From NCBI RefSeq assembly GCF_036785885.1, contig NC_092312.1, positions 12,232,001 through 12,296,000 on the forward strand: a DNA stretch of 64,000 bases, given 5' to 3'. A model generated the notes under the pieces. That model saw nothing but the letters and a program-made list of their open reading frames with translations. It was not told the origin of the DNA and ran no database searches. The position numbers and the translations under genes were made by a program. This document shows, one piece after another, positions 1-64,000 of the stretch. This DNA is from Coffea arabica (taxonomy: Eukaryota; Streptophyta; Magnoliopsida; Gentianales; Rubiaceae). The stretch's first letter is position 1. Every line of letters starts with the position of its first letter.

Positions 1-164
1 CTGTAAGGGAAGTTTTGAACAATTTTTTTTTTTAAAAAAAATCTTAATAGTCTCGTAACGAAGCAATAAAATAATTGTTAAACCATATAATTTGTCATTT
101 TTTTTTCAGCTATTAATCTTTCCCTGTTTCCCATGCTGTAGATTAAAGTCCGATGACACTGGAT

Positions 165-330
165 ACTTGGAGCCCACGTACCCAAGTAATTTCCTAAAAA
201 CTAAAAACTGACAAATTCCTCGCACTGCCTTATTGCTGATTACCGTTTTAGAAACTTGGAGCCCACGTCCCTAAGTTATTTCCTAAAAAGTAAAAACTAA
301 CAAATTCCTCAAGCTGCCTTGTTGCTGATT
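165..330. repeat. Direct duplication upstream of the DOT2-like gene
   Basis: Two copies of a roughly 78-bp segment lie at 165-242 and 254-330, offset by 89 bp. Both begin ACTTGGAGCCCACGT and end TTGCTGATT, with only scattered differences. The pair sits about 90-250 bp upstream of a TATA-like sequence, so it may be part of a promoter, though this is inference. The rest of 1-418 shows no gene. Confidence 0.85.
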
Positions 331-418
331 CGTCTCAGAGAATCTCTTCTTTCCTATTACTAGAAGTATTTGTCTTGGATTTCTCGAAATCCTAGGGCTA
401 GGAAAAGTTTGTCGAGTC

Positions 419-425
419 TATAAAA
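419..425 (+). promoter_or_regulatory. TATA-like box before the DOT2-like ORF
   Basis: TATAAAA occurs here, about 165 bp before the first plausible start codon (587), downstream of the duplicated segment. The placement fits a core promoter, but no transcript evidence is available. Confidence 0.45.
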
Positions 426-586
426 CAAGAAAATCGATATCCCTAACCAAACATCTTAGCAGATTTTAAGCGTCTCCAAAGAGATTCTCAATTAAAGGTT
501 CGTTTTCATAGCATCGATTGTTTTCCGTTCTTTGTTCTAATTTTAGTGCAGGTTCTCCCCGAAACTTAATTATCAAACAAATCATC

Positions 587-1123
587 ATGCAGACCTTAGA
601 GTACGTGGAAAAACCAAAATCACAAAATTCTTGTGTTTTCATGCAGGACAAAGAGAGCAAGAATGAAGAAAATCCCCACAAAAAGGGAGAGGAGGCAATC
701 CCTGATGGAATAATGCGTGAAGTTTCTGTTGGGAAGGGATTATCTGGAGCCCTGAAGCTGTTGTTAGATCAAGGATGTCTCAAGGAAACTAAAGAATTGA
801 GTAATCCGAAAACGGGCTCGAAAACAAGCAAGCTTGGCGGGATTTATGATGATCGGGGACAAAGGGAGATAATCATTGAGAGAAGAGATGAGCTTGGAAA
901 TGTCATGAATGAAAAAGAAGCTTTTCGCCAACTTTGTTATAAGTTTCAAGGGAAGAGGCCTGGTAAAACTAAACAAGACAAGCGTATGCGGAGGATCGAG
1001 AGGGAGAAGAATGTGAAGCTATCGTCCCAGAATTCTGAAGAAAGTATGGTGCTAATGGATAATGCTTTGAAGAAGCTTCAAAAACCTTATCTTGTTATCG
1101 AAGGGAAAAAAAGGGCTACATGA
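587..1123 (+). CDS. Free-standing C-terminal fragment of SART-1/DOT2 splicing factor
   Basis: The protein resembles the C-terminal part of plant DOT2, the SART-1 (U4/U6.U5 tri-snRNP-associated) family: VGKGLSGALKLLLDQGCLKE, then KLGGIYDD, IERRDELGNVM, EKEAFRQLCYKFQGKRPGK and KPYLVIEG follow in the family order. Full DOT2 proteins are several hundred residues long. Here only about 150 family residues are present, after a short unrelated-looking lead, and the family's last ~50 residues are absent. I start at Met 587; the frame is open from 518, and Met 641 is another option. Just before the stop is a run of seven A. The next frame continues open to a strong GTAAGT donor at 1206, so either a frameshift has occurred or the true 3' end is spliced. 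A TATA box lies upstream. It is either a duplicated, shortened paralogue that is still expressed, or a decaying copy. Confidence 0.72.
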   Translation: MQTLEYVEKPKSQNSCVFMQDKESKNEENPHKKGEEAIPDGIMREVSVGKGLSGALKLLLDQGCLKETKELSNPKTGSKTSKLGGIYDDRGQREIIIERRDELGNVMNEKEAFRQLCYKFQGKRPGKTKQDKRMRRIEREKNVKLSSQNSEESMVLMDNALKKLQKPYLVIEGKKRAT

Positions 1124-1205
1124 TGAACAGTGCCCACCTGTTGGCTCGCATGAAGGTCAATGGCCTGAGCATCAAGATGCAGCTCCTCGCAAGAGCACTA
1201 AAACT

Positions 1206-2744
1206 AGTAAGTTCCGTGAAGATCTGCAATGCAATACCCTGAACTTTAGGAATATTCTACTTTCACGGTGCACTTTATCCACTATTGGTAATTTTTCTCT
1301 ATTGCTTTTACCATTTTTTTCTTCTTGTTCAGTTCTGTGCCAACTTTTTCTTGTTTGGGAATGTTTACTAAAAATTTTTTCCTTATTAAATTGGTGATAC
1401 AAGAAGCGTAAAAATTGTGGCTCCTTTCTGGTAATGCACAATTTCTGTTGCAAGGGAACATTTAGTGTCTTACTAAGCATGCTACATTGCAAAATACAAA
1501 GAGTGATACCTGACGTTTTATAGGCTCAGGATAGGCAAAATTCTGTCTTTTAATAGTTAGCACAGTAAGCCATGAAGTCAAGCACATCCCATATCGGTGG
1601 GGAAGCACATTTTTGCTGCTATTTTTACCGGTAACTGATAACGTTCAGTACAACAGCAAAGTAGGGTGGAAACAGAATCATAAGTTGGATATGAATTTAT
1701 TTGTCACAAAAATTTGTTACTTGCATTTTTTCGAACTTTTTTTTTTATATTCTTAACCATATTTTTATTTAACATACGTCACATCACAAAAAGTACTATA
1801 GTATTATTTCAAATAATATTTTCAAATGATCTCCAATCCAAACACACTCATTCTCAATGAAGCAAAGTTTAATGCCTGGTTTCGTTTGCAGGTCGAATCA
1901 GCTGGCAAAAATCCTGTAATGCGATCCAATATAATTAACAACTCAGGTCCTCAAATCCAGTCCGTTATCGGTCTACCAGTAATTGCCTAATTGACGAGGA
2001 AATATGAAGCAAATTTAAATGGAAACAGAGTGATGATCAAAGGCACACCCTTCTATTTTTAACACCTAAAACATGTAGACACAAGACACCACAATTTTGG
2101 CCCAGAGAGAGAGAGAGGAATGGATGTAGAACAAGGCAAACTGATAAGGAAACCATTCTTTGGTAGCATAAGCTTTAACTTCTCTTTGTTTCTACCTTGT
2201 ATATTTGTTTCCGCTTTGTCCAGAAACAAATGGAGCAGTAGTAGAAGACAGAGAACCGGACAAGAGAATTTCTACAATAAGTACAACACAGGTAACATGA
2301 TCTTTCTTGGAAACTACATAATAGCATTTATACCTTGTAAGTTTGCAAGAGTACACATTTAAGGTAATGCATCCACCCGAGTCCTGTTGCTTTCGTCCTT
2401 TTTATGTCTTGAGTGTAACTGAATCCTCATGCCTCCACCCATACTCTAAATGCATACTTTAAACAGAGAAGTGAGAAGCAAATTTAACAGTCTAATGAAA
2501 AAGAAGATAAAAACCAGAATGGGTACTCATGAGATAATCTTTGCATCTCAATATAACAGGTGCTCCTGCAAAGAGAAGCTTAAAAGAAGACATTCATACT
2601 TCACCAGATAAGGGAAAGATTCAAATGAGAACATGGATTGGGTGGTTAAGAATTAGGAATCATTAGGTCCAGACCCAATTATCCTTGTAAAATTCAGCTT
2701 AATTTCAACATTATTTTGCAAATTACAGAGACAGACTGCTTCAG
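1206..2744. other. Downstream of the DOT2-like ORF; possible extra exon
   Basis: A good donor (GTAAGT, 1206) and an acceptor (TTTGCAG ending at 1891) could join the DOT2-like region to an exon ending at about 1990, but no choice of phase gives a family-like protein. Short AT-rich sequence follows. I see no other gene before the end of the Di19 gene at 2745. Confidence 0.35.
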
Positions 2745-5700
2745 TTACTCGGCTAACAGGGTACAGGCAAGCAGATCTTGAACGAAAACAGCTCGCCCAG
2801 TAGCTTGTCTCATTCTTTTTTCTCGCTCTTCGTGACTTAAGGATGACTCGAAACTGCAAAGATGGTTACATAGGTGATAAAGAAAAGTGGTGGATAGACA
2901 TGTAGAAAGATTGTATGACAAGAGACAACAGTTGCAGGAATACAAAAAAGCAACTCACGGTAAGGCATTATAGACAAATAAAGAAAGTTCCTCAGTTCAC
3001 ATTATCTATTACGTTTTACTACGGCTGCAAATCAAGCTTTATCTGGGATAATTCTTTCATTAATCCACGTCTTCATCAAGTCAAAATGAAACCCAAAAGT
3101 GAGCATTATAAACAGCCTTTGTTATTATGTAATAAAACAAGACCAAGATCTTATCCAGCCCTCTTCTGCTTTTACTAAATGAGTCTTGGAATTGAAATGA
3201 TAGAACTCATGTTGCTCTGTTCCTTGTATACCACAAAACATCTCAGAGCTGTTTAATTTTCTTCCCAAAGATTAAACTCAGGAAAATAATGAGGACTTTC
3301 TTAAAGGTTTAAGCATTTTCGCTTCCTTACAAAATTAATCATGAAAAACAGCCGTCTGCAGTTACAGATACAGGAACTCAAAGATCATTTCCTGAGGCGG
3401 TGAACAACATAAAGACTCCTCGAAGATTGAATACTGAAGCTTAACAATACTATCTTGTCTTATTTTTTACCATAGTAGAAAATGTCATGCAGTTGTAAGG
3501 GTTTGAAGCCCCTAACCTCCTGCAGTTTTGACTCTTCAAACAAAAATTGCACTAAGTAATGGGTGGTCCTAGATTGAAGCTGTGTATGCATGACACCATC
3601 CATACAGGATTCATTCATTCATGCTAACAGATCGACCAGACAAAGCATGCTCCAAATGAATGGCAAGTTAGCTTTGGGTGCCTAGTGCTCTTACAGTTCA
3701 TTGACCTGTCAGCGAATAGAAAATGGCATCTCAAACGCTCAGTAGTCCTCCTATAAATCTGGAAGTAAACAAAAGTTGTGGAGGACCATTGGCCAAAGTC
3801 AAGCAAAATATGTCTAGAATATCAAGTCAACTGAATTAAAAAGCGGTTCTTTGGTAACTCTCTTAAGCTATAAACCATCACCAAGCCAAGTTAATGGGTG
3901 CAACTAAAATATTTGTTCCATTTCCATTCCTCATGATGAATCATTGTGGCAAGGGGCGCCAGTTCTACAGCACATGAAGACTTATCAATCATAACAAGTA
4001 GAATTACAGCTATAATATTTAAGTTACATCAACGTACTCTTATAGATTTTGGATTTATTTACTCCTTTCTGCAGTTAGAGATATACTGCCTTAAAAATTG
4101 CAAGCTATTAATGCAGGAACTACAAAATCAACAAACAACCTAGATAATTAATCTTCATCCAAGCTCTATCCAGCCCATCATTGGCCAATTTCAACAAGAA
4201 AATAGAGCAACTACTAAAGGTAAGGAATTAAGCTTTGTGTTCTTCTCATAGCATCTCATTTCCTATAAATGGAATACCATTATGCTTATGCTCCTAGCTG
4301 GTTCTTCCATTCACTTCTAAAACATACTGTGGCATGCATGTATTCTAGTCGTGGAAACTATGTGACTTACAGTAATCTCCAAATTAGTGTATAATATAGA
4401 CATAAACTACTTGAACATACTGATTAAGCTACCTCGATTTCCATGTATGCTGTAATGGCATGGACTTCGTTGATGTGTCCTCAATACTGGACACCAAAGT
4501 TTTTGAAATTTCATCCGCTTCAGATGCAGGAAAATTCAGAACAAGAGAAGAAAGTAGTGGATCAGCCATTGCACCAGATGAGGTTGCATTGTTCGATCGG
4601 TACCCACTGCCACCTAAAAGAACCTGTAAATGGGCCTCCCTAAGATCCCTCCCCAGCAGAGAGAGTGCCTGACTACTGGGAACTGCAACTCTACGTAGTC
4701 TACGACGTCGCTGCAAGTAATCTTAAGTTAAAGAAATAATGAAATGATCGAAGGACGAGCAAATTGTTCATTATAATGCAGCTTTAACTATGTAATGTGA
4801 AGGTTTACTATGAAGCCAATAGAATATGAATATAAAAGTTCCACTTTAAAGGATATCTTGAATAAATGTCCATGTTGCAACGTGATATGACTCAGCATGT
4901 TTCTTGCAACTTTAATAGAGCAAACTGGACAAACCTGCAAGAAAAATGTGAATTCATTATGACAGTCTTCATTTTAAAGTTAATACTAAATAAAAAATAG
5001 TAAGTGATACAAAAAGCATCCAACAGAAGAATACATGCATGGAAGACGGAAACTCTCTTGCTGTCTCTCACACTGGCAACCACCCTCTTTTACTAACAAA
5101 CAGACTAATGGCAGAGTTCAATAAATTGTATCCCGGAAGTGCTTTTTTTACCAACCTAATTGTGATAACCCAAGCGCTTAGACCACAATTGAAGTATAAA
5201 TCCCTGGAAACCATTAACATTTCAGTAAAGCACAAGGGGAAATAGGAAATTTACTCAACACTACCATGCATTCAGGTGAGTCATTAAACATAAAAGCACT
5301 CCTACAATGAATTATGTCTTTCCAATTAGTGAAGGATTTAGCAAACTACATACTTTATCTAGCATTTGAAAAACCGTGACCCAGACCAGTGACAACAGCT
5401 GTTGAAGCTGTTTTAACTTGCAACAGGCATATATATGACCCTATAGAACACCTCTAGTTTTGGATTTTTTTCAACACCCCTATAACTGATTAGTGGCAAG
5501 CTCATTGCAACTATAATAGCCAACTGCAAGAAAGAAAAGAGTTGACAACAAAATTAAAATATTTCCAAAAGAAAGGGTTAACATGCATACCATTTACCAG
5601 ATATTGCGTCCATCTAGCAAAGTTATCATAATGATATGGAAAACAACCAATAGTCATAACCACAGTTAGCTTCTTACTGACCAGGAAAACTAAGGAAAAT

Positions 5701-6949
5701 TCTGCCCTAGACTATCTCCAAAATTCTAGCCTAGGAGAGTCAAATGTTCCCCCCACCCCCAAGAAAAAGTTTTGAGAATCCTTCCCAGCCTTAGGTTTCC
5801 ACTGTGCTGGTGATTTAACTCTTCTCCTTCCCTTCGCATTTAAACCAGGTTATACTGTAGATATAGCCTGAATAGAATTACCCAAAACTCATGCCTCTCA
5901 TGCACAACAATGAAATATACAAATTTGAGGAAACAAGAATAAGAGAAATGCCCAAAAGGTTTGGTGCAATTGGTCAGGACTCAGGAAGTCAGAGGAGGTT
6001 CAGATTCAGTCTTCAAACCCACAGAAAGGTGGTTTCATTAATTCACACAAAATTAATTTATACTCCCTTCAATGCCTCAATCTCTTGCACCCTAACCCCC
6101 GCCAAACCAATGCTTTCGACCCTCATCCGAACCCCAAAGCAAAAAGCAGCACACCCAAGAAAGGGGGAAAAAGGGTCAAAACATATCCTTTGGCAATAAA
6201 TCTGAACCTAACTCTGCTTCCTTATATAATGTGCAGACAAAAGTATTAGAGCCTATACAAACCAAATAAATACCCAAGATGGTGACGTCCCAACCTACTA
6301 AATAGAGTCAAGATTTACTTTTTCACCCATTTAGCCAACATTTCCTTCACTAAAATGGCAAAAAAGACAGAAATTAGCAGAATATAACTCTAAGCTCAAA
6401 TTTGCATGCACCAATCCCTTTTCAAATCCTAAAATCACTTTTTTTTTCATTTACAGCGCCAAGATTACCAAATTTGAACAAAAGTACAACAAAGATCAGA
6501 ATTTGACAACACAAAAGAGAGTGATCAGCACATTTCCCAGAAACAAAAGGTAGCAAATATTAAAAAAGAAAAAAAAAAAAAGAAAACTCACGGAAACTTT
6601 GGACTCGCAAGAATGCTCATCTTCAAGATGTGAGCAAAGGGATGCAATATCAAAGTCTTCGTAACAATACGGGCATGGAAAATCGGGTCGAATCTCCTCT
6701 TCCACCTCGAAATCATCAATATTTAACCGATCTGAAAAATTCAACGCGGCCATCCCCACAAAATAAAGCCAAAACATGTTTCAGATCACTCAAAGAAAAC
6801 ACAACAAATATTTATTCAGAAATGAAATATAAATACCAACCCAATTGAGAGCTCTGATGTTGGCTGCTATGGCTGTGATGATGGTGATGCTGCAAGTTGA
6901 ATTGGCGCTTAGCAGCCGCGAGGCGAGAGGTCCAGAAATCAGAGTCCAT
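2745..6949 (-). CDS. Di19 (drought-induced 19) zinc-finger protein, 5 exons
   Basis: The spliced protein is 239 residues. Exons on the minus strand are 6949-6841, 6731-6592, 4934-4857, 4716-4433 and 2853-2745, and all phases agree. It starts MDSDFWTSRLAAAKRQ, typical of Di19. A His/Ser-rich stretch follows, then two paired C2H2-type fingers: CPYC at about residue 56 and CPVC at about 85, the second ending HITLQHGHLF. Next come a basic RRRRLRR nuclear-localisation-like patch (about 112-118) and the conserved C-terminal EKRMRQATGRAVFVQDLL motif. Known Di19 proteins are nuclear, stress-responsive transcription-related factors and calcium-dependent kinase substrates; that role is inferred from family. 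Intron 3 is an AT-AC intron (separate entry). Introns 2 and 4 are each about 1.6 kb. Length and order match the family, so I read it as intact. Confidence 0.95.
4717..4856 (-). other. U12-type AT-AC intron in the Di19 gene
   Basis: Minus strand: exon 3 ends ...TTCAAG and the intron opens ATATCCTTT (4856-4848), an exact match to the minor-spliceosome 5' splice site. The intron ends TTAC, with a branch-site-like TTCTTTAAC at 4735-4727, one mismatch from TTCCTTAAC. The likely branch A at 4728 is 11 nt from the intron end, the usual spacing. Splicing this way gives HLFK|LQRRRRLRR, as expected for Di19; a GT-AG choice at this junction does not. Length 140 nt. Confidence 0.92.
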
Positions 6950-8992
6950 GAAGAGCAAAGGAATAAAAATGAAGAAAGAAGAAAAGGGTCCAGCTAAAAT
7001 ATGACTAATATTTAAGCAAGGTACTATTCTTTAAAAAAAAAAAAAAGTCTTCTACCAAATAATTTCCAACTTTTCCATTCTTCTCTGTCTGTATGTATTA
7101 AGGTGACAATGATCTTGTTTATTATTCGTTTTCTTTTTTTTAGTTTGTTTCAATAGGCTGAGCTTAAAAACCAATCTGGGGTGGGATTGTAGTGTTTTAT
7201 TTTTGTTTTCCCAGGCTTGAACCTTGAGGTAGTCTTGGTGGCGCACATTCATCTCATCTCTGAGCGGTATTTGTTATAAAAGGCAAAGTGTAAGGAGTGG
7301 GTGGAGATGACAGCAAAGTGACTAAATCAGAAATTGTCGGAATTTTGGATTAGATTTTTTTTGTGGATAATTATTAGTGGTTTGAGATTTTTTTTGTTTT
7401 ACTTATTAGCTTGCATACTAAAATACAAACCCCCTAAAGCGTTGGATGTACTATAAGATTTGTTTGTGGACCAGAAATAATCAATATATGTTTGGTGTGT
7501 CAATACTTTATTTTTTTATTTTATCCTTTTTAGCAGGGAAGGAGTAGAATATTAAAAAAAAAAAGGGATCTCGAACCTCTAATTTTTGAAATTTCAATTG
7601 CAATCACTAAACTAAAGATTTCTCGACTTTGTGTGTGAATACTTGTTTATAACGCGTTATAGTAATTTCTTTCCATTGTTCCTTTCATTTATTTATATAT
7701 AAAATTTTATAGTAACTCTATAAAGTTATCTGACTTTGTCATTATTTTTCTTTTAATATCTAGATTAACATATTAAAAATTAACATTCTTTTGAGAATAC
7801 TTTAACTTTCAATTTACACAAAGTATTTAAATGGTGAAAAAAGAGTCAAAATTGTAACAAAATTTATAATGATTAATCAAAGAGTAAAACTGAGTCAATT
7901 TTGTACAAAATTTATGTATAGTTAGTAAAAGTGATGAAAAAAAATATTATGAATTATGTTGATTTTCAAAAATAAATTTTATTATGATATAATGGAGAGA
8001 AATTTTCTCGAATGCAATGGAGAGAAGTCTAATCCGTTCATAATATGTCATATATGTTCTTAATTATGTCATAGATGAAGTTTATGAAATTTTAAATCTT
8101 TTGCTATGTTTCAAAAGAAACGTAATAAAAGTAAGATTCTTTTTAGATGTTCTTTAATTATAATTTTGTCTCATATATAATATTTTAAATAAGCTGTTTT
8201 AGTAACAATTTTTTAAAATTCTCCAAGATGCATTCTTTAAAATACGTAAGACATATATTTTTATTGTGTTTAACTACTATATTAAATAGACATGATTTTG
8301 AACTCTTTTTTCTAATAGAATATGCTTTTAATCAAATTTACACTATGATTTTACATAAATTTACAATCGAAATATTTTAAAGTCTCTTGGAGAATTTTTT
8401 ACTCTAGTACTGAGACTTTTATAATAACAAATTGCTATTAGAGACTTTAAAATAACACATTGCAACAAATGTTCAACATATTTTAGTTTGTCATAGTAAT
8501 CAAATAATCTCAGTCAAGTGAAATTACATGTTACGTTAAAATCATTATTGAATTGATACTACAAAACTAAAAGATATTTTTTGACTCGCAAAACTAAAAG
8601 ATATAAAACATAATTTACTTTTGTCTTGGGTAGTTGACTCATCAAACAAAGGACCTTATTTGGCTTTTATAAACACTTAAAATATCATGTTAATAGAGAT
8701 AAATCATCTTTGAGATGGAATAAGTGCAATAATTGATCCAAGACAACATAGGGATTTGCTTGGCAAAGAAAAAAGTTGGTTTAATAAGATAGGGAGGTCA
8801 TGGTAAAAAGAGTAGAGTATATGTTAACTACCACAAAAAAATGAAAAATAGTTTTTGCCCTCTTAAAAGATACACTAAGGAAATTTTAATCATATCTCAG
8901 AAGTAACAATGACATTTGGATGGTAAGTTTTTGCAAAAAAATTTGTTACACATATTTTTTTAATTATCTTTTTATCTTAAATATATTATATT
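6950..8992. other. Intergenic, AT-rich; no gene seen
   Basis: This lies between the Di19 start and a short MITE. It should hold the Di19 promoter (plus-strand coordinates above 6950). The rest is very AT-rich with poly-A/T tracts. A stretch at 7530-7630 resembles one at 53160-53290, a low-grade dispersed repeat. Confidence 0.5.
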
Positions 8993-9117
8993 ATGAGTAA
9001 ATCTTATGTACACTAATGATATATATATTATTACAGTTGGATACATAATACATATATTATATGTCATATATCTAATGATAAGAGTGTATACACTGTCAGT
9101 ATATAGAAGATTAATCT
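8993..9117 (-). mobile_element. Short MITE, 'GACAGTGTATA' family, copy 1
   Basis: Read on the minus strand this matches the copy at 40740-40911 from end to end: both open near GATTAAT...CTATA, contain ACTGACAGTGTATA and end with ...AGTAAAT or ATTTACTCATAATA. No coding capacity. Family size about 125-170 bp, so a non-autonomous element. Confidence 0.7.
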
Positions 9118-9566
9118 TTATATTATTACACGTATATTTGTCTACAAAAACTCAAAAAACTTTTTATATTCAAATGGGTTCGCCAATTCTCGTCCAAGCG
9201 ATTGGTCCTTGAAACCCAGTGAAAAGATGCGGGAGGTCCAAGAGTTGGGGCCCAACCCAACAAAAAGGGCAAAAAATAAAAAACTGATAAATTTCAAGAA
9301 CTCAAAAATTACGCAATGTCATAAGCAGGAAGAGTAACTAGGAACTAGAAGTGACTTTTACGACGTCGTACAATTTTATTTCAGTTTCCGTTTTGCTTTT
9401 AACCGTCGCTTGATCGCCCAAATTGGGAGTCAAATCCTCTATCCCTTCAATTGCCTCAAAATTAGGGTTAGGGCTTTTTCCTCCTCGTTCTAACAGAAGC
9501 GCCTACGCCAAAACCCCCTTTCTATATATATCTATCTTTCGACAACCAACATCTCATCTCAAGTCA

Positions 9567-11194
9567 ATGGCAAGCAGAGGCCCAGCAACCTATCAACATT
9601 CCAGGCGGGGCGGCGGCGGCGGCGGAGCAGGAGGAGCTAATGCTGTTGCGAAGCCGGGATTAAGAAAACCAGTGTTTGTAAAGGTGGATCATTTGAAACC
9701 TGGGACAGCTGGGCACACTTTAACTGTTAAGGTCTTGGAATCCAACACTGTTCTGAATAAAAAGCCCCGAAACCCATCGTCGTTTCGTGGTCCATCGTTC
9801 CAACAACAGCAGCCCAGTCGCATCGCTGAGTGTCTTGTTGGTGATGAAACGGGAACTATTCTCTTCACTGCCCGTAACGAGCAAGGTCCAATCTAAAATT
9901 TTTTTAAAAGGTTTTAGATGATTTATCTATTTATTTATTCTTTTGCTTTTTCCCCGGTCTCTCTCTCTCTCTTTTTTTTGGGGGGGGGGGTGGTGAGGTG
10001 CTTGGTTAGTTCTTGGGTTTGGTGAATTACTTGCCGGTCTGAATTTAAGGTGGATTAGTTATTGTTGTACGGTATGGAGTCAAGGAAATAATTAGTACTC
10101 GGCGGAAAGGAGACCGAATAGGTGTGCACCTTGGTTCACTCGGTGTAAATTTAGTAATATTTGATGATATATTCATTCAAAATTTTTACTTTGTGCGTAG
10201 ACAATGTTTCAAATGTGGGAAATTACAATATGAGCTGTGTATGTTGTGCAAGATATCTGAATGTTTAAACACTGTTTTCTGATGATTTTTTCACGCTGAA
10301 ATGTCTTTTCGTTTAATGAGAAGATATGCATCCTTTGATTTTCAGACCTAAAAAGAAATAATAATAATGTCACCAAAAACTCAAACTTAGATGAGAAGGG
10401 CTGAATTTCTCTTGAATTTATTTTGACTTGTCGAGTTGTTATTTGTTTGTCATTTTAAGCTCCTGCTTGAAGGGTTAGGTGCGCTAGCTGTAGAACTTCT
10501 GATGGTGCAATACAGCTGATAGTCTTTAACCTTATGTTCCTCCCTGGTTGTCAGCGTTTTTTAGGCCAATTTGGTGAGGTTATGTTAGGGGGCTATTTGT
10601 GACTGAACTAGATGTCTTTCACATTATACTTGACTAAATGGACCGAAAAATTTATGATTTTCACTTTGTTGTCATCTTACGTCCCCAGCATAATGGCTGC
10701 AGTGTTTGTGGAAATGGTATTAATTTGTAATGCTTCTTGCATTTGTGTTTTCAATTTGAAGTGCTTGATTTCTAGAATTTCATCCCCTTGTTTATTCTAG
10801 TGGGGTTATTTACTTTCATTGCCATTTAGGGGACTACATACTTGCAGCGGCTAAGTGAACATGTTGCTTTGTCAGCTTATTAGAATATATGACTTACTTT
10901 GAAGGTTGTGTTCTTGTGCTAAAAGAGTTCAGGCATTTTATAAATTGTTAACTTCTAGCTAGAAGAAGAGTGAGCTTCCTGACTGTTTTATTCATTGCAG
11001 TTGAATTGATGAAGCCAGGCAATACTGTCATCCTTCGCAATGCAAAAATTGACATGTTCAAGGGTTCGATGAGGCTAGCTGTTGATAAATGGGGCCGCAT
11101 TGAGGTGACAGAACCTGCAAAATTTGCAGTTAAAGAAGACAACAATTTGTCCTTGGTAGAGTATGAGTTGGTGAATGTAGCCGAAGAATCTTGA
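9567..11194 (+). CDS. OB-fold single-stranded nucleic-acid-binding protein (At4g28440-like), 2 exons
   Basis: Exons are 9567-9885 and 11001-11194 with a GT-AG intron in phase 1; the protein is 170 residues. Start MASRGPATY is chosen because what precedes it in frame does not look like the family. A Gly-rich tract (GGGGGGAGGA, from a CGG-rich run) is followed by the OB-fold: KPVFVKVDHLKPGTAGHTL, VKVLESN, IAECLVGDETGTILFTARNEQ, then across the splice VELMKPGNTVILRNAKIDMF, MRLAVDKWGRIE and EDNNLSLVEYELVNV. This order and the motifs match the plant At4g28440-like family, related in fold to SOSS-B/hSSB1 single-strand-binding proteins. The precise role in plants is not shown here. Both exons are open and family length is normal, so the gene looks functional. 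Confidence 0.93.
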
Positions 11195-11832
11195 ATTTGT
11201 TTCATGATTTTCTGTCACCAAGTCTATTTTGGGTAATGATTTGTTTGTCTATGGGTATATTGGTATACAAGCTCACTCAATCAGTAGAGTATTTTCTTAT
11301 TATTAACATGTGATAGGACTAATCTAATATTATATGTTGTAGTTTGTATGTTAAAAAGAATATTAACTGACTCTGCCTGGCAAGAATGTGGACTGCAGAG
11401 AGTTTGCCAAGTTGTGTTTAATTCAGTTTTTGTACTTCTCTCCAAGTTGTGCTGTTTCAAATTTTTAGTTATCCTTTTTCTTTTACTGTTTTGGTGGAGT
11501 GAAATTTGCTATTTTTGTTTTTCATTTGCTTTTGTGTTTGTATCATGTTAGCTTATTTCGGCGCTAGATTCTAACACCTCATCTGAAGGAAGGGTTTCTG
11601 CACCAATAGATAAGTTGCTTTTAGTTTTTTCTTTGCATCCATCGACTTACCTCAGACTTTGGAGTTACTGATGCTCATTTGAGTCTTGGCGGCCTCCTTG
11701 GAGTCTTGTTTGTATGCTCATTCGAGACTTTTGGAGTTACTGATGCTCATTCGAGCATTGGATCTGAAACATGTTGACTTTTAAGAGTTTTATAGTGGGC
11801 ATTTCAGTGTATCATGACCTTTGCATCACCGC
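11195..11832. other. 3' flank of the OB-fold gene; no further gene
   Basis: This probably contains the 3' UTR of the OB-fold gene. A small direct repeat (TTTGGAGTTACTGATGCTCAT, near 11659 and 11729) is visible. No coding region is supported. Confidence 0.5.
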
Positions 11833-12645
11833 AGAATGGCCAAAATAGTCATTAAATTAGTCAAAATGGCATGAGTTGGTTACTCAACTCCTTTTTTTGG
11901 CTAAAAAGGTTTACTCAATTTCCTAAAACGAATCATTTAGACCACTTTCTGCTAAATTAACCTGAATTGCAAGTTTTTAGGGGCAAAAAAATGTTCAAAG
12001 AATGCCACCTCGGTCTCATCTCCATTCTTGACGTAGCAAGACCCTCTGCCAACTTGTCACCTCCACCACCTTCTCCCCTCTCCCTCCTCTACCACCTCTC
12101 ATGCCACCATCACTCCCCTCTTCCTCCCTTCTCTCCTCCTTCCCAATCATCACCACTTCCTCTTCCTCTTTTCTCCCTTCCGCCCCCCCTCTCCTCCTTC
12201 CCCTTGCACCCCCTCTCCTCCCTTCCCATTCCCTTCTTTTCCTTGCTTCCCTCGCGACCAGATCTGGTTGCTTTGACTAGAGAGGGTGTACCAGAGGGTT
12301 ATGCGATAGTAGCAGCGGGTGAAAGAGGAAAAAGATGATGTGTTGATGGTTTTTTATGTTATTTACATTATCCTCCTATGAAGTTTTGCTAAAATTTGGA
12401 TTAACTCCTAAAGTTTGATTTTTCTTTTAAAAAAATTGTCAATTAGATATTGACATTTTTAATGTTGGAAACCCACAATAATAGGTCAAGTTTGCTTTTT
12501 TTCCGATTGATTTATTGGCTAAATTGGTTAAATTGATCCTACAGATTCGTTTTAGGAAATTGAGTGATCTCTTTGCCCAAAAAACATTCAATGACCAACT
12601 CATATCATTTTAAATAGTTTAATGATGATTTTGACTATTTACTCT
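11833..12645. mobile_element. Non-autonomous Mutator-like MITE with long terminal inverted repeats
   Basis: The first ~110 bp and the last ~110 bp are inverted copies: both arms share ...GAGTTGGT, ACTCAATTTCCTAAAACGAATC and the outer CAAAATMRTCATTAAA. Flanks GCATCACCGC (left) and GTATCACCAC (right) look like a slightly decayed 9-10-bp target duplication, as for Mutator-like elements. The interior is a C/T-rich tract with no credible protein. Confidence 0.7.
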
Positions 12646-12659
12646 TGTATCACCACCTT

Positions 12660-14097
12660 AAGCTACTTTTGATTGAAATTGCTGGAGAGTATTTCCGATA
12701 ATACACACGATGATAGAAGGCAATTAATTGATTCTTAAATACGAATGATCATCTTGTCAAAGGTGATTATGCGAAGGTAGGCAAGACTCCTTACGAGGAA
12801 AAACTCGACCATAAAGGTTATCAAATCCTAGTTACAATCGGAACGTTTTTCAGCGGGGAAAGGATGGACGCCTATGCGCGACAAAGCACAACCTGCGGGT
12901 TTCTGTAGTTAAGCATCAAATATTCTATGTCAAAGATGGTGCCATACCTTTACTCTAAACATCAATAAGCAATGAGCACAATGTTTCTGGAATATCTGAT
13001 CATGGAAAGACAGCTCTAAAATTGCCCCACACGAGTACCTTGAAAAGCCCCAATCCCCACAAAAGGAAGTTGACTCTACATCAAGAATAAACAGGAAAAG
13101 AAATAACCCTAGCATTTTCAGAATAAAGGAGGCATAACATGCTGCCCTGGAAAAGACAAATGGTTCCTCCTTGTTTAGGAGGCTACTTTAAGACTATCAT
13201 AAACTAGGTTGACCTTTGAATTCCAGATACGAACAAGCAAAATAATTTCCCTACAGATGGTTACACTTTCCATTGACATCCATGGAATTATGACGATAAT
13301 GCACCGCAATCCAAATCACTGAAACAGTCATCCATCTACAACAGAAGAAAAAATGGATCTTATACACGGTCATGTAAATGAATAGGTCCCTCCACAAGAA
13401 TGAAAAGCTAGAAGATGCAACGAAAACATGAAACATGTATCGAAGTTGCTCATTAACTGAGTCTTGTAAAGATACTATACTAATTTTGACATGGATAAGA
13501 CAGAAAGATCATAAGAAAATCTTCATGCCGAATGTCAACCAATGATCAGTAATCACAGCCCTAAAAAGAAAAAAACCAAGTCACAAAAAGTCACAAATAT
13601 GGAAACTCTGCAGCCAAAAAAATCTTAATCATTTAAGTTGCAACAGGAGTAGAACAACTAGTTTCATGACTATGCTAAAGTGATTGGTAACATTCCCAGT
13701 CATGAATCCAGATAATGACATGTTGACCTGTACACTTCTGCAACTCTTTGCACCATTATAGGTTGATATCACACTAATGATATCTTTCCAACAGTTAAAA
13801 CCAGTATTAGCGATCCAAATCAAGCAAGGAGACAAATTTCACATTTCCTAAAGTATATATCAAATAATCTTCTTAATCTAGTCTATACAGAACCTCTCTA
13901 AATTCATTGCTGAAAATGTAATAAAACATGGCTCCCAGAAAACAAACTTGACTAATGTCACATTTGTAGTTTTACACAAAGTAAGGCTGGCACTCAAAAG
14001 AAAACAACATCTAGAATAATATTATTTCTCCTCTGGAGCTAATCCAGTGCTCTCTCCTACAGCACATGGATAAAAACTTCGCTTGGACATCCAATCA
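12660..14097. other. Intergenic, no gene recognised
   Basis: No protein-family resemblance on either strand. It lies 3' of the NFD6-like gene A and may hold its longest 3' UTR. Confidence 0.45.
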
Positions 14098-14117
14098 TCA
14101 TACATCATCGTTGCAAT
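14098..14117 (-). CDS. Alternative last exon of NFD6-like gene A (ends ...DCNDDV)
   Basis: Minus strand: an acceptor (TCAG) is followed by ATTGCAACGATGATGTATGA. Joined to exon 2 of gene A (phase 1, ...CTTGAAG) it reads ...LEDCNDDV and stops. DCNDDV is an ending I recall from plant NFD6-family isoforms, which supports a genuine alternative terminal exon, 571 nt beyond the other one. The matching exon was not found in copies B and C. Confidence 0.65.
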
Positions 14118-14668
14118 CTGAGTGAATACCATGTATTAGCATGATCCTTATATGATCAAATAACTGCAATGGAAAAGGTAAAAATTATACACAAAACCAG
14201 ATTTGGTCCCTCAGATGATTTGATTCTGTTATTGCATTGCTCAAATATGATATTTTACTAACCATTAACATGAAAAAGCAACATTAGAGCAAATCTGTTG
14301 GCATTGTAATAGAAGGAAAAAAATGAAATGACTAATGAAGAGCATCAGATCCAATATTTCTGTCGACTTTTACAACCCCTAAACCAAATCCACATAATGG
14401 TACAACAGTTAATATACTCAAGGGACATATACCTACATGCTTTCATACTGAAATATGACCCTATGGTGTTCTTGGATCCTGATCCATAAGTTGTAGGAAA
14501 TAGTCTTCCATAATGCGTACTAAAGATAAACTTTTGGAAGGGAAGAAAGAAGTCCTATTAAATTTTAGAAATGAAGCTCTCTCACAAGTTGCAGAAAACA
14601 ATGAGAAAATACGTCACAGTTCAATGTAACAGAAAGAAATCCAAATCACTGCACCTCCTTTAAAATCT

Positions 14669-16668
14669 TCATCTAGTCCTCTCCTGCCCTACAAGATGAA
14701 AAAGAATATGCACTCTTTTATTTTGAGAGGGGAGGGACCACAGAATACTAAAATAGAATGAAGAAAAAGGCCCCACCAGCAAATTGTGAAATTAATACGC
14801 GATTTACCTAACTTCATCCCAAGGGTTATCCACATTAGAACCCAAATGTACTTGACAATAATATTTAACATTCTCAAGTATGTCTTTTTATACTTAAAGA
14901 AAGAATCTAAATTGGGATCATGTCCCTCTTTCAACAGAAACAGATGGACAGAGTTCCAAAATCAAAGAATTGAGACAATTTAAATCCTCCAACTGTGAAA
15001 TTTCTTAACAACCTGCTACCTTGCAGCCATATCTCTATCTCACGAAGTCCAGGTAACTACATAAAGACCAAATCAAAGAAAATCAAAAGAATAGATCCAG
15101 AATATTATATGCAATAAAATACGGAAAAGAAAACAACCACTTTAAAATTTGGAAAGGTATAAAGACCATTTACTCAAAGAAAATGGGATCACAACTTTGA
15201 CAACCAATCTCCAGATTGCAGATAACTTTGAAAAACTTCACTAGATTACTATAGAGATCATACGAAATATAACAAGCATTTTTTTTTCTTATTTCTTTGC
15301 AAGGAAAAGGTTTGGATGGAATTCAGATCATTAGAAGTGAACCGTCATCCTAACACACAAGAGTGCGAAGAGCTTTAACACCACTAGGTTATTTCCAATC
15401 CAAGAGCAAATGAAAACACAAATAATTACGACTAAATTAACTCAATTAGAATATCACCTTCAAGAGTCCAACCGTAGCTCCGCGGCGAAACGGAAAGCAT
15501 TGAAGTTAGCAATGCAGAAGCTGTTGCAGTGTGATAAGGAAGCATCGATTCCATGCTAACACTGCTCATTTCAACTGGTGACCTGGGAATACAAGTACAT
15601 GGGATTATTTACCCAAACGGTGCTTCTTTATTAAAAAGTAGAAAACCTTGCTGGTTTTTATAGATTTCCAAAACCATGGAAGTTTACTTATGTTATCCAA
15701 GACAAAAAATTTATTTCTTCTTCCCTTCAACTAAATTTATCTTGGCACCTGTTCCTTCAACAAGCCCAATCTTCTCCCTCTGCCTTCTTCAACTGATGCA
15801 ATCTTCTGCCTCTTCCTTCCTTTCTCATTCTCTCCTTTCTTAATCAGTATCGCTTTTGCCCTATGCGCCTTTTTTCACTAAATTTTGTTTCCTCTTTCTC
15901 CGGCTATTATAACTGCTCTGCTATCCTTCGAGGGAAATTTTGCAAGTGTTGACTGCCTCATAAGTTAAATTTTGCCTAAATTTTGAAGAATTATTCATCG
16001 TTGTGGGAGGTTATAAATAAGTCCAATGAGCAGTGTGCTTGAGTTTGTAACCATCATGTTCCGAGAAGATTAATTTTTTACTCTGTGATCTGTTGTTTCC
16101 TTGGCTTTCTTCTGATAAGAATAACAGTTTTATAGCACTCTTTCTCGTAATCTGGAATCTGTTTTTTTTTTTTTTTTTTTTTCATTTTTCATGTAATGTA
16201 TCATGGGAATAAGATCAAGTGAAGGCAGGCAGCAAACCTGTGGAAAATGGAAGTCGACTTCCTCTTCAAAATCCACTTCTCAAACTACTTAGAATTTGCC
16301 TTCTGAGGAGCCGGCTTCATACAAATAGACTTTAAAGAGTCGACTTCTATATTTTTTTGAACTCTATTAAAACCAAAACCTCAATAGTAAGATAAATAGC
16401 CCCACGTACAATCACCACACAAGAACATATCCCCATCTTCTCGTTCGAGAATTACTGAATGCTGAGTAAACATAATGCAGAAATTAGAAAATTAATTGCA
16501 ATTAAAGTTTTAATACCTGAAGAAGCGAGCGGAGAGGGGTTTTTGAGCAGGGATGCGGAAGGGGGAGGAAGAGGGCTTCGACTTGGCCCCAGTAACCACT
16601 TTTGCCGCCACAGTCCGGGCAGAAGTGGTGGCGGAGCGAAGCATAGTCCTACTGGCGATGGCGGCCAT
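14669..16668 (-). CDS. NFD6-like organelle-targeted small protein, copy A, 3 exons
   Basis: Exons 16668-16517, 15582-15458 and 14688-14669 give 98 residues. Resembles Arabidopsis NUCLEAR FUSION DEFECTIVE 6, a mitochondrial/plastid-targeted protein needed for polar-nuclei fusion; the role here is inferred. Residues 1-50 are rich in Ala, Ser, Thr, Arg and lack acids, as a transit peptide should: [20 protein letters not shown], then KPLSARFFR. Exon 2 encodes the conserved core [20 protein letters not shown], then [20 protein letters not shown]; exon 3 ends EGQERTR, like the family's EGQDKTR. An alternative last exon lies further on (14098-14117). Intron 1 is 934 nt against 90-111 nt in the two paralogues, so about 0.8 kb was inserted. 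This is the leftmost of three head-to-tail copies and looks intact. Confidence 0.9.
15590..16430. repeat. Insertion inside intron 1 of NFD6-like copy A
   Basis: The paralogous introns are about 100 nt and lack this sequence. It contains C/T-rich stretches, an 18-T run near 16160, and two inverted-looking GAGTCGACTT-type motifs. No clear terminal repeats or target duplication were seen, so the element type is unknown and the limits are approximate. Confidence 0.5.
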
Positions 16669-18560
16669 GGATGGGCGGCTGAACGAAGAGGAGTGAGGAC
16701 GCCGAAGAGAAATGGGAGAGAGATGGCCCTCTTTCGCACTGCGCCCAGGGTTTTGGGATCTGGATTTTGGGGGTTTAAGCCAGAAAAGCCTTCTCACCTT
16801 TAGATTTAAAAAAAAAAAAAAGAAAAAAAAGAAAAGAAAAGGGGAACCGGGCAAGCCAGTAACCAACGCATTTACCATCTCAATCTATGGCTCTACAACA
16901 TTGAGCCCAATTACCGGCTGCTAAATTATTATATTTTCCTAATTACTTCCCCCATAAAATTTGACTATGTGCTGTTGTCAACTTATTCTAATTTTGTAGA
17001 ATTATTCTTGAAAATCAGATTTTTCAGAATAACTTAAGTGCTCTCGTTTACTGTTAAAAAAAGCTATTTTAATAGATGTTCAAAAGAAAAAAAAAGTAAA
17101 AAGCTGATTTTGACAACAAACATAACCATTTACCCTTATATGCTACATAACTGAATTTTTGTACTAATCAAATAATTTTTGATGTAATTAATTAATTTTC
17201 TCATGAAGATTAAACGGTAGATGAGTAAAACAAGGGACATGGATGAATTTGGAAGTGAGATAAGAATAGAAAGAAAATGGGAACATCGTAAAAAGTTATC
17301 TAATTTTTAGATAATTTAGTAACTATGTTAAAATTTGAAGGATAATTTTGTCTATATGAAGAAGTACCTTGCGACCTGTACCTGATCTTCAGCATTTCTT
17401 TGGCCGAAAAAATATGTAAAATCAGTCTTTAAAATTAGTTGAGAATAGAACAAAATAGTTTTTCGAAAATCAAGTAAGTCAAGGGACTTTAACCAAAATG
17501 AAACTAAAAGATTATTTCATTCTTAATGGTTATTTAATTAATTGTTGGTTTGGAACATACGTGCTGGATTGGAATCAAGGACGTTTGCTTTAAATTTTGC
17601 GCAAGATAATTAATTCTAAAATGTGATTACAAGAAAGCAAAAAAAAAAAACTTTTCAAAAATCAAAAGGTAAAGTCAGGTTTTCCAAAATCAGTTCAAAA
17701 CTTGGCTTATGTAAATCAAGGCTCATGCCACTAATAAATACTCCTGAATACCTTCTTGCGTTGTATATAAAGAGAAATTTACATGCTCTTGCAATTCACA
17801 TCAAACTTGACTTGGTTGGAGTTCATTTAAATTTATTTCGCCAACTTATCAAACCAACATGTATGATAATTGTGTCTGGTACAATTTGTATAAAATGTTC
17901 AAGAAATAGTGCACAGGCAAAAGCCACATAATAACACAGTCTAATCAGCCAGAATAAAGAACCAAAGCAGACTTGGAACTTCGACAATGCTTCAACCGAA
18001 CTAGAATTGTGAACCAACTTTTCATGGTACAAACGAAGAAGGATTTGAGCCTCTGCATGATATATGTTGTCATATATAACCGTGGTTTAGAATACGCTTT
18101 CGCAAGGGGAATTACTGTGGCCGAAAATTGAACTGAACAATGAAAAGGGGAGGTGGACGGGCGGGTAGGTTGTTATGTATGTTTTGGCATTACCTGATCC
18201 TGATGAGAGAGTTTGTATCTTCTTAATGATGAGAGAATTTGAAAAGTTTTTATAGAACAAGTACCACGGTACTACACCATTAGGACAATCAGTTAACAAA
18301 GTGACACAGAGACCTTTCTATGCCAAAAGTGGATTCGATCTTTTTATGGACTACTGTATATTGAGCCAGAAGGCAAACCTTCAACAACTTTCAAATATGG
18401 AGACATAAGAACAACTGATAGAATTACTGGGTAATGCGGTAATTTGTTCGAAGCATACTACTTCTAATTGTTAAACAAACATACGGTTGCTGCTAAACAA
18501 AATGACTAGACAAAAAATTTGACCGCGCATCCGTATGTGCTGCTGGCAAGATACCATTTG
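16669..18560. other. Spacer between NFD6 copy A and the first dead GWPLGL copy
   Basis: AT-rich spacer that must contain the promoter of copy A. No gene is supported. Other reading frames opposite the NFD6 exon are shadows. Confidence 0.45.
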
Positions 18561-18564
18561 AGAA

Positions 18565-18711
18565 AATCGGGTTGAAAAATGATGATGATGAGAAACCACG
18601 AGAAGGCGTTTTGGTAGAGTTGTCCCTATCATGCTGAGACACTGCCAGAGGTTTAAGTCTCAGGTTGGTGTTTCAAAGTGCGAGTAGCCATCTATTTGGT
18701 GCCCCAATCAC
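18565..18711 (-). pseudogene. Dead 'GWPLGL' gene fragment, unit 1
   Basis: Minus strand: a TTTCAG acceptor is followed by GTGATTGGGGCACCAAATAG, aligning with exon 2 of the intact gene at 25997-25821. The readable start is VIGAPNRWLLAL followed by a stop, where the intact copy has VMETRNGWPLGLGN. The Ser/Phe-rich SFSSSS-like end is still recognisable. The 3' exon was not found. This is the most decayed of the three copies. Confidence 0.72.
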
Positions 18712-18863
18712 CTGAAAGAACTAGTGATCATCAGCTTATGAGGTTGAATCAATTTAGTGAACAGCGTGAAATTGTGGAGTCTAAAACCAGTTATTCTCCT
18801 TAAAGGCCACTGATCCCTTTGTCGGCCATTCTTCTAGTCAATCATCCTTGTTGAAATTACCAT

Positions 18864-18866
<3 letters not shown>

Positions 18867-18922
<56 letters not shown>
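18867..18922. repeat. (AT)n microsatellite, about 28 units
   Basis: Uninterrupted AT dinucleotide run in the spacer between unit 1 and NFD6-like copy B. Confidence 0.98.
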
Positions 18923-18925
<3 letters not shown>

Positions 18926-19126
18926 GAGAACACATTCTGGAAATGACTAAAAAGTCATCACCTTCCTGATCCAAAAACTTCAAATGACAAAGTAATCTTT
19001 AGAAAGCTTTCCCATGTTGAATTTAAGAAAGGAAATTTTGCAACTGCTGTGGGAAACAGTGGCGGAGTACTTTAGAATTGAACATGTCAGGAAAAAATTT
19101 AAATTGTTTCACCTCCTTTTCAATCT

Positions 19127-20369
19127 TCAGCTAGTCCTCTCCTTCCCTACAAGATGAAAAGAATGCACTCTTTTTACAACAGAGGTGGGGAACAAAGCAG
19201 ACAAAGAATTGAGAAAAGGGAGGATCTGGACAGAAATTTAAGATGCAGGTATTCGATATTCAATTCCTTCATTCCTGAAGATGAACCTAATAGTTTATAT
19301 ATTGGGCTTGAAACACGAAGTCTGAAAATTTTGCAGAGTACATATTTGTCTACTTGAAGAAAGAATCTTTATCAAAGGATCATAATCCTTAACTACCTAT
19401 GAGCACATACATCAATTTCACAGAATTCAGAAAACAAAAGCAACTTAAACAGTCTAAACCCGAGCAACTTGGGACATTCTTAACAATCTGCAACCTCAAC
19501 GCTGCCACATCTCTATCTTATGAAGTCCAGATAACTACAAAAAGGCAGAGACGAGACAAAAGTAAACCAAAAGAGAAAAATCCAGAATGTGTTTTACATG
19601 CAATGAGCAACAACGCATCAAAATGAGAAAACCTGAACATCCCATCGATTAAAGGTTCATATATAAAAGCCCAGAATCACCAAACTGTCAACAAACAATC
19701 TGAAAAGGATAACTGCACGCAAAATAAGTCCTCTACTTCTTTACAATAGTATTCAAAAATCTGTAACGCTACATGGTACTTATTCAATCGTACTAAAAGT
19801 TTCCTATGTGACTCACGTGGCAGAGATTGTGGTTCTCGTAGATTCCATTTGTATGGAAAAACATACATTATGCTTTCCACATTTGCCAAAGACATAACAA
19901 TAATCCCATATAGTAATTCAACAGAAGAAAAAGATCCATAATCTTGTACAAACAAATCAAATATGAATTATCAATTGACATACACTTAATTTCACAAATT
20001 ACCATCAAGAGCCCAATCGTAACTCCGAGGAGAAACGGAGAGCATCGAAGTCAGCAATGCTGAGGCGGTTGCAGTGTGATATGGAAGCATCGATTCCAAG
20101 CTGACGCAGCTCATCTCAACCGGCGATCTATAAATTAAACCACAGAAAAACATATTTCCCATTTCGTTAGATACTGGTATTATACCGAGTGAATAAGTGA
20201 ACTCAAATTAAATTCACCTGAAGATGCGAGCGGAGAGGGGTTTTTGAGTGGGAATGCTAAAGGGGGAAAAAGCGGGCTTCGGCTTGGCACCAGTAACTAC
20301 TTTTGCCGCCGCAGTACGGGCAGATGTAGTGGCGGAACGAAGCATAGTCCGAGCGGCGACGGTGGCCAT
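19127..20369 (-). CDS. NFD6-like organelle-targeted small protein, copy B, 3 exons
   Basis: Exons 20369-20218, 20127-20003 and 19146-19127 have the same lengths and phases as copy A and give 98 residues. N-terminus [20 protein letters not shown], then [19 protein letters not shown] and KPLSARIFR, is a likely transit peptide. The conserved core is [20 protein letters not shown] followed by [17 protein letters not shown], and the end is ALDGKERTS. The usual Gly in SYGW is Asp here and EGQERTR has become DGKERTS, so the tail is drifting while the core holds. No DCNDDV exon is visible: the room for it is taken by the (AT)n run and the dead unit-1 fragment. Open frame and good splice sites argue for function. 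Confidence 0.87.
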
Positions 20370-21180
20370 GGTGGCGGATTAACCAAACAAACCTGAATTA
20401 GTAGCAAACCTGAATTAGTAGGGTTTAGACTATTAGAGAAGTGGCCGTCCTTCGAACAGGTCCAGGGTTTTGGGGGACTACAACAGGGGAATATACTTTT
20501 CTTTTCTTTTGTCTTCTGTAAATCTCATCACTGTTCGTAGAAGATCGAAAGGAAGTTTAATTCCGGTTAAGCCCTTCAAAATATGTTTGTGTATCAATTA
20601 AACCGTCTCAACATACAGGTTTGCAGTTTGGTCCCCCAATATAAGAGGTCGTGATAATTGCTAATTAGCCACCTTAAACACTAGCTTTCTACTTTCAGCC
20701 CCTGAAATTATTGCAGTTTTATCATTCTAAATGTCATGCCACCTTGGCCCCTTCGATAGGCTTGTAAGAGAGCAGTAGCACTAAAACAAAGAAACAAGTT
20801 TGAAGGGCAAATTTGTAGGCGCATCAGGTTTATTCATGGTTGCTAGAAAGATTTTGAATATGAGCAGGCGTCTAATACATTCAGGAAGTAAGCAGTTGTC
20901 TGCTTGAGCATTTCAAAGATGTTTAGATCCTCATCAATCTTCATTTTTTTGCTAGGAAAGAATATTATTGCTACTAACTGAAAAGCTTTAGTGAGAAAGC
21001 GCACCAAATGAAAGATTTACCGAACATGACTCAAGAATGAACGGGACTGGTCTAGGTAAAATTCTCAGCAAAGATGTACAGAATTATCCATTAGGAACAT
21101 CAATCAACCCTCGTCTTAGAATGGATTACCAATAAAGATGCTAGGCCAATCATAGTATTATCTTGAGGGTCTTTTACGTA
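20370..21180. other. Spacer between NFD6 copy B and dead GWPLGL copy 2
   Basis: About 0.8 kb containing the copy B promoter; no gene or repeat recognised. Confidence 0.45.
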
Positions 21181-21184
21181 TTAT

Positions 21185-21793
21185 CATCTTCTCTATGGCA
21201 TTTGCAACCATTGGAAACAGAGATCTCTGTTAATCAAATCAATCTTCGGGTAAATAATTTCCTGTGCTGTCTGAGGTAGACTGCTCTTGGAAACTCCGAG
21301 CTTCTCCGTTCCCAAGTCGTCTTCCAACAAGTCACCATAGGACATTCTGATATTAGAAGAACGATGCTGTCAAACAGTTCTATTGGAAACCAAACTAAAG
21401 CTACCAAGAAATTTCAAGTACTAAGACAAAACCAAATTGCGAGAGAGCTCAGCTCCAAGCAATTTCATTGCGGTAAAATGCAAACTCTACAACACTAGAG
21501 CTGGCTAAGGTAGTATGAATATGTAATGTTGATGTTTTGATTACAGAAGCATGCGAACGTAAGATCAGAAACTGGAAAGAAAATATTCACTACTATAAAT
21601 GTGGAATTTGGTTGACAAGTACATCAACGTAGAGCCTGGAAGATAAAAATGATGAGAAACTAGGTGAGGGCGCTTGTGTAGAAGACAATAATTCTGCCGT
21701 TGCTGCAGGTGTTACCCGAGAGTTCTCCACAGCTCAAAGTCCCATGGTGAAGTTTCTGAGTCCAAGTGGCTGCCTATTTGGTGCCTCAATAAC
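21185..21793 (-). pseudogene. Dead 'GWPLGL' gene, unit 2, two exon remnants
   Basis: The exon-2 remnant starts at 21793 after a TATCAG acceptor: VIEAPNRQPLGLRNFTMGL then stop. Beyond the stop the serine-rich, ...SFSSFLSSR-like part is still recognisable. The exon-3 remnant (about 21365-21185) aligns with the intact exon 3: ACAGCATCGTTCTTC encodes ASFF as in the intact gene, but the next codon is a stop. Several small deletions follow. Gene order and splice positions match the intact copy at 25455-26907. Confidence 0.8.
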
Positions 21794-22786
21794 CTGATAT
21801 AAAATATTGATCATTAGCTAAAATGAGCTTAAATCAATTAGGAGAGAAGTATTACTTTTCCAGAGTTTAAAATCAGCAGTTCTCCAGCCGAAGGTTGACG
21901 ATTCATTTCTCATTTAACTTGTGAATTATGCGTATTACACTACCGTTTCGTACACCGGCAGAAAACACATTTGAAGTGGCCTTATGGTATTATTGCCTTG
22001 CCATTCCAAAAACTTTCAAATGCTTTTCGGTTGATAATCAAACTTAAGAAGCCTTGCTCATATTGAATAAGTTTTCCTGAAAAATGATACTAGAAAATAC
22101 TGGCAATGTACTTTAGAGTTAAATATAACAGAAATGAATTTCAATTAATTCACCTCCTTCTGCCATTCAAGGTATAATGAGCACACACTTTTACTTCGGG
22201 AGGGAGGGATAGAGAAAACGCAGAAGAGTGGGAGGATCCCGACAGAAGCTGAAGATATAAAATATTGTATTCGACATCTTCATCCTGAAGATTATCTCCT
22301 TCAACACATTCAACTTCCAAAAGAAAACAACGAGATGATGTAAATTCTAGAAACCATGGACTTTCTTAACAATCAGTTACCTCGGTCTAGCCATATCTCA
22401 GTCGTTATTGAGTCCAGATGATTCCCAAAGGGACCAACAATGGAAGAAGAAAAAAAATTACTTACATCCAGGACGTAGCCAACAGGAAAGGAGAAACAGA
22501 ACCTTGAAAAGAGACGAGCTAAACAACCTATTTATCAAACAAACTGAGGGCATAAATCCCAAATTTTCTGAAAAAGGCACCAATTTTCATCAAAAAGCAA
22601 GTGGCCATTGACACCCTAAGATTTCTATGCTCAGATAATGCAGCAGCTGGTTTAATACTGCAAAAACAGATTGGGAATTTGAATGTGAATATCATTTTCC
22701 ATTCACCACCAAAAACACTCAACACGTTTTTCTAACGTTAAAAGAGTAAAATGAATATATGTTAACTTCAAGTGGAAAAATACCTA

Positions 22787-23182
22787 TCAAGAATCTTGGG
22801 ACCAATTATAAGTCCAAGGAGAAACCTCGGAGAGCATAGAAGTTAGCAATGCCGAAGCGGTTGCACTGTGATAAGGAAACATCGATCCCACGCTTATACA
22901 GCTCATTTCAACTGGGGACCTATAAACACCACCCCACAAAATCATCTTTCCATATTTCCCATTTCATTTTAAAGATTATATCCTATTGCATCTGGAAAAA
23001 AAAAAAAAGTGATTATATCTACCTGACTACCTGAATATGCGAGTCGAGAGGGGTTTTTGACCGGGGATGCGGAAGGTTGAGCGACTGGGCTTTGGCTTGG
23101 CCCCGGTAAAAACTTTCGCCGCCGCAGTCCGGGCGGATGTGGTGGCAGAACGGAACACAGATCTAGCAGCGCTGGCGGCCAT
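22787..23182 (-). CDS. NFD6-like small protein, copy C, changed C-terminus
   Basis: Exon 1 is 23182-23031 (same 152 nt as A and B); exon 2 starts at 22919. Protein of about 94 residues: [20 protein letters not shown], then [20 protein letters not shown], then across the splice [39 protein letters not shown] and SQDS before a stop. Compared with A and B it has one extra codon (GAG, Glu), LPYHTA is changed to FPYHSA, and it stops inside exon 2 before the usual donor. The counterpart of the GQERTR exon, expected near 22150-22170, is not preserved, although the flanking 3' sequence is. It may be a diverged working copy with a shortened tail or an early pseudogene. Confidence 0.72.
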
Positions 23183-23269
23183 GGTGGCTGAACAAAGAGG
23201 TCGAACGAGGGTACGGGAGAAATAACTTTCGAATGAGGGTCCTGGCTTTGTGAAGGGTTTAAGCGACAA

Positions 23270-24470
23270 AAAAAAAAAAAAAATACGTAATAATAATAAT
23301 TAAACCTTTTCCCTCTTTCTTTTTACGCCCCTTCTTTTTCCAATGTTCTATTGAAATATTCTATGGAAATCATTAACCAATAATCTTGTGCAATTTTTCC
23401 CATGACCAAAAAGCCTTTTTACGTGGGTCCTTTCCCTATTTTGTAGTTTCAACTTTCAAATATCAAGTATCAACTAATTTTTGGAATGGTCATGTTAGAA
23501 TGTATTTAATTTCAGGTTCAGACAGAATTTATAATTGTTATTATTATTATTATTGTTATAAAAGCAAGAGTTCTTCTACTTACAATCATTTTCACCTTTC
23601 AAAAAAAAATCTAGGTAATAAATTGTAATAATGCTTTGCTGTGTCTTTCAAAAAAAAAAAAAAAAGGGTACAATCCAAGTAGTACAAGATAAACTGTAAC
23701 ATGAATTCCATCTTGTAATATCGAAGTTTCCATAAATTGTATACAAATTCTTTTCAAAATGATTATGTACTTGAAGATAATGGGATTTCCTTAATTAACA
23801 CGTTTTACTCATAAATGAAATACTTTTGAAGATGACAGAGGTAAAATGGGATGGAATACTTCTAATACTGATAACACCATCTTACAATAAATGAAATAAA
23901 ATTATTAGTCTTATTAAAAGTGCATGGGGATGGGACCTTTTGGGATGACTTTCCAAAGCCAAGGATTTTATTGGTCGTAGAAAAGTTTCATTCTTCTGAT
24001 TTTTTGCTATGATATCCGTTGCATTCAAAAGAAATTGGCTTTTAAAGGATTGAATCAGATATTTATACTTGAAGATCCATCCTTCAAAGCAAACCACAAT
24101 AAATATTAGAAACTCTCATCCTTTTTACTTGGAAAATGTTCTGAATATGGCACAAAAAGTTTTAAAAATTAGGGAACTTTTAGGCAAATTTTCAAGGTTG
24201 TTACTATAATCTTTGCTACTATTATTTTCACATTTATGTTTAGATATATGGACAAATTTGTGATAAATCTCTACCATATCTATATCCTCTTGCTAATTAG
24301 CCGTTTAAGAAGATAATTATTAGTGTTAATTCCAGTCATGCTCTTATGCCCTCTAAAAAGAATTTCAATTTGTTCCTTAAAATCCAACAATGCATCTGCT
24401 GAGCACCTCTCGTGCTAGTTTTGCCAAAATAACTTCCAACATTACAATTGCCTCAGCCAAGCAAATACTT
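23270..24470. other. Spacer upstream of NFD6 copy C; no gene
   Basis: AT-rich with a few homopolymer runs and a short TTA repeat near 23540. No gene supported. Confidence 0.45.
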
Positions 24471-24760
24471 AGACCCTGTTTGATAACTAAGTTCAACACT
24501 TAAATTTAATATATTTAGATCTTAACATATTCAGATCTTTTGATAATGAAAAATTGAACATCTGAATTATTAAAATGACACTGAATTTTTTAGGCAAAAC
24601 TTGTTCTCAAAATTAAGTGATAAATTATTCACTTATTATTGAATGTGATATGCACTCAAATGTATTAGATTTAATATTTAACAATTCAATAATTTAATGG
24701 ATCCAGATTTCAGATTTCAAACTTCAATTTTCAGATTTCAATTTTATCAAACTCACCCTT
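24471..24760. mobile_element. hAT-like MITE, 'CCTGTTTGATAA' family, copy 1
   Basis: About 290 bp, roughly 80 percent alike to 31032-31312 by eye. One end reads CCTGTTTGATAAC and the other, inverted, GGGTGAGTTTGATAA. Internal shared stretches include TGTGATATGCACTCAAATGT and TTAATAATTTAATGG variants. No protein. Confidence 0.75.
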
Positions 24761-25454
24761 AAATCTTGTTTACTCAATCAGCCCTTTAATTATGAAATTT
24801 GGTCCAATCCACCCTTTCACAAAAAGACAGTGCTATGTTTAGCCCACTCTTTGTCAGAGCAATTCAAAGATTAGATACTGCCTTCCGTAAACTGGAATTT
24901 TAAGCCTTGAAACCAATAGTTATGTCAAACATCCGAAGGATCTTTAGTGTCCTTTATTATTAGATTTTTTTGTGTGTGCGCTTTGGTGTAACTAAAATTT
25001 CAATTATGCAACAATTATCTACTTGAGAATTTATAAGGTTTTTTTTAAAAAAAAAAAAAAAAAATCCTAAGGTACAGTCTTTTGAAGTATCTTTGTGCCC
25101 ATCTTTCCTCCTGACTTGACTGTTTCGAGCAGAGGAAAGTCCAACTAGAATTGCTTAGTGTTTTACAATATTCAAAATGGTGCCCATAGCTGAACTTGGC
25201 TAAATAATGATGCGTAATCCTTTATTTCTCTTACCTAAGTTGACTTGAAGAAACTTGAACTGGTCATGTATTCTGTTACCTAACTTGATACAAGAAACTT
25301 GAACTAGTCCTCAGGACAAAGCAGCAAGCAGCTGATTTGGAAAAATTTACAGAAGAACAATTACAAATGAGTCATCCAATAGGGAAGCAATCAAAGGTGT
25401 GTGACGATCATTTGGATCTCAAATATGGACCAAAAATAGATGTTTGGTCTCAAA

Positions 25455-26907
25455 TTAATGCCTTGAGGTGCTTTTACTTCGGCTCATCTTCTCTATGACA
25501 TTGTGTAATAACGGGACACAAAGCCCCTGAGATGTTTCCACCCCAGGATTTCTGGAGACCTCTGCATTTGATCTTCCACTAGATAAACTCCTATGCTGTC
25601 TGAAGTCATTTGTACTCGGGAACTGCAAACTTCCTCGGCTCGCAGGTTTTATTCCTATAAGCCGTCCCAGCGGCACACTCTGATCTTGGAAGAATGATGC
25701 TGTGGACTAGTGCATATTGAGAAAAAAAACAATACCAGCCAAGAAACTACAAAATGAGAAGGGGATACTCACACAATGAAAAAACAGTTGGGAAAGAGCT
25801 GGAAGCAATTTTTAGTGTACCTCAGTATCAAGATTGGAGGATGAAAATGAGGTGAAACTGGGACTGGGAGAGGGCATTTCTGAGGACAATTCGTTTGCTG
25901 GTGCTGCTTGTGCTGCTGCCTCAAAGTTGAGTGTGGCTCTAAGTCTCAGATTAATGTTACCTAGCCCAAGTGGCCATCCGTTTCTTGTCTCCATTACCTG
26001 AATAGGACTATTTATTGGCTTACATAGTCGCATACTAGGAGGTTCAATCGAATTAGTAACAAAAATTAACTTGTATAGAGGATAAAATCAACAGTCGCGA
26101 TGATGAGAAGGTCGTGGATTCCTTTGTACATCCGTTTATCAGGTGAATAATCGGTGTTACAAGCTTATTACTACATGTAAGTCTACCCAAACACCACATT
26201 TTCAACTGTTTCTGATCGATCGAATACACGTTCAATCATCCACAAAACAGGATGGTTGCAAATTGAATCAGTCAGTCCTGCAACTTTAATTGAAGGTAAG
26301 CATGTCTCGTACTAATGAAGCAGTGAGAAAACGGAATTTTCAACAAGATTCAAGCGATGGCACTAGGTATTTTTGCCTAGCAAATCGCCCAAGTCTTTAA
26401 CCAATGGTTAAGTAGTAGTAGTAGTAATGGTAAGATGGACCAATGCAAATGCACGGTTTTGAATTCCATCCAACTTTCTTTTGTCCTAAGTACCAAGATT
26501 TAAACGAAGCAGGTATATATGATGATACAGCATAGATTCCTCCAAGCCAAATATTCTCAAATTCATCTGTAATTCGAAATTCTGAGCCGGATTACTCAGA
26601 TTTTTCTCAAGTATCCAACTTATTCTCCACCTAATCCTTTGAACAGTAGAAGATGAACCACAATTACCAGATGATTTCAGAAGCAGAGACTATGTAATAC
26701 TTCTTAATTTCCAGCAAGTGCAAATAAAGCAGCAACATAGGGGAAAAAAAAGCTTTAACAACCAAAAAAGGTTCACAGCTTCAAATTCAAAGAACGAAAT
26801 ATATCTAGCGACAGCAAATTAACAATATCAATTAAATCCATGATGCTATCAGCAAACTAAACCATGATAAAGACTGGTTTGTAAATTGTAAGTACCTCGA
26901 CAACCAT
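25455..26907 (-). CDS. Plant-specific 'GWPLGL' protein of unknown function, 3 exons, intact
   Basis: Exons 26907-26896 (only MVVE), 25997-25821 and 25706-25455 give 146 residues, all joins in phase 0. Recognisable blocks are VMETRNGWPLGLGNINLRLR, a Ser/Phe-rich SPSFTSFSSSNLDTE, then across the splice STASFFQDQSVPLGRLIGIK. I recall an uncharacterised plant family with the same GWPLGL, DLDTEST.SFF and LG.LIG blocks, but know no function. No signal peptide or membrane segment is seen; the tail is Ser/Arg-rich. The acceptor of exon 3 was chosen because it restores DTE|STASFF. It is the outermost and only intact member of three copies in the array; the other two are dead. Confidence 0.86.
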
Positions 26908-27811
26908 GTTGCAGACCAGAAAGAAGCCTCTGTGCTGGGAGAAAGATGAGCAATGATGATGATCACAGAATCATCCCCTAAAAGGCAAAAGCAAAGAGGA
27001 AAGCTTGTTAGGTAAAGACCAGCAAATACGTTGAAAGAAGCTTTCTATCTACACACCCCTCACATTCTTCCTTGAAACAATTTATTAGGTAGTGCCACCA
27101 AAATTGATTAGTCCTTATGGTCCCACCTCAGAGTTTCAGTCTTTGTACCATAGCACTCTTCCTTGTACAGTTGCACCTCTCGTTTCTCGTTTGCTTTCCG
27201 AGCTGATAATTACGTGTATCCATGGAGGGCCCTTTTGGCTGCTTTAATCTACCGCCATTGTTCCAAGCGGTTGAAGGGTTTGAATTGAAGTTGCTTTCGG
27301 TTTGCCAATGTAAGGTGTTGAGTCTACTTACGAATTATTTGCAATTTGAAGCAATTAAGATTGAGGGGCCGATTCAACTGTCAGATAATTATGGTGATTG
27401 AAGAGCTGCACTTCAATTTGGTGGAATAAAACTACGGGGATGAAGTGATATAAGAAATAATTATGTGGGTTGCTGATTCATTGACACCATGCATGGTCGG
27501 TCACCTCTTTGTATCTTTTCGGTATACGGTTTTTTTTTTTTTTCTTTTTGGGGTATATAAGACAGTAGTACTTTTTTTTTTTTTCTCGGGTAAGAAAGAA
27601 TTTGGGTGATTCGACTTCGGCCGCCATCAAAGTCAAGGGCATGCTATGAACTATAAGTCACTAAGGAATTCTACAGCCCCTTTAGAGCAAAATTCACTAT
27701 TTGATATGAAATAATCGTAATAAATCCTTGGATTATTTCAAGAGTTAAAATCACGAAATGATATAGTAAAATATAAATGGATTAGAATCATGGGTATCAT
27801 ATCCAAAAAAA
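26908..27811. other. 5' flank of the GWPLGL gene; no other gene
   Basis: Contains the 5' UTR and promoter of the minus-strand GWPLGL gene. T-rich runs occur near 27530-27580. No other gene seen. Confidence 0.45.
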
Positions 27812-30699
27812 TAGGAATGTCAACGGGGTGAGGGTGGGATGGGGATCCTTTCCCCACCTCCCGCCCTGCAGCCTACTATTTCCCCCCGCTCCTATCCTAT
27901 CTTGCTGTCCACTAGTTCCCCCTCCCCCTTTCCATCCCCACCTCGTCATGCTTCTCTCACGGGGCACCTACGAGGGAGAAGCAAAAATTTTTTTTTTTAT
28001 AATTGATTGTAGTTAAATTTTAGCCAAAAATTAAGTACTTGAATATTAATATATCACCAAATCATTATCCACTATAATTTTATAATTGAAACTCATAAAA
28101 ATAATAAAATAAAAGTTATTTGAATACAATCCAACATGATGAAACAAATACAACTAAAGTAGTAAAGTTTTCACTTTTGAGACAAATATAATCATCAAAT
28201 CATTATTGTGTTTTTTTTTAAGAAAAAAAGTGTTAATGTGTTAGTTATAATTAGGAATTTAGTATAAATATATTAGTAAATTTAGCATAACTAATTAATA
28301 ATTTCTATTAGTAGACATGTACAATTATTAATATAATTGATAATATTAATTATATTATCTATACTAATATACATTATATAATACTTATAACTAATAATAA
28401 CTAGGGGTGGCACCCGCGCTTGGCGCGGGAGTTGTAACTTGTGCGGGGGATGTAGCTTGTAAACGGAAATTGCAATCAATAGTAATGTAATTGTAAGAAT
28501 TGCTATTGTATAGTTTGCCTACTCAATTAAGTCAACCATGTAGGTGATTATGCAATTGAAATTGTGGACTTATTATTGCATAGCAAATTAATCGTCATAT
28601 AGATGAAAAGAAAGAAAAAAAGAAAGGTTATTGTAATAAAAAAAGAAAGGTTAATCATTATAGCAACTATTGCAGATTGGATGGATATCTATAACATAAA
28701 TAAGTTGTGGTTATTGCTATAAGTCTACTTATAACACTGCTATCTTGAACAGCAAATGTACTAATGAGAAAACCTATTTGCTTTGTTCCTGTTGCTTCTT
28801 CTGAGGTTCTTTGGTAGCAAAGTTTAGATGTAGAGCCTATATGTAAAAGTAACATTTTGCTGTAACATAATCCTATACATGAATTTATATTTTCTGCTAA
28901 TTGTATTTGAATTTTGACAGATATGTTAACCTCTTTCATAGGTGGAAAATGTAGTAGCATGTTCCTTATGTTTCTACATATCATCCTTTCCTTCAAATAT
29001 TTTTACTTGTTCACTGTGTATTGTGTTTGCATTAATCACCACAGTTTGTAGTATTCAGTATATAATCTCCTTTTCGACATCCAACAATAATTGGATTACA
29101 CAGTTTTTTGTTAGTGGATTTTAGTAAGGTAACAAAGATGTCTATCAACTGTAATACTTTTTAATATCTGTAACTTATCATTCCTCATTGATGCAGATTT
29201 AATGGAAGAGGTAAGTCTATTTTGTTTTGATGCTTTGCGTTTATTGTAAGCATCTCGTTGCTTCTGTCGAACTTTTTCTTTATCTTCCACTGATAAGGCA
29301 GCGTACTTTTCTCTAGCCTTTTGATTGTGAGCTTGTCTTTTACAATTAAGTTTATCAGTAGTTTTTGATATCCATCCTAAGTGCTAACACAAATAGAATA
29401 AGCCTTTAAATTGTGACCATAGCTACTGCAATTCAATAAACACATAGCCATGCACATAATTTGGAAGAGAGGAAATAAGGCTAATTCCAAAGTCCAAATT
29501 GCAGTGGTCAGATGCAATTTGCCATGGTCATTAACACACAAAAGAGAAGAACACACAAATTAAAAGGCAGTTAAAATAATAGCAAGTCATGCACACCAAA
29601 ATAATGAGTTAATTGTAACTATTATTTGATATAATATGTCAAGGACAGAAATGCTGTTGGAAAGTACCTTGATGACAAAGTTTCTGTAGTACAGTTCTCT
29701 TGCTTCTTAATCTGCAAAACAGGGAAATTACATAATAAAGTTACAAATATAGTTGGCCTTTCTAAATGGAACGATGAATTCACTAGTTCATTTAGATATT
29801 TGATATGCACACATCTGGTATGTACATGGAAAAACACAGAGCAAAAACCTTGCCCATTTAGTTAAGCACCTCATACAACCACACTTTTTGTTAACAACCC
29901 CTATTATTGTTGTAGGTTCCCAAAAAAAAAAAACTGCTCAGCAAATGCTTCAAAAAATCAAGAGGATTTCCGTTTTAGTTCAGACATGCTTTCCAATAGG
30001 TCTCTCATCTTCCGTCCATTACTATTTCATTAAATAACCTATAATTGCTTACTATAATCATCCAACTCTTTACCGCTCAATCAATCGGTTTTGTGAAACT
30101 TTAGAAGAGACAAAGTCTGCAGTTAAACTTCCACTATCAAATAGATAATTAATCGTGTTGTAAATGCATTCATGTTAGACTAATCATGACTTGCTCAATT
30201 GGTTTTGTGTAACTGCATTCAACATAAATGCATGCAACGTAATCCCTCCAACTCTTTTTGCAAGCTCCATTAAAAGACCTCTTTGTCTTAACTGCAACAC
30301 TAACGGCCACTTTCAAGAGTAAAAGCTGGAACATCAGCCCACTAAGGGTAAGATAGGCAAAGTGCGCATCAATCTGCATATCATGCTGGTACTGAACCCT
30401 TACTTAGTTGTAAACTCCTGATGTATTGACTAACTTGCCCCTCAAAATATCAGATGAAAATCACCCAACAGTCAAATACCAACTCCTTTTTATATATATA
30501 TAGGATAATATTATAAGTTTGTAACTAATTAAATTTAATATATTATATATAATTTTATATATATGTTTAATTTTTTTTAATGGGTAGCAGGGCAAAGGAG
30601 GGGACAGGGATATACTCCCCCGTCCCCTATCCCATTTTTTAACAAGGGGAAAAATTCCCCTGCCCCACCCCAAGGCATTCACTCCAATTGTCATTCCTA
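27812..30699. mobile_element. hAT-like MITE of the 'TAGGRATG' family, split by a Helitron
   Basis: Ends are inverted: TAGGAATGTCAACGGGGTGA on the left and, inverted, TAGGAATGACAATTGGAGTG on the right, each followed by G/C-rich GGGGATCC- or GGGGCAGG-type sequence. Flanking 8-mers match at about 6 of 8 positions, a weak target duplication in an A-rich site. Without the Helitron (28401-30505) the element is about 783 bp, close to the related element at 40271-41068 (798 bp). Ends G/C-rich, centre A/T-rich, no protein. Confidence 0.68.
28401..30505 (-). mobile_element. Helitron, 2.1 kb, both termini recognisable
   Basis: On the minus strand it starts TCCTATATATATATAAAAAG (30505 downward) and ends with the hairpin CCCGCGCCAAGCGCGGG (28429-28413; 7-bp perfect stem, 3-nt loop), then TGCCACCCCTAG (ending 28401). 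A 5' TC, a 3' hairpin and CTAG, with insertion between A and T (A before TC, T after CTAG), are the Helitron signature. A short stretch near 29200-29350 on the minus strand reads AREKYAALSVEDKEKVRQKQ, like the basic repeats near the N-terminus of plant Helitron proteins. No Rep or helicase domain is left, so it is non-autonomous. Confidence 0.82.
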
Positions 30700-31031
30700 C
30701 CAAAAAGAATTGTAGCATTTTCCTAAATTACTTACAAAGTACTTTCATAATATCCATTAATATAATCCTCACATTTGTAACTGAATACAAACATAATCTT
30801 TACATTAGCAGCTGAATTCCATACACAACCTTTAATGAGAAAATTGTTCGTTCGTACCAATTCAACTAAGGCATGGGTAATACTAAGTACGCCTAAGGTC
30901 AATGAAGAGATAGGTGGGTCCATTGCCAAAATAAATTTGATTTATTAAGGGGCAAGACATGTCTGATAATCTTATTTTTCGGACGCCTAACTTGCACTAA
31001 ACTCTTTATGTTGTTGTCAAAAGCAAACTTA

Positions 31032-31312
31032 AGTCTTGTTTGATAACCCAATTCAGTACTTAAATTTAATGGATTCAGATCTTCACATATTCAAATCATT
31101 TGATAACAAAAAATTGAATACCTGAATTAATTAAGTGGTACTGAATTTCTTAAGTTAAACTTGCTTCTAAAATTAAATGATAAAATACTCACTTATCACT
31201 AAATGTGATATGCACTCAAATGTATTAGATTTAATACTTAACAATTTAATAATTTAATGGGTTCAGATTTCAGACTTCAATTTTCAAATTTTGATTTTGT
31301 CAAACACATCCT
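31032..31312. mobile_element. hAT-like MITE, 'CCTGTTTGATAA' family, copy 2
   Basis: Second copy of the element at 24471-24760, same orientation. Begins TCTTGTTTGATAACCC and ends TTTTGTCAAACACATCC. CTTARA-like sequence flanks both ends, but I do not claim a target duplication. Confidence 0.75.
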
Positions 31313-34075
31313 TAGAGAGATTAAAGGTCTCGGATTTGATTATTTTTTGTATGTACAACAAAACAAAACTATGGCAATCATATTAGTAATATCCAAAAAA
31401 GTACGCCGACAGTTAACTGTTCTGGACAACTGTCCAGCTACAATCCATGCAAAATTGGAGGACAACTGCCAGATAACATTCTGTCCAAAACTGGGAGAGC
31501 GACTGCGTAATTGCAGTATTGCAGTTGAATAGCTTGCCTGCTCCGTAGCGCACCAAAGCAATGGAGGTTCGGACTTCGGGGCACCATTGTACCAGCTTTC
31601 TAATCTCCTTCCTTTGATTAGGATAGCAATAAGAAAAGATAATGATAATCAGTGCTTCTATTTGATACCGTTTGTCATGCACTTGATTAGTGACGGACCG
31701 TATCCGACAATTGCTGTTGGATGCTATTCAGCAAGTTCATTTATAAAAATTTTTTTTTCTTTTTCTTATCCAAAAAAAAAAAAAAAAAGTGACAGCGATT
31801 TGGAGTACATCAATGCTGTATCCAATTAATCTATGATCTAACCACCATACATACATACATACTTCCCACACCAAAAAGAAAAAGGAAAAAAGATGGTGGG
31901 AGTCTTGGGGTGGATGACTTCAAATAAACGGTGGCATTTTGCAACCTCTTGAGACTCTATTTAGAGTCCATTTTGAGTTGCGGTCATTTATAAAGAAACA
32001 CTTTTAACATAACACAACTGTTTCTAACAAAAATGCTTTTAAATTATTAAAAATTGGACTCCTTAAATTGTGAAAAATTACTTATCAAACACTTTACAAG
32101 TACTTTTAGTGCTTGTAAGCGCTTTTTTTTTTTTTTTCTCTAAACATACCACCATAACTCCAAACAGGTCTTATTCCTCACCCCACCTCTTCTCTCCTTC
32201 TATGGAAAAAAAAATAATGTTGATTTATGATCAAGTGCATACATTCTACTTTGCCAGTGTGTGCATAATAATTTACCCGATGAAATAATAATAAAACTCT
32301 ATTCATGATAGAATTAGATCACATTTTTAACTCTGAATTGATATTAAAAAAAAAGTATAATCAAGTACGTTTTATAAGTTGTTTATTTTCCCCTTCTCTC
32401 CTGTTTATAAAATCTTTCAAAGTCATCGCCGTTATCAATACGTTTTCAAGTTCAAAATTTTCTCGGTGCAAATTTATGCTGATGCGGACATTCAATTTGA
32501 ATTTATACATTGTTGGTCATCATTAATAAAGAGTTCGTCGAGGAAATTGTCAACGCGCGCATGGCAAGTACGGTGGCAATTCTCTGTAGATTTCGTAAAA
32601 AGGCTAATTAAAAAGAATCAACAAAAAGTTTACTCTTGGTAAAATAAACTATACTTATTCGAAAAATATGATTTAAGGGATAAAGGTAAAACAATTTTTA
32701 AAATCAAAATCTAAAATAAAGTGAAATACTTTAAAAAAATCTAATACTACTATAAAAACTTTGAAGTGTGACACATTTATGAGTTGCACTTTTCACCTCC
32801 TTCCCCACGCACAAGCAATAAATACGATCATTTGACAGTTGCCGCAGCGGAAATGGCACAACCACGCATTGGACTCTTGTTCTGGTTGTTGGCGGACTCC
32901 CACCTACAACGTTTTTCTAAAATCAACTCCCTAGTTTCCTTTTCACCCAAAAAAAAAACAAAACACACCCCATATATTTATTGCCAATTCGACAAACCCA
33001 ACTGAAACGGCACTCTTACTCGACTTGTGACGGAAATTAACCGGTGCACTGATTGAGGGCCGCATTGATTCAAAATTTGCTGCAGATATCTTAAACAGCA
33101 AAATTGACCCCTTTTTGGAGGGCTCCGGTTGCATATTCTGATCGTAAAAGATTTAATCTCATGCTTCAAGGAGCTAATTATATATTTTGTATATCACCAA
33201 TGTAATCAAACTGTTGACTTTATGATTAGTTATCTCAATAGGGTGGATAAAATTATTTTTGAGTCAAAATTTTCCCCTCATCTTCTTAGAATTGTAGAGG
33301 GGAAAATAAGAGGGGAAAGTTGACGATGAGAGTGTAAATTCTTATTTTGTTATTAAAGCTTGCTAGTTCTCCAAAAAAAAAAAAAAAAAGAAAAGAAGAA
33401 AAAATAACTGGTGCAGTATCTCTAGTTTGAAAAAGTATGACTGCATCATTTTTGCACCACAAGGAAATCATACTTTTAGAGTCCTGGATTTTAATCCCCA
33501 TGTCTCCTCCTACTTCTTAAATTTCATCTTTTCAAAATTTGTTTTGAAAGATTACTTTAGAGGACTATAATTTTCAGCATATCTGTTTACTTATTTTCTC
33601 AGAACACGTTTCATTGAGTTCATTCTAAGGCTAGTATTATCACAAATATATAAACACAAACATGTACTTGTGAGTTAAAGTGCAACAAAACAATCAAATA
33701 CTTGTCGATCTTCCTTGCATGTTCATCAAACTTTATGCCCTCAAAGAATTAGTTTGTAGTCGATGAGATTACAAGGCTTTGGTTTAATAATATAATAATA
33801 ATACAATTAAACTTGAAACAATAGCAGTTAGAGAGATCCTGGAAATCGAGTTTTGTCTACTATACATGTTAGTGTTTGTCTTATTATTTGCGGGCTTGAT
33901 ATACTCTTGCATGTTGTAATACCATAATATTGGTCCAGCCATTTAGGGTTTGTCGTAGCATTATCAGAAAAAGAAAATGTTTGCAAGTGATTTCTTGGTT
34001 AGATAAATTTAGAGTTACCTTAGATTGGTTTTCCCAGAAAGAAGAAAAGATGGTAAAAAAAATTAATCCAACTGA
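31313..34075. other. Intergenic, no gene recognised
   Basis: Several short open frames but none resembles a known protein. Around 31400-31520 there are repeated short motifs such as GGACAACTG/CAGTTGTCC in both orientations, perhaps a worn repeat. Otherwise AT-rich with homopolymer runs. Confidence 0.4.
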
Positions 34076-34556
34076 TATCATATGGAGGTCGCTGCGTCTT
34101 TGAGAATTATCAGTCCAATTACTTGAAAGTATTCGTCATGTTTCAGAACGTAAAAACAAGACAACAAATAATGAAGGCAAATCTGTTTAAGCTCCAACAA
34201 AGGTGCCAATTTGCTATTTGTGACAATGGCCTCCTCATTCCTCAGTATATTGTATAATTTGTGATGGTGGTTAAGTGGTGCAATGTCTCGATTTGAATAA
34301 GCACGCTAACCCTTTTTTTTTTTTTTTTAAGATAGGAAATAAAAATCTAACAACAATCTCCTAAATTGTTATCACATGGAGACCGATTGCGTCTTTGAGA
34401 ATCATCAATCCAAGTATACTTCGCAAGGTATGAAAGTATTCTAAATAACTAATTTGACATTTCAAAGCTTAAAAACAAGACAATAAATACATGAAGGCAA
34501 GTTTGTGCAAACCTTCGACAAACATGCCAATTTGCAATTGGCTCCTCATTAATGTA
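34076..34556. repeat. Diverged tandem duplication (~295-bp period)
   Basis: 34076-34243 and 34371-34556 share GCGTCTTTGAGAATYATCA, AAAAACAAGACAAYAAATA and GCTCCTCATT-type blocks in the same order with about 20 percent difference by eye. The second copy ends about 260 bp before the LTR element. No coding sense seen. Confidence 0.65.
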
Positions 34557-34816
34557 AAACCCACCTGATACTTTTTCCTTCTTTGCTTTCTGTGTTTGTT
34601 TGGATAGGAGTTTATTTGGGTGATTTATTTGAAATAATTACTGTAACATTTTTTATGATGTGATGTACATGAGATAAAAATGTGATTGAAATTTGTGAAG
34701 TAAATTATTTTATTTCAAAACATTTCAACGCATTTTGGCTTTGGACCGTTGGTCTAAAAGTTCCGAGACTTGTGCATTAAGTGGTAGCATCAATTTCAAG
34801 CTGCAGCCAGTGGAAA

Positions 34817-35160
34817 TGTCAGCCCAGCAGATATGAAGACATTATTGGAACGGCACCGTTTAAGGAATTGGGGAAATTACTGGGTGGAACGGCACCGTTT
34901 AGGAGCTTAGGGCAATTACTTAGCCAAACGGCATCGTTTGGCCAATTGATCAGTTAGTTACGATTAGTTAGTTTCTGACAATAAATGGGACCCACAGCTT
35001 GTAACAGATTTAGTTATCAGAATTGAATTTGTCTCCTTTTTCTCTCTAATCTTTTTTTCTCTCTCGCTACTCTCTCTCTCTCTCTCCCTCTTTCCCAGAT
35101 TTCCTTTTCTTCTTTACTGATTCACTAACAATTCGCCACCATTGATTCAAGTCCCTGACA
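34817..35160 (+). repeat. Left LTR of the Ty3/Gypsy element
   Basis: 344 bp, TGTCAG...CTGACA. The first third holds three spaced copies of an ACGGCACCGTTT-like palindrome; the last third holds a CTCTCT-rich tract. Confidence 0.97.
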
Positions 35161-35162
35161 AA

Positions 35163-35176
35163 TTGGTACCAGAGCT
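35163..35176 (+). other. Primer-binding site of the Ty3/Gypsy element
   Basis: TTGGTACCAGAGCT, just after the left LTR, resembles the common plant site TTGGTATCAGAGCC used with initiator tRNA-Met. Confidence 0.85.
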
Positions 35177-38100
35177 AGCGGAATCCTTGGACACAATCAT
35201 GGCGGAAAACACCAGATTCAAGACCTTGGAAGAACAAGTGAGGAAACAGGAGGCTAAGCTACAAGAAATCATGGAGAATCTTCAATCTTCGCAATCGTCG
35301 CAGCAGCAGCTCAGAGGAGAGATTCGTCAAGAACTGGAAGAGAACAATAGGCGCATGGAAAGCTTGATAACTGGAATGGAGCAGAAATTTGGCGCTTTCT
35401 TGGAACAAAAATTCAGCTCAATCATGCTGAATGTGGCTGTTGCGAGGGACAAGCTGCCAGATGAAGAAGCCAGGGGAAGAACAGAACAGGCACCGCCACT
35501 GCTGCCGACTCCCCCTCCGCAATTCAGATTGCATCCAGACGCAGAAGTTACGCGTGCTTTCAGGCATGAAGGTAGAATTCTAGCGCCAAATCCCCCAAAA
35601 CTTGATTTACAATTATTCTCAGGAGAAAATCCGAGAGATTGGCTGCGAAAATGTAACAAGTATTTCATTAACTACCAAATTCCGAATGAGCAGAAATTAG
35701 CCATTGTAGAGATGTATCTGGAGGGTAAGGCAGATAGGTGGTTCCAAGGGGTTAGGATTGAGAAACCTAGACTATCCTGGGAAGAATTTGGGGAGATTCT
35801 GTGTAAACGATTCAATGAGAATGGTTATAAGGACATAATTGAGGAATTCAACAAACTACAACAGGAAGGGAGTGTGGAAGAGTACCAGGAGAGGTTTGAG
35901 GAACTAAAGCCACTAATGTTGGCCAGGAACAGTAATTTGGATGAGAGCTACTTTACCTCCAGTTTCATCAGTGGCTTGAAAGAAGAAATTAAGCCTATGG
36001 TGAAGATGCTGAGACCGACTACACTATCAGAGGCCTTTGAGATCTCGCTGTGGCAAGAACGCAACATCAAAATCCAGATCAGAGGAGTTAGAGAAGGCCA
36101 CAGAAATGTTGCAGAAAGTAAGTTTGGCATGACCAAAGGCACGACTCCTATGGCAGGCAGCACCAACACTTACCAGATACCCTCAACTGGAAATTTCAGG
36201 AACACCAGATTTAAGAATGTACAAACTGACCTTCAGGATTCTAAGAGAATTTCACCTCAAGAAATTCAGCACAGAAGGAGCCTGGGACTGTGCCTTAAGT
36301 GTGGGGACAAGTATGGACCTGGACACCAATGTAAGCCAGGACACTTAAACCTTCTGATCAGCGAAGAGGAGGAGGAATCAATGTTTGAAGATGCATTGGG
36401 AGAACAAGACGACCAAACTGGACACCCTGGTCAAGTGATGGACATGTCCCTGCATGCATTGTCGGAGGCCTTAAAAAGAAAGACTATCACACTGACAGGG
36501 AAGCTGGATGGAGAGGAGGTGTTGATTTTAGTAGATACTGGTAGCTCTGATAGCTACATCAACAGTGAGTTAGTCATTGGCATGGATATCAAGTACCAAA
36601 TGGTTTCAAATCCTTTTTCTGTGATCATGGGGAATGGCACCTGTGTTAACAGTAATGCAATCTGTCCAAGTGTGATGTGGGAAATCAATCAGTACAAGTT
36701 TAGGTTTGATCTTAAAGTAATGGAGTTGGGAGGATGGGATATTATATTGGGAGTGGATTGGATGGTACACTTCAGTCCAATCACATTTGATTTTCATCAG
36801 CTAAGCATTTCTCTATTCAGCCAAGGACAGACAGTACACCTACAAGGACAAGCAGAGAACTGTGACATGGACCTGATCAGAGGAAAGGATTTGAGATATT
36901 TCATTGAGTATAAGAAGCAGATGTGTGCAGCCATGGAATGGAAGCAAAATAAAGATGGAGACGACTATACTATACCCAGAGCAGTGGAAAATATCCTCAG
37001 TGAATATGCTGATGTCTTCAAGACCCCTGATTCCTTACCTCCTAAAAGGAGCATTGACCATGAAATTACTCTGAAGCCAGGATCCCAACCAGTCAAGCTC
37101 AAGCCATACCGTTACCCTCACTCTCAAAAGGAAGAAATAGAAAAACAGGTTACAGAAATGTTGGAGCATGGAATAGTTATACATAGCACCAGTCCCTTTG
37201 CATCTCCAGTGCTGCTAGTTAAAAAGAAAGAAGGCACTTGGAGGTTCTGTGTAGACTATAGAAAATTGAATGAAATGACTGTTAAGGATAAATATCCAAT
37301 ACCAAATGTATAAGAATTATTAGATGAGCTGGCAGAAGCTGTGTTCAAATCAAAGCTGGATCTAACAGCAGGGTATCATCAGATTCGTGTCAAGACTCAG
37401 GATACTCACAAGACAGCATTTCAGACTCATTGTGGCCACTATGAGTTCTTGGTGATGCCTTTTGGCCTTACCAATGCGCCAGCCACCTTTCAATCTCTGA
37501 TGAACCAGGTATTCCAACCATATTTGAGGAAATTCGTTTTGGTATTCTTTGATGATATATTGGTTTACAGTCCTACATTGGAGTCACATGTGCAGCATCT
37601 GAAAATAGTGCTTGATACTCTGAGACAGAACCAACTATATGCAAAGAAATCTAAGTGCTCTTTTGCTCAGAAAACAGTAGACTATTTGGGGCATACTATT
37701 TCTGAAAAGGGTGTTAGTATGGATCAAACTAAGATTGACTGTATTTTGAAGTGGCCTATACCTCAGACTGTGAAGGAATTGAGGAGTTTTTTGGGGTTGA
37801 CTGGGTACTATAGGAGGTTCATACAAGGTTACGGACAAATATGCAAGCCTTTGACTGAACTCTTGAGGAAGGATAGTTTCATATGGAATGCAGGTGCTCA
37901 GAATTCTTTTGAGAAATTAAAGGAATTAATGGTCACTGCACCAGTTCTTAAACTGCCAGATTTCAGTAGGCCTTTCATCTTTGAGACTGATGCCAGTGGT
38001 GGAGGTCTAGGGGCTGTATTAATGCAGGATGGCCATCCTATTGCATTTCTGAGCAAGGCACTATCTCCCAAAAATCTTGGGCTATCTGTGTATGAAAAGG

Positions 38101-39849
38101 AACTCCTTGCTCTAGTAATGGCTGTCACTAAATGAAAGCATTATTTGGTAGGACATCACTTCATCATCAGGACAGATCACCAGTCTCTGAAGTACCTATT
38201 GGACCAGAAACTCAATACTGCTCTACAACACAAGTGGCTGACTAAGTTACTGGGATTGGACTACGAAATCCAATACAAAAAGGGTGCTGAAAATCTGGTT
38301 GCTGATGCACTCTCAAGGAGACAGGGGAGGGATGCCTCAAGGGACAGCAATACTAGTTTCTGTTTGGCCCTATCTGCTGTTAAGCCAGGTTGGATGGAGG
38401 AACTAATTCAAAGTTATGAAAGTGACCTTCACTGGCAAGAGATTATGTCCCAACTACTGCTAGACTCTACATCTCAACCATCCTATACACTAGCAGAAGG
38501 AGTACTCAGATACCAAGGGAAACTGTATGTAGGGACAGGAAATGACATCATGAGCAAATTGGTCTCAGCTCTACATAATTCTGCAATAGGGGGGCACTCA
38601 GGACAGAAGAGTTGCTGGCATAGGATCAAATCCCTGTTTTACTGGCCTGAGCTCAAGAAGGATGTTATTGCCTATATACAAGAGTGTGATGTGTGCCAAA
38701 GAAACAAGTCTGAACATCTTCCATATCCTGGCCTACTTCAGCCCATACCCATCCCTCAAAAGGCTTGGTCCCACATTTCTATGGACTTTATTGAGAAGCT
38801 TCCCAAGTCTCAGGGCTATGACACTATACTGGTTGTAGTAGACAGGTTCACCAAATTTGGACATTTTTTGCTATTGACACATCCCTTCTCAGCTAGGCAG
38901 GTCGCACAAGTGTTCTTGGATAATGTTTTCAGATTGCATGGGTTGCCAGAATCGATCATCACTGACAGGGATAGAGTGTTCACCAGTTGTTTCTGGAAGG
39001 CATTGTTCAAGCTAATGGGGATTCAGCTCAAATACTCTTCTTCTTACCACCCGCAAACAGATGGCCAAAGTGAGAGGCTCAATCAATGTCTGGAATCCTA
39101 TCTGAGGTGCATGACTTGTGAATTTCCATCCCAGTGGAGCAAGTGGATACCTACTGCAGAATGGTGGTACAATTCTGCTTACCACACCAGCTTGGAACTT
39201 TCCCCATTCGAAGCCTTGTTTGGCTATAAACCAACACCTCTTCCTCTAGGACCATACCAGGACTCAGCGATACCTGCTGCAACTCAGACATTACAGGACA
39301 GGGCCAGAATCACTGCTAGCATCAAGGAACACTTATCCAAGACTCAAAATAGGATGAAACACTTTGCTGATAAACACAGGACTGAGCGAGAATTTGTGGT
39401 AGGGGATTGGGTATTCTTAAAATTACAACCTTATAGGCAACAATCTATCTCTGTGCGCAAGTGCTTGAAGCTTTCTGCTAAGTACTATGGTCCTTTCCAG
39501 GTTGAAGAACGGATTGGACATGTAGCTTATAGACTGAAACTCCCTGCAGGGGCCAGGGTGCACCCGGTCTTCCATGTATCCTTACTAAAGAAGAAGGTAG
39601 GTCCTCTCCAACCACTATCAACTACATTACCAGAGTGGGATGAGCATGATCTGTGCCCCCTCCAACCAGAGATGATCCTGAAGAGTAGAGCAATATTACG
39701 TGATGGACAGCCTGTGGTACAACTCTTGGTTAAGTGGAATCACCTCAGTTTTGATGAAGCATCCTGGGAAGATAAAACCTTCATCGAGCACCAATTTCCA
39801 GAATTTTCTTGCAGACTTGCGGACAAGCCTGTTCGCAAGGGGAAGGGAT

Positions 39850-40193
39850 TGTCAGCCCAGCAGATATGAAGACATTATTGGAACGGCACCGTTTAAGGAA
39901 TTGGGGAAATTACTGGGTGGAACGGCACCGTTTAGGAGCTTAGGGCAATTACTTAGCCAAACGGCATCGTTTGGCCAATTGATCAGTTAGTTACGATTAG
40001 TTAGTTTCTGACAATAAATGGGACCCACAGCTTGTAACAGATTTAGTTATCAGAATTGAATTTGTCTCCTTTCTCTCTCTAATCTTTTTTTCTCTCTCGC
40101 TACTCTCTCTCTCTCTCTCCCTCTTTCCCAGATTTCCTTTTCTTCCTTACTGATTCACTAACAATTCGCCACCATTGATTCAAGTCCCTGACA
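39850..40193 (+). repeat. Right LTR of the Ty3/Gypsy element
   Basis: 344 bp, the same length as the left LTR and nearly identical to it. Followed by GGAAA, the right copy of the target duplication. Confidence 0.97.
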
Positions 40194-40270
40194 GGAAATT
40201 CAATCGAGTCCAAATCAAGTGTGTGCAGGGTTCATGCTCGGCCTATCCTGCCATTACTGGCTTGTGTGAT

Positions 40271-41068
40271 TAGGGATGGCAACGAGGCAAGTTTGAGGCA
40301 GGGGATTCCCTCCCCCACCCCACCCCCTCGCGTTGCCAAAAAACTCCCCTCGGCCTTGTCCCATCCCTTGCCTTCGTTTCCCCCTATGCCTACCTTGCCC
40401 CGCCCTGCTTTGCTTCCCTTACGAGTGCTTGCGGGTGATAAATTGATTTTTTTTTTCTAAAAACCTTTATTCAATAGCTCAAAACTAAATTCAAAAATAA
40501 AATAAATTATGGAGCTAAAAAAAGTGATAAAAGAAAAATGAAACAAGAAAATTGTTGAAATAAAACACCAAAAAAATTTAAAAACTCAATTGAATTTTAT
40601 AAATAATATTTGGGAATACTCATAGAATGCGTAACATGTTTGTGCCAAATATCAACTAGAAATTTGGATAGAAATGGGATAAAGGTTTTGTTTAGTTGCC
40701 AAATATTCTAAATTTATTATTATTAGATTATATAATATATGGATTAATTTTCTATACACTGACAGTGTATATACTTTCACCATTAGATGCATGACATATA
40801 ATTCGAATTTAAATTTGAAATCCAAATTTTGCATATGTGTCGTGTATCCAATCATGACACTGTATATATTATCGGTGTATATAAAATTTACTCATAATAT
40901 ATTACATTTCTTTATATTAATAAATTGAAGCGGGGGACGAGGCGGGAGTATCGCCCCCCGTCTCCCGCCTCATTTAAAACTGGGGAAGAAAAATTCCTCC
41001 CATCCCCGCCACATTACTCCACTAGCGAGACGGGCGTCCGTGGGCACCTACCTTCGTTGCCATCCCTA
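40271..41068. mobile_element. hAT-like MITE of the 'TAGGRATG' family, 798 bp
   Basis: Ends inverted: TAGGGATGGCAACGAGGCAA on the left and, inverted, TAGGGATGGCAACGAAGGTA on the right. Flanking 8-mers TGTGTGAT and TGTGTAAC match at 6 of 8, consistent with a decayed hAT-type target duplication. G/C-rich subterminal parts, A/T-rich middle, no protein. It lies only 77 bp beyond the LTR element and carries a smaller MITE inside (40740-40911). Confidence 0.78.
40740..40911 (+). mobile_element. Short MITE, 'GACAGTGTATA' family, copy 2, nested
   Basis: Begins GATTAATTTTCTATACACTG and ends TGTATATAAAATTTACTCAT; the two ends are imperfect inverted repeats around ACTGACAGTGTATA / TACACCGATAATATATACAG. 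It is the reverse complement of copy 1 in outline. Sits in the A/T-rich centre of the larger MITE. Confidence 0.72.
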
Positions 41069-42455
41069 TGTGTAACGGTGGCCTCCACGAAGCTGATTTC
41101 GGCTAAGGAAAGAAAATGGTCATGTTGAATCGATGTTGATGCAAGTGAAAAGGGCTTATATCTCTTATTCATGAGGTTTCGAATTCAAAATCCATGAAAA
41201 TGGAAAGAATAACAGTGATAAAGTTTCTCTCCATAAAGAATCCAACCCAACTTGAATAGGATTAAAAATTTGTTTCCTCTTCCATACAGGATCAGGTGAA
41301 TTGATAAAGGAATTATGTTGCTTGATACTGATTCCAGCCTAACCACCGATTTGGATTGTCACGAAATTTGTCATTAAGCTTCACTTCTGTTCATTTGCTC
41401 TGTAGCTAAACCAGATAACTATTGTAAAATGCAACTCATATTTGTAAGTGGCTTAGTACGCTTGAAAATCAACTTCAAACGGAAATGTTAACATAAATTA
41501 CTAATTAATACATCACGTTTTAATAATCTAGAGGAAGGGGTTAAACCGAAACTCATGAACTCTAAGAGGTGTTTGGATTTCAATTTTTTAAGAACTTTTA
41601 GGAAAAAATTACTATAGTGGTTTTTTTAGAATGCGACATATTTGAGTAAAAAATGATTGGAAACTGTATAAAAAGGAATATTTACAAAAAAAAAACATAA
41701 AGTTTTCTGTCAAAAATAGCAATCCAAACAATGTTTAAACATTGCATAAGCTGGGAGCGGTCTACAGAATAGACAATATATGCATGGATGACTCTAAGAA
41801 CAAGTGCAGCAACACTATACATCACTGAGGTTCTTTTGCCAACAACAATTGCAAATCTGATAATCAAAAAACAATGCTTAGACTGTTTAGTAAAGAAAAA
41901 AAGATTGCAGGACTTATTGTATCACTTTTTTTTTTTAAGTGTAAGCAGGAGGTTTCCAACTCGAGACATTTCATTTAAATTCTCCTCCCCCGCGCACACA
42001 TACTATTCAACCTATCCTTCCTTGAGCTTATAATATCGCTCGGTATCTCATAGAAATGAAAAAAAATAGTAAAGGCAAGGAAGCTTTATGGAGCTACATC
42101 AAGTGAACTCTTTTTCGTTTCTACTATTACAAAGTCGCTAACAATATATATTTACAACTAGCATGCCAAACATTAGTATCATACAAGATCACAAATCACA
42201 GTTATGAAGTGAGGACCTTTAACTCTTGGGGTTCAACCTTTGTTGTTTTAATAATAGACTGAGTCTAGTTTCAAGAAAGGGAACCTTCACCTACCGGAAA
42301 AGCATCGTGGATGTCCTTAGCATACGCAGCCGAATTCATTCATTTGATTGGGATCAAAGTGGCCTTATTCAATCATCTAATAGTGTCGGTCAAGATCAAA
42401 CTAAATCAAGTATTGTTACCCACAATTTACTAAGGACGACTTGGTCTATTACTAA
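41069..42455. other. Intergenic, no gene recognised
   Basis: AT-rich sequence without protein-family resemblance or clear repeat ends. Confidence 0.45.
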
Positions 42456-43013
42456 AACAACAAGACTAATACATTGGACCTTTCCTTTGTCAGGTTTTCT
42501 TAAACTCAACATAGATGGAGCTGCTAAAGGAAACCCAAGGGATGCAGGCTTTGGAAGCGTACTTAAAGACGAGCAAGGATCATGGATTAGTGGGTAACAT
42601 GGAAGAATTGGCACCACAACAAGTCTTGTTGCCGAGCTTTGGACTATTGAGGGCAGGACTTCAAGTCGCGAAAGATAAGGCATCTCCAAGATCATTGTTG
42701 AATCGGACTCAAAGAGTGCAATAGACTTCATGGATTGGAAACATGAGACTCCACCATAACTACTGCCTTGGTGGAAGATTGTGGGTCATTATCCCAAAAT
42801 ATGCAGGCACTATTCTAGCACACCTCTAGAGAGGGAAACAAATGTGCTAATTTTTTTCTTTTTTGGTAAAATTTAGGAGTGAAATCCATCTATCACTTCA
42901 TTAATTGTGATCAAGCTCCCGTTGGATTAGGACCACTCCCTTTTGGTGGATAAATTTTGTCTTACCTAGGCAAGATCCAAATAACTTTGTATAGTTAGAC
43001 CAAAAAAAAAAAG
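42456..43013 (+). pseudogene. LINE-type remnant with RNase H domain, 5'-truncated
   Basis: RNase H start is clear: GFLKLNIDGAAKGNPRDAGF then GSVLKDEQGSWISG, holding the first catalytic Asp (NIDGA). A stop follows directly, then, with a shift of frame, the domain continues as TSLVAELWTIEGRTSS and IVESDSKSAIDFM. About 0.25 kb beyond, a tail-like GACC(A)11 closes the stretch at about 43013, as expected for the 3' end of a plant LINE. The reverse transcriptase part is missing. It could instead be an RNase H-only remnant of another element. Confidence 0.68.
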
Positions 43014-45592
43014 AGGAGTGAATTCGAAATTTAATTTCGTATTACTACTTCATTACCATTTAATTTGGGCTGAAGTATTAATCTTGCGCAATTCCATTTT
43101 GCCCCCCAAGAAGTGCATTTCTACTTGGGTCAATGTATTTGAGGCTTTTGGACCATAACGCCAGACTGATCTAATCTGTTGACTTCACACAATGGTACTG
43201 AAATGCCTAAGCCTCTGGGCTAAAATATCTATCTCAGTTAACAATGGCCCAATGTTACCTGCGCATTCTAGTGCGATATTTCTTCTCTCTCTTTCCTGGT
43301 AGTCGAGGAATTAATCCATTTTTAAATTCAAAGGAGACTCCAACTCTTATAAAAAAAGATAATGACACAAAAAAAAAAAAAAAAACCTGAGAGCGGAACT
43401 AATAGCTTCATTGCCACCTGCTTACCAAAAAAAACATCATTGTCACTGAGGGATATCTCTTTAAGTTAAACTGGATTTGGAGAACAAATCGAACTATTTT
43501 TTACTAGTAACTATACAATTTAAAATTGGATATAATCGTGGCAAATTGGAGAAACCGTAGCTCTACATTCTAGGACTCGGGAGAATTTTTGCTTTGAGAA
43601 CATTAGCATAGTAAGTGCTTACATTATTGTTAGCAGAGGTGGGAGTTCAGGAGGACCCTATTTGATCACCCAACATTGAATTGTAGCACGTAGTGGATGG
43701 CATGTTGCATTCATACGCTGATACAAGCAGTGGAGATGAGTGGAAGGGTAGGTTTGTGTAATCTACAATCCCTAGTCCCTACGGGTAGGTCCTGTGTTGT
43801 TCGATAACAAGTCTCTGATAGTCTTTAATTCCCACCAAGTTTATCGTGGTAGGACACTCGGACTGCGATCTCAACCTAAATGTTTTGATCCCATTATTAA
43901 ACACGAACGAAAAGAAGATAAAACTTTGGAATTCTAGCTAGTTAAGTACTCTTCCTTAGTTTTTTTTGCCAAAATTGTCCAAAAAGTTGGATTTAGATTT
44001 TCAGTAACCATGCATGATTTCTTGGCATGGCAGGGAAGCCTCTTCTTGGCATGATTTTTTCTTTTTGGTAATTAAAAGTTTGGGAGGTTGGGTTTCAATT
44101 ATCATCACAGAGTAGGGCGTGCTTCGAAATTATATAAATCGCTTGTAGGAATTATTATAAATCGTTTATCAATACAACCCAAACATCGACAACAAAATTT
44201 GAACGTATGATTTAGGCATATGTCCGTCCTTATGAATTAAACCAATTTGATTGACAAAAGATTTGAAACCTTTTCAACCATAGTCCTAGCGTGCCTAAAG
44301 ATTTGTTACAATGGCTAAGGCAAAGGACTTTAGGTTACACAAAGCATAATCCATTCCTCTACACCGTAACTTAATTAGTTGTCCTACACATAAAAAGCAC
44401 ATGAGCATAGGCAAAGACAAATTGAGGACAAGGACAGAAGTGAAATTACTTTATGCTTATTTCCAACATAACCTAGAGGTCAGGGCAAGTGAAGCAGATA
44501 ATCTAGACTAAGTAACGTCAAACGTAACTCTCATTACAGACCTAGGAGGCTTATATATGCAATTTCCCTCATGTGCTTTCACTACAATTTCAGTGAACCT
44601 GTCAGGAAGGACACAAGATTTCTAAGCCAAATTGTCAAGTTGTCACGTTGAGAGAAGAAACCCTGCGCATGAACTAAATTGCAGTCTTTTGTTTGTGTGG
44701 TACAACCAAGATGATGGTAGCGATCATTATGGGAACTATTGTACATGCCACCCACACCACATGCCACTTTTAACACGATATTATAAAAGTTTCACCAATG
44801 CATCCCCAACATCATCAGTACCCCTGCCTGCTGCCGTGCAATTGCAGGGTTCTACACCTTCTTGTTGATTGATTAGAAGTCAAACTTGTGGCATCCATCT
44901 TCTTGTGCCAACACCGTGCAGCTAACTAATTGTATATAAGCTTTTTCAGATCCCATGACGTCTCTGTCTCTTATAGGGGTATATTAAATTCCGTACGTGC
45001 ACATATTAATTGAGTTGTTCCAAGGGAGTATTTACTTTTGGGTCATATTTCTTGTGAGATGTCCCACAGTCATGTTAGATTTCCAGGATGGTGGTTACAG
45101 ATTTTAGGAGAGTTAGATTGCCTGCCGTTTCTCTTCACTTATCATCATCAAACATTAAAACATGCGACAGTTTTTAGTCCAAGGGGTAGCTGTATCGGTT
45201 GAGACTTGAAAAGATTGTCTATAACAGCCTATCTAATCCATGAGATCACATGGTTCCTTCGCATTCATGATTAATTCGAAAAAGGCCAAGATGTTGTGGA
45301 TTGGTGTAAGTCCTATCCTTTTGTTATAGAGCACGACAAATGTTACTATTGTTTTTGTCCTTTTGGTCAACTGCTATCTATCGAGGTGTTTTTGTATTTG
45401 CCTTTAAACTAACGTACCCTCTTGTCTGCCGGACACCGTTCCAAAGGCATTGCCTTGTAGCAGCAATGGTCCAAATCCTTTGTAGTTGAGCATATCCGTA
45501 GGATCAAGAAAGTAATTGGATATATTTTAACGCAAAACAAGCTCGTCTATTTAACCTTCTCAAGAAACGCGTTTCTTTAATCAATTCAACAT
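43014..45592. other. Intergenic, no gene recognised
   Basis: Small open frames on both strands near 44580-44870 overlap in antisense and match no family that I know. No repeat ends seen. Confidence 0.4.
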
Positions 45593-45727
45593 TAATCCCC
45601 ATTCAAAACTTTCGACGAAAAACAAAGTGAAAGAAAAGTGTTTCTCAAATAATCAATTCAACACGCCACGTGATGAACTGATTATTTGAGAAACTTATTT
45701 TTTTGTCGAAAGTTTTGAATGGGGATT
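45593..45727. repeat. Fold-back hairpin, 135 bp, loop with CACGTG
   Basis: Left arm 45593-45660 and right arm 45674-45727 are inverted copies: TAATCCCCATTCAAAACTTT opens one arm and, inverted, the other, and GTTTCTCAAATAATCA lies next to the loop in both. The left arm has about 14 extra bases in the middle. The 13-nt loop region ACACGCCACGTGA contains a G-box core CACGTG. Could be a small fold-back MITE or a precursor of small RNAs. Confidence 0.85.
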
Positions 45728-46453
45728 AAACTTAAATGCATAATACTTAAAAGGGTCTGCAGACCCTTCCTAAATTTGTATGATTTTCAACTTAGCTTGC
45801 ACTAAAAGTGTAAGAGCTGCAGGAGCCACACATACAACTGAACCCCACATTATTAAACAATGGTACGATGGCAGATGAGACAGCCGTGACGAGCGAGCTT
45901 TAGGGACAGGAGACTCCGTAGTGAGCCCCCAAGTCTTTCTTGAGCACATCCCACATTCAGTGCTCCGGGGTGAATAAGCAAAAAACCATTTTGTTCAGTG
46001 CCGTCATTCACGGAAGAAAATGAAAAAAATTTCATATGGGATGTTGGTTGATTTTCGGCTTTCCAATCTTCTGGATTCTGTATTGTATACTAATTTTGCG
46101 ATTCAGTTTGAACGAACCAGAGCTAGTCCACAAGTCCACTCCCAGTGGTTCACCAACTAATTTCTGTCGACATTTCAATGCATGGGTCCTCCATGATAAA
46201 TATTTGCCCAAATCTTATGCTACATTTGACACTGACACTAACGAATTGATAATCTCTCATCCCTTAGTTCCCAAAAACAATTCTAGTGCCCTCCTGTTTA
46301 AGCTTTAGAACAATTCTAGAAGCACAAACAAGTCGACGAGGGATGCTAGGTTCTTCATTTGGTCTGAATAGAATGCTTGACTTGCTAAATATGTGTTGCT
46401 CAATTTGAGCGTACATTTGAAGGTAAATTGAGCCAAAATCGAGTTTAACTTCC

Positions 46454-46496
<43 letters not shown>

Positions 46497-47164
46497 AGTG
46501 ACAGATAGAGAGAGAGAGATGAAGCAAGATAATAAACGAGCTAAAATTGAGTTATATCGAGATTGTAAGTTATATTTCAAATTGTTGTAGTTTGGATTTG
46601 AGCACTTGTTTTTTAAGCACAAACTAGATTCTTGAAATAGTACACGTATTTTATTTAGAGCAAGTTTTTTACATACTGTCCATATATAATTTTGTTACAC
46701 TTGCAGGTTTTAATCATTGCCATATAATATAAATATAAATTTATAATTTAAATGGTGCGTATGTGATATACATCTATAACTATTAGTATAAAAAAAATTT
46801 ATTATATTATCAGTGCATAAATAGTTAATTCTTTTATTTAATATTCTAATGAGTTTCATGATTTTGAATTCGAAGGAAAGCGACAAGTGTTTCTTTTATT
46901 GAACTACATTGACAAAGTTGGGACAAACTTCAATTTAGAGCCCGGACCTTGAGGCCTCCCAAATTTCGGGTTGCGTGGTGTGGATTATCATGCCTCACAA
47001 ATCACTTTATTGCCGGAAAATTGGGAATTGAGATGCTTATAACCCACGTAAACTAGTGGGAGCGGCCATTATTCTTCATCTATCCATTCCATAATTGAAT
47101 TTACACACGCATTAATTAACACAAGTCTATTGGATAGATTGCAGTCCTAAACGACCTTTGCGGC
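45728..47164. other. Intergenic, no gene recognised
   Basis: Two opposed short open frames (45853-46035 and 46036-46308) match no family I recognise. An (AT)n run of about 17 units lies at 46459-46492. The stretch 46735-46830 faintly resembles the 'GACAGTGTATA' MITE. Confidence 0.4.
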
Positions 47165-48314
47165 TTGATTTAAGGGAAAATCGTCCAAAACGTCCCTCAC
47201 ATTTTGCAAAATAACTTTTTTCGTTCCTCACTTTTAAAAGTGTAATTTTATATTCCTTACATATTCACATCGGACAAATTTAGTCCCTAACTAGGTTTTC
47301 GATCATTTTTTGGCCGGAATCCATCATGTGCAAGGCACGTGATCATTTTTTAAGGGTAAATTTATCAAATTATATTTTACATAATCTCATTTATAGTCCT
47401 CTACATTTTATAAAATAAATTTTTACGTCCCTCACATTTTATAAAATGATTTTTTTCATCCCTCACATTTCACAAAATGAATTTCTCCATCCCTCACATT
47501 TCAAAAAATGAATTTTTCATTTCTCACTAATTATGTGTGTGAATACATTTTTTTAAACACATGTATATGTTTATTTGATTTTGCTTAATAATAATAGCAT
47601 AAACACATGTATGTAATTGGGCCCAACTTGTGGGCTATCTTCTCTTTTTGTATGATTATGACTAATATTTACCAATAGAACCTTAATTTGCATATTCTTA
47701 TTGTATTTTGACCGAAAATAGCTTTATTGGCCAACTTGACAATGAATGCAAGATTATTTACTAGCTAATATCGGATGAAATCAAATGATCACGTATAATA
47801 TATGGTATTCGTATTGTTAAGTGAAATCAAATAGACACATATATATTTATGCTATTTGTATTATTAAGCAAAATCAAATAGACATATACATGTGTTTAAA
47901 CAAAATGTATTCACACACATTTTTTTAGGGTTTCCCTCACATATATAATTAGTGAGGGATGGAAATATTCATTTTTTGAAATGTGAGGGATGGAGAAATT
48001 CATTTTGTGAAATGTGAGGGATGAAAAAATCATTTTATAAAATGTGAGGGACGAAAAAATTTGTTTTATAAAATGTGGAGGACTATAGATCAGATTATGT
48101 AAAATATAATTTGACAAATTTACCCTTCAAAAATGATCACGTGCCTTGCACGTGATGGATTCCGGCCAAAAAATGATCGGAAACCTAGTTAGGGACTAAA
48201 TTTGACCGATGTGAATATGTAAGAGATATAAAATTACAATTTTAAAAGTGAGGGACGAAAAAAGTCATTTTACAAAATGTGAGGGACGTTTTGGACGATT
48301 TTCCCTTGATTTAA
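47165..48314. mobile_element. Mutator-like fold-back element with perfect 9-bp target duplication
   Basis: Element 47174-48305 (1,132 bp) is flanked by TTGATTTAA at 47165-47173 and 48306-48314. Its terminal inverted repeats are about 0.45 kb each, taking most of the element: GGGAAAATCGTCCAAAACG opens one arm and, inverted, the other. Within each arm a roughly 30-bp motif, CCCTCACATTTTATAAAATG plus a T/A-rich tail, is repeated about five times. A 9-bp duplication and long repeats starting with G identify a Mutator-like non-autonomous element. No transposase. The unique middle is about 0.25 kb. Confidence 0.92.
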
Positions 48315-48625
48315 CTGAAATCCTCGATGATAAGCGTTGCTAAAGCTCTATAGGCCATAATTTAGCATTAATTTGTTCCATAATTGCTACTATTGGTTAA
48401 AGGAAATAGCCAATGGGTTTTATAATCCCAACCAAACAGGCCGCCATGCATGCATGTGGAAGCAAAATCTTACCATATGCTTCTGTGAGTGATAGTGAAA
48501 TGCAGAGATTTGAATTGGAAAAAATATGATCATTACCACTATTTCAACTTTTTGTTTTTTAGGGTAAAAGCTTGAATAGGTAAAATTGAATTTAAATTCG
48601 TACAATTTTGACACCGCATATATAC

Positions 48626-48669
<44 letters not shown>

Positions 48670-49383
48670 GATAATTGTCTTTCTCAATACAGTGTGATGA
48701 TAGTTGGATATTAGGCCCCATAGAGAAGAGAATTTTAGCAGTCCTCAACGCAAAAGGACGTGAACAGTACCATCTATTCCTTTCATCATAAGATGCCTTC
48801 TTAAATGCAATGCTACCACCGAAGCAAAATGGCGCGCTTTGCCATACAATAAATTTCTTCACTTTTTGGTTGGTGAAGTTAGACTGCCTTTAGATAAAGC
48901 ATTGTGGATCATCATTAACTACACTTGTACATGATGGCCACTATTATATTCTTGTTTCTTTTCACTTTTTTTTCTTCATATATATATATATATAGTTCAA
49001 AAGATTTGTGTGTCTGACATTCGAATAAATGTGGACTATATATAAAGCCTTAAACTTGCGATTTGAATATTCCAATTAGTTTGGTATCTAAATTTGCCAA
49101 AGCCAACGGAATTTCTTTGATCCAAGGTTCACTTCAAGGTAATTAATGTACAATTTATTGAATTGCCCAATATCATGGCCAGTTACAGAATCATACTCCC
49201 ACACTGTAGTTTTTTCAAAGCATGAAATTAACTATAGTAAAAAAAAAAAAAAGAAAACCCCATAAATAAATCTATAACAATGTAAACATTTTTATGCTAA
49301 TTAGGCATAATTTAACTCTCAAAACACCACATGCAATGTAATCAAAATCATTCTCATCTTTGCTGACACAAGGCTGGGATATC
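48315..49383. other. 3' flank of the E6-like gene; no other gene
   Basis: Holds a (TA)n run (48629-48667) and AT-rich sequence, and probably the 3' UTR of the minus-strand E6-like gene near 49260-49383. No gene seen. Confidence 0.45.
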
Positions 49384-50478
49384 TCAAGGCATGTCATCCT
49401 CGTCCTGGAAGTTCTGGTACTGCTCCTGGTCCTGATAATTGTTATAAGAATTCTGATTATCATTCCAATAGTATCCTCTGTTGTTTGCTCCATATAGGCC
49501 ACGGTTCAAAAGCTGTTCCATGCTAATATCATAAAAGTACTTGCCATTTTCCAAAAACCTCGTATCACTCATCCCTTGCTTCTGCGCTCCACCGTTAGCA
49601 TTTCCGCCATTGTAACTGTAGTAGTTGTTGCTGTTGGATCTTGTATCACTCAAACCTTGTTGCTCTCCATTGTAGTAACTGTTGCTAGCACCATAGTTGT
49701 TCTTGTTGTTTTGGTTGTTGTAGTAGTTGTTTCTGTTGTTGCTTGGATTGGTGTAGCTATTGCCCAACAATTTAGTCTCACCCAAACCTTGTTGCTCATT
49801 GTTGTAGTAAGTGCTTTCACCCAAACCTTGTTTCTCGTTGTTGTAGTAGGTATTTTCACCATTGTAGAAGTTGTTGCTGTTGTAGTTGCTGTTTTGTGGT
49901 CTGTAACCTTCCGGTTCAGTCACATAGGACTCGGTGTTGTAGTTCTTGGGCAAGTACTTGGGGTAGGATTCCCTTGGTTCTTTGTTTTGTGGTCTGTAAC
50001 CTTCCGGTTCAGTCACATAGGACTCGGTGTTGTAGTTCTTGGGCAAGTACTTGGGGTAGGATTCTCTTGGTTCGTTGTTTTGTGGTCTGTAACCTTCTGG
50101 TTCAGTCACATAGGACTCAGTGTTGTAGTTCTTGGGCAAGTACTTGGGGTAGGAATCTCTTGGTTCATTGTTGTATGGAATGTTAGTGGTGGCTTTGTAG
50201 GGTTCACCACTGGGGTTGATGGTTGTGGTGGTGGACGGAGGGAGTTGGCCTGACTCATGGCCATAAAGACCATAGCCACCATTTTCGTTTTCGGGGATGA
50301 AGTTTGGCTCTTGTTCTTGTTTGTTGTTCAATGTCTCCTCACTTCTTGGTACTGCCACTTGGGTCTCTTTTGCACCATTGTTGCTGGGGATTTTGTTGAA
50401 AAGTTGTGGATCTCTGGCGTGAATCTGCAGAGAGGATAAGAGGGTGAGGAGGAAGAGGATGAAAAGATTTTTGGCCAT
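49384..50478 (-). CDS. Protein E6-like secreted repeat protein, single exon
   Basis: 364 residues, uninterrupted. A signal peptide is clear: MAKNLFILFLLTLLSSLQIH then A, with cleavage likely before RDPQ. The C-terminal block QGMSDTRFLENGKYFYDISM followed by NRGLYG is the recognisable part of the cotton-fibre protein E6 family, and the mature protein starts ARD as in that family. In between are three exact-length 31-residue repeats (about residues 101-195; EPRESYPKYLPKNYNTESYV then TEPEGYRPQ) and Asn/Tyr-rich segments with several QQGLGETK/QGLSDTR-like pieces. E6 proteins are extracellular, abundant in fibre or secondary-wall tissue; biochemical role unknown. A TATA box lies 87 bp before the ATG. 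The opposite-strand open frame of 225 codons is a shadow of the repeats. Confidence 0.92.
   Translation of the reverse strand: MAKNLFILFLLTLLSSLQIHARDPQLFNKIPSNNGAKETQVAVPRSEETLNNKQEQEPNFIPENENGGYGLYGHESGQLPPSTTTTINPSGEPYKATTNIPYNNEPRDSYPKYLPKNYNTESYVTEPEGYRPQNNEPRESYPKYLPKNYNTESYVTEPEGYRPQNKEPRESYPKYLPKNYNTESYVTEPEGYRPQNSNYNSNNFYNGENTYYNNEKQGLGESTYYNNEQQGLGETKLLGNSYTNPSNNRNNYYNNQNNKNNYGASNSYYNGEQQGLSDTRSNSNNYYSYNGGNANGGAQKQGMSDTRFLENGKYFYDISMEQLLNRGLYGANNRGYYWNDNQNSYNNYQDQEQYQNFQDEDDMP
49894..50180 (-). repeat. Three tandem 93-bp repeats inside the E6-like gene
   Basis: Start points spaced exactly 93 bp apart (for example CTGTAACCTT at 49901, 49994 and 50087). The repeats are nearly identical at the DNA level, which points to recent duplication or ongoing conversion. 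Confidence 0.93.
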
Positions 50479-50564
50479 GATGGGGAGCTAGGGATGGAGA
50501 GATGGAGGAAGAGAAGGTGCTGTGTAGTGAGTTAGTCTTGTGTGACTTGGTAATGGTTCACTTC

Positions 50565-50571
50565 TTATATA
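50565..50571 (-). promoter_or_regulatory. TATA box of the E6-like gene
   Basis: Minus strand CCCTATATAAG, 87 bp upstream of the ATG. Confidence 0.75.
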
Positions 50572-51902
50572 GGGAGGGTTTCTGCTTGAGGCTAAACCTA
50601 GTGCGTGAAAGAGAGTGTGAGAGATGGAATCGAGATTAACTATGTTTACTTTGATTCGCTAATTTTTTCCTAGACATTAGGTGAAGTTGGGACAGCAGAA
50701 CAGGTGATTACAAGACTGTGGTCCTTTTCATTATATATATGTCACTTCTGCTAAAGAGTGCTTTCTCTTTCTATAGGGGTGCTTTCAACTCTTGTTTACT
50801 AATTTTCCACTGTTTAATTTCTGTCTCTTGATATTTTTTTTATTGTTAATAATGAAATTGTTAATTTTCCACTGTTTTCTGTCTCTTGATTTCCAAACCC
50901 CATTGATCTATGTGAAGGCAATTTCCAAAATTTGTATCCAAAGTAGAATGAATATATCATATCATTATTTGCTACGTTAATTTTTTTTGGCAAATTAAAC
51001 CCGTGATTAAATGCTAGTTTTCCTAACGGATTGGATTAGCTTAGGATTGTGATTGAATCATCGATCAGTTCATCACCATTAGTGTGGTAGGTGGAAAGGT
51101 GAAACACATAAATCTTATTTATTGCTACCCTTTTCCCAATTCGGCATATATTTATATTCCATCCCTTTTTATTCGAACCTAGGCTCTAGGGAGACGGTAA
51201 AATACTAAAGGAAACTCCTCAATGACCGGAGGACCAAATTTTGGCATAAAAATAAATAAAAGGAGGACAAAATCAAAGAACTAAAGAAAAAGCGAATGAG
51301 AACAGAGATTTGATAAGGGCATACCAAAGGAGTAATTATGCGGGCGGGGATTGTGCAGCGAGTGGGGCATTGTGTATAATGGCATTCGGCACTAGCTGTG
51401 GCATGTGCCCCTAATTTTGTCTAACGTAATGGACACACGTTCCTTTTCGTTTCCTTTTTCTACTTCTTGTTCACTTCATAATTCATGTACATATATATTG
51501 CTGGACCATCAATATATTCTCGCTCTTTTTCTTTCTTCCATGCCTATCTTTTTCAGTCCTTCAATCGTAATATGGCAATTTCCAATTCCACCGCTCTTTC
51601 TCACTGTTGTTTTCTATCTTTCTCTTTCTTCTCAATCGCACAGGGTGTCCTCCAAAAGGGAAAAGCAATGCATTCATTGTCCCTTGGAAAGAAATTTCAA
51701 CAAAATAACCTTACTGTGTATGCAGAAAGCATCGATCTCGACTCACCGTTTTGTTAGTTGGAGGGACCTGCACCGTCCCCCGTATTGGCCATGCCTAACT
51801 TTTCAAATTTGTCCAGTTTTAGCTCTGGCCTCTTCCAATTTAATAATTGAAAGACAGCATTTATTTATTTATTTATTTATTTTAAGCCCTTAAAGATAAA
51901 TG
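50572..51902. other. 5' flank of the E6-like gene; no other gene supported
   Basis: The E6-like promoter lies at the left end. The 162-codon open frame at 51405-51893 looks like no known protein, is rich in Ser, Leu, Phe and Ile, and ends in an (ATTT)n run, so I do not call it. Confidence 0.45.
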
Positions 51903-52040
51903 ATCAATTTTTTATGCACTGGCAACTACGATTGTATGTCATGAATTTCAAATTTGAATTTATATTAGGTGGAATAATCTAAATTCACTAATGTATAAAT
52001 ATATATATACACACACTGACAGTGTATAAAAAATTTACTC
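51903..52040 (+). mobile_element. Short MITE, 'GACAGTGTATA' family, copy 3
   Basis: Begins GATCAATTTTTTATGCACTGG and ends ACTGACAGTGTATAAAAAATTTACTC in two short blocks; matches the ends and the central ATGTCATGAATTT-like part of copies 1 and 2. Confidence 0.62.
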
Positions 52041-53638
52041 AAACAACGAACTTTTGAATTGGGATATGTTGAAATCATTTATTTGCGCCTTCTTTTCTTG
52101 TACATAAATACCTAAAATAAAGCAACATAGGCCTTGTTTTCATTTGGTCTAGATTTTATAAAATTTGATTGTAGAAATTGATTATAGAGAATAATGAAAA
52201 TCAACAAAAACTACTCCTTAGGTGATTACAGGTTTAATTTTAAATCATTAAAAAAAATTTATAATCAGAATACAAGAGTAAAAACGAGAACATCGAGAAC
52301 AAGCTCGCAAAAGTCTACGTAGTGTATTAACTAGTTAGACAATAGACTAAGATGAAAGGAAGAAATTAAAGTAATCTTAAACCAAGACGATTTTTCTACT
52401 TCAATAACATATGATAAAATCAGCTGATTGGTGATTTACTTGCGGTTTTTAACCGGGCAATGGGCATAGACCCGGTTGGAGAGGAAGGAAATTATACATA
52501 CGTTTACAGACAAATTATACGTACCCTAGACGCGTTTTTCACCATTTAAGAAGAGACTCAAAAATTACCGTCCTTTGAAAAATTAATTTAAAAACTTCCA
52601 CTTTTTGGAAATTTACTCAGAAAATTATACATACGTTTACAGACAAATTAACTGGAGTTGGTACCATCTGACAAACGTTGACAATACAAATGAATCTACT
52701 AAAATCAAAATGGCTCATCAGCGGCGTTGATTTGCCAAAGGACCCAAACCATCATATGACTCATCAGGGAAGAATACCGTCAACCATGGTGTTTGACCAA
52801 TCAATTGCCTTTTGTTTTTGTCCTTCCTTGGATTGAGTTCAATTTGCTGCGCGATTAGCGGAAGGGAAGTTTCCGAGCCTTTCAAAAAATGCTAATCCCA
52901 GAGATTTATGAGGTTAAAAAAATGGAAAAAGATGGGCTTAAACTAAGTAAAAAAAAGTTGTCACCAAACAAAAGTAGAAATGATGGGAAAAGAAACAAAA
53001 GAAAAAGGACCAAAGGCTCCAATCTCTTTTGTCCTTTTTGACTCTGTGTAGAATGGGAAATTGGGAATATGGGAATGGGCGGCAATCCATCCTTCATTCG
53101 CTATTTTTACCGATCTTACAAATTACTTGCATTAGTGGGTACTTTTAATTTTTTTTTTTTTTAAAGTAGGGAAAGAGTGAAATTTAAGAAATCAAAAGGG
53201 AAGGGGAGATATGAATCTAAAACTTCTAATTTTTAAAATCTCAACTCATATACTGGACCAAAACTTCCTCGATTATTAGTGGACAATTTGTAATAACTTC
53301 AAAGGCTATAATAAAAACACCAACTTCTGTTTGTAATCAAGTGTGCCATGTGCTTATCTTTTATTATAACTCATTAAAAGAATAGAAAAACTCATACGGC
53401 ATATTAGCAGTTAAACTATCTTTAAAAGGCAGAAAAATAATTTTAAATGGTAAAGCACACTTGTATCTAATTGAGAAACAACACTACTTGATGGAAGTCC
53501 GCATTTCTGACAAGGATTAACTATAAATCACTTACAAAGGTTAGGTACAATGGCCCATTCAAGTTTCATAAGCTTCATAGAGACGTTCTCCCACCTTTTT
53601 TGGTGCTAAAGATCATAGAATTCATTCTTCCGAACAAG
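52041..53638. other. Intergenic, no gene recognised
   Basis: AT-rich. The phrase ATACATACGTTTACAGACAAATT occurs twice (about 52494 and 52629), a small duplication. No protein resemblance. Confidence 0.4.
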
Positions 53639-54315
53639 GGTTAATAACATTTTGCCCCCTTCAAATTGGGAGCTATTGAAACTTTGACCCCCTTAATGAA
53701 AACAGTAGGCGTTTTACCCACTTGATAATATTTTATTTGGTATTTATGGCAAGTATTTTGTTTAAAAATGTACAAAAATGGACTGCTTAAATATTTTAAT
53801 AATTCTATCCTAATACTGCTGATTAATTATATACCGTTATACTATTGATAAATAACAGTAATTTATAAAGGATATTTATGGAGGAATCCAATTCATATAT
53901 ATTACCAAAAGTTTTTTTTTTCAGAAACAACAGACATTTTGGGGTGTTCATACTTCCAAAAAAATTGAGAAATTGGTCTATCCAATCTAGATATAAGATA
54001 TTAAAATTCGGATATTAAAATTTGATTACTGGATTCTCGATCATCGACCAAATTTTTGAATTATATATAGCATGGACTAATCTATTACACAAATGGTGCG
54101 CTAACTTATGCTTCTATGGGATCAATTTGACTAAAGATAAAATTACAAGATAAGAGTAGAAATATTAATATATTTAAGTAGTCTGTTTTTCTATTTTTTT
54201 GAAATAGAATACTTGACACAAATACCATACATAATCTTTTTCAAGTGAATAAAGTGCCTATTGTTTTTATTAAGGGGGGCAAAGTGTTATTTTTAGTGGG
54301 GCAAAATGTTACTAA
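53639..54315. mobile_element. MITE with ~80-bp terminal inverted repeats
   Basis: Left end TTAATAACATTTTGCCCCC and right end, inverted, TTTAGTAACATTTTGCCCCA; the similarity continues through CTTTGACCCCCTTAATGAAA / CTTTGCCCCCCTTAATAAAA. About 680 bp, AT-rich inside, no protein. No clear target duplication, so superfamily is open. Confidence 0.72.
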
Positions 54316-54352
54316 ACCTAACTAAAATAAGTTTACTAATGCCATCGTCCTC

Positions 54353-54616
54353 TAGGGCTACAAACGAGTTGAATTGAATCGAATCGAATCGAATTTTAGT
54401 TTAATTTGAGTATAAACTCAAATTTACCAAGTTTGAGTTTGAATTGAACTTTCAATGTAAAACTTGAATTCAAGTCTAACCTCAAATTTGAGTCTAGTCA
54501 AGTTCGAGTCTACTCGAACTTAAAAACTTAAAAATAATTATTTTTATTTAAAAAATGAATAAAATAGTAATTTTTCATCAATAAATAATAAAATATTATG
54601 AATATATATATATGTA

Positions 54617-54666
<50 letters not shown>

Positions 54667-54817
54667 ATCAAGTTGACTTGCAAATTAACGAGTTAAGTTT
54701 CTTTACGTTCGAACTCGACATGGTCAACTCAAACTCAATGTTAATTGAGTTCAAGTCGAGTTTTGATCCAATCAACTCACGAGCATTCTCGAGCGGGTTA
54801 ATTGGTTTGTAATTCTA
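54353..54817. mobile_element. Probable hAT-like MITE, 'ACAAACGAG' type
   Basis: Left end TAGGGCTACAAACGAGTTG and right end, inverted, TAGAATTACAAACCAATTAA. Subterminal GAGTTYGA/TCGAACTC-like motifs recur in both directions, as in plant 'TGTAAACGAGC' MITEs. An (AC)n-(AT)n microsatellite sits at 54621-54666. No convincing target duplication. Confidence 0.55.
54621..54666. repeat. (AC)n then (AT)n microsatellite
   Basis: About 15 AC units followed by about 7 AT units, inside the MITE at 54353-54817. Confidence 0.97.
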
Positions 54818-54904
54818 GTCACCTACAATAATATTCAAAGTCTAGCCACTTCATAAGGTTTACAAGTTAACAAAAACAAAAGATTCAAACAAAAAAAAAT
54901 TCCA

Positions 54905-55180
54905 AAAACAGAAGAATCCATTTGTTTCGCCGCCCATCTTTGCAAAAGAATCAGCAAAATGGTTGTCTTGTCTATAAATATGCTTGATATTAACCTCTTG
55001 AAATTATTTATCAAGATCCTGCAATCATTATCTTCTAAAACTTCAGCATTAAGCCATTAAGTTCAACTTCTAAATTTTGCAAGGAATAGCCCATCTCGCG
55101 GAGCCCTAAGTTCTGCAACTAGATTACTGGCCCAGCCCACATGCTCGAGAATTCCAATCGCCTCTCCTCTGCGGGCCTGG
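54905..55180 (-). pseudogene. Second RNase H-type remnant (LINE-like), decayed
   Basis: Minus strand reads ASNLVAELRAPRDGLFLAKF near 55075-55140, the middle of a plant RNase H domain. After stops and frame shifts the pieces LEVELNGLM and NHFADSFAKMGGETNGFF still follow in the expected order (domain C-terminus). The N-terminal catalytic part is not seen. It differs from the copy at 42.5 kb and lies on the other strand. Confidence 0.62.
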
Positions 55181-55279
55181 TTTACCAAGAGAGAATGCAT
55201 CAGAATTTCTGCTACAAGAATAGCAGAACCCCAACCCAATGGAAACAATTGTAGTACGACTTTGGTCCTCCTAATCATA

Positions 55280-56739
55280 AGTTCTTTGCATTTATCCTAT
55301 GAACAATTTCATCAATTTTCGAGTTGGTTTCAACATAACATAAAAAATAGAAACTGTATTTCATGAGAAAGAGTACAATTCAAGAGTAAAAGAAATTCAC
55401 AACAAGAAAGACATTCCGTTACATCTATAACTTATCTTCTAAGTTGTTACTGGGCACAATCCTGATCACACAATGGCTTCTCATAAAGAGATTTTTTTTT
55501 TTCCCAGTTCTTTATGTTTTGCCATTTTGGGCCATAGTATATGTGTATTTTTTAATCTTAGTTTAAGGGGCATTATATTGCAGGAAAAGGAGGAATTAAA
55601 GGATTTAAAAATTCATTAAAATCTTCTTGGTCACTGACGAGGTGATTTTTGGACAGACGAATCAAGTCGACAGCACAAATACACCTATCAAAATAGAGAC
55701 ACAGCCGAGGTCTTGTCATCCGATCTAGTTTCGATACTAAAGTCAGTTGTGTAAGAAATTACAAGTAAAAGCAAGACTAATTGGACTGGAGTTATGAACA
55801 AGAACCAAACTAAAGGACTCTATCTCCCCCCCTTTTCACAAAAAGGGAGGAGAGTATTTATAATAGAGAGACTTACAAGAGGAATGATGAAACCTACTTC
55901 CTATCACCTATAGGGCGTTAGCCTAGGACAATAGTGTCAGAAGTAAGTTTAGGCAAGACGACGGTGACGATCATGTCAACCTGCCTGACATTAATCAATT
56001 ATGCCTGTAGGTGTTAAACGTTGAGTGATCAGACTTGGAGGTATAGCTGAGGAAGGAAACATCTAGTACTAACGAACCACACGCATGGCTCAGACGCCAC
56101 CGGGCCTGGCAGTTCTTATTGCACAAGCAATCTACTCACGGCAAATCTAAGGTGTGCTACAGTGTAATCAGGAACAATTTCAAGCAAATTCTACAAATCC
56201 TTTTAAGCTGATGCTTACATTTATAGGCTGCTTTCTTGTCAACAGCAAATCCTCTGTTACGCAAGTGAGTATTACACTCCTTAAATTGATGTAAATCTTA
56301 CACTACTTGTTACATTAGTGTATTGGATTGGTTTAAACTAATATTTGATGTAAATTAATGAATTTTTTGTCAATAATGTAAGTTAATGAATTGATACATC
56401 AAATGTTGCAAGATTTACAATGTAAAAAGAGTGTAACAAGTAATTATGTAACAAAAGATTGAATGTCCTTGTTGTCCCGAGTAAGTAATGACTTTAGATA
56501 GACCGTATTATATTGAATCTTGATACACAGATACACCTGGTATGACTTCTGAAATGTTGGGACAACTTGCAAGACACAGAGATGTACCTGTTGATACTTG
56601 ACACTCACCTACTAAAAACTTAACTCCATATACAAGTAAAAGATTGTCTTACAAACATACTAATTAGAACCAATTGGCTTTCAGTGATAATTATGTAGTC
56701 TTTGGCCTTACTTATAGTCTGAATGAAGTCCCCGCGATT
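55280..56739. other. Repeat-like stretch, no gene
   Basis: On the minus strand around 55800-56010 there is a TATTATAAATACTC core-promoter-like sequence followed by LTR-like composition, perhaps an old LTR fragment. A short palindromic segment around 56280-56450 repeats TTACACT/ATTTACAATGTAA-like words. No protein. Confidence 0.4.
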
Positions 56740-57885
56740 TGTTGGACCCCCGGTTTAGGCAAACGATAATCTTGTGTCTAATAAGCTCCTCTGAATTTTG
56801 TACATGAGGATGACCATCCCGGCTCAGTCATACCAAGCCAATCCTTTATTATTCGGGACGAGTCACTGCCAGTTTCGGTCACCTCGCGTGCGGATAACCA
56901 AGGTGACCCCCACATCTATTGGTACTTCGGATTGGTGCTATGCTTGACACGACATCTGACACGATATCTGAGGTATTATCAGAAAACCTGATATCTACAT
57001 GGCAGACAAGACATCTGACAGAACCTGTCTACTGTTTTGTCCTGTCAAATCAGACTGGACACGCTCAGTCCCAGTCAGGTCTTAGGAAGTTGAAACCCAC
57101 TATTCCTTCCTCCAATTTGCCCCCTATAAACGCTACTCCCCCTCATTTGAAGGAGGGAGAAAAAAAGATAGTAAGAATTCTACTGTTTCTATTTCCCATT
57201 ACTCCTTTTCAGCAGACTAAATTTAGTCATCGGAGATGACTCGGGAAAAAAAGCCCCGTCTAATGTAGGAAAAGTACATTACAAAGTCACCCCATTCAGA
57301 AAGAGGACGTAACAGGTCAGGGCGGCTCGGCTGTCCAAAAACTACCTCTTCAGTATACATGAGTATAACTGCTGCGGATATCCAAATACAATCTTTTTTG
57401 TCAGATTAGTCATCCATGAATAATTATATTTGTTTGCATGCACAGTTTAGAGACATTCCTATGGCGTCCATTTGGAACTTGAGGCGCCCGAGACCCCTTC
57501 CGAGGACTACTACTCAAGCAAGATCGCATGCTTACAGTTCGAATGGCCTCATGACTACAGCACGCGGTTGGTATGAAGTAATTGACATCACCCTCTAACT
57601 AGCTAGATACTCTAACCTATAGTCGACCTGTAGTCGCACCCTACCTCATTAAAGCGGTCAGAAATCTAATAACCTACCAATCATCATACTATATATAAAT
57701 ACCTCCCTCGCGGATCCCTCAAGGTAACTGATCACAAAACCTAACTCCTACCTTTGCTAACTTAGGTATCGAAGTTGAACCGGGGACCAACCCCAGCCCT
57801 GCTTCGTTGTTTCATAAGAACCTCTGTCTCGGGAACCTTTTTTCCCTCCTTGGGAACCTCAATCCCGGGATTTCGTGCTCTTACA
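56740..57885 (+). mobile_element. Probable solo LTR or LTR remnant (Gypsy-like)
   Basis: Opens TGTTGGACCCCCGGTTTAGG and closes GGATTTCGTGCTCTTACA. Inside are two TATA-type cores (CCCTATAAACG near 57120; CTATATATAAATACC near 57690), each followed by a GTCATCGGAG/GGTATCGAAG-like word that plant Gypsy LTRs often carry near the transcript start. There is no coding part and no target duplication, so limits are approximate. The two core regions suggest two LTR pieces joined. Old and degenerate. Confidence 0.5.
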
Positions 57886-58406
57886 GAACCCAAAAAAAAT
57901 GCAATGAAAAAGAGATCCGTTTTTCGTTTGTTTACCTATTGTTGACTTGAAGTTAAGTACTAGTTTAATGGGTTGTTTGCTACGAGTCTATAGTAAAGTG
58001 ACCAAGAGGCCCCTTCCAGATTAGAGATGTAAAGAATTTCATTGTCATGTGTTGTGAGAGATAAATCAATCAGCACCATAAATAAAACTCTTCCTTTTAT
58101 TAAGTTAATGGAGTAACAGATGAAAATTCATATCTATGGACATGGAAATTACAAATTTTTCTCCCTGGACAAGAACCAGCTCTTAGCTGACGAAAACAGC
58201 CTTTGCTTTCACTATATTTGAGTAACCACTCTCAAATATGTAGATAAACATCAAACGAACTTTTCCAGAATATTTATAACAAAATGTAAATACAAATTAA
58301 ATCACCAATATTCATTTTGAACCTGGAACCCAGACCCACTCCAACCCTGGCTGTGAAATTCCAGTTCTGCCCTCATTCAAAACTCCCAATTTTACTTTGT
58401 CACCTT
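57886..58406. other. 3' flank of the CYP86A gene
   Basis: Probably contains the 3' UTR of the minus-strand CYP86A gene; nothing else seen. Confidence 0.5.
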
Positions 58407-59975
58407 TTATGCTGACATGGCAACCATTGATGCTGGAGCTGGAGCTGCAAGCAGACGTGGACTCAAATACACTTTCAGACCATGCTTCATGAACAAGGTC
58501 AAAGACATCTTTTGTTCAACCCGGTGACCGGGGACCAGTGATAGCCGGTAACGAAGAAGCACTGCTGAAGCCACAGACTTCATTTGGAGGTAAGCCAAGT
58601 CCTTGCCTAAACAAGTTCTCGGTCCACCATTGAACGCGACAAATTTGTAAACATCCTTAGGTTGCTCGAACCGGTCTCCAGCGGTGGAGAGCCACCTCTC
58701 CGGTTTAAACTCCATGCAGTCCTCTCCCCATACAGTCTTCATCCTTCCCATCGAGTATATCGAATAAGTCACCGTTGAACCAGCCGGAACATGCGTCCCG
58801 TCCGGCAAGACATCGTCGGAGACTACATATTTGAAGTCTTCAGGCACTGAGGGGTATAAACGGAGGGTTTCAGCTAATGCAGCTTTAAGATAGACTAACC
58901 TGTCGGCTTCATCAAACACCAATGGCTCTTCAATCCACTTTTCTATGTCATCGCCTCGAGAATCTTGTAAAACGGTGGATAATTCGTTGACGATCTTTTG
59001 CTCAACTCGAGGGTTGTTCATGACAAGCCAGAAGAACCAGCTGAGAGCTACAGAGGAAGTGTCGCGGCCTGCAAGAACAAAGTTGAGCGCAATGCGTTTG
59101 AGGACTGAGCTTGGGAAGAGATTTCCGTCGACATCCCTCTTTTTCATGAAGCGGGATAAGAGATCATCGGACGGAGTTTCTTTACGTGCGTCTAAAGCAT
59201 CAGTCATGTAGGTTTCCACGACCTCAAGGCTTTTCTTTAGTCTCATTTCAGCTCCAAAACCGAAGATTTTCTTCAACCTCCATAAAAAACCGGGGTAGAG
59301 CAATCTTTGCAGTGTTGCTTCAGTCGCTGAATCGAAGGCTATGGCGAAAGGATTTTCGGGTAATTCAGGGGAGAGGGTTTCGGGATCTTTACCGAAGGTA
59401 AGGCCACAAATGTTATCGAATGTCAAGCGTAGTAGCAAGTCCTGCAAGTCCACTGCAATGTGTTCTTTGGAAGCCTTCTCCAGAATAACCCACAACCGGG
59501 TTCTGATGGTCCGGTTCACCCACCTATTCATGGCTTGACGAAGAGTCCTGGTTGTAAACTCGAGGGCAGCAGTTTTTCTCTGTATAAGCCATGTTTCACC
59601 ATCGCTGTTGAATATACCTTGCCCGAGAAGATCATGGAAGGCGGTTTGCCATGTGGGCCCTTTGGGATAGTTATCGAACCGGGTTCGGAGAATGTGTTCG
59701 ATGTTTTTAGGGTGGCATGTGACCGTATAGAACCCTTGTCTACGTGCCAGAAATGGTATACAAATGGTGCTTGTTTGGTACGTGGCAGCTGCGCCGGTGG
59801 ACCGGAGGTTTCCAGCTATCCAGTCGTGAAATCGTCTACGGTTCAAGAATAAAAATGGAAGGCTGCCAAAAAATGGCCAAACTTTTGGACCGGTAAGCTT
59901 TCGAGCTAGAAGATAGAACCATAGGAGATAAGTTGACGTACCAATGGCTATGGTAAAAAGTAACACTGTTTCCAT
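58407..59975 (-). CDS. Cytochrome P450, CYP86A subfamily, fatty-acid omega-hydroxylase
   Basis: 522 residues, single exon, complete. Landmarks: N-terminal membrane anchor (about 1-25), WPFFGSLP proline-rich hinge, [20 protein letters not shown] typical of CYP86, I-helix oxygen-binding AGRDTSS (302-308), ExxR as ETLR (369-372), PERW (425-428), and the haem-binding [10 protein letters not shown] with Cys455. CYP86A enzymes sit on the endoplasmic reticulum and hydroxylate the terminal carbon of C16/C18 fatty acids for cutin and suberin. The subfamily is assigned from overall resemblance to Arabidopsis CYP86A2/A8 and relatives; exact member not determined. All key residues are present and length is normal, so it should be functional. 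Antisense open frames are shadows. Confidence 0.96.
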
Positions 59976-60122
59976 ATTATGATCCGTGATCTAAGTATAT
60001 TGTTGATGATGATCAGTGAAGGATAGGACTTGAGGGAAGTAGAAGGAAAAAGATTGAGTTGGTCTCCCTTTTTTTGACAATGAAGGATTGGTAGTGAATG
60101 AGTAGTGAGATGGAGACCAGTG

Positions 60123-60131
60123 TTATATATA
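60123..60131 (-). promoter_or_regulatory. TATA box of the CYP86A gene
   Basis: Minus strand TATATATAA, about 148 bp upstream of the ATG at 59975. Confidence 0.7.
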
Positions 60132-61396
60132 GAGAGTGATATTAAGAGAAAGATTAGGAGGGAGTTGTTAGGAAAATTGGTAATGGACAAAGAGGGTCAC
60201 TGTTTAGGTGATAGCGGCAGTGCAATACAATGAGCCGATTTGTAGAAGAAAACCGTGGAAGCAGATTTTTTTGAAGGATGTAGACTGTAGAATACTTATG
60301 ACTGAATGAGCTATACCAACTGTATAAAAATTACTAAAGATCTGGCAATGTCTCTATTGACACGTATAACAGCATTCTAGAAATTTTTAAGTGTACTTCT
60401 CTAAATTCTAACGCTCCAAAGTAGAAGTACTCATTATCATTGCGAATTGTAAGAAAAAAACTTATTCTATTGTTGATTTGATCCTAGACCAATTGTGTGT
60501 TCTTAACCTACATGACAATGGCATCTTGATTTCCATTACAGAACTCACATGAAGGCAATCTCAACATTTTTTCATATGCATCTTGTCATTTTTTAGTTCT
60601 TAGTTTCTTGGGCAACTTGTCATTATCATATATCTAGCATGTACTGCAAATCAAGGAGAGTTTTAATGTAAGACGTGCTTTTTACCTCTCTAATTGTGCA
60701 TTTGTCTCATTTACTTATCATAGTTTAATTTCCACGAACTAGTAATTAGAATTGTATACTTTCGGTCAATAAGCTTTCAGTCAAGACTACTACTATACAA
60801 ATTAGGCATAACGTGTTTGAACCTATGTTTATACTACAGTCTACCACATATTTTTTTGGGTGTTAGGCGTATGTTTTGAGTATGTTTTGTAGCTAATCGC
60901 TTCAATCAACTAGTTCGCAGACATTTATAATTTGATCAAGGGAGACAATAGATGTTGTTCGAGGGGCTAAATTAACATGTAGCCCCAAAACTGGTATAGG
61001 TGGTTTCTGTTTTCTCATTGGCTCTCATCGTTCTAAATTATGGGATTTTCTTTATATTTTCGCACCTGCAACCAAGAAGATTTTAGTTGCTTGAGCAATG
61101 GTTCATCAAATTCGGCAAGAATACGAATACAGCTGATACCTACGCTACAGCCGACTATCCTGTCTTGAGAGGTTAAGATGTGGCAATTTCCTCAAGATTT
61201 GTTGTGGTGAGAAACGAAGGGTTGGTTGGAACGGTTTAACCAAGTTGAGAAACTTTAGGGGCCTTGTTCCAAGACGGAGAAACTTTTGGGGCGCGTCATG
61301 TAGAAGGCTCAAGAAGCTGGAAGGCCACGAGTCAGACGACGTTTGACTCTGTCAATGAGTAGTTTTCAGTGCTAGAAATCTTTCAGCGGAAGAAAA
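60132..61396. other. 5' flank of CYP86A; no gene
   Basis: Promoter side of CYP86A, then AT-rich sequence. No coding region supported. Confidence 0.45.
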
Positions 61397-61642
61397 GAAA
61401 ATTAAGCACTATTACCGGTTTGGCCACGTTTTCTTTTGCACTTTCTTGAGGAAACAGAAAATTCACTTCAACCACCAAATATTTAAAGGTTAAATTCTTT
61501 CTTTTAGACTCACTGAAAATTAAGCACTATTACTGGTTTGGCCCCGTTTTCTTTTGCACTTTCTTGAGGAAACAGAAAATTCACCTCAACCACCAAATAT
61601 TTAAAGGTTAAATTCTTTCTTTTAGACTCACTTCAACCACCA
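61397..61642. repeat. 118-bp tandem repeat, two full copies and the start of a third
   Basis: 61397-61514 and 61515-61632 differ at only a few positions. Each runs GAAAATTAAGCACTATTA ... CAACCACCAAATATTTAAAG ... TTTTAGACTCACT. A third, partial repeat (CTTCAACCACCA) abuts the Helitron and resumes on its far side at 63623. Confidence 0.93.
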
Positions 61643-63622
61643 TCTATATATATATAAATTTGAGAAGGGTTTTTTAGCAACAAGTCTCCACGCATCTGCT
61701 TACTACCAATTCAATTTTTCTAGCATTTCACATTTAATTTAATTTAATTTATAAAATATATTTCTCTTAACTTCCACATCTACTCTTCACATTTGATATT
61801 GTTGGTTACTTTTTAAAATCATTCCATTTTAAATCGTTGGTTAATGTGCATGTTATCCTATATGAACTTCAACCGATCACGTTTCCGATTGCCTTGCGTT
61901 ATTTATGATTCTATAACAATTAAAACTTCTATAAGACCATAAGAAGAGATAACAAATATAATATCCTTTCATGCTTTCTTATTAATTTAAATAAGTATGA
62001 TTATTTACACTCTATTTTTGTTATTCACACTTCAATAATCATTTTGATCATATAATTTTCAGTAATTAGACTATATGATAAAACAAATGATGGAATTGCA
62101 AATAATAAAAAATTAAGTGCAAATAACATTTTCTTAAGTAAGAAGTGGCTCCCATGCCTTTCTAATTTAAAAAAGTAGTGGGGCCGCCTATATAGAAATT
62201 TGGTTTGAAGTTTATTAGTGGGAGGGTAAATAAAAAGAAAACATTGCCAAACTTAGTAAAAGTAAAAAAGTAAATGATAATATTTTATCTTTAAACTTAG
62301 TAATCCTAAGTAAAAGGGCAAAATTAAATAGAAAACAAAAAGGAAATAATGTCATGGACTTAAAAAATCAATAATGGTACCATTCATGAAATCCAAATTA
62401 TGAAATCACTAAATAAAAAACAAAGTACTTTTAGCCTTTTAATGTCGAAATTTTTTTAAAATATTCATTTTTGATTAAAAAATTATGATAATAACAACAC
62501 CAATTCTACCAAAAATTTTTAAAAAAATAATATTATAGTTTAAGAGAAAGATATAGAACATTCAACCATAAAATGCTACTTAATTTGTATATATCTGGCC
62601 CAAATTTGACATTAGATTTGAATAAGAGTGCAAAACTCAAACACTAAAGATAACTTTTGGTATCATTAATTATTTTATGTATTCTTATTGCTCTCTTCAT
62701 ATGTAAATATGTATTTGCCATGTTAAAATATAAATATATATATATATATATATTGATTGCAGTACTTGAGAATATTATAGATATTATCAGTTTTTCATTT
62801 TCATTTTAAATACTAATAATTGCAACCATTGCAATTAATTTTTAATTTTATATTTGCATTATGATAGGTAAAGTTAAATATATTGGGTCGCAGAGATATG
62901 AATTTAAAAGTTAGGTATAGGGGGAGGAGCGAGGGAAGAAAATGGTGAGGTGTTGAAAAGTAGCAGGAAAGGTTGAAGAACAAATATGGGTTACAAGAAT
63001 GGGCAAAAAAGGGAGAGAAGAAGAAAGGGGATTGCAGGAATATGACAGAGATGACAAAAAAAAAAAATAATAGAGAGGGTGGTACCATGATAGAAGATAT
63101 GAAAGTCGTAGAAGGCATCTGATGACTAACTGGCGAATAAAAGAAGAGGGAAATGATGAATTTTTAATAATTTTGAAAACTCTAAAAGCACATATTACGG
63201 AGAATTTTTTTTTTAAAAAAATATACGTTAAAGTTTATGAAAAATGCTAATCTAAATGCAATCAATAATTTTAGGGGTACAAGATAGGAGAAAGATTTTT
63301 TTTTCTAAAAATGAAAGAAAATAAATTGGTTATAATTTATTTTTTTATATTATAAGTTTTGATATATGGGTATAATATAATATATTTTGTCGGATATTGG
63401 TAAATTGACTTTTTTTTAGAAAACTCTTCTCACCTTACCACCCAACCTAACCCTCTCATTAAATGCGTTAACAATTCTTTTATCATGTAAATCATTATAT
63501 ATTAATTTTTTTCCCAAGATATTAAGCATACACTTCTTTAAAATTTTTAGTCTATATATATTTATTATTTTGTACCACAATATATAAAATATTATTTTGA
63601 TTTGAAATACAACCCGTACTAG
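61643..63622 (+). mobile_element. Helitron, ~1.98 kb, non-autonomous
   Basis: Starts TCTATATATATATAAATTTG after an A and ends ...CCCGTACTAG before a T. The ends are confirmed by the host sequence: before the insert stands ...CTTCAACCACCA, after it TATATTTAAAGG ... TTTCTTTTAGACT, which together rebuild a third copy of the 118-bp repeat. Only a weak AT-rich stem is visible near the 3' end. Interior is AT-rich, without Rep or helicase domains. Confidence 0.78.
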
Positions 63623-63966
63623 TATATTTAAAGGTTAAACTTCTTTCTTTTAGACTTTGTAACCGGCAAGATAGAGGGGAAGGGTTGGGTTGGATGGTAA
63701 AAAAAGAAAAATTATGAGTAGGAGATTATGAATTCAAAATTAAACTTGTGTTTCACCAAAAAAAAAAAAAACCAAAAAGCAAAAAGGGTCTGATATCATC
63801 AAGGAACCAATTCTCGTGTTTCACTTTACACTTATGTTCAAGTCACTTTAGAAAATTCATCCAACTAATTGTGTCTATATAGTTCAATCATAGTAGTATT
63901 TATTAAGGTTATTTGGAAATTAAACTTGCTTTTTGTCGATATCAAAATCTAATAGTAGTTTAGTTA

Positions 63967-64000
63967 TCTATATCTATATAAATTTGAAAAGGGATTTTTA
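63967..64000 (+). mobile_element. Start of a second Helitron of the same family, cut by the window edge
   Basis: TCTATATCTATATAAATTTG after an A closely matches the first 20 bases of the element at 61643, and the next bases (AAAAGGG) match as well. The rest lies outside the window. Confidence 0.65.

Follow-up and report, generated by a model that had tools for sequence, protein, structure and literature searches.

An AT-AC intron with U12-type splice signals in a plant Di19 gene, a family known for minor-spliceosome use

A minor-spliceosome intron has been described before in the Di19 family. Arabidopsis u11-48k plants are reported to be defective in splicing Di19-2, a gene with a U12 intron (PMC4892727). 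Di19 was also counted among the genes whose U12 splicing depends on U11/U12-31K (PMC3422263), whereas Di19-2 splicing was described as not significantly altered in 31k knockdowns, which were not rescued by expression of Di19-2 (PMC5853960); as far as the accessible parts of these two papers go, they disagree on the need of Di19 splicing for this protein. AT-AC ends are rare, making up on average 0.06% of plant splice-site pairs according to the accessible text of a survey (PMC6310983). A literature search for papers containing at least two of five terms, namely four Arabidopsis Di19 locus names and U12, returned none, and the accessible passages of a paper citing the work on DROL1 and AT-AC introns yielded no Di19 gene list. 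At the protein level, a C-terminal 'pin' region of DI19 is reported to join it to the plant UBR4/BIG complex, and human UBR4 co-expressed with the KCMF1 pin mutant L318A/F319A/V320S was found to be monomeric (PMC7618180).

The gene concerned here occupies 6949-2745 on the minus strand of the window, i.e. the whole 64-kb stretch of DNA that was analysed, and consists of five exons, all on that strand, coding for a product of 239 aa. Exon boundaries were picked by eye and then checked via translation. Exon 1 (6841..6949, 109 nt) starts with an ATG at 6949, which is taken as the start codon; among the boundary pairs listed for its junction with exon 2, GT-AG ends were obtained for 6841/6731 only. 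Exon 2 (6592..6731, 140 nt) carries the first zinc finger, and exon 3 (4857..4934, 78 nt) the second, with HLFK at its end. The basic LQRRRRLRR stretch and most of the Di19_C domain are encoded by exon 4 (4433..4716), and the end of Di19_C, a pin-like stretch (RAVFVQDLLACTLLAE), and the stop codon by exon 5 (2745..2853). In Pfam, the product matches zf-Di19 (PF05605) at residues 53-105 (E 3.3e-22, 78.9 bits against a cut-off of 27.5), a domain coded across exons 2 and 3, and Di19_C (PF14571) at residues 127-236 (E 1.2e-29, 103.3 bits against a cut-off of 29); the presence of both domains places it among the Di19 proteins. It also matches the Di19 chain 9qt9_C (E 8.6e-35). The accessible text of a family study covering 36 Di19 genes from seven species gives four introns for 31 of them (PMC8954995), and the five exons and four introns of this gene fit that usual plan. 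An Rfam scan of the 64-kb window at gathering thresholds gave no matches. Relatives with their DNA were sought with six short peptide patterns, an approach limited to close relatives: 9 stretches of a viral contig collection and 90 of a prokaryote genome contig collection matched a pattern, and none of them encoded a relative, as expected for a plant gene.

Intron 3 (4717..4856, minus strand, so that 4856 is its 5' end and 4717 its 3' end) is the sole non-GT-AG intron among the four; it has AT-AC ends, a length of 140 nt, an A+T content of 72%, and lies in phase 0. Its 5' splice site, ATATCCTTT (4848..4856, minus strand), agrees exactly with the U12-type donor consensus RTATCCTT(T). The putative branch A at 4728 precedes the last base of the intron by 11 nt, and U12 branch sites lie 8-21 nt from the 3' end. 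The surrounding branch-site match, TTCTTTAAC (4727..4735, minus strand), deviates at one position from TTCCTTRAY, given as the U12 branch-site consensus in the accessible text of a study on CBP20 (PMC5932401). Introns 1, 2, and 4 have GT-AG ends and deviate from RTATCCTTT at 4-5 positions and from the branch consensus at 4. Judged by eye, intron 3 contains no polypyrimidine tract from the branch site to its end (TTAAGATTAC), but the sequence leading into the branch match is T-rich and stays so throughout it. The intron interrupts the frame after residue 109, four residues past the end of zf-Di19 at residue 105, giving HLFK / LQRRRRLRR across the junction. With its donor, a branch site near the 3' end, and AT-AC ends fixed by the coding sequence, intron 3 is assigned with high confidence to the U12-type AT-AC introns, which would be excised by the minor spliceosome.

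The protein side of this assignment comes from a comparison of possible junctions, each scored against a stretch of 9qt9_C, one solved relative. The 9qt9 structure presumably originates from the study of DI19/KCMF1 and UBR4. All combinations with GT-AG, GC-AG, AT-AC, or AT-AG ends were considered, with donors from 4894 to 4755 and acceptors down to 4634, provided that they left the correct frame, removed at least 60 nt, and kept the joined piece free of stops over its first 100 codons. The AT-AC pair 4856-4717 came out top of 111 in-frame junctions with a score of 166 against this single relative, and the next two reached 148. Since 9qt9_C reads LFKLQR across the junction, the LQ coded right after the AC is common to both proteins. 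A sequence-only reading had proposed an AT-AC U12-type intron at this very place, with an exact minor-spliceosome 5' site, a branch region one base off the consensus, an AC end yielding the family sequence, and a position directly past the second zinc finger; splice signals and best-fitting protein junction bear it out on all these points.

From these signals we infer use of the site in RNA and its pairing with the snRNAs: the partner of U11 would be ATATCCTTT, that of U12 TTCTTTAAC, and the 3' splice site would be the AC lying 11 nt past the branch A. Correct removal would link the zinc-finger half of the protein (exons 1-3) to the half with the basic stretch and Di19_C (exons 4-5). Upon retention, translation would continue through 22 codons of the intron to a stop at codon 132, leaving a form of 131 aa that keeps its zf-Di19 match and has no Di19_C match in Pfam; the C-terminal piece gave no alignment with this form. 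The expectation that retention removes the basic region and the C-terminal part is thereby confirmed. By established rules, a stop far upstream of the last exon junction makes a message a candidate for NMD. As the retention stop sits 355 nt upstream of that junction, the retained message would be such a candidate, or else a source of the 131-aa protein consisting of the zinc-finger part only.

The most likely reading is an inherited minor intron that is routinely spliced. Its identity is not at stake in the first alternative, which competes with routine splicing only and holds that intron 3 is a regulated gate, stress shifting the efficiency of the minor spliceosome and thereby setting the amount of Di19. 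The defective splicing of Di19-2 in u11-48k plants (PMC4892727) would suit it, as would the listing of Di19 in a conserved alternatively spliced set from four cereals and Brachypodium, where NMD is mentioned (PMC4578763), the naming of At-Di19-5 as an AS/NMD gene (PMC3591102), and a total usage of AT-AC sites below that of GC-AG sites in plant RNA-seq data (PMC6310983). However, the accessible passages of the two AS/NMD reports (PMC4578763; PMC3591102) do not name the U12 intron as the one retained, and the 31k knockdowns, with Di19-2 splicing not significantly altered and without rescue by Di19-2, argue against it (PMC5853960). DI19 is also named as one of the genes in which small exons are skipped in flowers of grp20, the U12 intron not being mentioned in the accessible text (PMC10808074). 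The earlier suggestion that minor-spliceosome efficiency sets Di19 output under stress therefore found no backing, as a literature search that was short on subscription journals, and in which sources were partly accessible, retrieved no case of a Di19 U12 intron being retained in response to stress. NMD and any regulatory role of the intron are inferred, and the regulated gate appears improbable.

A related idea concerns the pin. In this proposal, the minor intron lies between the half of Di19 that binds zinc and the pin that joins the protein to BIG, so that splicing efficiency would limit the supply of the BIG cofactor, and the retained form, being pin-less, would be barred from the complex. 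The product matches KCMF1 chains weakly (best E 0.00014 for the whole protein, 9hxw_D). In that comparison VFVQDLL, a stretch coded in exon 5, stands opposite LFVQELL of KCMF1, within an alignment of query residues 183-238 (6.6 bits, i-Evalue 60) that is non-significant alone. Because the pin-like stretch is located in exon 5, failed splicing of intron 3 is expected to remove the predicted contact with UBR4/BIG as well. If the proposal were true, minor splicing would limit a cofactor of BIG, an E4 ubiquitin ligase, and not only a transcription factor, tying it to plant protein quality control. A large role for such uncoupling is disfavoured by the lack of rescue of 31k knockdowns by Di19-2 reported in the accessible text (PMC5853960), and the proposal as a whole is regarded as doubtful.

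The remaining alternatives accept an intron in this region and move one or both of its ends. On the minus strand, an AC and an AG acceptor lie six bases apart at 4717-4711 (TTAC/TTGCAG/CG, slashes denoting possible intron ends), both in frame, and use of the AG at 4711 would cost just the LQ with which the basic stretch begins. A U12 intron could accordingly end at this AG (AT-AG, 4856-4711), or both acceptors could be used, giving proteins with and without LQ. The AG is 17 nt from the branch A by hand count; nevertheless, the fit falls to 148, compared with 166, when the LQ present in 9qt9_C is missing, making this version highly unlikely. Equally poor are the prospects of excision by the major spliceosome of the in-frame GT-AG pair 4844-4711 (4711..4844, minus strand; AAA/GTGGAA ... 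TTGCAG/), which is stop-free in the checked stretch and has a fair acceptor in TTGCAG, but whose donor reads as weak next to the major-spliceosome consensus AG/GTAAGT (a comparison by reading, without a score), which likewise reaches 148 as opposed to 166, which inserts ISFK and drops the LQ found in 9qt9_C (HLFK-ISFK-RRRRLRR), and which leaves the exact U12 donor without explanation. An AT-AC variant ending at 4707 (150 nt) entails a different reading frame, with its end 21 nt from the branch A, and was set aside. Judging from these alternative junctions, annotation software that admits GT-AG introns only would presumably splice this gene wrongly and alter the first residues of the basic stretch.

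Chance was considered for the signals of the AT-AC intron 4856-4717 as well. The 9-mer ATATCCTTT has 4 occurrences across the window, where 1.44 are expected, and at least 4 were counted in 6 of 100 shuffles. An AT-AC signature defined by the 8-base donor, a branch site with at most one mismatch, and a length of 60-400 nt has three matches in the window, at two places. Of 200 dinucleotide shuffles, with a mean of 0.635 matches, 70 contained one or more such signatures; the motifs by themselves therefore prove nothing. Taken over both strands of the window, the exact donor 9-mer is present at 4 of 11791 AT starts, and a branch match with at most one mismatch at 8-21 nt at 55 of 6394 AC ends. 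Among the 584 AT..AC pairs spaced exactly 140 nt apart on either strand, one has donor and branch site with at most one mismatch each, namely intron 3; two do so when up to two donor mismatches are allowed. As this lone pair coincides with the junction demanded by protein homology, a chance origin of the signals is very unlikely. The other place with the signature, 6183-6368 on the plus strand, is antisense to intron 2 and has a C at the purine position of the branch site; it is taken as chance, in line with the share of shuffles containing such signatures.

Several other features were observed in the window. An open frame at 512-1123 (plus strand) matches the C-terminal part of the SART-1 family profile (PF03343, E 1.7e-21, profile positions 540-585 of 585). 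SART-1 is a tri-snRNP splicing factor, and the closeness of this frame to the Di19 gene is probably a coincidence. Further on, an open frame at 9414-9896 (plus strand) matches an Ssb-like OB fold (PF21473, E 3.2e-20), and a Ty3/gypsy-type retrotransposon extends over 35121-39869 (plus strand) in three open frames split by stops, of which the first and third, those scanned, match gag, protease, RNase H, integrase, and chromodomain. On the minus strand, a 367-aa open frame at 49384-50487 contains three near-identical repeats of the EPRESYPKYLPKNYNTESYVTEPEGYRPQ type; it has no Pfam match at 0.001, and we take it to resemble the cotton-fibre E6 type. A cytochrome P450 is encoded in a single open frame at 58407-59990 (minus strand; PF00067, E 1.9e-64).

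Compared with described systems, the Di19 product resembles the DI19/KCMF1 cofactor of UBR4 (BIG) in matching the Di19 chain 9qt9_C and, weakly, KCMF1, and DI19 differs from KCMF1 in that the ZZ domain is missing, as far as the accessible text describes them (PMC7618180); this likeness is at the protein level and says nothing on the intron. For the intron, a structural counterpart is intron 4 of CBP20, which is also A+T-rich with AT-AC U12 ends and similarly divides the protein into a conserved core domain and a tail of lower conservation, there containing the nuclear localisation signal of CBP20 (PMC5932401). It belongs to another gene, however, and the accessible text gives it as present in all 10 of the 10 plant species examined, whereas the Di19 intron is seen here in one gene (PMC5932401). 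The closest system is the intron of Arabidopsis Di19-2, which shares the gene family and the minor-spliceosome type; it comes from another species, and, given what the accessible text states, the two are likened by family and type of intron, not by position or terminal dinucleotides. As a minor intron of Di19-2 has already been published, the intron of this gene is a further case of a known type, real but ordinary, and adds one clean AT-AC example to a family known for its use of the minor spliceosome.
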